Assembly: GCA_016212185.1 (NCBI GenBank)
Contig: JACRGX010000021.1
Location: 1 to 42,924 of the forward strand
DNA: 42,924 bases
Origin: Nitrospirota bacterium
Lineage (GTDB): Bacteria > Nitrospirota > Thermodesulfovibrionia > UBA6902 > DSMQ01
Direction of reading: 5' to 3'
A model generated the notes under the pieces. That model worked only from the letters and a program-made list of their open reading frames with translations, did no database searches and was not told the DNA's origin. The position numbers were made by a program, and so were the translations under genes. How positions within the stretch are numbered: position 1 is the first letter of the stretch; each line of letters opens with the position of its first letter. Below, one piece after another: positions 1-42,924 of the stretch.

Positions 1-139
1 ACCTTATTATAACAATACTTAAGGTGTGAAGAAATTTATCCCTATCCGTATTGTCTTTGAATATTTTCTTTCTTGCATTACCCCGTGAAGTTACATGATA
101 CACTGCTCCGGGGTATTCTATTCTTAAGGGTCTTGCCAT
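1..139 (-). CDS. REP-associated Y1 transposase, 5' part only
   Basis: The reading frame starts with ATG at 139 and runs off the left edge after 46 codons. The N-terminus MARPLRIEYPGAVYHVTSRG is the hallmark start of REP-associated tyrosine (Y1_Tnp) transposases, followed by the usual basic N-A-R-K-K-I-F-K stretch and an R-D-K-F-L. These enzymes are single-strand HUH transposases linked to dispersed palindromic repeats, which this window contains in number. The last few codons before the edge (T-L-S-I-V-I-I-R) look less family-like, so decay or a boundary effect is possible. The catalytic HUH and Tyr motifs lie outside the window, so activity cannot be judged. Confidence 0.85.
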   Translation of the reverse strand, partial: MARPLRIEYPGAVYHVTSRGNARKKIFKDNTDRDKFLHTLSIVIIR

Positions 140-165
140 TTCTTACAACTTTAACACAATTAATC

Positions 166-324
166 TTATATTTCAAGACCTGACCCCAATTTTCCACCAA
201 GGTATGCGACACCGACAATAGCAATGACTCTATCTGATGCATCATGAAATTCATGATCCATAGAATCAATAATTTTACTGCCTTTCTCGCGTGCAAGATG
301 CTGTTCATCTATATGATTTTGCAT
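166..324 (-). pseudogene. truncated small ORF cut by the transposase element boundary
   Basis: An ATG at 324 with an upstream AAGGGGA-type ribosome site opens a 52-codon frame. Its middle, H-D-A-S-D-R-V-I-A-I-V-G-V-A-Y-L, resembles the conserved helix of MtlR/DUF4145-like small proteins. The homology-like part stops abruptly, and the last codons run into the GGGGTCAGGTCTT word that commonly precedes Y1 transposase genes. I infer the 5' end of a host gene truncated by the element. The family call is weak, but the truncation fits what is seen. Confidence 0.4.
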
Positions 325-440
325 ATCAATTGTCCCCTTTCATAAACAACAGTATATTTTGCTTGCCTTGCCCATTAGACAGTTTGTTGGTCCGTTATTA
401 GTCTGTTACGCGAAGTATAGCAAAAAGGCTTGACACGGTC

Positions 441-501
441 AATGTCCAGCAAATGCCTGATGGACAAAATGAATGCTGGACATTTCTGCATTTTAAATGC
501 A
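441..501. repeat. two adjacent inverted repeats in the left intergenic region
   Basis: An 11-bp perfect inverted repeat (AATGTCCAGCA at 441-451, TGCTGGACATT at 474-484) encloses a 22-bp loop. It is followed by a second small palindrome, TGCATTTTAAATGCA, at 487-501. They lie downstream of the outer-membrane gene (stop at 556, minus) and could end its transcript or serve as an operator. No T-run typical of an intrinsic terminator is present. Nothing else recognisable is seen in 325-555. Confidence 0.55.
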
Positions 502-555
502 TAATATCCGCATGTGGATAAAGAGAGACGCATCTTCCGACAGGGTTCTATCGGT

Positions 556-1845
556 TCAAAACTCATATCGCATCTGAGCATACAGATTATCATTCTTTTC
601 AAATTGCCCGAACTGGCTCCACTCGTCGCCGCCGCCGAAGATATTTCCCCCAATAGCAGCCCAGATATTATCTGAGAAATTGTATTTAATCTCGGGATTC
701 AGCAGGTAATCACCATCAGACGGACTGTAGAAAGAAAAAAGGGAAAGCTTCAGCGTCTGATGCATCAGGAGTTGTGTGAGTCTTACCGAAGTAAGTTGAT
801 GTAATTTATTTTCCTGCGGGAATCCTGACGGTACATTTCTTTCATAGTCTGAATAATCGTGCATGTACTCACAGTAATACTGAAGTCCCGCAGTAAAATC
901 TTCCCATATCTGTCTCTGATAACCAAATAAATTTTTGGACTGCGAATTAGGTATCATGGGGTCTGTTCCGTTTTCATCCTGCCTTGAATCGTAATAACCC
1001 GCCTCAATACTCAGGACGCCGTCCAGCGCCCTTCCCTGTGTGCTTGCGCCGTAAACAGAGAGTTCAGGATAAAAAAGGTCAATCTTGGTTGGGGATGACA
1101 TGCTGTCAGGCAGCATTGAAGTCTGCCTATAAAACCCCTTGTAAAAATATACCGATGTATCAAAGCCGGCAATATCGCGGTATATCCTGAAAGCGGTCTC
1201 TGTATTATCAAGACTGCCTGACGGCTCCCTCTCTTCCCTGTTTGTAACCAACGGCATGGGGTCAAACATGTAAAACCTATTGCCTTGAGGATAAACATTC
1301 GGTTCAAAAAATGGAATAACAATTACCTCTGCAGAGACAGAGGATGGATATACGCCTATCTTTATGCCGTCAACTCCCTTTTTTAAATATTCCATCGGTC
1401 TGCCGGAAAAGAATGCTTCGTAGTCTTTGGGGAATACATCATTTATGAAAACTAAATCGCCAACGCCCCATGTGATAACCTGTCTGCCAATCCTTAAATC
1501 CCATTTTGAAGAAGTAAAATCAACATATCCTTCCCTCATCTCCAAATCCGTCTTTTCGTCAACATGGTCATAATAGGCATCTGTTTTAAAAAATAACCGG
1601 AATGGTTCTTTGTTTGTATCAAGCTTTAACTGCATCCTCTCCTCAGCCCATTTAAAATCGCCACCGTCAGGATTGGACATGTCAAGGTCCGCAGAATAAT
1701 TGCCCTGAAGAAAGCCGTGAATAGAGGTCTCTGATGCAGCTGCATATGAAACAGACAGAGCGTAGAATACAGAACACAGAGCACAGACAATAAATGTACT
1801 CCGTCTTAACTGACTGCAAACAGCTAACCGCTGACGGCTTCTCAT
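556..1845 (-). CDS. outer-membrane beta-barrel protein, DUF1302-like
   Basis: This 429-residue exported protein has a signal peptide of about 38 residues ending near S-Y-A-A-A. The rest has alternating, aromatic-rich beta-strands and a C-terminal strand ending in F (M-R-Y-E-F), as expected of outer-membrane barrels. The segment around R-E-G-Y-V-D-F...R-I-G-R-Q-V-I-T-W-G is typical of DUF1302-like barrels that sit beside LolA-like and MMPL/RND genes. The ATG at 1845 overlaps the upstream stop (ATGA), which implies translational coupling; an in-frame GTG at 1854 is less likely. It probably forms the outer-membrane part of an export route with the RND protein at 6544-8904. The substrate is unknown. 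The signal-peptide coding region looks like a dispersed repeat (see 1757-1795). Confidence 0.75.
   Translation of the reverse strand: MRSRQRLAVCSQLRRSTFIVCALCSVFYALSVSYAAASETSIHGFLQGNYSADLDMSNPDGGDFKWAEERMQLKLDTNKEPFRLFFKTDAYYDHVDEKTDLEMREGYVDFTSSKWDLRIGRQVITWGVGDLVFINDVFPKDYEAFFSGRPMEYLKKGVDGIKIGVYPSSVSAEVIVIPFFEPNVYPQGNRFYMFDPMPLVTNREEREPSGSLDNTETAFRIYRDIAGFDTSVYFYKGFYRQTSMLPDSMSSPTKIDLFYPELSVYGASTQGRALDGVLSIEAGYYDSRQDENGTDPMIPNSQSKNLFGYQRQIWEDFTAGLQYYCEYMHDYSDYERNVPSGFPQENKLHQLTSVRLTQLLMHQTLKLSLFSFYSPSDGDYLLNPEIKYNFSDNIWAAIGGNIFGGGDEWSQFGQFEKNDNLYAQMRYEF
1757..1795. repeat. dispersed ACAGA-type repeat inside a signal peptide coding region
   Basis: The word string made of CTGTGCTCTGTGTTCTGTAT and its continuation closely matches the opposite orientation at 33024-33059 (about 26 of 30 bases by eye). 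Related words occur at 11340-11372, 11641-11745 and 28120-28190. Here it encodes the hydrophobic core C-A-L-C-S-V-F-Y-A-L-S-V of the outer-membrane protein's signal peptide. Confidence 0.55.
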
Positions 1846-2627
1846 TCCACCCACTTCTTGGGTGGTTGTTTGAGGAATCGCTCGCTGAAAAGGCTGTCCT
1901 CAACGCCGATGTTGTAATCCGTCTTTGTGAATGTTACCTCTGTCCTGTGTCCGCTCAGAAGATTTTTCATTGCCCTTTTTGTAACCGTTGGAAAACCCTT
2001 CACATCTTTAACTTCATCTGCAGTAAAAACCCTGTTTAACTCGCCCTTCTTGTCATAATACTCTTCTTTTAACGGCAGGAAATTGACTTTATCAATCCAT
2101 GAGAGTTTGTAACTGTAATCAGCATCCTGAGCCTTTGGAGCGCTTTTTATCACATAGCAGTCCCTTGCGCCTATTTTTTCTTCCTTTGCAATGCTGTGCG
2201 TATCATCCTCAATATCCCTTCCGGATATGTCTTCGTATGTAAAATCAGAGCCGACAAAGCTTGAACTCTTATCCTGCGCCGCAATCCGGCGAACCATGTT
2301 AATTGCCGGTATAAACAGCCACCTGTCATCATCTTTTGCAGGAAATTTATAAACCATAAACGTCATATCTTTTACGTCGGCAGGCTGAAAGAAATACATG
2401 AAATATTTTTGCTCGCCTCCTGATGCGCCGTAATTTTTTCTCAGCATTGTCATTTCCCTTACCCTCTCCTGACCACCCTTGCTAATTAATTTCATCATTA
2501 CCCGAGCCTTAAAGTCTTTGCCCTGATAAAGAAAAGCTTCCTGAGATTTCTTCATAATATCAGTGGCATCAAGAGCGAATGTCTCAACAGGCAATAGCAT
2601 TATAAGTAACAAAATGAAAAATCTCAT
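1842..2627 (-). CDS. LolA-like outer membrane lipoprotein-sorting family protein
   Basis: This 261-residue periplasmic protein has a clear signal peptide (M-R-F-F-I-L-L-L-I-M-L-L-P, cleavage near F-A-L-D). The mature part has the pattern of the LolA_like 'outer membrane lipoprotein-sorting protein' family: long beta-strands, the D-D-R-W-L-F-I-P-A-I-N-M-V-R-R-I segment and the S-S-S-F-V-G-S-D-F-T-Y-E-D motif. Such proteins are usually encoded with an MMPL/RND permease and a DUF1302-type barrel, as here. I place the start at 2627 because AGGAGG lies 9 bases upstream. An upstream in-frame ATG at 2660 lacks a good ribosome site. A role as periplasmic shuttle for a hydrophobic cargo is family-based inference. 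Confidence 0.82.
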   Translation of the reverse strand: MRFFILLLIMLLPVETFALDATDIMKKSQEAFLYQGKDFKARVMMKLISKGGQERVREMTMLRKNYGASGGEQKYFMYFFQPADVKDMTFMVYKFPAKDDDRWLFIPAINMVRRIAAQDKSSSFVGSDFTYEDISGRDIEDDTHSIAKEEKIGARDCYVIKSAPKAQDADYSYKLSWIDKVNFLPLKEEYYDKKGELNRVFTADEVKDVKGFPTVTKRAMKNLLSGHRTEVTFTKTDYNIGVEDSLFSERFLKQPPKKWVE

Positions 2628-2672
2628 CGTCTTAAACCTCCTATTAAATTGTTTGTTCATTATTTTACACCC

Positions 2673-4049
2673 CTATGTTTTTTTCTGAAGCCCTTTGAGA
2701 AATATCTCGTCTGTTGAATGAGTAATATATTCCTTAGGGGTTATTTTTATTGTCTGAGAACCCTTTTTTATTGCCCATATGAGAAGCGCTGCAAGAATTC
2801 CTGTATAAAGAACTGCAAACCCATATTGAATATAGGGAATATCAGGTAAAAGTTCAAGGATATTTCTTTCTTCAATAATTCCTTTGGCAAAAAATAACTC
2901 CTCAAATTTTTCCCTATAAAGCGTAAATGGCAGATATCCAAAGAAAAACCCCGGGAGGGCCGCCAAGCCAGTAAGGTATCCCATAGCTGTTCTTGCATAT
3001 GATCTTATTTCACAGCCTATCATAAGCACAGCGCCTATGCCGAGGAGAGGCCCTCCAATAAGATGTCCCCAATGAAACCCCCACTTATACTTGCCAGCCT
3101 CTACAACAACCGGAATATCCCAGCCAAAGAATATCCAAGTAATAAGTATCGTTATATTTAGCATGAGGATAGCTATAAGCAATGCTGTAAAGGGCATGAG
3201 TCCTGTAAACATTGTTTGTGTTATCTTTGCCACCTTCATAGTATCAAAAAAATTTTTTGGCATATGAAGGGAATGAGGCGCCATAACAGCGCATTCTGTT
3301 CCAAACCCTGTTTTTGCAATGCCAAAACCAAGTAAAAATCCAACCAACGTCTTAAGAGATATTTCTGTCCATGGCAGTCGTCCAATACTGTTAGATGTCT
3401 CTCCTTTGAATGCCGTCCAAAAAGTTGATATTAATAATAGAAATAAGAATGCTGTCAGGACTATTCTTAAAGGATCCTTATATGGTTTATATTCAGGGTC
3501 ATAACATAAACTTTCAGTTGGATATTCAAGTTCAACACAGTGCTTGACAGTTGCGTGTGTCTCATGGTGTTTCATAAAACCGGCAACATTAAGTTTTGCC
3601 ATAAACAGAAACGCAAGAAATGCAAATGGAATGCTCACCATTGCCACAACTAAAGATGTAAGGCTCATAGCCGCAATTCCGCCCAAATAGTGCCATGTAG
3701 TGCATCCCTGCGCAATCCTTGTGCCAAGCCCAAAAGTTGCCCCGCCTAAAAATGAGAGCGCCGCAATACTAAAGGGATATTTGGCCCAGGCCTTATGTTC
3801 CCTCTCAAGGATTGTTACAAGGAATGCGCCGACTAAAATGCCGATTATAATCCAATGGATATCTGCATCATAGAGCCTGGTGATATAATTAGTCTTTGTA
3901 ATATTTTCCTCAATTGAACCAAACATCTTTGCAAGTCCTGTGGTTATCGGTATCGGCGTCTCATATTTAAGGAAATAAATTACCTCTGCAAGACCAACTA
4001 AAAATCCGCCCCATACAAAAGACCATGGTTTTGTAAATATTCTCTTCAT
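2673..4049 (-). CDS. YeeE/YedE (DUF395) family sulfur-compound transporter
   Basis: This 458-residue integral membrane protein has about 10-12 hydrophobic segments. Three cysteine signatures typical of the YeeE/YedE family are visible: G-T-R-I-A-Q-G-C-T-T-W near residue 115, G-F-G-T-E-C-A-V-M-A-P in the middle, and V-L-M-I-G-C-E-I-R-S near residue 345. In thiosulfate-uptake YeeE (TsuA) such in-line cysteines relay thiosulfate. A hydrophilic loop with H-E-T-H and further Cys separates the two halves. A good GGGGG ribosome site precedes the ATG. Only 21 bp separate it from the exported rhodanese upstream, so sulfane sulfur could be handed between them. The exact substrate (thiosulfate, sulfide or persulfide) is not determined. 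Confidence 0.85.
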   Translation of the reverse strand: MKRIFTKPWSFVWGGFLVGLAEVIYFLKYETPIPITTGLAKMFGSIEENITKTNYITRLYDADIHWIIIGILVGAFLVTILEREHKAWAKYPFSIAALSFLGGATFGLGTRIAQGCTTWHYLGGIAAMSLTSLVVAMVSIPFAFLAFLFMAKLNVAGFMKHHETHATVKHCVELEYPTESLCYDPEYKPYKDPLRIVLTAFLFLLLISTFWTAFKGETSNSIGRLPWTEISLKTLVGFLLGFGIAKTGFGTECAVMAPHSLHMPKNFFDTMKVAKITQTMFTGLMPFTALLIAILMLNITILITWIFFGWDIPVVVEAGKYKWGFHWGHLIGGPLLGIGAVLMIGCEIRSYARTAMGYLTGLAALPGFFFGYLPFTLYREKFEELFFAKGIIEERNILELLPDIPYIQYGFAVLYTGILAALLIWAIKKGSQTIKITPKEYITHSTDEIFLKGLQKKT

Positions 4050-4070
4050 ACAACCCCCTTTAAAAATTCT

Positions 4071-4601
4071 TTATTTAGTTTCTTTTTCACTTTTTCCACT
4101 TTCCAGTGGATAATTCTTTGTCTTTGGAGCATCTATTAATCCCTGCACATACTCAGCAGCAGGGTAATCCTTCTGCCAGCCAGCCATTCCTAAAAGCATC
4201 CCATATGCATCATATCCGAGCATTCTCATAGGCACTATAAGTAACGCCTCACTTGCACCCATGTGGCATACAAAAATTATTTTCTTATCTTTTGGAAGTT
4301 TCTGGAGGTTTTCGGGCTTAAATATCTCGTTGTACGGGATATATATAGCTCCAGGAATATGCGCTGCCTTGTATACATTAAGGGCATTTTCGCCAATCCT
4401 GACATCAACCGCTAAAAAATCAGTCTTTTTCATCTTCAACCACATATAAACATCATTTGCCCCTACAAAATAGTTTCCATTCTCTGGTCCCTGGCTTACT
4501 ACTGTGTCTATTTTTTTGACTAATTCTAAGTCATCAGCATAGGTTGGAAATGCTATTGCTATCACAAAAACCAGACAGAGTAAGATTTTGATTATTTTCA
4601 T
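4071..4601 (-). CDS. exported single-domain rhodanese
   Basis: This 176-residue protein has an N-terminal signal peptide (residues 1-22, F-P-T-Y-A-D-D) followed by one rhodanese domain. The domain shows D-V-R near residue 66, the A-A-H-I-P-G-A-I-Y-I-P box near 80, and a putative active-site loop C112-H-M-G-A-S-E in which the Cys would carry a persulfide. It most likely acts in the periplasm as a sulfurtransferase next to the YeeE/YedE transporter. A strong GGAGG precedes the start. The C-terminus is charged (K-S-E-K-E-T-K). The family assignment is firm; donor and acceptor are unknown. Confidence 0.85.
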   Translation of the reverse strand: MKIIKILLCLVFVIAIAFPTYADDLELVKKIDTVVSQGPENGNYFVGANDVYMWLKMKKTDFLAVDVRIGENALNVYKAAHIPGAIYIPYNEIFKPENLQKLPKDKKIIFVCHMGASEALLIVPMRMLGYDAYGMLLGMAGWQKDYPAAEYVQGLIDAPKTKNYPLESGKSEKETK

Positions 4602-4665
4602 ATATTAACCTCCGATGGCTTTATATCTTTTTATTTACTGTTCACTGATTACCGTTCACTGTTTT

Positions 4666-5106
4666 TCATGCACATCCTGACATCTTCTGGAATTCCTTGA
4701 CTTCTTTAACTACATCTTTCAGTTTTATACCTACTGCATTCGTAATCTCTGTCCAGCTCTTCTCTTCTTTCTTCATTTTTATTATCTCTTTGTCAGATTT
4801 TTTAGAGAGTTTTACAATGACTATCACTGTAAGCGCATCTCCGGGGGTAATTTCTTTAAGATCAACTGCTTTCATCACCCTATCAATAACATCAAAATCC
4901 ACAATTTCAAAGAAATAACTCTTAAGACTTTCTTCAAATCTTTTTATCTCCTTAGGGGTAACACGTTTTTTGTTTGTTATCTCTATGCGTTCTTTTAATT
5001 CTTCTTCTCCCCCTCTTGGTCCAGCCGTTGCTGTGAAAACTATAGGCAAAAACAGTGAAAGCACAACTATCAGCGCTAAGATTTTCTTCAAAATTCTTAC
5101 ATTCAT
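4666..5106 (-). CDS. exported small protein of unknown function
   Basis: I do not recognise a family. The 146-residue product has a signal peptide (residues 1-28, cut near T-A-T-A-G) and a highly charged, Lys/Glu-rich, mostly helical mature part. It ends in G-C-A with its only mature cysteine three residues from the end. A terminal Cys in a sulfur-handling operon could carry sulfur or anchor to a partner, but this is speculation. It sits between two rhodanese genes, 11 bp after one, with an AAGGAG ribosome site, so it is surely co-transcribed. Confidence 0.7.
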   Translation of the reverse strand: MNVRILKKILALIVVLSLFLPIVFTATAGPRGGEEELKERIEITNKKRVTPKEIKRFEESLKSYFFEIVDFDVIDRVMKAVDLKEITPGDALTVIVIVKLSKKSDKEIIKMKKEEKSWTEITNAVGIKLKDVVKEVKEFQKMSGCA

Positions 5107-5117
5107 TTTGTCTCTCC

Positions 5118-6401
5118 TTAATCTGCGACTTTCTTGCCTGTCTCAACAGGCAGGGTCTCGTCATTGCCCCAGACAATCCAGCTATCATGGTAAATAGCAG
5201 GGTCTTTGAAGCCAAGCAGCCTGAGCACAAAGTAAGAGAACGAAATACGGTTTGCTATGTAACAATAAAGCACCGTCCTCTTGTCTTTGTCCAAACCACC
5301 GTAAAGTCTTTGAAGCTGGTATATCGGCCTGAGTTTAGCAGTCTGCGGGTCTATAAATTGATAAAAATGTGGGACATTCCGTATTGTATTTGGTATACGG
5401 CCCGCCCTCTTTATCTTATCAGCTAAAAAATGTCCCGGAGGGGTCGGAGATTCCCCCAGATATTCGGCTATGGTCCTGCTGTCAATGAGCTGGGCGTCTT
5501 CTTCTTTCTTTGCTATTTTCAGAACTTCCTCAGTAGTTGCAAGCCTGCTTTTTACCACATCCGCTTTAAACTGCACCGGTGTAAGCTTATTCGTCTTCTG
5601 CTCCAGCGGCTTGCCCCCCGCTGTCCATATTCCAATGCCGCCGTCAAGCACACGGACATCCTTATGCCCTAAATACTCCATATACCAGAACGGAACAAAA
5701 ACATACCCTGAAAAGATGCCGTAATATCTGCCCCTTCCAGCTTCATCCGAATTTTCCCTTTGATCGTAAAATACAAGTGTTTTATCGCGGGTGATTCCAA
5801 TCCTGCCAAGCTTTTTCTCAAGATTTTCCACTTGTCCCAGCGCTAAATCTTTTAACAACCCGCTTCTGGTCCCGGAATTCATCACGGTTGTCTTCGGACT
5901 AACTGTCCCTCCGTATCCTGCTGCAGGTGCATAGCCAGGCGCGCTTCCATAACCAGGCGCAGCCGCCTCCTGCTTTCTCTCCCCTGGCTCCTGAGACCTG
6001 TCCGTTATTCCTTTTATTTCCAGATCATCTCTGAAAAAATCGTTGCAGGTTTCACCGAGATGTATTGCCGTAGGGATATGGCCTTCATCATATAAATCTT
6101 TTGGACGGCAATCAACCACTATCCACATACCGAGGCTCTTTTCTAATTCTTCAGGTTGTGTCAGCAGGTACAGGTTCATCTTTTTCAGTGTCTTTTCCTC
6201 CTCTGGCGTGGCAGGTGAGCCTACATACTCAAGAAGTGGTGTTCTTGGACTACCTGCGCCGCCATACCCGGCAGCGGCAGCTTGATGTGTTTGTTCCTTT
6301 GACCCTTCGGGTATGCCTGTCTGGCTGTAAACCACTAAGAACCCGAGAATAACTGCAACTCCCCCTATTATTACTCCTTTTATTGTCTGCTGAGAATTCA
6401 T
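5118..6401 (-). CDS. membrane-anchored tandem rhodanese (thiosulfate sulfurtransferase type)
   Basis: The 427-residue protein has one N-terminal membrane anchor (residues 9-26) and two rhodanese domains facing the periplasm. The first (about 90-270) has D-C-R-P and G-H-I-P-T-A-I but no catalytic loop Cys. The second (about 295-425) has the active-site C380-Y-I-A-N-R. Two Gly/Ala/Tyr-rich stretches (41-53 and 146-171) share the pattern A-A-G-Y-G-G-x-x-S-P-[RK]-T; the second interrupts the first rhodanese domain. Its ribosome site is AGGAGGG. It lies between the RND transporter and the other rhodanese, which suggests persulfide relay at the outer face of the cytoplasmic membrane. Confidence 0.85.
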   Translation of the reverse strand: MNSQQTIKGVIIGGVAVILGFLVVYSQTGIPEGSKEQTHQAAAAGYGGAGSPRTPLLEYVGSPATPEEEKTLKKMNLYLLTQPEELEKSLGMWIVVDCRPKDLYDEGHIPTAIHLGETCNDFFRDDLEIKGITDRSQEPGERKQEAAAPGYGSAPGYAPAAGYGGTVSPKTTVMNSGTRSGLLKDLALGQVENLEKKLGRIGITRDKTLVFYDQRENSDEAGRGRYYGIFSGYVFVPFWYMEYLGHKDVRVLDGGIGIWTAGGKPLEQKTNKLTPVQFKADVVKSRLATTEEVLKIAKKEEDAQLIDSRTIAEYLGESPTPPGHFLADKIKRAGRIPNTIRNVPHFYQFIDPQTAKLRPIYQLQRLYGGLDKDKRTVLYCYIANRISFSYFVLRLLGFKDPAIYHDSWIVWGNDETLPVETGKKVAD

Positions 6402-6440
6402 GTTTCCCTCCTCTTATAACTAATAAATTATGTTATAATC

Positions 6441-6519
6441 GGAGTGCAGGATGCGGTTATCAAACTTAATTTTATTTTAAGTTTGTCCTTCACGGGGCTG
6501 TATCCTGCACCTGCACTCC
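6441..6519. promoter_or_regulatory. nested inverted repeats between RND and rhodanese genes
   Basis: An outer arm GGAGTGCAGG (6441-6450) pairs with CCTGCACTCC (6510-6519). An inner arm CAAACTTAA (6461-6469) pairs with TTAAGTTTG (6477-6485) over a 7-base loop. In the minus-strand transcript this would fold into a long interrupted hairpin just after the RND stop codon. It may be an attenuator, an mRNA processing site or a stabilising structure that sets RND-to-rhodanese expression. No T-run follows the stem. Confidence 0.5.
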
Positions 6520-6543
6520 CCTTTTCTTCCTTTCAAGAAGAAC

Positions 6544-8904
6544 TTACTTATCACCTCCCTTAAACAGCCAGCATTTCGTAAGCATTATCAGCGCCGGCAG
6601 GAAAACTATTGTCATCACTGCACTCAGCAGCATCATGCTGACGATAAATGCGCCGACGGTAATATACGGCGTAAGCGGGGCAAATATCATCACAGCAAAA
6701 GATGCTGCAAAGAGAACCGCATTACGCATTATTCCCTTGCCAGGCCTTGCCGCAGTCCAGAGTAACGCGTCAATCACTAAAGCAGCCGGCGGACAATAGT
6801 CCTTAGCGTACGGGCTCTGCTGCCGGCTATTATTTACTGATTGTTGAATCTCGGCAAACCTCCGCTTAAACCTGCTTATAAAATGAATTGCAAAGTCAAC
6901 TGCCATGCCAAGACTGAGACAGGAAAGCACAGATATGGGCATATCAAATCTCTTGCCCGAAAACCCTATAACTCCGTAAATAAAGATAACGGTAAATACC
7001 AGCGGCACATAGCTTACCACCGCCCATTTGACCGAACGGAAATTCAAGACAAGTATCACAAACACAACAATCAGGGCAAGGATAAAACCTCTAACCATAT
7101 CCCACAGGACCTCATGATTCCATACAAGATTAAAATAAGCAATTCCAGCAGGTTTTAGTTCCATATGAATCGGATACATCTTTTTGTATTCGTCAACCGC
7201 ATTCATCACATCCTTCATTGCACCGGCATCCCATGTCTTAAGCTGTACCCATATGTTTGCCTTCTTAAATGCAGTATCCACTACATTGTCCAAATCAGAC
7301 GGTTTTGCCGACATGCCGAATAAAAAGAGATATTGCCCTATCGCTTCTTTTGTATCAGGGACTGCGTCGTATTTACTGTCATTGTCATGAATAACAAGAT
7401 TTATCCTCTTTACATAATCGGCTGCCGAAAATGTCTTTCCAACCTCAGGGAGTTTTTCAATGTGCCTCTGCAGTCCTTCTAAATATCTCATAGTCTCCGG
7501 ATTCTTGATAAACTCTTCTTCCTCAGAAACAGCCACAACATAACCGAGAGATGTGCCTCCAAGCGCGTTATTTATTTCCCTGTCCGCAATGCGTATTTCG
7601 CTGTCCTTCTTGAACCAGTCCACCATATTGTTATTCACCACAATTCTTGATATTCCGATAACGGATATAACAAAAAATATAATGCCTATCGTGACTGTTG
7701 CTCTCGGTTTATGCGTCCCGAATCCGGCAAGGTTCCTCAGAAATCCGGATGTCCAGCCGGCGGTAATATCTTCGCCATGCGATGCCTTCTCTATATTTTT
7801 TTCTTTGACAAAGGTAAACATCGCCGGTATAAAGCTGAAACTCAAAATCCTTAAAACCACAGTGCCGAATGCAATGAGCCCGCCGAAAACTTTGACCGGG
7901 ACAATGTTCATAAATAAAAGCACGGCAAACCCCGCGGCGGTTGCCAGCGCCGTATAGCGCACAGGACGGCCTACAGCTTTCATCGTCTCTATGATTGCAG
8001 TCTTCTTGTCTTTCTTCTCATTGTAGCGGAAGTAAAATTCATTAAAAATATGGATGCTGTCTGTGGCAATCGCCATCAGAAATACAGGCGCCATGGAGCT
8101 CATGATATGGACAGGAAACCCGAGAGCTATCAAAAGACCCATGCTCCAGACAATACTTATCATGGCGTCCATCATAAGCGTGACAGAAAGGAAAAGGTCC
8201 CTGAACATAAAATATCTGACAGCGAGCATGACCATTCCTGCGATTGGGGCAAAGACTGCCATTAGCTTGAACATCTCGGCGCCGAAGGTATCCCTTGCAA
8301 CAGGGTCCCCTGCCACATAGTATTTTTCGCCGCCGTTTTGTTTCCTTAATATTTCCCTTATGCGGTCCGCTATTTCTTTGCCATTGGCTCCTTTTTCAAG
8401 CGGAACATAAATCGCCGTTGTCTTTCCGTCTGCCGAGATAATGCGGTTTAAAAACAGCGGGTTTTTAAATAAATTTTTCTGAAATGCCCTTAGCCCTTCA
8501 CCTTCTTTCGGGATATCAGACATTAGAGGAGCCACCCTTAAAAGGCCCTCCTCTGCGGTCACGTTGGTAATTGTAGGAAAGCTGTTCACATCCCTTGAGG
8601 CAACGCCCTTAATACGCGTTATCGCATCTGTTATCGCCTTAATCTTTTCTAGTGTTTCAGGATTGACAACCCCGTTTTCATTAGTAATACCCACAACAAT
8701 CATGTCTTCATACAGTCCAAAGGCGCTGTCAACTTCATCATTCCAGACCCTTACATCAGATGTTTTAGGGAGCATGTTTTTGGGATTGGTATCTGTCTTA
8801 ACTTTTGGGAACTGGGTCATAAAAGCAGCAGTGATAATAATGGTCAGGAATACAACCAGCTTAGGATGTGCAACAGAGAATTCAACAAGGGAAAATTTTT
8901 TCAT
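6544..8904 (-). CDS. MMPL/RND-superfamily transporter (HAE3-like)
   Basis: This 786-residue protein has the RND/MMPL layout: one N-terminal membrane helix, a large periplasmic loop, five to six helices, then a second copy of that unit. The N-terminal sequence with F-P-K-V-K-T-D-T-N-P-K-N-M-L-P is characteristic of HAE3-type permeases, as is the repeated D-S-I-H-I-F-N-E-F-Y-F-R / D-F-A-I-H-F-I-S-R-F-K-R motif. These export or traffic hydrophobic molecules, often with LolA-like and outer-membrane partners, both of which occur downstream here. The palindrome array at 8922-8972 precedes the gene and probably controls it. GGAGG lies upstream of the ATG. The cargo is unknown. Confidence 0.88.
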   Translation of the reverse strand: MKKFSLVEFSVAHPKLVVFLTIIITAAFMTQFPKVKTDTNPKNMLPKTSDVRVWNDEVDSAFGLYEDMIVVGITNENGVVNPETLEKIKAITDAITRIKGVASRDVNSFPTITNVTAEEGLLRVAPLMSDIPKEGEGLRAFQKNLFKNPLFLNRIISADGKTTAIYVPLEKGANGKEIADRIREILRKQNGGEKYYVAGDPVARDTFGAEMFKLMAVFAPIAGMVMLAVRYFMFRDLFLSVTLMMDAMISIVWSMGLLIALGFPVHIMSSMAPVFLMAIATDSIHIFNEFYFRYNEKKDKKTAIIETMKAVGRPVRYTALATAAGFAVLLFMNIVPVKVFGGLIAFGTVVLRILSFSFIPAMFTFVKEKNIEKASHGEDITAGWTSGFLRNLAGFGTHKPRATVTIGIIFFVISVIGISRIVVNNNMVDWFKKDSEIRIADREINNALGGTSLGYVVAVSEEEEFIKNPETMRYLEGLQRHIEKLPEVGKTFSAADYVKRINLVIHDNDSKYDAVPDTKEAIGQYLFLFGMSAKPSDLDNVVDTAFKKANIWVQLKTWDAGAMKDVMNAVDEYKKMYPIHMELKPAGIAYFNLVWNHEVLWDMVRGFILALIVVFVILVLNFRSVKWAVVSYVPLVFTVIFIYGVIGFSGKRFDMPISVLSCLSLGMAVDFAIHFISRFKRRFAEIQQSVNNSRQQSPYAKDYCPPAALVIDALLWTAARPGKGIMRNAVLFAASFAVMIFAPLTPYITVGAFIVSMMLLSAVMTIVFLPALIMLTKCWLFKGGDK

Positions 8905-8921
8905 GTTTGCTCAACCTCCAA

Positions 8922-8972
8922 TCTAATGATTAGAATATAAATAATTTAGAATATTCTAAATTTTGAATATTC
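8922..8972. promoter_or_regulatory. palindrome array, putative ArsR-family operator
   Basis: Three AT-rich palindromes stand in a row: TCTAATGATTAGA (8922-8934), a perfect 20-bp AATTTAGAATATTCTAAATT (8943-8962) and GAATATTC (8965-8972). They share TTAGAAT/GAATATTC half-sites of the kind bound by ArsR-family repressors such as BigR/SqrR. The array lies between the arsR-like gene at 8985-9311 and the RND gene it would regulate. Confidence 0.65.
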
Positions 8973-8984
8973 TTGTTAAAAAAA

Positions 8985-9311
8985 TTACTTGCCGGACAAT
9001 CTCCTTGCTATCCTGCCTCCTTCCTTAAACCTCTCAAGCAGCACCTCTCTCATAAGGCTGCAGGCCTTTATCACCTTAGGATTGGAAATTTTATAAAAAA
9101 TGTTGTTCCCGTTCCTCTGTGACGTCAGAATGCCTTTCTGTCTCATAACGGCAAGGTGCTGTGAGACGTTTGCCGGAGCTATACCGAGCACAGCTACAAG
9201 CTGACTGACGCTTAATTCTCTGTTTCCGAGAGCGTTAAGGATTTCAATCCTTTTGGAATTTCCCAGTGTTTTACATATGTCGGCGTGTATCTCTGAGATT
9301 TTTTTGTTCAT
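8985..9311 (-). CDS. ArsR-family transcriptional regulator
   Basis: The 108-residue protein has a winged helix-turn-helix: helix-turn-helix around residues 33-58 with S-V-S-Q-L-V-A-V-L-G-I-A-P-A-N-V-S-Q-H-L, wing around 60-75. Two cysteines are present, C13 in the first helix and C84 in the last. A pair of distant cysteines that oxidise or bridge via polysulfide is how the sulfide-responsive SqrR/BigR members sense, so a sulfur-responsive repressor is plausible but unproved. The ATG is two bases from the upstream stop codon; AGG of the preceding reading frame may serve as ribosome site. The operator-like array lies immediately downstream, before the RND gene. Confidence 0.87.
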   Translation of the reverse strand: MNKKISEIHADICKTLGNSKRIEILNALGNRELSVSQLVAVLGIAPANVSQHLAVMRQKGILTSQRNGNNIFYKISNPKVIKACSLMREVLLERFKEGGRIARRLSGK

Positions 9312-9313
9312 AG

Positions 9314-9835
9314 CTAATAATACCTAAGCGCCGGGCTTATTGCAAGAATAAGAATTGAGAATACAAAACATATCTTGCACAGTTTTTTCCTCTTGGCCCG
9401 TAAGCCGAAGAATTTATTCACCATATCTTCCTGAGGTTGTGCGTCGGGAGAAAATTTGGAGAATACCTCCTTTATCTTAGGGTTGATGGTAAATGCAATA
9501 GTCCCTGCCATTGCAACCATGCCTATGACAAAGACATGTTTCAGTACAAATGCCGTAAATACGACAGCATCAAATTCCTTCAACTGCCCGTGAAAGGCAT
9601 AGTAGGTTATTGGGAAACCAAATCCTGTCACAAAAAGCACAAAGATGAATGTCCAGCAGTAAGGCTCCAGCCCCTGAATTGTGTCCTCCACAACCTTGTC
9701 AAGCTGATAATGGAGTTTTTTGCCGAATTGCGCGCGCTGATTAACCAGCCTCAGGTTGTAAAAAGGCGCAGCCGCACACCCGACAAGCGCAATGTTGTGA
9801 AATATGAGCAATACAGTGTAGATAAAATTTTCCAT
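9314..9835 (-). CDS. small multi-pass membrane protein of unknown function
   Basis: The 173-residue protein has four to five predicted membrane segments (about 3-25, 62-83, 93-115, 150-170). A charged cytoplasmic loop precedes the last helix, and a conserved-looking H14-N-I-A-L-V-G-C20 lies in helix 1. I do not assign a family; the helix-1 His and Cys could bind a metal, haem or thiol. An AAGGAGG ribosome site precedes the start, and the arsR-like gene follows directly, so the two are translationally coupled. Position among sulfur genes suggests a membrane partner for DsrE/TauE functions. Confidence 0.7.
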   Translation of the reverse strand: MENFIYTVLLIFHNIALVGCAAAPFYNLRLVNQRAQFGKKLHYQLDKVVEDTIQGLEPYCWTFIFVLFVTGFGFPITYYAFHGQLKEFDAVVFTAFVLKHVFVIGMVAMAGTIAFTINPKIKEVFSKFSPDAQPQEDMVNKFFGLRAKRKKLCKICFVFSILILAISPALRYY

Positions 9836-9856
9836 GACCTGCCTCCTTTTAATTAG

Positions 9857-9953
9857 GGTTCAAGGATTCATGGGTTCAAGGATTCAAGTGAATTTCGTAG
9901 TTGCTTTAACACTTAGCCGCTGGAATCCTTGACCGCTTGACCCCTGTATTCTA
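9857..9953. repeat. GGATTCAAGG-type inverted word repeat in operon spacer
   Basis: Words such as GGTTCAAGGATTCA occur twice and are answered by GGAATCCTTGACCGCTTGAC, giving an imperfect hairpin between the dsrE-like gene and the membrane-protein gene. The same word family fills the acsD-acsE spacer at 30597-30715. Confidence 0.55.
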
Positions 9954-10376
9954 TTAAAACGTCAAATTCATATCCGCCTTAATAACTATATCCTTATAAT
10001 ACGTAGCCGGACTGGCTATTTCAACACCGTCAACAAAATCTTCTTCCTTCATATTAAACAGCGGCACATTCAAGGGACAGGCAAGCAGCCTCGCTCCCTC
10101 CTTGTAGAGCATGAAAAGTAAATCTTCCGCCGTCGGGAGGTTCATATCCTCCATCCTCTTCATAACGGCATCGCTTTCTTCTTTGGGCTGGTCCGGCATG
10201 CAAACAAGTTTATTTACCTTGTCCTTATGAAGGGCGTTGACCCCGCGCGACCCAAAAAAGATTGTGACCTTAGACCCCTCTTTCAAGAGACTGTATGCGG
10301 TCATAAGCGCATTATAGACCTGACACAACTCGTCATGAAAACACATCACCGAAACGTTTTTAGTTATTTTTTCCAT
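9954..10376 (-). CDS. DsrE-like sulfur relay protein
   Basis: The 140-residue cytosolic protein fits the DsrE/DsrF-like fold: beta-strand V-S-V-M-C-F-H near the start, helix Q-V-Y-N-A-L-M-T-A-Y, strand K-V-T-I-F-F-G-S-R-G, then a region with E-D-L-L-F-M-L-Y-K-E-G and C100-P-L-N. Cysteines at 12, 18, 59 and 100 are candidates for persulfide carriage; C100 is near the usual active Cys of this family. An ACGGAGG ribosome site precedes the ATG. Its neighbours (TauE permease, rhodaneses, YeeE) point to intracellular sulfur trafficking. Which DsrE subfamily it belongs to cannot be settled by eye. Confidence 0.8.
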   Translation of the reverse strand: MEKITKNVSVMCFHDELCQVYNALMTAYSLLKEGSKVTIFFGSRGVNALHKDKVNKLVCMPDQPKEESDAVMKRMEDMNLPTAEDLLFMLYKEGARLLACPLNVPLFNMKEEDFVDGVEIASPATYYKDIVIKADMNLTF

Positions 10377-10434
10377 TTTTTCCTCCGTTATTTATCAGTA
10401 TTTACACTTTGAGACTCTGAGTCTCTAACACTGT

Positions 10435-11223
10435 TTATTGTCCTGTCAATACCTGACACCACATCCTCAGCCCTGTGATTGCAATAATTATTGCAATAAT
10501 CATCCTGAGGTGCTTGGTATTGACCTTTTTGCTTATGTTTCCTCCGATCTGAGCCCCGGGAACCGTGCCAATCACAAGGGCTATCGCATAGGGCCAGATT
10601 ATCTGCCCGGTTGCAAGTTTGCCGATAGTGCCTGTAACAGCGCCCATGAACACAACCCCGAGCATACTGCCTATTACAATGCGGGTTGGAATATTCAGAA
10701 AATATATCATAGCAGGGATATAGATGAATGCGCCTGGCGCTCCGACCATGCCTCCGAATGTACCTATTGCAAGGCTTATCAATGAAGCATGAAGCTTGTT
10801 ATATTTAACATCCTCTGGCAAAATGTTCTCACCCTGCTCACGTCTCGGGATAAACATGACTATCGCCGCAATAACAGCCATTGTCGCAAATACGGCTAAA
10901 AGGAAAGTGCTTTTTGTGTATTTTGAAAGCAGGGAGCCTGCAAGGTTTCCAACGGCATTGCAGAGCCCCATATACAAAAGAATGGATTTGCTGACAAAAC
11001 GGTTTTTGTGATGAACAATCAGCCCGGACAAAGATGCGGAAAGAACCTGCACCATGCTTACGGCAGCCACCTCTTTCATATCCAGAAGTCCGACGCCTAA
11101 AAGCGGCGGGACATAAAGCAGAAGCGGTATCATGAAAATAGCGCCTCCAAGCCCGAGCAGTCCTGACAGGAAACCGCCGCCGAGTCCGAGAAGAACGAGT
11201 GTAATTAAAAATGGTATATCCAT
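10435..11223 (-). CDS. TauE/SafE-family permease
   Basis: The 262-residue protein has about eight membrane helices arranged as two homologous halves. Each half starts with the family's glycine-rich box: G-G-G-F-L-S-G-L-L-G-L-G-G near residue 15 and F-G-G-M-V-G-A-P-G-A near 155. TauE/SafE (DUF81) proteins move sulfite, sulfonates and similar anions. Here it stands between the candidate selenothioredoxin and the dsrE-like gene, in line with sulfur oxyanion export or uptake. GGGG precedes the ATG. Direction and substrate are not evident. Confidence 0.87.
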   Translation of the reverse strand: MDIPFLITLVLLGLGGGFLSGLLGLGGAIFMIPLLLYVPPLLGVGLLDMKEVAAVSMVQVLSASLSGLIVHHKNRFVSKSILLYMGLCNAVGNLAGSLLSKYTKSTFLLAVFATMAVIAAIVMFIPRREQGENILPEDVKYNKLHASLISLAIGTFGGMVGAPGAFIYIPAMIYFLNIPTRIVIGSMLGVVFMGAVTGTIGKLATGQIIWPYAIALVIGTVPGAQIGGNISKKVNTKHLRMIIAIIIAITGLRMWCQVLTGQ

Positions 11224-11288
11224 AATATTCCCCTTTTTATATTCTAAAATTTAACCACAGAGACCGCAGAGTATTTTTTTAATAACAT

Positions 11289-11320
11289 CTCTGGATCCCC
11301 GTTTTCACAGGAATGACGTC
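11289..11320. repeat. half copy of the GTCATTCC/GGAATGAC repeat
   Basis: CTCTGGAT...CAGGAATGACGTC closely matches the right half of the repeat at 16296-16371. It lies in the 148-bp spacer before the permease gene, flanked by ACACAGA/CTGTG word repeats at 11255-11275 and 11340-11372. Confidence 0.55.
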
Positions 11321-11371
11321 TTTTTTGAAAACACAAAGTTTTCCTCTGTGTTAATCTGTGTAAATCTGTGG

Positions 11372-11626
11372 CTAATATTTTTTCTCTATCTCCGCCTTTA
11401 GTTCTTCATAAGTAACTGTCCCGTTGTTTGCCAGCACTCTGTCGTTCAGCACAACAGACGGACACGGCAAGGGGTTATTTTCCATTTTATATTCATCCGA
11501 TGTCTTTTTAATTACAATAATCTCTGCGCCAAGCTCTTTTTCCGCCCACCGGGCGGCTTCGGTGTTCTGCTGTCACCTCTTGCCCCTCGGCTCATTGACA
11601 TATAGCTTAACAACATTTTTTTTCAT
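11372..11626 (-). CDS. candidate selenocysteine-containing thioredoxin-fold protein (in-frame TGA)
   Basis: From the ATG at 11626 (AGGAGG just upstream) an 84-residue frame runs to TAG at 11372, broken only by a TGA at codon 18 (11575-11573). Both sides of the TGA belong to one thioredoxin-like fold in the same frame: strand V-V-K-L-Y-V, then G-K-R-U-Q-Q-N at the active-site position, helix T-E-A-A-R-W-A-E-K-E-L, strand E-I-I-V-I, cis-Pro loop P-C-P-S-V-V-L-N-D-R-V-L, and a final helix. Sixteen bases after the TGA lies a perfect hairpin with a GGT loop, as bacterial SECIS elements require. I infer Sec insertion. The motif U-x-x-N lacks a resolving Cys at the fourth position; C56 before the cis-Pro might serve. 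The alternative is a Cys-to-stop mutation. Genes for Sec synthesis are not in the window. Confidence 0.72.
11542..11556 (-). promoter_or_regulatory. SECIS-like stem-loop after the in-frame TGA
   Basis: In the minus-strand mRNA the perfect 6-bp stem CCGCCC/GGGCGG closes a GGU loop. The stem begins 16 bases after the UGA and the loop 22 bases after it, close to the geometry of the E. coli fdhF SECIS, whose apical loop is GGUC. No other GC-rich perfect hairpin is seen in this AT-rich spacer. Confidence 0.65.
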
Positions 11627-11640
11627 CACTGCCTCCTTTT

Positions 11641-11756
11641 TATTCTTCAGCCGCAGATTTACGCAGATTTTTTTAATCTGTATTTTCTCTCTGTGTTTTC
11701 AGTGTTAATCCGTGCCAATCTGTGGCTAAATTTAGTTATGTTTTTCTCTGTGTTTA
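11641..11756. repeat. CTGTG/ACACAG word repeat spacer
   Basis: The spacer between the arsR-like gene and the candidate selenoprotein gene consists of repeated words (GCAGATTT, CTCTGTGTTT, AGTGTTAATC, AATCTGTGGCTAAAT). The phrase AATCTGTGGCTAA also occurs at 11364-11376, so near-direct repeats flank the selenoprotein gene on both sides. Confidence 0.5.
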
Positions 11757-11763
11757 AATAATT

Positions 11764-12132
11764 TTATCTTTTACGGTTACCGGGATAAGTCCCCTTTTTT
11801 GTTATCGGACAGCATTTAGGTCTTGGCAATTCATCGGGATAATCTTTTTTGAGCAGTTCAATTAAATCTGGTATTATCGGATTTATTAAAAAGTAGCACC
11901 TCAATCTTCCGTCAACATAATAATCAATAAGTCCGGCATGTCTTAATGCCGCAAGGTGCTGTGAAACATTCGGCTGGCTGATTTCTCTGCCAAATGCAGA
12001 TCCGCCTTTGGCGGAAAGGAATGTTGTAAAATCACTGACGCACTTCACGCCGTTCTGAAGTTCCTCAAGTATGGCTATTCTCACCGGATGCGCAATAGCT
12101 TTAAGCGCCTCAATTTTTTGTGATTTTTCCAT
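11764..12132 (-). CDS. ArsR-family regulator with cysteine sensor residues
   Basis: The 122-residue winged-helix protein has the arsenic-type beginning (A-I-A-H-P-V-R-I-A-I-L-E-E-L) and the recognition helix around I-S-Q-P-N-V-S-Q-H-L-A-A-L-R-H-A-G. Cysteines occur at L-Q-N-G-V-K-C31-V, at C79, and as C109-C110 near the C-terminus. Several thiols could bind a thiophilic metal, arsenite or a polysulfide. It is the first gene of the sulfur block and has its own near-consensus promoter with an inverted repeat across it (12138-12169), so autoregulation is likely. The -10 box lies only 8 bases from the ATG, so the message is probably leaderless. Confidence 0.87.
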   Translation of the reverse strand: MEKSQKIEALKAIAHPVRIAILEELQNGVKCVSDFTTFLSAKGGSAFGREISQPNVSQHLAALRHAGLIDYYVDGRLRCYFLINPIIPDLIELLKKDYPDELPRPKCCPITKKGTYPGNRKR

Positions 12133-12137
12133 ATATG

Positions 12138-12169
12138 CAAATATTATTATATTTTTATGTATTTGTCAA
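12138..12169 (-). promoter_or_regulatory. sigma70-type promoter and inverted repeat of the arsR-like gene
   Basis: Reading the minus strand, TTGACA (12169-12164), a 17-bp spacer and TAATAT (12146-12141) form a near-consensus promoter. CAAATA (12138-12143) and TATTTG (12160-12165) form an inverted repeat overlapping both boxes, a typical repressor position. The predicted start of transcription is within about 3 bases of the ATG at 12132. Confidence 0.7.
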
Positions 12170-12265
12170 GGGGAAATTTTTGATGCAGGGAAGGCCATTC
12201 TCACTGTTGCATCGTTGCACACTATAAAAAATATTTATACCTCCCATAAGAAACTATAAAAAATC

Positions 12266-12294
12266 TTGACAATGCTATTAATTTAACTTATGAT
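12266..12294 (+). promoter_or_regulatory. sigma70-type promoter of the PEP-CTERM gene pair
   Basis: TTGACA at 12266-12271, a 17-bp spacer and TATGAT at 12289-12294 match the consensus in 11 of 12 positions. Two direct repeats ACTATAAAAAAT (12221-12232 and 12253-12264) lie upstream at a 32-bp interval; the second ends one base before the -35 box, a likely activator position. The 5' leader is about 70 bases. Confidence 0.75.
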
Positions 12295-12372
12295 TTTATT
12301 GTAGTGCAAGCTATGCATGCTCATGACATTTAATAAAATTTTCTACGTTAAAAAATGCGGGGGTGCTTTAAA

Positions 12373-13014
12373 ATGAAAATAAGCCGGAAAAAATTTTTAA
12401 CAGGTATTTTATTTTTGTTAGCGGGTATTTTCCTGTTATCAGCCAATGTTTCAGCCGTAGTGCCGCCTTATTTAACTTTTGGTGGAAATTACTATTATGA
12501 TGCCGCTACAAGAGAACTTTCTTTCACAGATGTCACGGCGTATTGGATTGAGTATACCGATACCTCTTATGGTTTTGATGATCCTATATTGTACGCTGCG
12601 CTGTCATTTGGCACGCTTATGAATAGCGCCGAAAATAACCTGGGTTTTGGGCCGCCTCCCGGAGGAACTGCCGGCTCTGTTGACTTTTCAATTGACGGCT
12701 TTATTACTGCAAATCTTTATAATTTTGTTGTAGTAAACGGAGATGTGGAATGGGCCGGTCTTTCTAATATCACGCCTGTCAGCGGCGCTCCTGATTCACG
12801 TTATGTAAATGAATTGCTTGCCAATGGCGGAGGGGGTGGCATTATATCTATGAACTTTACGAAAATGGAGAATGGAAATCCGGAAGATTTTATAGCTACT
12901 TCCTCCGGGGCTTTTGGCGGCATAGTAGCCGCACCAGAACCTGCAAGTGCAATACTGTTTGCTGCCGGCAGTGCGGTATTGGCATTCAGACGATATCGCA
13001 AAAAAAGAATTTAA
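12373..13014 (+). CDS. PEP-CTERM sorting-signal surface protein
   Basis: The 213-residue secreted protein has an N-terminal signal peptide (K-I-S-R-K-K-F-L-T-G-I-L-F-L-L-A-G) and a textbook PEP-CTERM tail. The tail has A-P-E-P-A-S, a hydrophobic stretch, and the basic end F-R-R-Y-R-K-K-R-I, the signal processed by exosortase. The domain between (about 35-185) recurs in the N-terminus of the next gene: both have P-x-[LV]-x-F-x-G-x-Y at the start and S-R-Y-[VI]-x-E-L near the end. I choose the ATG at 12373, placed after GGGGGTG, over the ATG at 12355. No exosortase gene is in the window. The function is unknown; extracellular matrix or cell-surface roles are usual. Confidence 0.85.
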   Translation: MKISRKKFLTGILFLLAGIFLLSANVSAVVPPYLTFGGNYYYDAATRELSFTDVTAYWIEYTDTSYGFDDPILYAALSFGTLMNSAENNLGFGPPPGGTAGSVDFSIDGFITANLYNFVVVNGDVEWAGLSNITPVSGAPDSRYVNELLANGGGGGIISMNFTKMENGNPEDFIATSSGAFGGIVAAPEPASAILFAAGSAVLAFRRYRKKRI

Positions 13015-13094
13015 CGGCGTTTCCTGATTATTAATTAAACAAAATATAAGTGGATATTATTTTATAGTCTGTCAATTGTAAGGAGGGACGAAAA

Positions 13095-15380
13095 ATGAAC
13101 ATGAAACGAAAATTGCTTATTGTATTAACCGTTATTTTGTCTCTGACGATTTTTGCAGAGTACAATTGGGCGGCTACCCTGCTTCCATGGGTGCGTTTTA
13201 GCGGCAGTTATAACACTACCGCTGGAATTGGAACGGGTTCATTGACCCTTAATGCATCTGTAAGTGAAATGGATTATCAAAACGGAAATGTTTGGAAAGC
13301 TAATGTTTCCGGCATTGAAACTATTTATGGCGCAAAAATAGTGCTTTCCGGAGCGGTCAGGACCGGAAATTATAGTTTCAATGGCGACCCGTCTAACCCG
13401 GATGATGTCACTCTTTCAATTGTTTCATCCGATGGTTATGTTTATTTTACTTCCACATTAGCTGATAGTGTATTTACACAGCAAGGCCTGTATTTTGTCT
13501 GGTTAAATCAATGGCTGAATACCAATGACCTTGCCACCCTCAATTTACACAATGTAGTCTTGCGCCCGAATGGAGATGACGGCGCGCATCCTTCAAGGTA
13601 TATCTCCGAGCTGGCGGCTTATCTGGGTTCTACAAATGTCAGCGGAATGAAGATGCAATTATATGTCCCCCCCTCAGGAAATTTTACAACAAACAGTTCA
13701 GGCCCGATTACATTTGGTTTGATAGACGGTCTTCAGTCGCTAAACACCCCGCCTGCCGCCAATGCCGGACCGGACGTGACTATTTCAACCAATCAAGTTG
13801 CAGCAACTGCGATTAACGGTACTGTGACCGATGCGGATGCTGCTTATACGCTTACATGCCGCTGGACAGAAATAGATGAATCAGGAAATGTTTTAAGTGT
13901 TTTACAGGACTGGACCCCTGTTGGGATAGACAGTTTATGCTCTCTGAATTTAAGCGCTCTTTCACTTGGACTGGGAACACATATTCTGAACCTTGATGCA
14001 AACGACGGGGAAGTAACATCATCAGACAATATGACATTAATAATAAACAACACTGCCCCCCACGCCAATGCCGGTAATGATATTATTATTACAAGTGAAG
14101 AAGTTGCCGCAACAACGATTCAGGGCGCTGCAACGGATTTTGACGGCAACACGCTCCTCCAATGCCGCTGGATAGAAGGAACAGCCGTTTTACAGGACTG
14201 GACCCTTGCCGGGATAAATGGTGAATGTCCTCTGAGTTTAGGCGCTCTTTCACTCGGCTTAGGGGTGCATACCCTGACCTTAGAAGCGACTGATAGTCAG
14301 GCAACATCATCTGATGATATGATATTGACAATAAACAACACACCGCCGATTGCCAATGCCGGAGAAAATATTACCGTTACAAGCGATCAAATTGCCGTAA
14401 CTGCAATTCAAGGCACTGCCACAGATTTTGACGGCGATGCGATTACATGCCGGTGGACCGAGACAGATGGAGCCGGGAATGTATTGACTGTCCTGCAGGA
14501 TTGGACCCCTGCTGGGCTAAACGGTGAATGTTCTCTGAGTTTAAGCACTTTTTCATTCGGCTTGGGGGCGCATACCTTGTCCTTTGAAGCAAACGACGGA
14601 CTGGCCACATCTTCAAATATAATGATATTGACAATAAACAATTCCTTGCCTCATGCGGCCCCCGGCGGAGCCGGAGTTTATGTTATTAACACTCCTGTAA
14701 TACTGCCCGGTGATGCTTCTGATTTTGACGGCGACATGCTGTATTACGAATGGGCCGAAGGAACAAATGTATTATGCTCCGGAAGTATTCAGTCAGTTGC
14801 AGGCGGAACTGCTGTCCTGCTTCCTGATTGTGTTGTATCAAACCTGAGCCTTGGTATGCACACAATCAGTCTTAAAATCTCTGATGGATTTAATCAGCAG
14901 GATATAAAGTATATTACAGTACAAATAATTGATAACATAGCTCCGACAATTAAACCTGTTGCAAATAAATATATCCTCTGGCCGCCAAATCATATAATGG
15001 TGAATATCGCTATTGCAGCAAATGCGACCGACAACAGCGGCTGTCCCGTTACTTTAAACACAACCGTCACAAGCAATGAACCTCAATATGGTTTAGGCAG
15101 CGGAGATACAGGACCTGACTGGACTGAACCGGTGATAGATCAGACCACAGGAATAATATACCTGCAACTGCGCGCTGAACGTTCAGGTCGTGGTAAGGGA
15201 AGAGTTTACACCATAACAATTACGGCAACGGATTGTTCAGGTAATACCAGTACTGCAAAGGTGAAAGTCCGTGTTCCTCACGATCAGGATAATGACGACA
15301 GGAAGAGAGAGGACCGGGATGAGCGGGACAGAGATGACAGACATGATAGGAAAGATTGCAAAGACGATAGAGATGATTAA
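13095..15380 (+). CDS. large secreted repeat protein with PKD/cadherin-like repeats and charged tail
   Basis: The 761-residue exported protein has a signal peptide (residues 1-26), a domain (about 28-210) homologous to the PEP-CTERM protein upstream, then three tandem repeats of about 100 residues. The repeats start at N-T-P-P-A-A-N-A-G-P, N-T-A-P-H-A-N-A-G-N and N-T-P-P-I-A-N-A-G-E, and each contains C-R-W and L-Q-D-W-T. A fourth divergent repeat and an HYR-like domain (N-I-A-P-T-I-K-P...T-D-C-S-G-N) follow. The last 30 residues are almost only D, R, K, E and H. No PEP-CTERM or other sorting signal is seen. AAGGAGG precedes the ATG. It is probably a matrix or adhesion protein acting with its neighbour. 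Confidence 0.8.
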   Translation: MNMKRKLLIVLTVILSLTIFAEYNWAATLLPWVRFSGSYNTTAGIGTGSLTLNASVSEMDYQNGNVWKANVSGIETIYGAKIVLSGAVRTGNYSFNGDPSNPDDVTLSIVSSDGYVYFTSTLADSVFTQQGLYFVWLNQWLNTNDLATLNLHNVVLRPNGDDGAHPSRYISELAAYLGSTNVSGMKMQLYVPPSGNFTTNSSGPITFGLIDGLQSLNTPPAANAGPDVTISTNQVAATAINGTVTDADAAYTLTCRWTEIDESGNVLSVLQDWTPVGIDSLCSLNLSALSLGLGTHILNLDANDGEVTSSDNMTLIINNTAPHANAGNDIIITSEEVAATTIQGAATDFDGNTLLQCRWIEGTAVLQDWTLAGINGECPLSLGALSLGLGVHTLTLEATDSQATSSDDMILTINNTPPIANAGENITVTSDQIAVTAIQGTATDFDGDAITCRWTETDGAGNVLTVLQDWTPAGLNGECSLSLSTFSFGLGAHTLSFEANDGLATSSNIMILTINNSLPHAAPGGAGVYVINTPVILPGDASDFDGDMLYYEWAEGTNVLCSGSIQSVAGGTAVLLPDCVVSNLSLGMHTISLKISDGFNQQDIKYITVQIIDNIAPTIKPVANKYILWPPNHIMVNIAIAANATDNSGCPVTLNTTVTSNEPQYGLGSGDTGPDWTEPVIDQTTGIIYLQLRAERSGRGKGRVYTITITATDCSGNTSTAKVKVRVPHDQDNDDRKREDRDERDRDDRHDRKDCKDDRDD

Positions 15381-15414
15381 AAGAAGAGCAATGTAACCTG
15401 TAAGTTTTATAAAA

Positions 15415-15458
15415 GGGGGGCAAGCGCCGATGTATCGGCGCTTGCCCCCCTTTTTTTT
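15415..15458 (+). terminator. perfect intrinsic terminator after the repeat-protein gene
   Basis: A 16-bp perfect stem (15415-15430 with 15435-15450, GGGGGGCAAGCGCCGA on the left arm) closes a TGTA loop and is followed by eight T. A preceding A4 makes it usable in both directions. It ends the PEP-CTERM operon and insulates the Crp/Fnr gene. Confidence 0.93.
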
Positions 15459-15480
15459 ATAATCCTCCTGGAGATTTTAT

Positions 15481-15509
15481 TTGACAACAAACAGAAAATT
15501 AAATACACT
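15481..15509 (+). promoter_or_regulatory. promoter of the Crp/Fnr-family gene
   Basis: TTGACA at 15481-15486, a 17-bp spacer and TACACT at 15504-15509 give a good sigma70-like promoter, directly after the upstream terminator. The leader is about 45 bases. Confidence 0.6.
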
Positions 15510-15561
15510 TTGTAAGTGACTGAATGGGGTAAACTTCTTACTGTATACGATGGGGTTAAAA

Positions 15562-16239
15562 ATGATTACAGACCTGCTTAAAAAAACCACCGTATTTTCC
15601 TCCCTTAAAGATGAGGGGTTAAAAGAGATAAGCCCTCTTTTTGAACACCTTAGTTTTAAAGACGATGCCTATATTTTCATGGAGGGCGACCCTTCGGACT
15701 GGTTTTATGTCACAGCATCAGGAAGGGTTAAGATAGTCAAACACACAATAACAGGCAAGGACATCATACTTGAAATCATGTCCCCCGGCGACATCTTCGG
15801 CGGTGTTGCCGTGCTTGATAAAAAACCCTTACCGGCATCAGCGCAGGCTATGGAGCCGGTCAGCGTAATCAGGATTAACCGCAAAAACCTCATCAACATT
15901 ATGGAAGAACATCCCGCGCTCAAACTTGAGGTTGTGAAATACTTCAGCGGCAGGTTGAGGGATGCACATGAGACCTTAAAAAACATTGCCACAGAGCGCG
16001 TGGAAAAAAGAATTGCCTCGCTTCTGCTCAAGCTCTCGGAAAAAGTCGGCACTGATGACAAGGGGTATAGGAAAATAGACTTTCCGCTTACAAGGCAGGA
16101 AATCGCCGAGATGGTCGGCACAACCGTTGAAACGAGCATCAGGACTATGAGCAAATTTCAAAAACAGGGCATGGTAAAATCCCTTCAGAGAAAGATTACG
16201 GTTGACACAAAATTACTTCATAAGTTCCTTGAGGAATAA
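15562..16239 (+). CDS. Crp/Fnr-family transcriptional regulator
   Basis: The 225-residue protein has an N-terminal cyclic-nucleotide-binding-like beta-roll (about 10-125, with M-E-G-D-P-S-D-W-F-Y and P-G-D-I-F-G-G), a dimerisation helix, and a C-terminal winged helix with the Crp-type motif L-T-R-Q-E-I-A-E-M-V-G-T-T-V-E-T (about 167-190). The cysteine set for an Fnr [4Fe-4S] cluster is absent, so oxygen sensing via Fe-S is unlikely. The ATG at 15562 follows GGGG at a suitable distance; an ATG at 15550 has no ribosome site. Target genes and ligand are unknown. A CO-sensing role would be attractive given the acs operon, but no CooA-specific features are evident. Confidence 0.87.
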   Translation: MITDLLKKTTVFSSLKDEGLKEISPLFEHLSFKDDAYIFMEGDPSDWFYVTASGRVKIVKHTITGKDIILEIMSPGDIFGGVAVLDKKPLPASAQAMEPVSVIRINRKNLINIMEEHPALKLEVVKYFSGRLRDAHETLKNIATERVEKRIASLLLKLSEKVGTDDKGYRKIDFPLTRQEIAEMVGTTVETSIRTMSKFQKQGMVKSLQRKITVDTKLLHKFLEE

Positions 16240-16295
16240 ATCTATAACATCTTAAAACTATGACGTTATTATGCCGAAAATATACCTTCAGGGCT

Positions 16296-16371
16296 GTCAT
16301 TCCCGCGTGTCTTAAGCGGGAATCCAGTTCCTTGTAAAATACCTCTGGATTCCTGCCTTCGCAGGAATGAC
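16296..16371. repeat. GTCATTCC...GGAATGAC palindromic repeat between convergent genes
   Basis: Two hairpins stand in tandem: ATTCCCGC with GCGGGAAT, and ATTCCTGC with GCAGGAAT over a CTTC loop. The unit begins with GTCATTCC and ends with GGAATGAC, as do the copies at 25795-25857 and 32511-32583. Here it lies between the convergent Crp/Fnr and NYN genes and could act as a bidirectional terminator. Confidence 0.75.
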
Positions 16372-16378
16372 GTCTTCA

Positions 16379-16885
16379 TTAAAGCTTTTTAATAGCTGAT
16401 TGTTTTTGCTTCTGCTTTTTTGAAGGTTTGTATGGATTGCCCTTGCGCCTAACAGTCCCAGTTTCATTTTCTTCTTCGTCCTGTATAGCCTTATCTTCAT
16501 CTTTTTCAGTGATACTGCCTGCTAAATAAAGTTTCCTCTCAAACTCACTTGAAGTAAGGGAGACAAAACCTCTATTGCGTGCAAAATCCGCAATCTCCCT
16601 GTCAGAGCTTATAACAATCCATGACTTTTTGTCTTTTAACAGAATCCGTTTAATTACAAGGTCTGCCTTTTCTCCGAGCCTTGAAAAAACAACAGTAACC
16701 CTGCCCTTTTGCATGCTTGTTTCATTCAACTGTCCGTCTTTCCAGCCGTCAAAGACTACGGTGACATCGTGATGCTTCAGGTTTGAGTACTCGCAAAGCC
16801 GGGAGATTAAATTACTACGGGCTTCTTCAATGTCCCTGTGGACAATGCCGATAAGATTGTATCCGTCAATGAGGATGTAGGACAT
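16379..16885 (-). CDS. NYN-domain (YacP-like) RNA-binding/nuclease protein
   Basis: The 168-residue protein begins Y-I-L-I-D-G-Y-N-L-I, the metal-binding Asp motif of NYN/PIN-like ribonuclease domains. It continues with V-V-F-D-G-W-K, A-D-L-V-I-K-R-I and V-I-S-S-D-R-E-I-A-D-F-A, giving the spaced acidic residues of the active site. The C-terminal 45 residues are charged and end Lys/Gln-rich, consistent with nucleic-acid contact. YacP/Rae1-type proteins cleave mRNA at the ribosome, so that role is possible. The ATG at 16885 directly precedes the domain; an in-frame GTG at 16915 is less likely. Confidence 0.82.
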   Translation of the reverse strand: MSYILIDGYNLIGIVHRDIEEARSNLISRLCEYSNLKHHDVTVVFDGWKDGQLNETSMQKGRVTVVFSRLGEKADLVIKRILLKDKKSWIVISSDREIADFARNRGFVSLTSSEFERKLYLAGSITEKDEDKAIQDEEENETGTVRRKGNPYKPSKKQKQKQSAIKKL

Positions 16886-16930
16886 ATTTCCAATACCACA
16901 AAAATCTAGCGCCACTGGGGCACAGAGCCT

Positions 16931-17007
16931 TTCATTGCAAAATTATCAATTAGCATTTTAAAATGCTAATTTTAAATGCTAACTTTACATTGATAAATTT
17001 ACATTGT
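16931..17007. repeat. CAATTAGCATTT-type repeat with 24-bp perfect palindrome
   Basis: A perfect 24-bp palindrome occupies 16948-16971 (left arm AATTAGCATTTT). It is flanked by TTATCAATTAGC and ATTGATAAATTTA words that recur at 29565-29622. It lies between the NYN gene start and the REC-PAS gene stop. Confidence 0.6.
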
Positions 17008-17015
17008 ATCCTGTA

Positions 17016-18047
17016 TCATTTCTTATACTTCTCCAGTTCGGCAGTCAACCTTTCTATCTCATGCTTCAGTTTTTCTATTTCATGTTTAAGCTCTTTCATC
17101 TTAAGCTCCCTGCCGATTGACGCTTCGTAAAATTTCTCCAATTCCTCCATTTTTTTTTGGGTCTCTTCTTCCGCTGTCTTGCGCTCTGTGATCTCTATGC
17201 TGGAAACCACTATTTCCATCGGCTTGCCGTTATCATCACGCACCAGCCTTGCATCATCCCTGAGCCAGATGTATGTTCCGTCTTTGCGTCTGAAGCGGCA
17301 CTCAAAAACAGTCTGTCCCTTTTCAAACAACTGTGCAAATTCTTTCAAAATACGGTCACTGTTTTCAGGGTGAATATTGTCCGCCCAAAAATTTCGGTTC
17401 TCCACAAAATACAAGGCGTCGTAGCCTGTTTGTGCTGCCGCATTTTCACTGATAAAAGTAATGTCGTAAGGAGGTTCAACTTCCATGGAAAAAATAACTG
17501 CAGGCGCATATGAAAGCAGGTACTGAAGCCTCTGCTGGACTGCAAAAATCTCTTTCTTTGCCGTCTCAAGCTCCCTGACTTTTTCCTCAAGCTTTGCCGC
17601 TACAATCTGGCTGTACTTCTCAAGGAATTCTTTATGTTCTTCAAGAAGCTCCGCAGTGACAGGCTTTTCTCTTTTAAGGCTCAACACCTCAAGGGTGCTG
17701 TTAATCTCATCCCAGAATTCATTAGGCTCCTTTGGTTTTATAATGAACTCATCTGCGCCCAGAGATATGGCAAGCCTTGCCTCATCATGACCGGTATAAA
17801 CAGCAGAATAAAAAATAAAGGGGATTTTCTTAATTGATTCATCCTGCCTGACGGCTCTTAAAAACTGGAAGCCGTCCATCCTCGGCATCAGGGCATCGGA
17901 GATAATCAGGTCAGGCTTATGCGTCTTAGCCTTTTCAAGCCCTTCTAACCCGTCAGAAGCCTCTATCACCTCATTGCCGTGATATACAAGGTTATACTTC
18001 AAAAGCCTTCTGTCATCAGCATTATCTTCAACGATAAGAATTCTCAT
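17016..18047 (-). CDS. response regulator with PAS domain and coiled-coil tail
   Basis: The 343-residue protein starts with a receiver domain (1-120) with the acidic pair E7-D8, phosphoacceptor D51 in I-S-D-A-L-M-P-R-M-D-G and the conserved Lys in F-I-I-K-P. A helical linker (130-175) leads to a PAS/PAC domain (about 178-295, with F-R-R-K-D-G-T-Y-I-W-L-R-D-D-A and I-T-E-R-K). A C-terminal heptad coiled coil ends E-I-E-R-L-T-A-E-L-E-K. No histidine kinase, DNA-binding or GGDEF output domain is present, so it probably works through protein contacts with a separate kinase. A GGGGGTG ribosome site precedes the ATG. Confidence 0.88.
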   Translation of the reverse strand: MRILIVEDNADDRRLLKYNLVYHGNEVIEASDGLEGLEKAKTHKPDLIISDALMPRMDGFQFLRAVRQDESIKKIPFIFYSAVYTGHDEARLAISLGADEFIIKPKEPNEFWDEINSTLEVLSLKREKPVTAELLEEHKEFLEKYSQIVAAKLEEKVRELETAKKEIFAVQQRLQYLLSYAPAVIFSMEVEPPYDITFISENAAAQTGYDALYFVENRNFWADNIHPENSDRILKEFAQLFEKGQTVFECRFRRKDGTYIWLRDDARLVRDDNGKPMEIVVSSIEITERKTAEEETQKKMEELEKFYEASIGRELKMKELKHEIEKLKHEIERLTAELEKYKK

Positions 18048-18060
18048 AGCACCCCCGGGG

Positions 18061-18175
18061 TTAAAAAAGAAGTTAAGAAAATAAGAAGATAAGAAGTTGA
18101 GTTAAAAACAGAATTTATCTGCATTTTTCTCCATTTCTTAATTTCTCAACTTCTCAGCTTCTTGTCTATAATAGA
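18061..18175. repeat. GAAGTTGAG-type inverted word repeat
   Basis: AGAAGTTGAG (18092-18101) is answered by CTCAACTTCT (18145-18154), within longer purine-rich and pyrimidine-rich strings (TTAAGAAAATAAGAAGATAAG; CTCCATTTCTTAATTTC). The arms would form an imperfect hairpin upstream of the REC-PAS gene. Confidence 0.5.
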
Positions 18176-18215
18176 GTGTATCTTCTCCATAATCCTAATC
18201 GGATATATCGGTTTT

Positions 18216-18340
18216 CAATATACCCGCTGCATCCTGCCTCGAACTTGAATTCCTCTGTAAACCTCCGGTTTGACATAGACACCTCTTCCTTTGCTTCCAA
18301 TTTTACCTTTAATTGTGTCTATTAAACCGGGGCAAGTCCA
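18216..18340 (-). mobile_element. relic of an IS3-type element (left end and start of OrfA)
   Basis: On the minus strand a terminal-repeat-like TGGACTTGCCCCGGTTTAAT begins at 18340. At 18276 an ATG (after GGAAGAGG-like sequence) opens a frame beginning M-S-N-R-R-F-T-E-E-F-K-F-E-A, the typical N-terminus of IS3-family OrfA transposases. Homology ends after these 14 codons and the frame stops at about codon 38. The rest of the element is gone, so this is an immobile remnant. Confidence 0.65.
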
Positions 18341-18401
18341 GTTCTTCTTCTTTTAGCGGGTACTTAAATGCCGCATTAATCGTGGAATATGCCGTTGTCA
18401 T
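18309..18401 (-). pseudogene. short ORF truncated by the IS3-type relic
   Basis: ATG at 18401 opens a 30-codon frame (M-T-T-A-Y-S-T-I-N-A-A-F-K-Y-P-L-K-E-E-E-L). At about codon 21 it runs into the insertion-element end at 18340. A TATAAT sits 6 bases before the ATG, so the original gene may have had a leaderless promoter. I do not recognise the product. It may also be chance. Confidence 0.25.
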
Positions 18402-18435
18402 AAGTAATTATACATCTAACAACCGATTTTACAAA

Positions 18436-18470
18436 ATAAAAAAAGGCGGCGTTTTCTTAAACGCCGCCTT
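18436..18470 (-). terminator. intrinsic terminator of the CODH/ACS operon
   Basis: In the minus-strand transcript, 16 bases after the stop codon at 18487, a 12-bp perfect stem (arms 18459-18470 and 18443-18454, GC core GGCGGCG) closes a 4-base loop. It is followed by a T-rich tract read from 18444 to 18436. Confidence 0.92.
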
Positions 18471-18486
18471 CATGGTCTTAATTTTT

Positions 18487-20532
18487 CTAAACCGCTGCCG
18501 CCTTTTCCGCTTCCTTAAGCCATAACAGCCTTGACGAGCAAACGAGGGGCTCATTGACAGACTGAGTGAATTCCGCAGGGTCCATATCAAGCCCCTGCTT
18601 TTTCTCAAAGGGGCTGACTTTCTGTTTTGCGCCTTTTTCAAATGTAGTTTTAAACTTTGCGGCTGATTCCTTAATGGGCGCGCCCATTGCTTTTGAAAGC
18701 GCAATAAAAATGTCTTTGTGCTGTTTTGCCTCGCCATGAGGTTCAACTGCCATTGTCACATTCTTGACCTTGCCTAAATAATTTACAATCGTTCCATCTG
18801 ATTCAAGAAACGCCGCAGAGGGAAGAACTATATCAGCCTGTTTTGCAAGCTCTGTAAGATATGATGTCTGGACAATGAGCAGCTCAACGTCCGGTCTTTT
18901 ATTGACAGGCGGTTCGCCGATTACGTAGAGGACTTTAATCCCTTTGCCTTGAACCATTTCGCTGTAGGTTTTGCCGTCTGAAGTCAAGCCCATTGCAATA
19001 ACGCCCCGTGCATTAGCTTCGTAAGGCACTGCGGCAACCTTGGCATTGATAATCATGCTGATATTTTTTGCCGCTCCGAATAATGAAGGCGCCGTTAAGA
19101 TGACAGGCTCTTTTGCCGCAGTTAAAAGCTCCACTGCCTTTTCCGCTTCTTCAGTGACATCAACATTTGCGATCTCCGGCTCCAGTTCCTTCGGCGCCTT
19201 AATGCCGTTTAAAATCATGGCCCTTGCAATACGGGCAAATGTCTGCGCCTCATCACCCTGAATGTTCAGGTTTGCTATAAATGACAGCCCCCCGTGCCCT
19301 CTCTTATCAAGGGGTGGGGTATTATTTATCACAATTAGTTTTGCGCCCCTTGAAACCATTTTCCTGATTCCCGCATCAAGCGCCGGAAGCGCCCTTTCCC
19401 ACTGTGAGGGATTAAGCCCTGCAACAATAAACAAGTCCGCTGAATCCATCTGCACCGTATTGGAATATTTCATAGATTCGGCGTCAGCATAAAGGCTGAC
19501 GGTCGTATCAACATTCTTTGTCTTCACGGCATCCGAGGCAAACTTAGCGAGGACAAACGCATCCTGATTTAAAATCCCGCCCGCGCTTATAATGCCGGCG
19601 GCTTCGCCTGCATTTTTCAGTCCTCCGGCAACCGTCTTTAAGGCATCATCCCATGAAGTTTCCTTAAGCTCCTTGCCGGTTCTCTTCAGCGGCGCCGTAA
19701 CTCTTGCATCCGATAAAAGCGAATCAAATCCGAATCTGCCTGTTGCGCAGATATATCTTTCCACAGAGCCCTTGTCTGCGCCTGCATTTACCTTGACCGC
19801 TTCTCCGTCTCTTGTGCTGACTGTAATGTCACAGGCGTTTCCGCAGGAAAGGCATACTGATTTAATTTTTGTGTATTCCCATTCCCTGCCCTTTCTCCAC
19901 CTGTCAGCCTCAAGAAGGGCATTTACAGGGCACACATCAACACAGCTTCCGCAGAATGTGCATGACGACTCCTGAAGTGGTTTGTCCATTGCTGTGACAA
20001 CCTTTGCGCCGACGCCCCTGCCCATAAATTCCAGGACATTGGTCCCCTGCTCCTTGCAGACCCTTACGCACCTTCCGCAAAGTATGCAGTAATCAGGGTC
20101 GCGCTTTATGAACGGGTTTGCCTCATCAATAGGATAGCCGAATTTCTTTCTCGTAAATGACGACTCCTTCAGTTCAAAGTCATAGGCATATTTCTGGAGC
20201 TTGCATACGCCCGCCTTTGTGCAGGTCATGCAGTCAAGCGGATGGATGGAGAGGATAAGGTCAATGACGAATTTTCTCATCTCCTGAATTTTTTCGGTCT
20301 GCGTGTTTACGACCATGCCTTCTTTGACTTTTGTAGTGCAGGCAATCATAGGAGCCTTTGAGCCTTCAATCTCAACAAGGCAGAGCCTGCATGCGCCCAC
20401 GCCTCTCAGGCCTTTCATGTAGCAGAGGTTGGGGATGTGAATCCCTGCGGTCTTAGCCGCAGCAATAAGGTTCATGCCTTCAGACGCATGGACCTCTTTC
20501 CCGTCTATTTTAAGATTAACTGTCTTTGACAT
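18487..20532 (-). CDS. NuoG/HydA-N-like iron-sulfur subunit with molybdopterin-type domain
   Basis: The 681-residue protein carries an N-terminal [2Fe-2S] domain (C37, C48, C51, C65), a His-Cys [4Fe-4S] site (H97, C101, C104, C110) and two ferredoxin sites (C149-C159 and C191-C201). A molybdopterin-oxidoreductase-type domain with one more [4Fe-4S] site follows (C227, C230, C234, C262). The region where formate dehydrogenases have Cys or Sec followed by His lacks both, so the domain is probably structural as in NuoG. It would pass electrons between the NuoE/F-like subunits and CODH or ferredoxin. Residues 405-416 (T-P-P-L-D-K-R-G-H-G-G-L) look like a repeat-encoded insert. GGAGG precedes the start. 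Confidence 0.85.
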   Translation of the reverse strand: MSKTVNLKIDGKEVHASEGMNLIAAAKTAGIHIPNLCYMKGLRGVGACRLCLVEIEGSKAPMIACTTKVKEGMVVNTQTEKIQEMRKFVIDLILSIHPLDCMTCTKAGVCKLQKYAYDFELKESSFTRKKFGYPIDEANPFIKRDPDYCILCGRCVRVCKEQGTNVLEFMGRGVGAKVVTAMDKPLQESSCTFCGSCVDVCPVNALLEADRWRKGREWEYTKIKSVCLSCGNACDITVSTRDGEAVKVNAGADKGSVERYICATGRFGFDSLLSDARVTAPLKRTGKELKETSWDDALKTVAGGLKNAGEAAGIISAGGILNQDAFVLAKFASDAVKTKNVDTTVSLYADAESMKYSNTVQMDSADLFIVAGLNPSQWERALPALDAGIRKMVSRGAKLIVINNTPPLDKRGHGGLSFIANLNIQGDEAQTFARIARAMILNGIKAPKELEPEIANVDVTEEAEKAVELLTAAKEPVILTAPSLFGAAKNISMIINAKVAAVPYEANARGVIAMGLTSDGKTYSEMVQGKGIKVLYVIGEPPVNKRPDVELLIVQTSYLTELAKQADIVLPSAAFLESDGTIVNYLGKVKNVTMAVEPHGEAKQHKDIFIALSKAMGAPIKESAAKFKTTFEKGAKQKVSPFEKKQGLDMDPAEFTQSVNEPLVCSSRLLWLKEAEKAAAV
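19285..19320. repeat. palindromic repeat inserted in frame in the NuoG-like gene
   Basis: The segment reads CCCCCCGTGCCC...AAGGGGTGGGG on the plus strand, a GC-rich imperfect palindrome. On the minus strand it encodes T-P-P-L-D-K-R-G-H-G-G-L, the well-known peptide pattern of bacterial palindromic repeats in coding sequence. It is absent from the conserved core pattern expected after K-L-I-V-I-N. Confidence 0.6.
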
Positions 20533-20544
20533 TTGAAACCTCCG

Positions 20545-20640
20545 TCTTTAATTAATTCAAAATTGTTCAACATTGTTTAAGTCGTTTAAGATTGTTCAAC
20601 CTTGAACACTTGAACGATTTAAACCGCTTGAACAGCCTCT
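20545..20640. repeat. GTTCAA/GTTTAA word repeat at a gene junction
   Basis: Repeated words such as TTGTTCAACATTGTTTAA, TCGTTTAAGATTGTTCAAC and TTGAACGATTTAAACC fill the spacer. They enter the 3' end of the gene at 20619, encoding its tail E-A-V-Q-A-V and stop codon. The same words recur at 23140-23270, and shorter ones at 21236-21280. Confidence 0.6.
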
Positions 20641-21203
20641 TTTTCTGTTGTAATTTCTATCGCCTTAAACGGGCAGACCTTGATGCAGTCCCCGCATTTC
20701 GTGCATCTCTTCACGGCTATCTCATACGGCTGATACCCTGAAAGATATGATTTCTTCTTCTCGCCTATGATTGCATAATCTTTACAAGCGTCAAGGCAGA
20801 TGCCGCACATCGTGCACTTTTCAGGGAGAATGACATATTTAATAAGGCTGTGACATTCCCCCTCGGGACAAACCCCTGTAAGATGTCCCCTGAACGCCTC
20901 TGTATCAATATAATCCATTATGAATTTTGCAGTGTCTTTGCCCTTTTTGCACATTGAGGCTTCAAGCATATTTTCTGCAATTCTTTTTAAACGCAGAATA
21001 TCCTCTTCACTGCCTATGCCTTCAGACAAATTCCTCAGACGTATCCTTGCCTCATAACTTCCGAATGAGCAGGGGAAACACCTGCCGCACATAGGACCTG
21101 CGAGAAATTCATCCACAAAATATAATGCCCTCTGCACCAGGCATTTTTTCTCCTCAGCCTCTTTTTTTATGTCCTCAAGTTTTTTTTCTTTTATTTCGTT
21201 CAT
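20619..21203 (-). CDS. NuoF-C-domain/ferredoxin fusion iron-sulfur protein
   Basis: The 194-residue protein joins two parts. Residues 20-110 resemble the C-terminal [4Fe-4S] domain of NuoF (G-P-M-C39-G-R-C42-F-P-C45, then C85). Residues 125-180 hold two ferredoxin motifs, C130-x2-C133-x2-C136-x3-C140 and C167-x2-C170-x2-C173-x3-C177. It lacks FMN and NADH domains and must be a pure electron carrier linking its neighbours. Its ATG sits in a repeat of AACGC words with no recognisable ribosome site, so translation may depend on coupling. The closest analogues are small Fe-S subunits of NADH-linked hydrogenases and formate dehydrogenases. Confidence 0.78.
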   Translation of the reverse strand: MNEIKEKKLEDIKKEAEEKKCLVQRALYFVDEFLAGPMCGRCFPCSFGSYEARIRLRNLSEGIGSEEDILRLKRIAENMLEASMCKKGKDTAKFIMDYIDTEAFRGHLTGVCPEGECHSLIKYVILPEKCTMCGICLDACKDYAIIGEKKKSYLSGYQPYEIAVKRCTKCGDCIKVCPFKAIEITTEKEAVQAV

Positions 21204-21245
21204 CGCGTTTGTCGCGTTGCGTTTATTGCGTTTGCGCTATAATGT

Positions 21246-23126
21246 TCAACGCTGTACGCTATAATGTTTCTGTTTCTCAACCTTCACCGCGTCTATCGGG
21301 CATGCAGTGTAGCATGCCTTGCACTTTGTGCAGTAATCCTGATCTATGAAAAATTTATTCCTCAATTCCTTTACTGCCCCAAATACGCAGGCCTGTTTGC
21401 ATAATCCGCAAAGGAAACATTCCGAGTGTTCAATAGTGTAAACCCCAAGTCCGCTGCAGACATTGGCCCTGCAGTATTTGTCTTTAATGTGCTCTTCGTA
21501 TTCTTCGCGGAAATATTTAATCGTTGTTAAAACAGGGTTGGGCGCGCTGCTGCCGAGTCCGCAGAGGGCTCCGGCAACAATCTTTTTGCCGAGGTCTTCA
21601 AGCCTTTCAATATCGCCTTCCTGCCCCTGACCCGATGTAATCTTTTTAAGTATATCCAGCATCTGGGACGTCCCGATCCTGCAGGGGGGGCATTTTCCGC
21701 ACGACTCGGACTGTGTAAATGAGAGGAAGAACTTTGCGACATCCACCATGCAGGTCTCTTCATCCATGACAACCATGCCGCCTGAACCCATCATGGAGCC
21801 GACTGAAATAAGCGAGTCAAAGTCCACAGACAGATCCAGATATTTCTCAGGGATGCATCCGCCTGATGGCCCTCCTGTCTGAACCGCCTTGAATTTTTTG
21901 TTTCCGAGTATGCCGCCGCCTATCTCGTATATTATTTCCCTTAACGTAATCCCCATCGGGACTTCCACAAGCCCTGTATTTTTAACCTTGCCCGTGAGTG
22001 CAAAGACCTTTGTGCCGGGCGAGTTTTTTGTGCCTATTGAAAGGAAATAGCCTGAACCCTTTTCAACAATCACAGGAACGCATGCGTAAGTTTCAATATT
22101 ATTAAGGTTGCTCGGGAATCCCCACGGTCCTCCTCCGGGCTCTGAAAGCCTCGGCGGTCTTACCCTCGGAAAACCCCTTTCTCCCTCAATAGAGGCAACA
22201 AGCGCCGTTGACTCGCCGCACACAAACGCGCCTGCGCCTTCTCTTATGTCAACCGTAAATTTAAAATCAGTGCCCAGAATATTCTCACCTAACAATCCCA
22301 ATTCTTCAGCCTGTTTTATTGCAAGATTTAAATTTTTGACTGCAAGCGGATATTCGTGCCTGACATAGATAAACCCGTACTGCGCGCCTATGGCATATGC
22401 GCAAAGCGCCATTCCCTCAAGAAGGCTGTGCGGATCGCCTTCCATAATAGACCTGTCCATAAATGCGCCTGGGTCGCCCTCATCGCCGTTTGCAATGACG
22501 AATTTTATTTTGCCGGGCGCTCCCTTTGAATGTTTCCACTTCCGGCCTGCCGGAAATCCCGCTCCTCCCCTTCCCCTGAGATTCGCTTTATCAACCTCGT
22601 TTAAAACATCGTCAGGCGTCATGGATAAGAGGGCTTTTTCAAGAGCCTTGTATCCGCCCACTGCAAGGTAATGATTTATGTTGCAGGGGTCAATCCTGCC
22701 GTTATTTCTGAGCGCAATCCTAAGCTGTTTTTTATAAAACGGAATCTCGGTCATCAGGGGCACAGGTTCGCTCAGGAAATTGTCTCTGTAAAGTCCCTGT
22801 CTGTAAGGCGCTCCGCCCAAGATTGTGTATCCCACAATCCATGACACATTTTCAGGTTTTGTCCTCTGATAAAAAATATCCGCAGGCTCTATCTTGAGGA
22901 CCGGTCCCTTCTGGCACAACCCCTGACAGCCTGTCTTTACTATTTCAAGGGACACGTCTCTTTTGCCTGCCTCGGTTTTAAATGTGTCAATAACCTTATA
23001 CGCGCCGGTGGCAGTGCATGCAGTGCCGCAGCAGACCTTGGCCCTCATAGTGTCCAGCTTGAATGTTTCCTGCTCAAGCGTCTTTCTGAGTTCCCTGAGT
23101 TCGTTTATGTTTTTAAGTCTTGCCAT
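21246..23126 (-). CDS. NuoF-like NADH-binding flavoprotein subunit (HydB/HndC type)
   Basis: The 626-residue protein has four parts. They are an N-terminal thioredoxin-like [2Fe-2S] domain (C32 or C33, C37, C67, C71), an FMN-binding segment (G-R-G-G-A-G-F-P-A-G-R-K-W near 190), an NADH motif region (N-G-D-E-G-D-P-G-A-F-M-D-R), and an SLBB domain. The N3-type [4Fe-4S] site E-S-C-G-K-C-P-P-C-R-I-G-T and a C-terminal pair of ferredoxin motifs follow. The layout is that of HydB/HndC-like subunits of bifurcating enzymes. Here it probably exchanges electrons between NAD(H) and CODH-reduced ferredoxin. The last residues (K-H-Y-S-V-Q-R) come from repeat DNA. No ribosome site precedes the ATG. Confidence 0.9.
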   Translation of the reverse strand: MARLKNINELRELRKTLEQETFKLDTMRAKVCCGTACTATGAYKVIDTFKTEAGKRDVSLEIVKTGCQGLCQKGPVLKIEPADIFYQRTKPENVSWIVGYTILGGAPYRQGLYRDNFLSEPVPLMTEIPFYKKQLRIALRNNGRIDPCNINHYLAVGGYKALEKALLSMTPDDVLNEVDKANLRGRGGAGFPAGRKWKHSKGAPGKIKFVIANGDEGDPGAFMDRSIMEGDPHSLLEGMALCAYAIGAQYGFIYVRHEYPLAVKNLNLAIKQAEELGLLGENILGTDFKFTVDIREGAGAFVCGESTALVASIEGERGFPRVRPPRLSEPGGGPWGFPSNLNNIETYACVPVIVEKGSGYFLSIGTKNSPGTKVFALTGKVKNTGLVEVPMGITLREIIYEIGGGILGNKKFKAVQTGGPSGGCIPEKYLDLSVDFDSLISVGSMMGSGGMVVMDEETCMVDVAKFFLSFTQSESCGKCPPCRIGTSQMLDILKKITSGQGQEGDIERLEDLGKKIVAGALCGLGSSAPNPVLTTIKYFREEYEEHIKDKYCRANVCSGLGVYTIEHSECFLCGLCKQACVFGAVKELRNKFFIDQDYCTKCKACYTACPIDAVKVEKQKHYSVQR

Positions 23127-23139
23127 AAATAACTGACCG

Positions 23140-23270
23140 TTTAAAGTCGTTCAACATTGTTTAAACCGTTCAAAATAAAAAGATTGTTCAACATTGTTTA
23201 AATCGTTTAATCATTCCATATTGAACTATTTAAACAATTTTAAACCACGTTGAACTATTGTCTTACCGCC
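23140..23270. repeat. GTTCAA/GTTTAA word repeat between nuoE-like and nuoF-like genes
   Basis: TTGTTCAACATTGTTTAAA and variants occur about six times in both orientations and can pair into imperfect hairpins. The repeat covers the place where the nuoF-like gene's ribosome site should be and touches the stop codon of the nuoE-like gene. Confidence 0.6.
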
Positions 23271-23728
23271 TCTATAATCTCCTCAATCTTTTTCATATCA
23301 ATTTCGCCGACAATGTCTTCATTAACCGTTGCAACAGGCGCCAATCCGCAGCAGCCGATACAGCCAACAGTTTCAAGCGTCATTGAAAGGTCCGGCGTAG
23401 TCTCGCCCTCTTCCAAGTTAAATTCATCCTTAATTTTATTGAGCACCTTTGAAGCGCCTCTTACATGGCATGCAGTGCCGGTGCATACCCTTACGATTTT
23501 TTTGCCCCGCGGAGTAAAATAAAACTGCTTATAAAATGTCGCTGTGCTGTAAACATCAGACATCGGAATATCAAGCTTTTTAGACAAAGCCTTGAGCGCA
23601 TCTCCGGGAAGAAAGTTGTACTCATGCTGAATCTTCTGAAATGCGTGAATCAGTATCCCGCGTTTCTTCTGCTTCTCGGTTAATACTTCGCCGATATGTC
23701 CGATAATCTCATCAGGTTTTATATCCAT
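23255..23728 (-). CDS. NuoE-like [2Fe-2S] subunit (HndA/HydC type)
   Basis: The 157-residue thioredoxin-fold protein has an N-terminal helical bundle and the [2Fe-2S] ligands C-T-G-T-A-C and C-I-G-C-C of the NuoE 24-kDa family, in the spacing C-x4-C...C-x3-C. It accepts electrons from the flavin of the NuoF-like partner encoded next. I favour the ATG at 23728, four bases after the CODH stop with AGGG upstream. An ATG at 23749 overlapping the CODH gene is also possible and adds seven residues. Close coupling to the CODH gene suggests a CODH-NAD(H) electron path. Confidence 0.88.
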   Translation of the reverse strand: MDIKPDEIIGHIGEVLTEKQKKRGILIHAFQKIQHEYNFLPGDALKALSKKLDIPMSDVYSTATFYKQFYFTPRGKKIVRVCTGTACHVRGASKVLNKIKDEFNLEEGETTPDLSMTLETVGCIGCCGLAPVATVNEDIVGEIDMKKIEEIIEAVRQ

Positions 23729-23732
23729 CTCG

Positions 23733-25742
23733 TCAGGACCCTGCCTCATTTATCCCGCCGACGCCTGCATGAGGCGCCGCCGCCTTTTCAAGAATTCTCC
23801 TTGCCGCCATATCCATGAGAACCCTCTCTGCGCCGAATTTTCCGGGTTCGTATTTTCTAAGCTTAAGCGCCTCTCTTGCCTTGTCAATGTAATTAAGCGC
23901 CATGGCAAGTATCTTTTCAGGGTCAGGTTCAAAATGAAGCGCCCCCATAAAGCGTTCAAACCAGACCTCTGTCATTATCTTTGTAACCTCTTTGCTTGCG
24001 CCCACAGGAGATTCGCCTCCGAATATGACCGGAACGCCTGATGCCGCAAAATAGCATCCGATGGATATCGCCTTTTCAGTTATAAACTCCGGCGCAATGC
24101 CGACGGCAGGCATTCCTCCAATTTCATCGGACAGTCCGCCTTCCTCAGCCATTGCGCTTGCAATGGTCAGTATCCGCGTATTGTCAACGCAGGCCCCGAG
24201 ATGCAGTATCGGCGGAATTCCGATTGCCACGCAGACCTCTCTCAATCCGGGTCCTGCATGTTCAAGCGCCATCTCAGGGGTCAGAAATCCCGCAGTGCCG
24301 CATGAAGCAGAACTGCATCCCGTTGATACGACAAGCACGTCATTTTTTATAAGCTCGGTGGCTAAAAATTTATGTATGCCGGTGGCAGGGACTCTCGGGT
24401 TATCACATCCAGCTAAGCCTACAACACCGCGGATCCTGCCTGCCATTATTGCATCATTCAGGGGTCTGAACGATGCGCGCCATCTTCCGCCCTGCATGTA
24501 TTCAATGTATTCCTGTGAGAAGCCCGCTATCACTGGAAATTTTTCCGTAATATGGCTTCCCTCTGTTTTCCTGTTAGGAAAATTATCAATGGCTGTTCTC
24601 ACTATCTCCCTTGCAATCTCCTTGGCCCTGTGTTCGTCAAACTGCACATGCGTTGCGCCGGGTATCTTTACCTTTTCTGAGGTCGTTATGACCTTTGTAT
24701 GAAACTTTTTTGAAAGCTGTGCGAGCGCAGGCATAATGCACTGGACATCCACAACCATCGCCTCAATAAGCCCTGTCATAATGCCGAGTTCCTGATTGGT
24801 GAATCCGCCAGCAGTAGGAATCCCGTGCCTCATCATCACTTCATTTGCCGTACAGCACATCCCGCCGAGGTTTATTCCCTTGGCTCCTTTTGATTTTGCG
24901 TATGCAATCATCTCAGGCTCGTACACAACATCTACTATCATCTCGGCAAGGGTCGGTTCATGACCGTGAATAACAAGATTGACCTCGTCATCTTTAAATA
25001 TACCGAGGCTTGCCTCTGCCTTTACAGGTCCCGGCGTTCCAAAGAGTATGTCCGTAATGTCTGTGGATATCATGCTCCCGCCCCAGCCGTTTGCAAGCGC
25101 CGCCCTCAGGGCATGAGTCAAAATGGAGTCGGCGTCGGCGTCCATGCCCATTGTGGTCCGGTCCAGCACTTCAGCGATTTCTCTGTCAACGCCTCTCGGA
25201 ATAATGCCGAATTTCTTCCATCTTTCCTGAGTCTTTTTGGGAGCCCTTTTTATGTAATTCACCTCGCCTCTTTGCCTGCCGAAGTCTTCAAGAAATCTCA
25301 AGGCCACGTCTTTTGCCGCATCATTAACAGGCCTGCCCTCAAATTCAATTCCGAGTATGCCTGCAACTTTATAAAGTTTTTTTACGTCTTTTATCTGAAA
25401 GTCCTTTGTCTCTCCGTTGGCAACAGCAAGAAGGGTAAACACCATATCCCTGCCGTGGTCTCCATGACACGCGGTTCCTGCCGCAACCATTCTCGCCAGA
25501 TTCCTTGCCGCAATAACCGGAAGGGATGCGCCGCAGATGCCATGAACTTCTTCCTCCGCATTTTTACCCACAAGCCTGCATGGACCCATGTGGCAGACCT
25601 TACAGCATGCCCCGCTCTCGCCAATGGGGCAGGATTTTAGTTTTTCAGCCCTTGAAAAGCAGGTTTCTATTCCGCGGGATTCGCCCCACTCCAGAACCTG
25701 CGCCGCTTCTTTATTTGCCGTCTTTATAACCTTGTCGTCCAT
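23733..25742 (-). CDS. acsA: anaerobic nickel carbon monoxide dehydrogenase (CODH subunit of CODH/ACS)
   Basis: The 669-residue enzyme interconverts CO2 and CO at the Ni-Fe-S C-cluster. N-terminal cysteines for the D and B clusters are visible (C28, C38, C46, C47, C50, C55, C70 in a CooS-type pattern). C-cluster motifs follow: V-I-H-G-H-E-P, G-G-M-C-C-T-A-N-E, A-G-C-D-N-P-R, S-T-G-C-S-S-A-S-C-G and H-L-G-A-C-V-D-N. Length is normal. It is followed directly by NuoE/F/G-like genes and preceded by acsB, so in a CODH/ACS complex it supplies CO to the A-cluster. GGAGG precedes the ATG. The alternative symbol is cooS. Confidence 0.96.
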   Translation of the reverse strand: MDDKVIKTANKEAAQVLEWGESRGIETCFSRAEKLKSCPIGESGACCKVCHMGPCRLVGKNAEEEVHGICGASLPVIAARNLARMVAAGTACHGDHGRDMVFTLLAVANGETKDFQIKDVKKLYKVAGILGIEFEGRPVNDAAKDVALRFLEDFGRQRGEVNYIKRAPKKTQERWKKFGIIPRGVDREIAEVLDRTTMGMDADADSILTHALRAALANGWGGSMISTDITDILFGTPGPVKAEASLGIFKDDEVNLVIHGHEPTLAEMIVDVVYEPEMIAYAKSKGAKGINLGGMCCTANEVMMRHGIPTAGGFTNQELGIMTGLIEAMVVDVQCIMPALAQLSKKFHTKVITTSEKVKIPGATHVQFDEHRAKEIAREIVRTAIDNFPNRKTEGSHITEKFPVIAGFSQEYIEYMQGGRWRASFRPLNDAIMAGRIRGVVGLAGCDNPRVPATGIHKFLATELIKNDVLVVSTGCSSASCGTAGFLTPEMALEHAGPGLREVCVAIGIPPILHLGACVDNTRILTIASAMAEEGGLSDEIGGMPAVGIAPEFITEKAISIGCYFAASGVPVIFGGESPVGASKEVTKIMTEVWFERFMGALHFEPDPEKILAMALNYIDKAREALKLRKYEPGKFGAERVLMDMAARRILEKAAAPHAGVGGINEAGS

Positions 25743-25794
25743 ATAACCTCCAATTTTCTATCAAATTCGGAATATAGTCATTTTGGCTTGTTCC

Positions 25795-25857
25795 GTCATT
25801 CCGACTTGTTCGGAATCCTTCCTTAATTAAGAAAGATTCCCGACAAGCGGGAATGAC
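25795..25857. repeat. GTCATTCC...GGAATGAC palindromic repeat in the acsB-acsA spacer
   Basis: The 63-bp unit starts GTCATTCCGACTTGTTCGGAAT and ends GATTCCCGACAAGCGGGAATGAC-like (arms given in part). Each half is itself a hairpin. A 73-bp relative stands at 32511-32583. Confidence 0.75.
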
Positions 25858-25892
25858 AAGATAGAATTTATTCCGCAATCCACATTCCCCCT

Positions 25893-28106
25893 TTAAAACA
25901 TCGGATCCATCTCAAGCGCGGGATGTCCCTTGCTTGTGAGGAACTCAAGTAATTTTTCAGAGTCTTCGCAGACAGTGTCATCGGCTATCTTATCAAGCAG
26001 GTCCGGCACGCCTTCTTCTTCCGCCCTCTTTTTGAAATCTTCTCCGATTCTCTCCTTTAGGCTCTTTGTCATCCAGACAATTCTTTTAATGCCGCCGTCT
26101 GCAAAGAGGAATTTTTTGCTTGTGATGAAATTTACTCCGATTCCCATAAAACCGGGGTTCTGCGCTCCGCCTCCGACCGTCCCTGCCAGCGTTGAAAACT
26201 TCATGCCCGCAGGCGTCATGCCCGTGTGCCCCCTCTGGACCAGCATAATTCCGTTGGCCTCGGGGATTATCGCAACAATACATTCAAAACACCCGCAGGA
26301 AGTCATGGGATTATCCATTATTGTATATAAATTCAGCGTCTCCACCTTTCCGGCTGAATTACTCTTTAAATAATCATCAACACCTGCCCATCTGCCCTTG
26401 TTTGCATCAATGGCCTCACCTTTTAAAATAGGCTGATTGCCTCCGGTCGGGTCAATTTCAAATGCCGCCCTTGTATCAAGCCAGTTGTATGCGCCGCAAA
26501 GGCCAAGGCGTTCAGGGCTTATCACACAGACATGCGAAGGGGCAAACGACTGGCAGAGAAGACACGAATAGAAGGTGTCAACCGATTCATCTATCAGACC
26601 TGCAAGCCTGAGATCCCTTTCCCTATAAACTTTGTGCGCTTCATCCTGTAATGCAAGCACTTCTTTCTCATCCACATAAAGCGTCACCTGCACCTTGTCA
26701 ACGATTGACTTAAAGCGGTGATGAGCCATTGTGTTGTGTATCACGCCGATATGCTCCAGCGTGATTCCGTCCTTGTATGCCTGATTGCTGATTCTCATCC
26801 ACACAATGTCGCGCTGTCCCATATGCCAGAGTCCCTGCGCCTCATTTATGTTGTGATGGAGTTTTCTCTCTATAATCGCCTCAAAGTCTTTCTGCATCTT
26901 CCTGCCGGCGACATCTATCACTATTGCCATAGGCATCACGCCGCCTTTTTTGTATCTTTCCTCAACATCTGCGCCGACAATAGTTACCTTGCCGTCTTCT
27001 ATTTCATGAAGCTCTTTGGTCCTCACCCATTCAAACGCAGGAGAGCGCTGTCCGCCGAATTCAATGAACATATCCTCTTTTCTGATTCTCTCACCCTCAA
27101 ACGCAGGCCCGTATGCAACGGGAATCGGCGGCTTCTCAACCGTAACTTTAAGCCCTCTTACTTCAATAGCCCTCTGCACAATTTTATTGTGGTCCAGCTC
27201 TTTGTCCACATGCTCGTAAGTGCATACTCCGGTTGGATGAATGACCGGTACGTCCGTATCGCATACTGCAGGGAATCCCATGTTGATTGCGCCTGCGCCC
27301 GTGGACCATTTGACGTCATCAAGCTCTCCGAGCACAATGGCAAATGCAAAAACGCGGTCTTTCTGGTATTTGAGATGCTCTCTGAAATCAGCAGGTTTTT
27401 TTCCGCCGAATATGAGGGACGCCCTTATGGCCCAGTCAAGCGCATAGAGCGTATGCTCCGTCTCCGGTCCGAGCGGAACGATGTAAGTATCCCATCCGAG
27501 AGTGACATTCTTTTTTAACAGTTGTTTTGTGACGCAGGTAATATTGTCGTTTTTATCTTTTGACTGTCCTGAAAGGAATATAAGGATGTTTTTTTCCTGC
27601 AGTTCCCTGACAATTTTAAGCGCCGTATCCTCGTCAGGCGCCGCTCCGATGATAGCCGCAAAGCCCGGCATCCTCCCGTCAACAAGCTGTATGCCGAGAT
27701 TCCTCTGTATTGTGTCTGTTATAAATCCGTTATAAACATAACCTGTTTCAGAATCAGTCACAGGCTCAAGCCCGTTTATGTATTTTAACGCCAGAATGAT
27801 CTCTTCGGCAAAAAGCGTTGCCATACCTGAATCAAGCGCCTCTCCGAGATACGGTTTCCAGATGTGCGCCTCAGGCTCAGGATGAAGCATTTCCTTTGCC
27901 ATCCCGAGGCCGGCCTTCATGTCGGCAAGGGTTTTAACCGCAAAGCCTGTCATGGCATAAATCATAGGCAGATAAAATGCCGTGTCGGGAAATTCAAATA
28001 CAAAGTCTTTGCCTTTTTCAGCAATGGCTTTATCAAGCATCTGCTCTGCATCCTGCACAAGTTTGTGAGAGCCTCTGATGGCGGCCGAGGCAATTATCTT
28101 AGACAT
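25893..28106 (-). CDS. acsB: CO-methylating acetyl-CoA synthase, alpha subunit
   Basis: The 737-residue bacterial-type ACS condenses CO, a methyl group from the corrinoid protein and CoA into acetyl-CoA at the Ni-Ni-[4Fe-4S] A-cluster. The N-terminal domain shaping the CO tunnel is present, as is the middle domain. The C-terminal A-cluster cysteines are visible: F-Y-S-C-L-L-C-Q-S-F-A-P-S-H-V-C, L-G-L-C-G, and T-S-C-G-C-F-E-C, about residues 510-610. Length matches characterised AcsB. AGGAGG precedes the ATG. It lies between acsC and acsA, in bacterial rather than archaeal Cdh order. Confidence 0.96.
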   Translation of the reverse strand: MSKIIASAAIRGSHKLVQDAEQMLDKAIAEKGKDFVFEFPDTAFYLPMIYAMTGFAVKTLADMKAGLGMAKEMLHPEPEAHIWKPYLGEALDSGMATLFAEEIILALKYINGLEPVTDSETGYVYNGFITDTIQRNLGIQLVDGRMPGFAAIIGAAPDEDTALKIVRELQEKNILIFLSGQSKDKNDNITCVTKQLLKKNVTLGWDTYIVPLGPETEHTLYALDWAIRASLIFGGKKPADFREHLKYQKDRVFAFAIVLGELDDVKWSTGAGAINMGFPAVCDTDVPVIHPTGVCTYEHVDKELDHNKIVQRAIEVRGLKVTVEKPPIPVAYGPAFEGERIRKEDMFIEFGGQRSPAFEWVRTKELHEIEDGKVTIVGADVEERYKKGGVMPMAIVIDVAGRKMQKDFEAIIERKLHHNINEAQGLWHMGQRDIVWMRISNQAYKDGITLEHIGVIHNTMAHHRFKSIVDKVQVTLYVDEKEVLALQDEAHKVYRERDLRLAGLIDESVDTFYSCLLCQSFAPSHVCVISPERLGLCGAYNWLDTRAAFEIDPTGGNQPILKGEAIDANKGRWAGVDDYLKSNSAGKVETLNLYTIMDNPMTSCGCFECIVAIIPEANGIMLVQRGHTGMTPAGMKFSTLAGTVGGGAQNPGFMGIGVNFITSKKFLFADGGIKRIVWMTKSLKERIGEDFKKRAEEEGVPDLLDKIADDTVCEDSEKLLEFLTSKGHPALEMDPMF

Positions 28107-28117
28107 TGCTACCTCCT

Positions 28118-28190
28118 GTATTTAATCAGAACTCAGAACCAAGAACCCAGAACTCAGACTTGTTGATTCATAATCTGTGCTCTGTGCTCT
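28118..28190. repeat. AGAACTCAGA/CTGTGCTCTG word repeat in acsC-acsB spacer
   Basis: CAGAACTCAGAACCAAGAAC, CCAGAACTCAGAC and CTGTGCTCTGTGCTCTC form a pseudo-inverted repeat. These words are the same family as in thyX (33024-33059) and the signal peptide at 1757-1795. Confidence 0.5.
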
Positions 28191-28196
28191 CAAAAT

Positions 28197-29540
28197 TTAT
28201 GCTGTTCTGCTTTTTAAAAACGACGGAAGAGCGTTTGCCTCTCTCGGGCCTACGGTAATCTTCCATCCCTCAAGCTTATCTTCAAGGGCGCCGCTCAGGA
28301 TAGCAACCTGTCCCGGGATTATGAGCTCCCTGTGCTTGACCTGATTTTCTACACCGCTGTCTTTTATAAACTGCGCTATCTTTGCAGCAGTGAATTTCCC
28401 CGCCGCCCATGCAGTAAGCACTGATAATCCTTCACAGTCCATAACGGCAAGATAGCTTGGAACTTTACTGTTTTCAACTTCTCCGGACACAATGAAATAT
28501 GTGAGGGAGAAATTCGTTGTGATTAATAATGGCGCCTCCGCTGACGGCTCGCCGACCTTGTAAATTTTCTGCTCAACCTGCATCGGCACCTGCGGGTCGG
28601 TGTATATGTTCTGCCTTAATGTAAATAATGCCAGGTTCTTCCACTTTTCAATACTGCCGAGCAGCACAATGGATGCATACTTTGCAACTGCAACTCCTGC
28701 CACAGCCGCCTCAAGCACGCTGTCTTCCCTTAATGCGGAATTTATAATTGGATAACCGAGAGGTTTAAAACCCTTTTTCAAAGCAGAGCGTCTTATCTGG
28801 GTATTGAGTTCTACTATCTCCTTTGCAGTCTTTGCGCCCGGGTCCATCACAATGTCCTCAACGCCCATCCCCTTAATTTTCTCAGTAAGCGCGCTGAGAG
28901 CCTCAAGCCCTTCGGCGCAAACGCCGACCGGTATCTTGTTTGCCTTGGCAATATTAACCATGGCATCTGCATTTGACGCGGTTACACCGTAAAGCAGGGG
29001 CTTTTTGCCGGCAATAGTCTTTACTGCTTTCTCTGCCGCAGAGGAATCTTTGCAGTTTAAAATAACCGGAGTATCAGGCGCCTTCTGCGAAATAAGTTTT
29101 ACCGCTGATTCATACTGGGCGGCATCATTGGATGCAAACTCTATTGAAACTGCGTCAATCCTCAGTTTCTGTCCGACCCTGTCAATTTCAGAGGTCAGAA
29201 CTTCATCAATTTTCTTATTTAATTCATCATCGTTTAATGTATCTTTTATATTCAGGACAAATACGCACGGGTTGATAAATTTTTTGTCGTGCCTGAATAA
29301 GACTGTCTCACCGCCCATTTTAACGGCTTTGCCGCCAGAACCGAGACTAAATGTCCTAATAGGCGGAGCTGACGCCTCGCCAAGCACTTTTTTGGATTCT
29401 TCTGATACATCAGGGCATTTTGCAAGGTCTACCTTAGCCTGTGCAAGAGACATTGCAAATGCAAGGCAAGTCGGGAACCCGCATTTTTTACAATTTGTCT
29501 TTGGAAGAAGTTTAAATATTTCTACGCCTGATAAAGCCAT
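28197..29540 (-). CDS. acsC: corrinoid iron-sulfur protein, large subunit
   Basis: The 447-residue protein has the N-terminal [4Fe-4S] motif C17-x2-C20-x4-C25...C42 (T-N-C-K-K-C-G-F-P-T-C), a TIM-barrel domain and a C-terminal corrinoid-binding domain. It carries the methyl group as methyl-Co(III) from AcsE to AcsB; the Fe-S cluster reactivates the corrinoid. Length is standard. The gene lies immediately downstream of acsD, its heterodimer partner, with GGAGG before the ATG. Confidence 0.95.
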   Translation of the reverse strand: MALSGVEIFKLLPKTNCKKCGFPTCLAFAMSLAQAKVDLAKCPDVSEESKKVLGEASAPPIRTFSLGSGGKAVKMGGETVLFRHDKKFINPCVFVLNIKDTLNDDELNKKIDEVLTSEIDRVGQKLRIDAVSIEFASNDAAQYESAVKLISQKAPDTPVILNCKDSSAAEKAVKTIAGKKPLLYGVTASNADAMVNIAKANKIPVGVCAEGLEALSALTEKIKGMGVEDIVMDPGAKTAKEIVELNTQIRRSALKKGFKPLGYPIINSALREDSVLEAAVAGVAVAKYASIVLLGSIEKWKNLALFTLRQNIYTDPQVPMQVEQKIYKVGEPSAEAPLLITTNFSLTYFIVSGEVENSKVPSYLAVMDCEGLSVLTAWAAGKFTAAKIAQFIKDSGVENQVKHRELIIPGQVAILSGALEDKLEGWKITVGPREANALPSFLKSRTA

Positions 29541-29564
29541 TTTAACCTCCGTAAAAACTCATTT

Positions 29565-29622
29565 TAAATTTATCAATTAGCATTTATCATTTTACATTTT
29601 GCAATTTGCAATGATAAATTTA
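29565..29622. repeat. TAAATTTATCA inverted repeat in acsD-acsC spacer
   Basis: TAAATTTATCA (29565-29575) and TGATAAATTTA (29612-29622) are perfect 11-bp arms. Between them lie CAATTAGCATTT and ATTTGCAA words, shared with 16931-17007. The structure could stabilise the mRNA end of acsD. Confidence 0.6.
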
Positions 29623-29641
29623 ACTTGCATTAGTTAGCTTT

Positions 29642-30580
29642 TTAGACAAGCTCCCCAATCACTTTTTCCACTGTCGCGATTGATTTTGGGTGTCTCATTA
29701 TTAATAAATTTGCGCCTGCAATAAGCATTGAAGACGCAGTAAGCGCCTCCCACGCAATCCCTCTTTCCTCAATCGCTCCCCACTGAGGCGCGTCGGCCTC
29801 GGATGCAAAGGTCTCCTTCACCTTCCAGACATACATGCCCACGTCTCCGATAATCGGCGGCTGCATTGTTGCGTCATTCTGCAAAAGCCCTGCAAGCCTT
29901 ATCCTCTCCATAACTGAATATGTGTATTCAAGGCCGTATCCGAGGGCTGAACACATCGGGTCGGTAATAAGCCTTTCTTTATCAAAACCCATTTGGGTGA
30001 TAAGTATGTTCAACTGCTTTGCAAGATTTATATCAAGCTCGGACATTGCAATCAATTTATGATTGTGGGCAAGCGCCGCGGCAACAATGGTCTTATAATT
30101 TCCCTCCTGCGCCTTGCCGATAATGCAGTTGCAGCCGCTTGCCGCTTCAGCCGCCGCAACAAGCACAAGCGCATCTTTTTCAATGTGGTTTGAGCCGAGT
30201 ATTATCAGCGGAATATCAATTGCAGAAAGGACCTCCTTTACAATCTTTGCCGCATCTTGCGCTGAACGGTCTCCCCTGTCCGGGTGCGTCCCTGTCAGCC
30301 TCAATGCAACAGCCTGCGCCTTTAATTCATTCTGGCAGTACTGCGCCCATTTAACCGGGTCGGCGCTGACAGAAGCATACTGATTTTTTACAGTATCAGG
30401 CCAGTCATCCGGAGATATGTCCTGAATCTCATAAGCAATGACAGGCTTGTTCGGGATGCTTCCTTCAAATGAAAGAAACGGCATTGTGTTTTCGCTGCCG
30501 ATTTTAAGCGTCTTTGTTTTTCCGAATTCCAGCCCCAAAACCTTTCCGTTGCAAGTTTCCTTAGGAATCATGTAAGACAT
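29642..30580 (-). CDS. acsD: corrinoid iron-sulfur protein, small subunit
   Basis: The 312-residue TIM-barrel protein is the small CFeSP subunit. Diagnostic segments include the N-terminal Y-E-I-Q-D-I-S-P-D-D-W-P, L-T-G-T-H-P-D-R-G-D, I-I-L-G-S-N-H-I-E-K-D, and G-Y-G-L-E-Y-T-Y-S-V-M-E-R-I-R. It pairs with AcsC and helps dock the methyltransferase AcsE. I place the start at 30580 because GGAGG lies 6 bases upstream. A longer frame from a TTG at 30592 would translate the ribosome site itself. Confidence 0.95.
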   Translation of the reverse strand: MSYMIPKETCNGKVLGLEFGKTKTLKIGSENTMPFLSFEGSIPNKPVIAYEIQDISPDDWPDTVKNQYASVSADPVKWAQYCQNELKAQAVALRLTGTHPDRGDRSAQDAAKIVKEVLSAIDIPLIILGSNHIEKDALVLVAAAEAASGCNCIIGKAQEGNYKTIVAAALAHNHKLIAMSELDINLAKQLNILITQMGFDKERLITDPMCSALGYGLEYTYSVMERIRLAGLLQNDATMQPPIIGDVGMYVWKVKETFASEADAPQWGAIEERGIAWEALTASSMLIAGANLLIMRHPKSIATVEKVIGELV

Positions 30581-30596
30581 AATAACCTCCAATTAT

Positions 30597-30715
30597 TAGG
30601 ATTCAAGCAGTCAAGGGGTCAAGGGTTCCAGTGATTGTTTTATATTTTACTTGAACCCTCGAATCTCGAAGCGAGTCTACGCAAAGAGTCACTCCGACCT
30701 TGAATCCGAGAACCC
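30597..30715. repeat. TCAAGG/CCTTGA word repeat in acsE-acsD spacer
   Basis: GGATTCAAGCAGTCAAGGGG and GTCAAGGGTTCCAG are answered by ACTTGAACCCTCGAATC and GACCTTGAATCC. A smaller perfect hairpin (CTCG around AATCTCGAAGCGAG) lies inside. The family is the same as at 9857-9953. Confidence 0.55.
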
Positions 30716-30721
30716 TATCTT

Positions 30722-31510
30722 TTACATTTCCAGATACGAGTGCGCATAAAGCGTCTTGCCGAGGAATACATCGGTTGTCTTCAATGTATCCATAAGCTCT
30801 TTATCAAGAGGATTCATGATCGCCGCCGTAAGCCCCTCATACATTAATAATGTCAGATATACCCGGTCAATCAGCCCTCTCATCTGTTTTGGAACGCCGT
30901 TTGAGATATTGCTGAGTCCTACCACAGTCTTCATCGGAGGGTCGTTTAATTCCTGAAACATCTTTATCGCCTTGATGGAATGCATTGCCTGATCCTGCGT
31001 AGTGCAGACCTGCAAGATGAGCGGGTCCAGAAAGATGTCTTCAAGCGGCACTCCATACTCTGCCGCTCTGCCCATAATATCAGCGGCTATTGCGCATCTC
31101 TCTTCCGCATCCGCAGGAAGTCCGCCTTTGCCTACGGTAAGCGCAATTATCTGCGCATTATGTTTTGCCGCAAGTTCAAGTATTACAAATCGTTCAGGGT
31201 CGTTTGATGTGGAATTGATAAGCGCCCTGCCCCACTTATTATTGTGGGCTTTAAGTCCGGCTTCAAGCGCTGATGCGTTTGTGGTGTCAAGGCACAGCGG
31301 GGCATGTACCTTTTCCTGAATGCTCTCAACCATCCACTTCATTAAATCTTCACCCTTTTCCTCGGCCGGACCGATGTTGACGTCAATGAAATGCGCGCCT
31401 GCCTTCCACTGTGCATCCGCAAGTTCCTGAATAGGCTTCGGGTCGCGGGCATTCATCGCTTCCCTGACTTTTTTAGCAATAACACTGATTTTTTCGCCGA
31501 TAATAATCAT
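30722..31510 (-). CDS. acsE: methyltetrahydrofolate:corrinoid/iron-sulfur protein methyltransferase
   Basis: The 262-residue pterin-binding TIM-barrel protein transfers the methyl group of 5-methyl-THF to the corrinoid protein. The N-terminus I-I-I-G-E-K-I-S-V, the motif F-I-D-V-N-I-G-P near 41, P-L-C-L-D-T-T-N near 78, I-F-L-D-P-L-I near 160 and V-G-L-S-N-I-S-N-G are family signatures, including the Asp/Asn residues that hold the pterin. Length is normal. AAGGAG precedes the ATG. It is the first catalytic gene after cooC in the operon. Confidence 0.95.
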   Translation of the reverse strand: MIIIGEKISVIAKKVREAMNARDPKPIQELADAQWKAGAHFIDVNIGPAEEKGEDLMKWMVESIQEKVHAPLCLDTTNASALEAGLKAHNNKWGRALINSTSNDPERFVILELAAKHNAQIIALTVGKGGLPADAEERCAIAADIMGRAAEYGVPLEDIFLDPLILQVCTTQDQAMHSIKAIKMFQELNDPPMKTVVGLSNISNGVPKQMRGLIDRVYLTLLMYEGLTAAIMNPLDKELMDTLKTTDVFLGKTLYAHSYLEM

Positions 31511-31664
31511 AACCGTTGTCTCCTTTGAGAAATTAATCAGGTTTAAATTGCAGACAACATTGCGTCTGTTCGGAAAAACCTGCCTTTAGAGGAAAGTTTT
31601 TAATAATATCACAGAAGATTTTTTCAGTAAAGAGTACTTATGGCGAGATAAGAATTTTAAATAG

Positions 31665-32432
31665 TTAAGGGATGCCCAGCAAATCCAAAATGTTAAATAT
31701 TGATACAACAACGGCTGAATCAGCCGGAAGTTCAAAAACCGGCATTCCACGCATGTCAAACTTAAATACAGCCTCGTCCTGAGGCACAAGCCCTACCGTT
31801 TTAAGTCCTGATTTTTCAGCTATCTGTTTAAGTTCTTCTCCCTCTTTGCCTGCAACCCTGTTTATCACAAGCATGCGGCTGTCAACATCAAGCTGTAATT
31901 CGTCAACAAGGTTATTTATCCTTATTGCAGTCTGAATGCCCTTAACAGTAGGGTCGCTTACTACTATCAGAAGATTAACCCTGTGTGTAGTCCTCCTGCT
32001 CAGATGCTCCATTCCAGCCTCATTGTCAATTACTACATATGGATATTTTTCCGAAAGTTTGTCAGTGTATTTGCGTATTATATTGTTTGCGGCGCAGTAG
32101 CATCCGGGTCCTTCAGGCCTTCCCATGACAAGCAGGTCAAATTTCTTTGATTCAATGATGGACTGCTGAACTTGATAGTCAAAAAGCTGTTCCATGCTCA
32201 TGCCCCCGGGACGCTCGGCCCCGCTTCGGACTACAGCAAGCGACTCTTCGCGCAGTTTTCCGATTGTCGCATGAACAGGAACGCCGAGCGCCTCATTCAG
32301 GCAGGAGTTGCTGTCAGCGTCAACAGCCAAAACAGGCTTGTGTTTTTTTTCCGCGAGGTAACGGACTATCAGGGCGGCGATTGTCGTCTTGCCAGTGCCG
32401 CCCTTGCCCGCAAGAGCTATTACGTATGCCAT
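31665..32432 (-). CDS. cooC: CooC-type nickel insertion ATPase for CODH
   Basis: The 255-residue deviant-Walker P-loop ATPase has G-K-G-G-T-G-K-T-T at 9-17 and a C111-Y-C113 pair in G-P-G-C-Y-C-A-A-N-N. In CooC dimers these cysteines bind Ni or Zn for delivery to the CODH C-cluster. The following V-I-D-N-E-A-G-M-E-H-L-S-R-R-T is also characteristic. It heads the acs operon, 154 bp before acsE. No ribosome site is evident at the ATG; the leader is AT-rich. Confidence 0.93.
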   Translation of the reverse strand: MAYVIALAGKGGTGKTTIAALIVRYLAEKKHKPVLAVDADSNSCLNEALGVPVHATIGKLREESLAVVRSGAERPGGMSMEQLFDYQVQQSIIESKKFDLLVMGRPEGPGCYCAANNIIRKYTDKLSEKYPYVVIDNEAGMEHLSRRTTHRVNLLIVVSDPTVKGIQTAIRINNLVDELQLDVDSRMLVINRVAGKEGEELKQIAEKSGLKTVGLVPQDEAVFKFDMRGMPVFELPADSAVVVSIFNILDLLGIP

Positions 32433-32479
32433 ATTAGTAGTGTTAGGTAAATCTTGTGTATATATTGATTGTTCATCTT

Positions 32480-32508
32480 ATTATAATTTTAGTTTTTTAA
32501 CCACATAA
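32480..32508 (-). promoter_or_regulatory. possible promoter of the cooC-acs operon
   Basis: On the minus strand a perfect TATAAT (32485-32480) lies 17 bp downstream of TTATGT (32508-32503), a poor -35 box. It is about 48 bases before the cooC ATG and just after the palindromic repeat at 32511-32583, which could separate this operon from thyX. The weak -35 may imply an activator. Confidence 0.35.
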
Positions 32509-32510
32509 AC

Positions 32511-32583
32511 GTCATTCCGGCTTGTCCGGAATCTTTTCTTAAATAAAAGTAATAAAGAGGGATTCCCGACAAGCGGGAATGAC
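32511..32583. repeat. GTCATTCC...GGAATGAC palindromic repeat upstream of cooC
   Basis: The 73-bp unit begins GTCATTCCGGCTTGTCCGGA and ends with CCCGACAAGCGGGAATGAC. Both halves are hairpins and the ends are inverted. It sits between thyX (stop 32601) and the cooC promoter region and may end the housekeeping transcript. Confidence 0.75.
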
Positions 32584-32600
32584 AACTACTTAATATCTGA

Positions 32601-33359
32601 TCATTTTTTAATCCCGTATTTGTGCCTTACTTCCTCTATCTTCCCGCATGAATATTCGCCCTCGGGGCATGCGGTGTAAAGGCATCCGGGTCCTGCTTTA
32701 TGAAACAGGGTTGGTGCAGCGTTTTTTACAAGCTTAAGCATTTCTTCTGCCATATGTCTTATCTCCCACTGCGCGCGATTACAGCACCTCTGCCTGAAAA
32801 AATGGAGCAGTTCTCTGGCATTCATCGTGACCATAATTTTTGTCTCTGCGGCATTGGGGAGGACAAATCTTGCATCCTGATTGGCTGACTCGCCTTTAAC
32901 GCCATGTTTATTCAGCCGCTCAACAAGAAAGTCATAGACATTCTGCGCCTCAATCATAAAATTCTCAAAGGCCCTTTTTGCCTCGCTGTCTTCTTTTATT
33001 GAAGTTGGAATCACATAATCAAAATCCTGTGTTCTGTGTTCTATATTCTGTGCTCTGCTTTCCGACACATACCTCTGCGACTGCTGTGAGTATGACGCAA
33101 GCCTGTGCCTCACAAGCTGGTGCGAGCAGGCCCTTGAAATCCCTTCTATCGCAAACGTAAAGGATGCATGCTCAATAGGACTCATATGCCCCATCTTCAC
33201 AAGTCTTTCAACAAATGCCTTCTGGTCTTTTGCCTCAATCTTGCCCTTCAGCGATTCAACGTCAGACGGGCTGTAGCAGAGCTTTGCAGCCATTGCAACA
33301 GTCTCCTCTGGGTTCGGCGTATAACGCAGAAGGATTACTTTAAGTTTTGACTCAGGCAT
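32601..33359 (-). CDS. thyX: flavin-dependent thymidylate synthase
   Basis: The 252-residue protein makes dTMP from dUMP with methylene-THF and FADH2. The signature R84-H-R-L-A-S-Y-S-Q-Q-S-Q-R is a clear ThyX motif, preceded by the A-S-F-T-F-A-I-E-G-I-S-R-A-C-S-H-Q segment. After R-Y-V-S-E, residues 101-112 (S-R-A-Q-N-I-E-H-R-T-Q-D) look like a foreign insert from a dispersed repeat, after which the family pattern resumes at F-D-Y-V-I-P. The C-terminal C-P-E-G-E-Y-S-C-G is less usual. AAGGA precedes the ATG. Confidence 0.93.
   Translation of the reverse strand: MPESKLKVILLRYTPNPEETVAMAAKLCYSPSDVESLKGKIEAKDQKAFVERLVKMGHMSPIEHASFTFAIEGISRACSHQLVRHRLASYSQQSQRYVSESRAQNIEHRTQDFDYVIPTSIKEDSEAKRAFENFMIEAQNVYDFLVERLNKHGVKGESANQDARFVLPNAAETKIMVTMNARELLHFFRQRCCNRAQWEIRHMAEEMLKLVKNAAPTLFHKAGPGCLYTACPEGEYSCGKIEEVRHKYGIKK
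33024..33059. repeat. dispersed ACAGA-type repeat in frame within thyX
   Basis: The plus strand reads CCTGTGTTCTGTGTTCTATA and continues with TTCTGTGCTCTG, nearly matching the minus strand of 1757-1795. It keeps the thyX frame open and adds 12 codons in the loop after the FAD/dUMP motif. Confidence 0.55.
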
Positions 33360-33377
33360 TATGGAGTCCTTTTTCCT

Positions 33378-34178
33378 TTATTTAAAACTATGTTCCTCAG
33401 AGGGGAAGGTCCCCTTTTCTACTTCTTCTTTATATGACGCAACTGCCCTTAACGCATCCGCCTTTAAATTTGCATACTGCTTTACAAACTTAGGCGTGAA
33501 TCTTTCAAACAGCCCTATCACATCATGAAGCACAAGCACCTGCCCGTCGCAATGGGGACCTGCACCGATTCCTATGGTAGGGATTGAAAGCTCCTCTGTG
33601 ATTATCTTTGCAAGTCCGGCGGGGATTGCCTCAAGCAGTATGGAAAACGCGCCTGCATCCTCAACAATATGCGCTTCCTCAAGCAGCCTCTTAGCTGACT
33701 CTTTAGTCTTTCCCTGAACCTTGTATCCGCCCATCCTGTGAATTGACTGCGGCGTAAGGCCTATGTGCGCCATCACGGGAATGTCTGCCCTTGTCATTGC
33801 CTTGATATGCTCTGTAACCTCTGCCCCGCCTTCAAGTTTTACTGCGGCGGCTCCGCCCTCCTTTAGAAATCTTCCGGCGTTCCTTACGGCTTCTTCAAGG
33901 CCTGCCTGATAAGACATAAAAGGCATATCGCCTATGACCATTGCATTTTTTACCGCGCGTGTCACCATTTTTGTATGGTAAATCATTTCATCCATTGTCA
34001 CGGGGAGCGTATTTTCATGCCCCTGTACCACCATTCCAAGCGAATCACCGACAAGTATCACATCAATCCCAGCCTCATCCACTATCTGCGCAAAAGGATA
34101 ATCATAGGCGGTAAGCATGCTGATTTTCTTACGCTCCGGCTTCTTCTTTAAAAAATCATGTAGTGTAAATTTAGGCAT
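33378..34178 (-). CDS. panB: 3-methyl-2-oxobutanoate (ketopantoate) hydroxymethyltransferase
   Basis: The 266-residue TIM-barrel enzyme transfers a hydroxymethyl group from methylene-THF to alpha-ketoisovalerate in pantothenate synthesis. The signature [16 protein letters not shown] near 42, the metal-site Asp residues in [14 protein letters not shown] near 114, and [10 protein letters not shown] are all present. Length is typical. No strong ribosome site precedes the ATG. It stands upstream of thyX, both using methylene-THF. Confidence 0.95.
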
Positions 34179-34193
34179 AAAATTTTAAATATT

Positions 34194-34358
34194 AGGGATA
34201 TATACGGATGTCAGAAAAAATTTTAGAGCAACACAATTGCCCGTCATGTTGCCTCTAATGTTTAGTCCTCCAGTGATAAAACCATAAATTTTTGTAACAT
34301 GACATCTTATAATCTCTGTTGCGTTCTAAAAGTTTTGAGGGCATTCATATATATCCCT
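34194..34358. mobile_element. MITE-like element, copy A
   Basis: The element is about 165 bp. Its ends are inverted (AGGGATATATACGGATG on the left; CATTCATATATATCCCT on the right), followed inward by GAGCAAC and GTTGCGTTC, and by an inner pair GTCATGTTGC and AACATGAC. The plan is the same as copies at 34967-35121 and 36308-36461, with more divergence. It contains no ORF and occupies the panB-slyD spacer. Confidence 0.65.
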
Positions 34359-34397
34359 GCATACAATAAATTATGTATGACAGTTTTGTTTTTGCTT

Positions 34398-34826
34398 TTA
34401 CGCGGATATCTCTACAATTTCCAGGTCAAAGACAAGGTCTCTCCCTGCGAGAGGGTGATTTGCATCCATTGTATAGCCGCCCTCCGTAACGCCTGTCACC
34501 GTTGCGACAAATGACTTTCCATCAGGCCTGTTCAACTGAATCTGCTGACCGAGCTGGGGCTCAAAACCCTCAGGGCACTTGTCCTTGGGAAATTCAAAAA
34601 CCATCCTTTCATTGCGAGGGCCATAAGCCAGATCAACAGGGATATTGATTGTTTTCTTCTCTCCGGCGGACATCCCAATTACTCCGCCTTCAAATCCCGG
34701 AATCATCCTTCCGTCTCCTAATGTGAATTCAAGCGGGGCAGCGCCCGCAGATGAATCAACAACTTCTCCGTCATTAATTTTTAAAGTATAATGCACTTTA
34801 ACTTTATCTCCGTTTTTAGCCTGCAT
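34398..34826 (-). CDS. SlyD-type FKBP peptidyl-prolyl cis-trans isomerase
   Basis: The 142-residue protein has the FKBP core (V-K-V-H-Y-T-L at the start; G-R-M-I-P-G-F-E-G-G-V-I-G-M-S-A-G-E-K) interrupted by an insert-in-flap chaperone domain (about 70-125), as in SlyD. The terminal H-P-L-A-G-R-D-L-V-F-D-L-E-I closes the fold. It assists folding of proline-limited proteins, and SlyD homologues also aid nickel enzymes; the His-rich metal tail of E. coli SlyD is absent. I place the start at 34826 after AAGGAG; an in-frame start at 34904 lies in repeat-like sequence. Confidence 0.9.
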   Translation of the reverse strand: MQAKNGDKVKVHYTLKINDGEVVDSSAGAAPLEFTLGDGRMIPGFEGGVIGMSAGEKKTINIPVDLAYGPRNERMVFEFPKDKCPEGFEPQLGQQIQLNRPDGKSFVATVTGVTEGGYTMDANHPLAGRDLVFDLEIVEISA

Positions 34827-34966
34827 TTTGTCTCCTTTTTGATTCAAGTAATAGGTGTCAGTATAACATAAAAACCCATCTAATTTTTCACTCTGACACT
34901 TCATTTAAGCCGGCTGGCATGAATGCCTTTAATTTCAAATTCCAAAATCCAAATGCCAAATAGAAT

Positions 34967-35121
34967 AAAGGCATATGTGCCTGAAAAACTTTAAGGGCAA
35001 CACCTAAACGTCATGCTGCCTTTTATCAAATAGTTTAAGAGCAAATACTCAAAACTTTTTGTAGCATGACAGATAATAATCATTGTTGCTTTCTTAAAGT
35101 TTTGAGGGCATGTATGCCTTT
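34967..35121. mobile_element. MITE-like element, copy B
   Basis: The element is 155 bp with terminal inverted repeats of about 35 bp: AAAGGCATATGTGCCTGAAA on the left, and on the right the complement-like string ending GGGCATGTATGCCTTT. The inner pair is GTCATGCTGCC and TAGCATGAC. The right end with its flank (ATGCCTTTAATTTCAAAT) is repeated at 34923-34940, as if a second end had been left behind. It shares long identical runs with copy C, for example CTCAAAACTTTTTG. Confidence 0.8.
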
Positions 35122-35144
35122 AATTTCAAATGCCAACGCAATGC

Positions 35145-35993
35145 TTACTGCACCACTCTAATCTGCGACTGCTTATCCATGATTATCTCGGCGCGTCCTT
35201 CATAGCTCTTAATCTTCCCGCTCACATCAATGGTCTTTCCTCTGTAGTAATCCGCAGGGTCGGAATGGAATTTCTTTTTATCGTGCTCAAATATAACTGC
35301 CGTAAAATTATCAGAGGTGTGAAAATCATTTTTACTGTTAAAAAAAACTGCCCTGCCGCTGTCATAAGATTTTGAAACAAAAAACCTCACAGTCCTGTGC
35401 CTGCCGATGTTTTTCAGGGCCTCTTCAGGACATATGGTTCTGACCTCGCCGCAGGTTTTAGCAAAGGACTTATTCCTTTCAACTTCCCTTTCCCATTGCA
35501 CCTGCTTTTCCCTGTCCCATAAGCCGAGATTGTTTTCCCTTGCATGTCTTTCATACACCTTAAAATCTTCCATGTATTGAAACGGATATTTTGTATAGAC
35601 AAAACCATAGCCTTGCCTGATAATCTCGGCATTCACAAAAAAATCCTCCAGCCACGCATATCGGAGCAGTCTTCCGTACTTATCAATGTCCTGAGTCCTG
35701 TCCCTCTCTTGTTTCAAACAGACCTTCCTGCCGAGAATTAATTCCCTTAATTTCTTGCCTGCCTCTGTCCCAAACCACTGGATATCTTTGCGAGGGTCAA
35801 CTGTCTCCGGCGTATCCACGCCGATAAGCCTTACCTTGACTCCTTTTGAATATTCAAAGGTATCGCCGTCAATCACCTTTGTGACTGTCTGATAATCGCA
35901 CTGCTCCGGGTTATTTCCGCCTGCGGAAGAAGCACATAGGGATTCCGTAAAGATAAAAAGGGATAAAATGAAAACTGCGATATGCTTAATCAT
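35145..35993 (-). CDS. exported thermonuclease-like (SNase) nuclease with OB-fold C-terminus
   Basis: The 282-residue protein has a signal peptide (I-K-H-I-A-V-F-I-L-S-L-F-I-F-T-E-S-L-C-A) and a staphylococcal-nuclease domain (about 35-170). That domain shows V-I-D-G-D-T-F, V-R-L-I-G-V-D-T-P-E-T (metal Asp and catalytic Arg/Glu), K-Y-G-R-L-L-R-Y-A-W and N-L-G-L-W. A second OB-like domain follows, ending G-K-I-K-S-Y-E-G-R-A-E-I-I-M. It should cleave DNA or RNA outside the cytoplasm with Ca2+. I choose the ATG at 35993; a GTG at 36011 lies in the GTGTCAAA word repeat. Neither has a strong ribosome site. Confidence 0.87.
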   Translation of the reverse strand: MIKHIAVFILSLFIFTESLCASSAGGNNPEQCDYQTVTKVIDGDTFEYSKGVKVRLIGVDTPETVDPRKDIQWFGTEAGKKLRELILGRKVCLKQERDRTQDIDKYGRLLRYAWLEDFFVNAEIIRQGYGFVYTKYPFQYMEDFKVYERHARENNLGLWDREKQVQWEREVERNKSFAKTCGEVRTICPEEALKNIGRHRTVRFFVSKSYDSGRAVFFNSKNDFHTSDNFTAVIFEHDKKKFHSDPADYYRGKTIDVSGKIKSYEGRAEIIMDKQSQIRVVQ

Positions 35994-36032
35994 ACTCTGA
36001 CACTTTGACACTTTGATACTCTGACACTGTTT

Positions 36033-36254
36033 TTACCGGCATGTACTGCATGACGACGAACTGCACGTGCCGCAGTTTGACCCTGAGGAACCAACCTTCT
36101 TTTCCACGCCGCCCATGCCGAATACTGAAAACTTCTTCTTAACATTTTTTGAACTGCACTTGGGGCATAAAATCTCAATAGTTTTATTTGCATTGGAGAC
36201 GAGCTTTTCAAACTCTTCTTTACATTCCTGACAGTGATATTCAAAAATCGGCAT
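36033..36254 (-). CDS. FmdB-type zinc-ribbon regulatory protein
   Basis: The 73-residue protein starts M-P-I-F-E-Y-H-C-Q-E-C and continues I-L-C-P-K-C-S-S, the two CxxC knuckles of the FmdB/CxxC_CxxC_SSSS family. The tail is Ser/Cys-rich (S-G-S-N-C-G-T-C-S-S-S-S-C-S-T-C). FmdB-like proteins are small putative regulators with no settled role. A short GTGTCAGAGTATCAAAGTGT word repeat separates it from the nuclease gene. Confidence 0.88.
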   Translation of the reverse strand: MPIFEYHCQECKEEFEKLVSNANKTIEILCPKCSSKNVKKKFSVFGMGGVEKKVGSSGSNCGTCSSSSCSTCR

Positions 36255-36307
36255 TGCAGTTCCTCTCTATTGTCACCGGAATGACAAACAAAAAACTACT
36301 CAACTAC

Positions 36308-36461
36308 AAAGGCATGTGTGTCCGAAAAAGCTGTAGTGCAACACCTAAATGTCATGTTGCCATTTATAAACAGTTCAAAAGCAAATGCTCAAAACTTTTT
36401 GCAGCATGACAGACAACAATCATTGTTGCTTTCTAAAGATTTTGAGGGCATATATGCCTTT
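36308..36461. mobile_element. MITE-like element, copy C
   Basis: The element is 154 bp with inverted ends (AAAGGCATGTGTGTCCGAAA on the left, GGGCATATATGCCTTT on the right) and an inner pair GTCATGTTGCC and GCAGCATGAC. It is collinear with copy B over its whole length with scattered substitutions. It lies between the transaldolase and fmdB-like genes. Confidence 0.8.
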
Positions 36462-36475
36462 GCTGGAGAGTCCTT

Positions 36476-37120
36476 TTACTTCGGCACCTTTTCCCAGTCT
36501 TTTAAAAATTTCTCAATCCCTATGTCGGTCAGCGGATGTTTGGCAAGCTGTTCAATAACGGAAAAAGGTATTGTCGCAATATGAGCGCCCATCCTTGCGG
36601 CGTCAACGACGTGAAGCGGATTCCGTATGCTTGCGACAATCACTTCAGTGCGAAAATCATAGTTATCGTAAATCTCAAGGATCTGGCTTACAAGTTCCAT
36701 GCCGTAATGGCTTATATCATCAAGCCTTCCCACAAAAGGACTTACATAGGTCGCCCCTGCCTTTGCCGCAAGCAAAGCCTGCGATGGAGAAAATAAGAGG
36801 GTGACATTGGTTTTAATGCCAATGCTTGACAGCGCTTTAGTAGCCTTCAGTCCATCTTTTGTCATAGGAATTTTTACAACGATATTCTGATGAATCATGG
36901 ATAATTCTTTTGCCTCTGCAATCATCTTTTCCGCCTCAAGGCTCACCGCCTCAGCGCTCACAGGACCATTAACTATACCGCAGATCTCCTTTAGTAATTC
37001 CAAGGGTTTTCTGTTTTCTTTGGAAATAAGCGATGGATTTGTTGTAACGCCGTCAATAACTCCAAGCGTGTATGCCTCTTTGATTTCTTTGACATTAGCC
37101 GTATCAATAAAAAATTTCAT
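36476..37120 (-). CDS. tal: transaldolase, TalC/FSA type
   Basis: The 214-residue protein is the short transaldolase form. It has M-K-F-F-I-D-T-A-N at the start, G-V-T-T-N-P-S near 24, the Schiff-base lysine K83 in [14 protein letters not shown] near 110, and [11 protein letters not shown]. It transfers dihydroxyacetone units in the pentose phosphate pathway; some members cleave fructose 6-phosphate. Length fits. There is no oddity apart from the MITE after its stop codon. Confidence 0.93.
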
Positions 37121-37156
37121 AATTCAATCTCCTTTGTTTTTTTATAGTAGGTATTT

Positions 37157-38041
37157 TCAGTCAAGTACCTTCATGCTTATATCAACCGCAGGGGCTGAAT
37201 GGGTGACTGTGCCTGAAGAAATCATGTCAACGCCGGTCTCAGCTATCTGCCTGACATTTTGCAAAGTCACACTGCCGGATGCCTCAATGAGTATGCTGGG
37301 ATTTTGCCGGCGAATTACTTTTACGGCATTTTTCATCTCTTTGACTGGCATGTTGTCAAGCATAATTATATCCGCGCCTGCGGACAACGCCTGCTTTACT
37401 TCTTTGATGTTTTTTGCCTCCACTTCAATTTTCATAATGTGATGCGTTTTGGACCGCGCAAGCCGCACAGCTTTTGTAATCCCGCCGGCTGCGGCAATGT
37501 GGTTGTCCTTTATCAGCACACCGTCAAAAAGACCGAATCTGTGATTGTGGCCGCCGCCCGCCCGGACCGCATATTTTTCAAAAAATCTGAGATTGGGAGC
37601 AGTCTTCCTGGTATCGGTGATTTTAACGTGGAGCCCTTTCACACATTCAACAAATTTGTGTGTAAGGGTTGCTATGCCCGAAAGACGCTGAAGCAGATTA
37701 AGCGCAGTCCTTTCAGCCTTCAGTAAGTCGGCCGTACTGCCGCTGACCCGTGCAATAACATCTCCTTTTTTTACTCTTCTGCCGTCTTTTTTGTCAGCAT
37801 TAAATTTTATCCCGGCATCCAGCAGGCTGAAAACCCTCCCGGCAAAAGAAATGCCTGCAAGGATAAATTCATCTTTAGCAATCAGCACTGCCTTTGATTT
37901 ATGGCCCGGGGGTATAACGGCAGACGTTGTTACATCGCAATGACCTATATCCTCTGAAAGGGCATTCATCAAGATTAAATCAAGGTTGAAGCCTGCCTGC
38001 CGGACAGGCAGGGATGAAGGTTGAAGGATGAAATTTTTCAT
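37157..38041 (-). CDS. nadC: nicotinate-nucleotide pyrophosphorylase (quinolinate phosphoribosyltransferase)
   Basis: The 294-residue enzyme turns quinolinate and PRPP into nicotinate mononucleotide for NAD synthesis. Family motifs are E-D-I-G-H-C-D-V-T-T near 30, R-T-A-L-N-L-L-Q-R-L-S-G-I-A-T, D-T-R-K-T-A-P-N-L-R, G-G-G-H-N-H-R-F-G-L-F-D and I-K-D-N-H. The start at 38041 overlaps the upstream stop by ATGA, implying coupled translation. The N-terminus contains S-L-P-V-R-Q-A-G (residues 10-17), which comes from a palindromic repeat and is not part of the family. Confidence 0.94.
   Translation of the reverse strand: MKNFILQPSSLPVRQAGFNLDLILMNALSEDIGHCDVTTSAVIPPGHKSKAVLIAKDEFILAGISFAGRVFSLLDAGIKFNADKKDGRRVKKGDVIARVSGSTADLLKAERTALNLLQRLSGIATLTHKFVECVKGLHVKITDTRKTAPNLRFFEKYAVRAGGGHNHRFGLFDGVLIKDNHIAAAGGITKAVRLARSKTHHIMKIEVEAKNIKEVKQALSAGADIIMLDNMPVKEMKNAVKVIRRQNPSILIEASGSVTLQNVRQIAETGVDMISSGTVTHSAPAVDISMKVLD
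37991..38014. repeat. CCTGCCTG/CAGGCAGG palindrome in frame within nadC
   Basis: Perfect 8-bp arms CCTGCCTG (37992-37999) and CAGGCAGG (38005-38012) over a CCGGA loop encode L-P-V-R-Q-A-G on the minus strand, a peptide pattern known from repeat-derived coding inserts. A similar CTTGCCTGT/ACAGGCAGG hairpin lies in the 3' end of the rhodanese gene at about 5129-5150. Confidence 0.6.
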
Positions 38042-38520
38042 TTATTTCTGAGCAGATTAACTAACCCCAGCACTCCACCGACAACAGCGCCGAATGCAAG
38101 GGCTGAACGCCAGTCAAGAAGCGTGTTGACATTCCCCTTAACAGTATTTGCAACCATTATCAGGGATGATGCGCTTCCTGCCTTTATTTCCTTTGAAATC
38201 ATCACGCCGACTGCGCTTTTGTCAATGCTGATTTTTTCCTTTGCCACGGCTAAAGGTGTAAGAGAAAAATTCAATGACGCGTTTTCGGCTATAGTCATTC
38301 CGCTGACGCTCTGATTTATATTTAATTCATTGCCCCTTAAGATAAACGCCGCGCCCTGTGTTACATCAATCTTCTCGCCGTCAATTGTAAATGCGCCGAC
38401 CTGCTGAAGCTCAACGTGCCCGCCTTCAACAGACTTTACAGAACACTGGTTCACATTAATAAACTCGCCTTCCACCATCTGGGCATCGCCTGATTTTACC
38501 TCTAAAACTTTCTTACCCAT
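38038..38520 (-). CDS. beta-repeat protein with C-terminal membrane anchor, unknown function
   Basis: I do not recognise a family. The 160-residue product consists of short alternating strands (V-E-G-E-F-I-N-V-N-Q-C-S-V-K-S-V; A-F-I-L-R-G-N-E-L-N-I-N-Q-S) that suggest a beta-helix like bactofilins. A C-terminal hydrophobic segment follows (A-L-A-F-G-A-V-V-G-G-V-L-G-L-V-N-L-L) and then R-N-K. It overlaps the 3' end of valS and the 5' end of nadC, so the three are translated together. The ATG at 38520 is best placed after GGAGG; 38523 is also possible. Confidence 0.7.
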   Translation of the reverse strand: MGKKVLEVKSGDAQMVEGEFINVNQCSVKSVEGGHVELQQVGAFTIDGEKIDVTQGAAFILRGNELNINQSVSGMTIAENASLNFSLTPLAVAKEKISIDKSAVGVMISKEIKAGSASSLIMVANTVKGNVNTLLDWRSALAFGAVVGGVLGLVNLLRNK

Positions 38521-41206
38521 CATGCCTCCCCCATTTTTTGAGTTTTTGTATGTTCACCTTAATTTTTTCAATTTTTCCTATAAATTCTTCATACTTAGCC
38601 TTGTTTTCTTCAACAATAGCTTGAGGGGCTTTTGCTGCAAATTCCCGGTTTGTAAGTTTCTTTTTAAGAACAATGGCTGACTCCTCAATTTTAGAAATCT
38701 CTTTCTGAAGCCTCTTAATCTCAATGTCCACATCAAAAAGCCCCCTTAAAGGAACAAATATCTCCATCGCAGGTTTTACAACAGTAGCAGAGTCTTCCGG
38801 TTTTTGTATATTGTCGCCGATTTCAACGTCCTTGACCTTTGCAAGCTTTGAAATATAACCTACATGTTCCTTTAAAATGTCTTTAGAGCCGTCTGAAGTC
38901 TTTATCAGCGCCTTCAACTCAAGGGACGGCGGCAGGTTAAATTCGCCTCTGATATTGCGTATCCCTGTTACGGCATCCATTATAAAGCCCATCTTCTCTT
39001 CTACCCTTGCATCTATAATACCATCTTTTGCAGACGGATACTTCTGCACACATAAACTTTCCGCGCCGGCGCGCACTGATGACGGCAAGTCCTGCCAGAG
39101 CTTCTCAGTGATAAAAGGCATGAACGGATGCAAAAGCCTGAGCGACGCCTCAAGCACTTGCACAAGGGTGTTTATTGCGGCGCTCCTGACATTCTCATCT
39201 TCTCCGTAAAGAGCGGGTTTGACCATCTCAATATACCAGTCGCAAAATTCATGCCATATAAAGTGATATAAAATTCCAGCCGCATCATTAAACCTGTATT
39301 CCGCAAGAGCCGCATTGACATCCTGCGCCACTGTTGAAAGCCTGCTCAAAATCCACCTGTCGGCAAGGCTCAGATGCTCAACCCCGCTTACAGGTTTTAC
39401 ATCACCGGGTTGGTTTATGTTCATCAGGATAAATCTTGAGGCATTCCAAATTTTATTTATGAAGTGCCTGTACCCTTCAACCCGGTCCACGGAAAACTTT
39501 ATGTCCCGGCCCTGAGCGGCAAACGCCGTAAGCGTAAATCTAAACGCATCTGCGCCGTGGGTCTCAATCATTTCTATGGGGTCAATCACGTTGCCCTTTG
39601 ACTTGCTCATCTTCTGCCCGCTTGCATCCCTGATAAGCGCATGGATGTAAACTGCCTTAAACGGAACTTCTCCCATAAATTTAAGCCCCATCATAATCAT
39701 CCTGGCAACCCAGAAAAACAGGATATCAAAACCCGTTACAAGTACGCTCGTCGGATAAAATGTCTTCAGGTCGTCGGTGTCGTCAGGCCAGCCGAGGGTT
39801 GAAAACGGCCAGAGCGCGGATGAAAACCATGTATCAAGCACGTCATTTTCCTGAACCAATGCTGAAGATTCGGCGCCGCAGTAGGGGCACGCCGCAGGTG
39901 TTTCTCTTGATACAATTACTCCATTCTGCGTTCTGCATTTTTCATTCTGCATTTTCTGACAGTACCACACAGGAATTCTGTGCCCCCACCATATCTGTCT
40001 TGATATGCACCAGTCTTTGATATTTTCCATCCAGTCAAAATAACTGTTTTCCCAGCCTGAAGGCATTATCTTTATCCTGCCGTCCTTAACCGCCCTGAGC
40101 GCCTCGTCTGCAAGGGGCTTTACTTTCACAAACCACTGTTTTGAAAGATACGGTTCAACAACAGTCTTGCATCTGTAACAGTGGCCTAACCCGATAAGAT
40201 GCTCTTTATACTCGGAAAGGAATCCTTCGGATTTGAGAGCCCTGAGGATGTTTTCCCTGCACTTAAATCTGTCCTGTCCTTGATAAGGGCCTGCCGCTTC
40301 TGACATCACGCCGTCGCCGGTCATTATCTTTATAAAAGGCAGTCCGTGCCTTTTTGCGATTTCAAAATCATTCGGGTCGTGCGCAGGCGTCACCTTCACA
40401 GCGCCTGTGCCAAAGGATGCATCAACAAATTCGTCTGCAATCACAGGAATCTTCCTGTTTAAGAGGGGCAGTCTCAAAGTCTTCCCTATAATATCTTTAT
40501 ACCTTTCATCCTCAGGATTGACTGCTACGGCTGTATCGCCGAGCATGGTCTCGGGCCTTGTCGTTGCAACCGTGACACTGCCCTCCCCGTCTGCAAAAGG
40601 GTAATTTATGAAGTAGAGTTTGCCTTTTACATCCTCATGTTCAACCTCCAAGTCTGAAAGCGCAGTCTGGCATCTCGTGCACCAGTTTATAATGTAATCT
40701 CCCCTGTATATCAGACCTTCTTCATAAAGCCGTACAAAGACCTCCCTCACGGCCTTTGATAAACCTTCATCAAGCGTAAACCTTTCGCGGCTCCAGTCGC
40801 ATGAAGCGCCGAGACGCTTCAACTGATGCACAATTCTGCCGCCGTATTTTTCCTTCCACTCCCAGACCTTTTTGATAAATGCTTCCCTGCCGATTTCGTG
40901 GCGGCTTAGACCCTCTTTTTTCAGCTCTTTTTCAACAACATTCTGCGTGGCTATTCCGGCATGGTCTGTGCCCGGCATCCAGAGAACATTAAACCCCGAC
41001 ATCCTTTTCCAGCGTATTAAAATATCCTGAAGCGTCACGTCAAGCGCATGACCGAAATGGAGGGAACCAGTGACATTAGGCGGCGGAATTACAATGCAGT
41101 AGGCGGGTTTATCGCTTTTTGATTCAGCCGTAAAATAGCCTTTTTCAAGCCAGAAATTATACCGCTTTTCTTCAATATCCTGAGGGTTGTAGCCTTTTTC
41201 AATCAT
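38513..41206 (-). CDS. valS: valyl-tRNA synthetase
   Basis: The 897-residue class Ia synthetase has the HIGH-type motif P-P-N-V-T-G-S-L-H-F-G-H-A near 44, an editing domain, K-M-S-K-S-K-G-N, D-V-L-D-T-W-F-S-S-A-L-W-P-F, the anticodon-binding domain and a C-terminal coiled coil (I-E-I-K-R-L-Q-K-E-I-S-K-I-E). The zinc knuckle before the catalytic half is altered: C416 is followed by a repeat-derived insert and the next Cys is C424, where two residues would normally separate them. The second knuckle C-P-Y-C-G is intact. The promoter is at 41245-41273. Confidence 0.95.
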   Translation of the reverse strand: MIEKGYNPQDIEEKRYNFWLEKGYFTAESKSDKPAYCIVIPPPNVTGSLHFGHALDVTLQDILIRWKRMSGFNVLWMPGTDHAGIATQNVVEKELKKEGLSRHEIGREAFIKKVWEWKEKYGGRIVHQLKRLGASCDWSRERFTLDEGLSKAVREVFVRLYEEGLIYRGDYIINWCTRCQTALSDLEVEHEDVKGKLYFINYPFADGEGSVTVATTRPETMLGDTAVAVNPEDERYKDIIGKTLRLPLLNRKIPVIADEFVDASFGTGAVKVTPAHDPNDFEIAKRHGLPFIKIMTGDGVMSEAAGPYQGQDRFKCRENILRALKSEGFLSEYKEHLIGLGHCYRCKTVVEPYLSKQWFVKVKPLADEALRAVKDGRIKIMPSGWENSYFDWMENIKDWCISRQIWWGHRIPVWYCQKMQNEKCRTQNGVIVSRETPAACPYCGAESSALVQENDVLDTWFSSALWPFSTLGWPDDTDDLKTFYPTSVLVTGFDILFFWVARMIMMGLKFMGEVPFKAVYIHALIRDASGQKMSKSKGNVIDPIEMIETHGADAFRFTLTAFAAQGRDIKFSVDRVEGYRHFINKIWNASRFILMNINQPGDVKPVSGVEHLSLADRWILSRLSTVAQDVNAALAEYRFNDAAGILYHFIWHEFCDWYIEMVKPALYGEDENVRSAAINTLVQVLEASLRLLHPFMPFITEKLWQDLPSSVRAGAESLCVQKYPSAKDGIIDARVEEKMGFIMDAVTGIRNIRGEFNLPPSLELKALIKTSDGSKDILKEHVGYISKLAKVKDVEIGDNIQKPEDSATVVKPAMEIFVPLRGLFDVDIEIKRLQKEISKIEESAIVLKKKLTNREFAAKAPQAIVEENKAKYEEFIGKIEKIKVNIQKLKKWGRHDG
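39926..39952. repeat. AATGCAGAATG-type repeat in frame within the ValS zinc knuckle
   Basis: On the minus strand ATGCAGAATGAAAAATGCAG followed by AACGCAG is a tandem of the ATGCAGAA word, a kind of dispersed simple repeat. It encodes M-Q-N-E-K-C-R-T-Q between C416-Q-K and N-G-V-I-V-S. Confidence 0.55.
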
Positions 41207-41244
41207 TATGAATACCTGCGAATTGAATAATTAATGGTGGTGAA

Positions 41245-41273
41245 ATTGTATTTCTATTATAAATAAATGTCAA
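41245..41273 (-). promoter_or_regulatory. sigma70-type promoter of the valS-led operon
   Basis: On the minus strand TTGACA (41273-41268), a 17-bp spacer and TACAAT (41250-41245) match the consensus in 11 of 12 positions, about 38 bases before the valS ATG. Confidence 0.78.
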
Positions 41274-41334
41274 GATATTTAGCACATACTTTATTGTCGG
41301 TATCTTTCTGTTTTTAACAGCATTTAATAACTAT

Positions 41335-41363
41335 TTGAACTTTCAAGTTTTTTTAGTTATTAT
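41335..41363 (+). promoter_or_regulatory. probable promoter of the UDP-glucuronate decarboxylase gene
   Basis: TTGAAC at 41335-41340, a 17-bp spacer and TATTAT at 41358-41363 form a fair sigma70-like promoter about 50 bases before the TTG start. It is divergent from the valS promoter. Confidence 0.5.
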
Positions 41364-41413
41364 AAAAAAAGTGATAAGAAAACTAATTTGGTGTCAGGAA
41401 AGGAGACTTACAG

Positions 41414-42376
41414 TTGAAAAGAATACTTGTTACAGGCGGCGCCGGTTTTTTAGGCTCTCATCTTTGTGAGAGACTTCTTAAGGAAGGCAATGAAGTAATC
41501 TGTGTTGACAATTTTTATACAGGCACACGCTCCAATATCGCACAGCTTTTAAAAAACCCGTATTTTGAGGTCATCAGACACGATATATGTTTTCCCCTGT
41601 ATGTTGAAGTTGACGAAATATACAACCTTGCATGCCCGGCATCACCGATACATTATCAGTTTGACCCGGTGCAGACGACCAAGACATCTGTGCACGGCGC
41701 GATTAATATGCTTGGACTGGCTAAACGCGTGAAGGCAAAGATACTTCAGGCATCTACCAGCGAGGTTTACGGCGACCCCATGATTCATCCCCAGCCTGAA
41801 ACTTACTGGGGCAATGTAAATCCCATCGGCTTCAGGTCCTGCTATGACGAAGGAAAGCGATGCGCCGAAACGCTTTTTTTTGACTACCGGCGCCAGCATA
41901 AATTAAAGATAAAAGTGGCTCGGATATTTAATACATATGGTCCTAAAATGCATCCCAACGACGGCAGGGTTGTAAGTAATTTTATACTTCAGGCGCTCAG
42001 AGGGGATAACATTACTATTTACGGCAATGGAAAACAGACGAGGAGTTTTTGCTATGCCGACGACCTGATTGACGGCTTGATTAAGCTGATGAGCACGCCT
42101 GATGATTTTACGGGACCCGTGAATCTGGGCAATCCGTCTGAATTTACAATCATGGAGCTTGCAAAAAAAATTATACAGCTCACAAAATCCCGCTCAAAAA
42201 TCGTATTCGAGCCTCTGCCCGAAGACGACCCCACGCAGAGGAAGCCTGACATTACGCTTGCCAAAAGAATTCTTAAATGGCAGCCCAAGGTGCCGCTTGA
42301 ACAAGGGCTCAAAAAGACAATCGCGTATTTTAAGAAGATAGAAGTGGATGGGGTCAGGTCTTCATTCTTCACTTAA
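41414..42376 (+). CDS. UDP-glucuronate decarboxylase-like NAD-dependent epimerase/dehydratase
   Basis: The 320-residue extended short-chain dehydrogenase has the NAD motif G-G-A-G-F-L-G-S-H (8-16), T-S-E-V-Y-G-D near 115 and the catalytic Y144-x3-K148 in [11 protein letters not shown]. The segment [13 protein letters not shown] and [11 protein letters not shown] are diagnostic of UXS enzymes, which make UDP-xylose from UDP-glucuronate. The start is a TTG with AAAGGAG 8 bases upstream; no ATG fits. The last codons (D-G-V-R-S-S-F-F-T) come from a GGGGTCAGGTCTT repeat, so the native end may have been altered. Confidence 0.9.
42350..42362. repeat. GGGGTCAGGTCTT word at a gene end
   Basis: This 13-base word is identical to the one upstream of the Y1 transposase gene at 175-187 (opposite strand). 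It is typical of sequences flanking REP-associated transposase elements and here encodes part of the decarboxylase C-terminus. Confidence 0.5.
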
Positions 42377-42429
42377 CCCATCCCTCTTTTTATCTTTCAT
42401 TTATTGTTTCAATCCTTATGTTAATTCTT

Positions 42430-42906
42430 TCACTTCCCGCCAGATACCTTAATCTTTCCTGCATTAGTTGTAGAGTTAATCACAGCGCCCTTACTATCTA
42501 AAAGTGTGCAGATATTAAAACCCACTGCGGCGCTGTCTTTTGTCGTCTTGCCGATTACCTTGAATTGCACTACTGCCAGACTCCCTTTGCCTGCCTGAAG
42601 CCCGCTTAATGTCATGTCCACTCCTGCCACTCTTAACTCGCCTGCTGTATTTGTATTTGGTGTCACCATCCAGACGGCAGTTAATTTCCCCGCGCTTACT
42701 CCGGTAACCTCCAGCACAGATGCGTCATAGGTTATGTTTAATTTAAATCCAGCTATGCCAGCGGCGTCATCCACCAGCACAGGCATCTCAATCGTTTCCC
42801 CAATAACTGCATGTTTGTCATGTATTGAAACCACTGCTGAATAGGCGCTCATCGTCATGCACAGAAAAATAAAAATACTGAATGTTAAAACTATTGTTTT
42901 TTTCAT
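42430..42906 (-). CDS. secreted cohesin-domain protein
   Basis: The 158-residue protein has a signal peptide (residues 1-23, S-A-Y-S-A) and a single cohesin-type beta-sandwich. The visible pattern is G-E-T-I-E-M-P-V-L-V-D-D-A-A-G-I-A-G-F-K-L-N-I-T-Y-D, then L-x-V-T-G-V, and A-V-V-Q-F-K-V. Cohesins bind dockerins, but single non-cellulosomal cohesins occur on many bacterial surface proteins. No dockerin is seen in the window; the partner may be encoded to the left on this strand or elsewhere. GGAGG precedes the ATG. The gene is complete and ends 53 bp from the convergent decarboxylase gene. Confidence 0.85.
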   Translation of the reverse strand: MKKTIVLTFSIFIFLCMTMSAYSAVVSIHDKHAVIGETIEMPVLVDDAAGIAGFKLNITYDASVLEVTGVSAGKLTAVWMVTPNTNTAGELRVAGVDMTLSGLQAGKGSLAVVQFKVIGKTTKDSAAVGFNICTLLDSKGAVINSTTNAGKIKVSGGK

Positions 42907-42924
42907 CGTAATCCTCCTTTTGAT

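Follow-up and report, generated by a model that had tools for sequence, protein, structure and literature searches.

A review that gives the TsoC motif as GxxU (PMC13188914) reports a Tso operon and credits Haft and Tolstoy 2025 with the TsoC family of selenoproteins. Tso goes unmentioned in the main text of the deep-Sep paper (PMC12013277), and no function for the TsoC family was found in the literature examined. SoxR of Hyphomicrobium denitrificans is described as an ArsR-type protein that senses sulfane sulfur and controls sulfur genes (PMC10451225). Here we analysed a 42,924-nucleotide contig of a Nitrospirota bacterium (the window), which encodes an 84-residue protein with features of these systems. 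It resembles the MTH895/ArsE family (TIGR00412; structure 1ilo) in its small thioredoxin fold, in its best structural match and in a weak profile match. Members of that family carry CxxC, whereas the window protein has GxxU and, with 18.7 bits, falls well short of the family cut-off of 62.

Scored with Cys in place of Sec, the window protein matched the NCBIfam model NF045708 ('NEPxGxxU motif selenoprotein TsoC') with an E value of 4.1e-11 and 42.7 bits, below the curated equivalog cut-off of 45 bits. It has the TsoC motif in the form NEPRGKRU, and also shares with TsoC a single Sec at the same column, a similar length and an ArsR gene nearby; it differs in its score below the cut-off and in its position in a separate clade (clade B, support 94/90), of which all 16 members tested match NF045708. 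In the source genome TsoA was not matched at all and TsoB did not exceed its cut-off, so that the window gene differs from TsoC in this respect too and the three-selenoprotein operon with TsoA and TsoB was not found there. TsoA was also unseen in G167, a genome with TsoB and TsoC, which implies that the TsoA search may be weak. Given the narrow miss of the cut-off and the failure to find TsoA and TsoB at theirs, the window gene is best called a member of a TsoC-like sister clade, TsoC itself being already described. Clade B, present in 30 genomes of one phylum, extends the TsoC selenoprotein family. Ordinary annotation would end the gene at its TGA and, since the window member lies just under the annotation cut-off, pipelines that apply this threshold are likely to overlook the gene or cut it short.

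Evidence for recoding of the in-frame TGA

The gene and the elements discussed in this and the following section are, in window coordinates:

11372..11626, minus strand: TsoC-like selenoprotein gene, coordinates including the stop codon; 84 codons, of which codon 18 specifies Sec (translation)
11632..11637, minus strand: ribosome binding site AGGAGG upstream of the ATG (sequence)
11573..11575, minus strand: in-frame UGA at codon 18, almost certainly read as selenocysteine (aligned rows: TGA in 42, Cys in 14)
11542..11556, minus strand: bacterial SECIS hairpin CCGCCC GGU GGGCGG, 16 nt past the UGA (fold and covariation)
11456..11464, minus strand: codons of the clade-invariant Cys55-Pro56-Ser57, in which Pro56 is the predicted cis-proline

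The minus-strand frame 11626..11372 translates to MKKNVVKLYVNEPRGKR-U18-QQNTEAARWAEKELGAEIIVIKKTSDEYKMENNPLPCPSVVLNDRVLANNGTVTYEELKAEIEKKY followed by an ordinary stop, and its sole interruption is the TGA at codon 18. A first-pass annotation of this DNA had described the 84-codon frame, its ribosome site and the single TGA, all of which we found in the sequence, and its description of a CCGCCC/GGGCGG hairpin with a GGU loop starting 16 bases past the UGA proved exact. Comparison with the sister genome, whose protein (L004) is 83% identical to the window protein, gave dN 0.10 and dS 0.88 before the TGA, and dN 0.10 and dS 0.59 after it. This purifying substitution implies that the stretch 3' of the UGA is constrained as protein. 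An assembly error, which had been named as a possible refutation, is excluded because the identical codon is TGA in dozens of other genomes. An altered genetic code was ruled out as well, since the full Sec machinery is present and long neighbouring genes lack internal TGA.

Within the class, 34 of the 230 genomes searched contained matches, and within the phylum an alignment-based search recovered matches from 44 of 396 genomes; one match, a 335-residue open frame in G048 (E 4e-4), was dropped as unrelated once aligned. Sequence searches of the PDB found no relative of the window protein. In the resulting tree of 56 rows, the aligned codon is TGA in 42 and Cys in 14, so both kinds of homologue whose absence had been named as a refutation were recovered, and the pairing of an in-frame UGA with Cys at one column is the pattern expected of a bacterial selenoprotein. 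The tree comprises canonical TsoC (group A), a group C whose cis-proline motif reads FP or LP, a small group with a Cys-rich tail, and clade B, to which the window belongs; its deep forks are uncertain, as the alignment holds only 88 columns. Clade B contains 32 rows, 25 with Sec and 7 with Cys, and the occurrence of both forms inside one clade permits a direct comparison of the benefit of selenium. All 32 rows have Cys-Pro-Ser (invariant in 16/16 in alignment A2), in contrast to canonical TsoC, which mostly has Ala before the cis-proline. Genes of clade B and group C lie near each other in G219 and G220.

Two peculiarities were seen among the other groups. The Cys-rich-tail proteins of G007, G015, G018 and G027 (L137, L135, L136 and L134) end in tails such as SCSCCCG, with Sec in three and Cys in one. 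The canonical TsoC of G081 (L052) continues in frame into a methyltransferase-like stretch, for a total of 310 residues, and methyltransferase-like genes stand near the tsoC-like gene in some other relatives.

Structure prediction gives the window hairpin a stem of six base pairs and a three-nucleotide loop. In the single sequence its energy is ordinary for the composition (z = -0.10), so that its significance derives from covariation across orthologues and not from energy. Among the 16 Sec members of clade B, compared with 500 shuffles, the stem was paired in 92.7% of cells (77.2% in shuffles), the covariation score was 0.383 (0.112 in shuffles) and 17 cells were doubly changed (6.7 in shuffles), with 3 of the 6 pairs altered on both sides; none of the 500 shuffles matched the paired fraction, the doubly changed cells or the covariation score. 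Two other measures, the count of pairs with changes in both partners and the count of further pair types, did not clearly exceed the shuffles. Sliding the partner strand by 1-3 bases left only 17-56% of cells paired, and we give this control the most weight because the shuffles ignore relatedness. Three pairs are invariant; two of them are dictated by conserved Ala codons, and the third, C-G in 16/16, links two third-codon positions and is less easily accounted for by protein coding. Cys members of clade B have weaker hairpins, with 3-5 of the 6 pairs, and A as first loop base, which is mostly G in the Sec members (loop exceptions UUC in G210 and UGC in G271). Thus, a conserved SECIS hairpin with compensatory changes lies shortly 3' of the UGA, as expected for a selenoprotein gene. 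An Rfam gathering search of the window and a search of the genome with RF00031 (SECIS_1) gave no match; RF00031 also missed all controls, and the Rfam blanks therefore do not count against a SECIS.

The source genome holds selA, selB, selD and tRNA-Sec, the complete set of four required for a bacterial selenoprotein, and the check for these genes that had been suggested at the outset thus found them all. The selB gene is a 644-residue open frame including the wing-helix domain, and the tRNA-Sec (selC) has the anticodon TCA. SelD is itself a selenoprotein (GGUAGK; L095, G000:C90:46473-47387); its UGA is followed by the hairpin AGGUCC-GGC-GGAUCU, which has a 6-bp stem and a 3-nt GGN loop, the same design as in the tsoC-like gene. 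Across the homologues, selB was present in 35/39 genomes with the Sec form and in 6/12 where only the Cys form was found; within clade B, the figures are 21/25 Sec genomes versus 0/5 Cys genomes. The five selB-less Cys genomes form one family and are not independent, so this pattern of Cys without selB may reflect one or few events. No selB hit was obtained in the Sec-member genomes G221, G291, G293 and G299, the last three of which are incomplete. On these comparative grounds, we consider it almost certain that the UGA is recoded as selenocysteine.

Predicted fold and active site

An AlphaFold model was built from two sequences, the window protein and L004, and this small input accounts for its moderate confidence (mean pLDDT 72.8). 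The predicted elements E5-10, H16-32, E35-40, H43-48, E57-60, E63-66 and H73-83 follow the thioredoxin order beta-alpha-beta-alpha-beta-beta-alpha, with Pro56 putatively in the cis state. The top matches among solved structures were thioredoxins, MtH895 first, with marginal E values of 0.002-0.01, and weak profile matches to Thioredoxin_3 and MTH895/ArsE were obtained. The model and the structure matches thus back the thioredoxin fold proposed earlier. The accompanying claim that the TGA occupies the redox position stands insofar as G15-K-R-U18 appears to lie on the CxxC site; the Thioredoxin_3 match appears to place Sec in the position of the second cysteine (GxxU), not the first.

The cis-proline of thioredoxins faces the active site. 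Cys55 directly precedes the predicted cis-proline, and in clade B it probably works with Sec18 as a putative redox pair; the model is weakest at residues 51-53, just ahead of Cys55.

Gene neighbourhood and proposed role

The tsoC-like gene lies among the following genes:

11764..12132, minus strand: ArsR1, an ArsR/SmtB-type repressor with four invariant cysteines, directly upstream (Pfam HTH_5)
10435..11223, minus strand: TauE/SafE-family exporter, directly downstream, a recurrent neighbour (Pfam PF01925, E 8.6e-46)
9954..10376, minus strand: DsrE2-like sulfur-carrier protein, a recurrent neighbour (Pfam PF13686)
8985..9311, minus strand: ArsR2, a second ArsR-type regulator (HTH_metalloreg; BigR E 5e-14 and TsoR E 4e-12, both below cut-off)
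5118..6401, minus strand: rhodanese protein with two matched stretches (Pfam PF00581)
4071..4601, minus strand: rhodanese-domain protein (Pfam PF00581)

The order in the window is ArsR1, tsoC-like gene, TauE, DsrE2, a membrane protein, ArsR2, RND, the two rhodanese genes and a sulfur transporter; Pfam matches bear out the TauE, DsrE, rhodaneses and two ArsR that the first-pass annotation had placed in this operon. TauE is the next gene in many genomes of clade B and group C. In other relatives, DsrE-family, TusC-like (TusC/DsrE) and TusB-like (TusB/DsrH) genes and an SQR-like FAD flavoprotein are found, followed by ArsR2, DsrE2 and an RND transporter; in the window, TauE and DsrE2 are the closest of the sulfur-related genes, and adjacency to the TusBC-like genes and the SQR-like protein is seen in relatives only. 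In G023 and G010 the gene is flanked by neither ArsR nor TauE. ArsR homologues recur upstream of the gene across genomes. The four Cys columns of the ArsR homologues upstream of tsoC-like genes are conserved in 24/24 aligned sequences. Like the ArsR-type sulfane-sulfur sensors (SoxR, BigR/SqrR type), the locus combines a cysteine-bearing ArsR repressor with sulfur genes, and both ArsR1 and ArsR2 weakly match BigR; they differ from it in lying far under the 155-bit cut-off, and ArsR1 has a four-cysteine pattern of its own.

Judged by neighbourhood and fold, the likeliest role lies in thiol/persulfide redox chemistry as part of sulfur handling, and the persulfide or sulfite chemistry proposed earlier is plausible in this gene context. 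The conserved neighbours thereby offer the TsoC family a testable sulfur hypothesis. From the sequence, the covariation and the machinery, we propose that SelB and Sec-tRNA would bind the hairpin past the UGA and insert Sec18 at the second CxxC position (GKRU), near the start of helix 1. Sec18 and Cys55 would form and then resolve a selenenyl-sulfide, while the protein accepts or reduces sulfur in the form of a persulfide, thiosulfonate or similar species. Electrons or sulfane sulfur might be handed to partners such as DsrE/Tus-type carriers and the SQR-like flavoprotein that relatives have next to the gene. Induction of the operon would fall to the upstream four-cysteine ArsR, and export of an oxidised sulfur product to TauE. 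In our estimate the chances are evenly balanced that all parts of this reading hold together, that is, an 84-residue thioredoxin-fold selenoprotein of the TsoC-sister clade with a recoded UGA and a sulfur redox role with partners. More tentatively, and rather against the balance of probability, the Cys-Pro-Ser clade could be a family separate from TsoC, in which a Sec18-Cys55 selenenyl-sulfide forms across the cleft and not within CxxC, and which would connect an SQR-like enzyme, Tus/DsrE carriers and export by passing on electrons or sulfane sulfur, with the four-cysteine ArsR as sensor.

The recoding could also be real and serve arsenic or metal chemistry, the four cysteines of ArsR1 serving to sense arsenite or a metal and the thioredoxin-like protein acting on thiol-bound arsenic. 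The weak MTH895/ArsE similarity, MtH895 as best structural match, the ArsR-family regulators and the invariant Cys pattern of ArsR1 are consistent with this reading; we nevertheless consider it unlikely, as the annotated recurrent neighbours include no arsenic gene, those that can be named are mostly sulfur genes, and the ArsE score is far under its cut-off. Alternatively, the selenoprotein might serve selenium metabolism, for instance by supplying SelD with selenium, and TauE might transport selenium oxyanions. A selD gene, recognised with a high score, near tsoC-like and TauE genes in G089, G090, G210 and G221 (L070, L071, L074 and L072) hints at such a link. Against it, Cys forms with a TauE neighbour persist in G249, G264 and G270, where selB is not detectable, the selD of the source genome lies on contig C90, away from the tsoC-like gene, and sulfur genes are the commoner neighbours, so that this role too seems improbable. 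That the TGA is a real stop, leaving a pseudogene, a sequencing error or a 17-residue peptide, is barely tenable: the unexceptional energy of the hairpin and the uninformative Rfam search would agree with it, but the TGA column shared by dozens of genomes, the purifying selection past the TGA, the covarying hairpin and the Cys of orthologues in selB-less genomes all contradict it.

The surroundings of the gene also contain repeated sequence. Repeat copies of roughly TTAATCTGTGTAAATCTGTGGCTAA lie on both sides of the tsoC-like gene (11345-11392 and 11699-11746), the upstream one between ArsR1 and the tsoC-like gene, and inverted copies of the flanking repeat occur at 11353-11373 and 11649-11669. 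In the sister locus L004, unlike the window, the ArsR stop overlaps the tsoC-like start. A perfect palindrome, TCCGCCTTTGGCGGA, at 12001-12015 falls within a ten-residue insertion of ArsR1, which no aligned ArsR protein has except those of the window and its sister.
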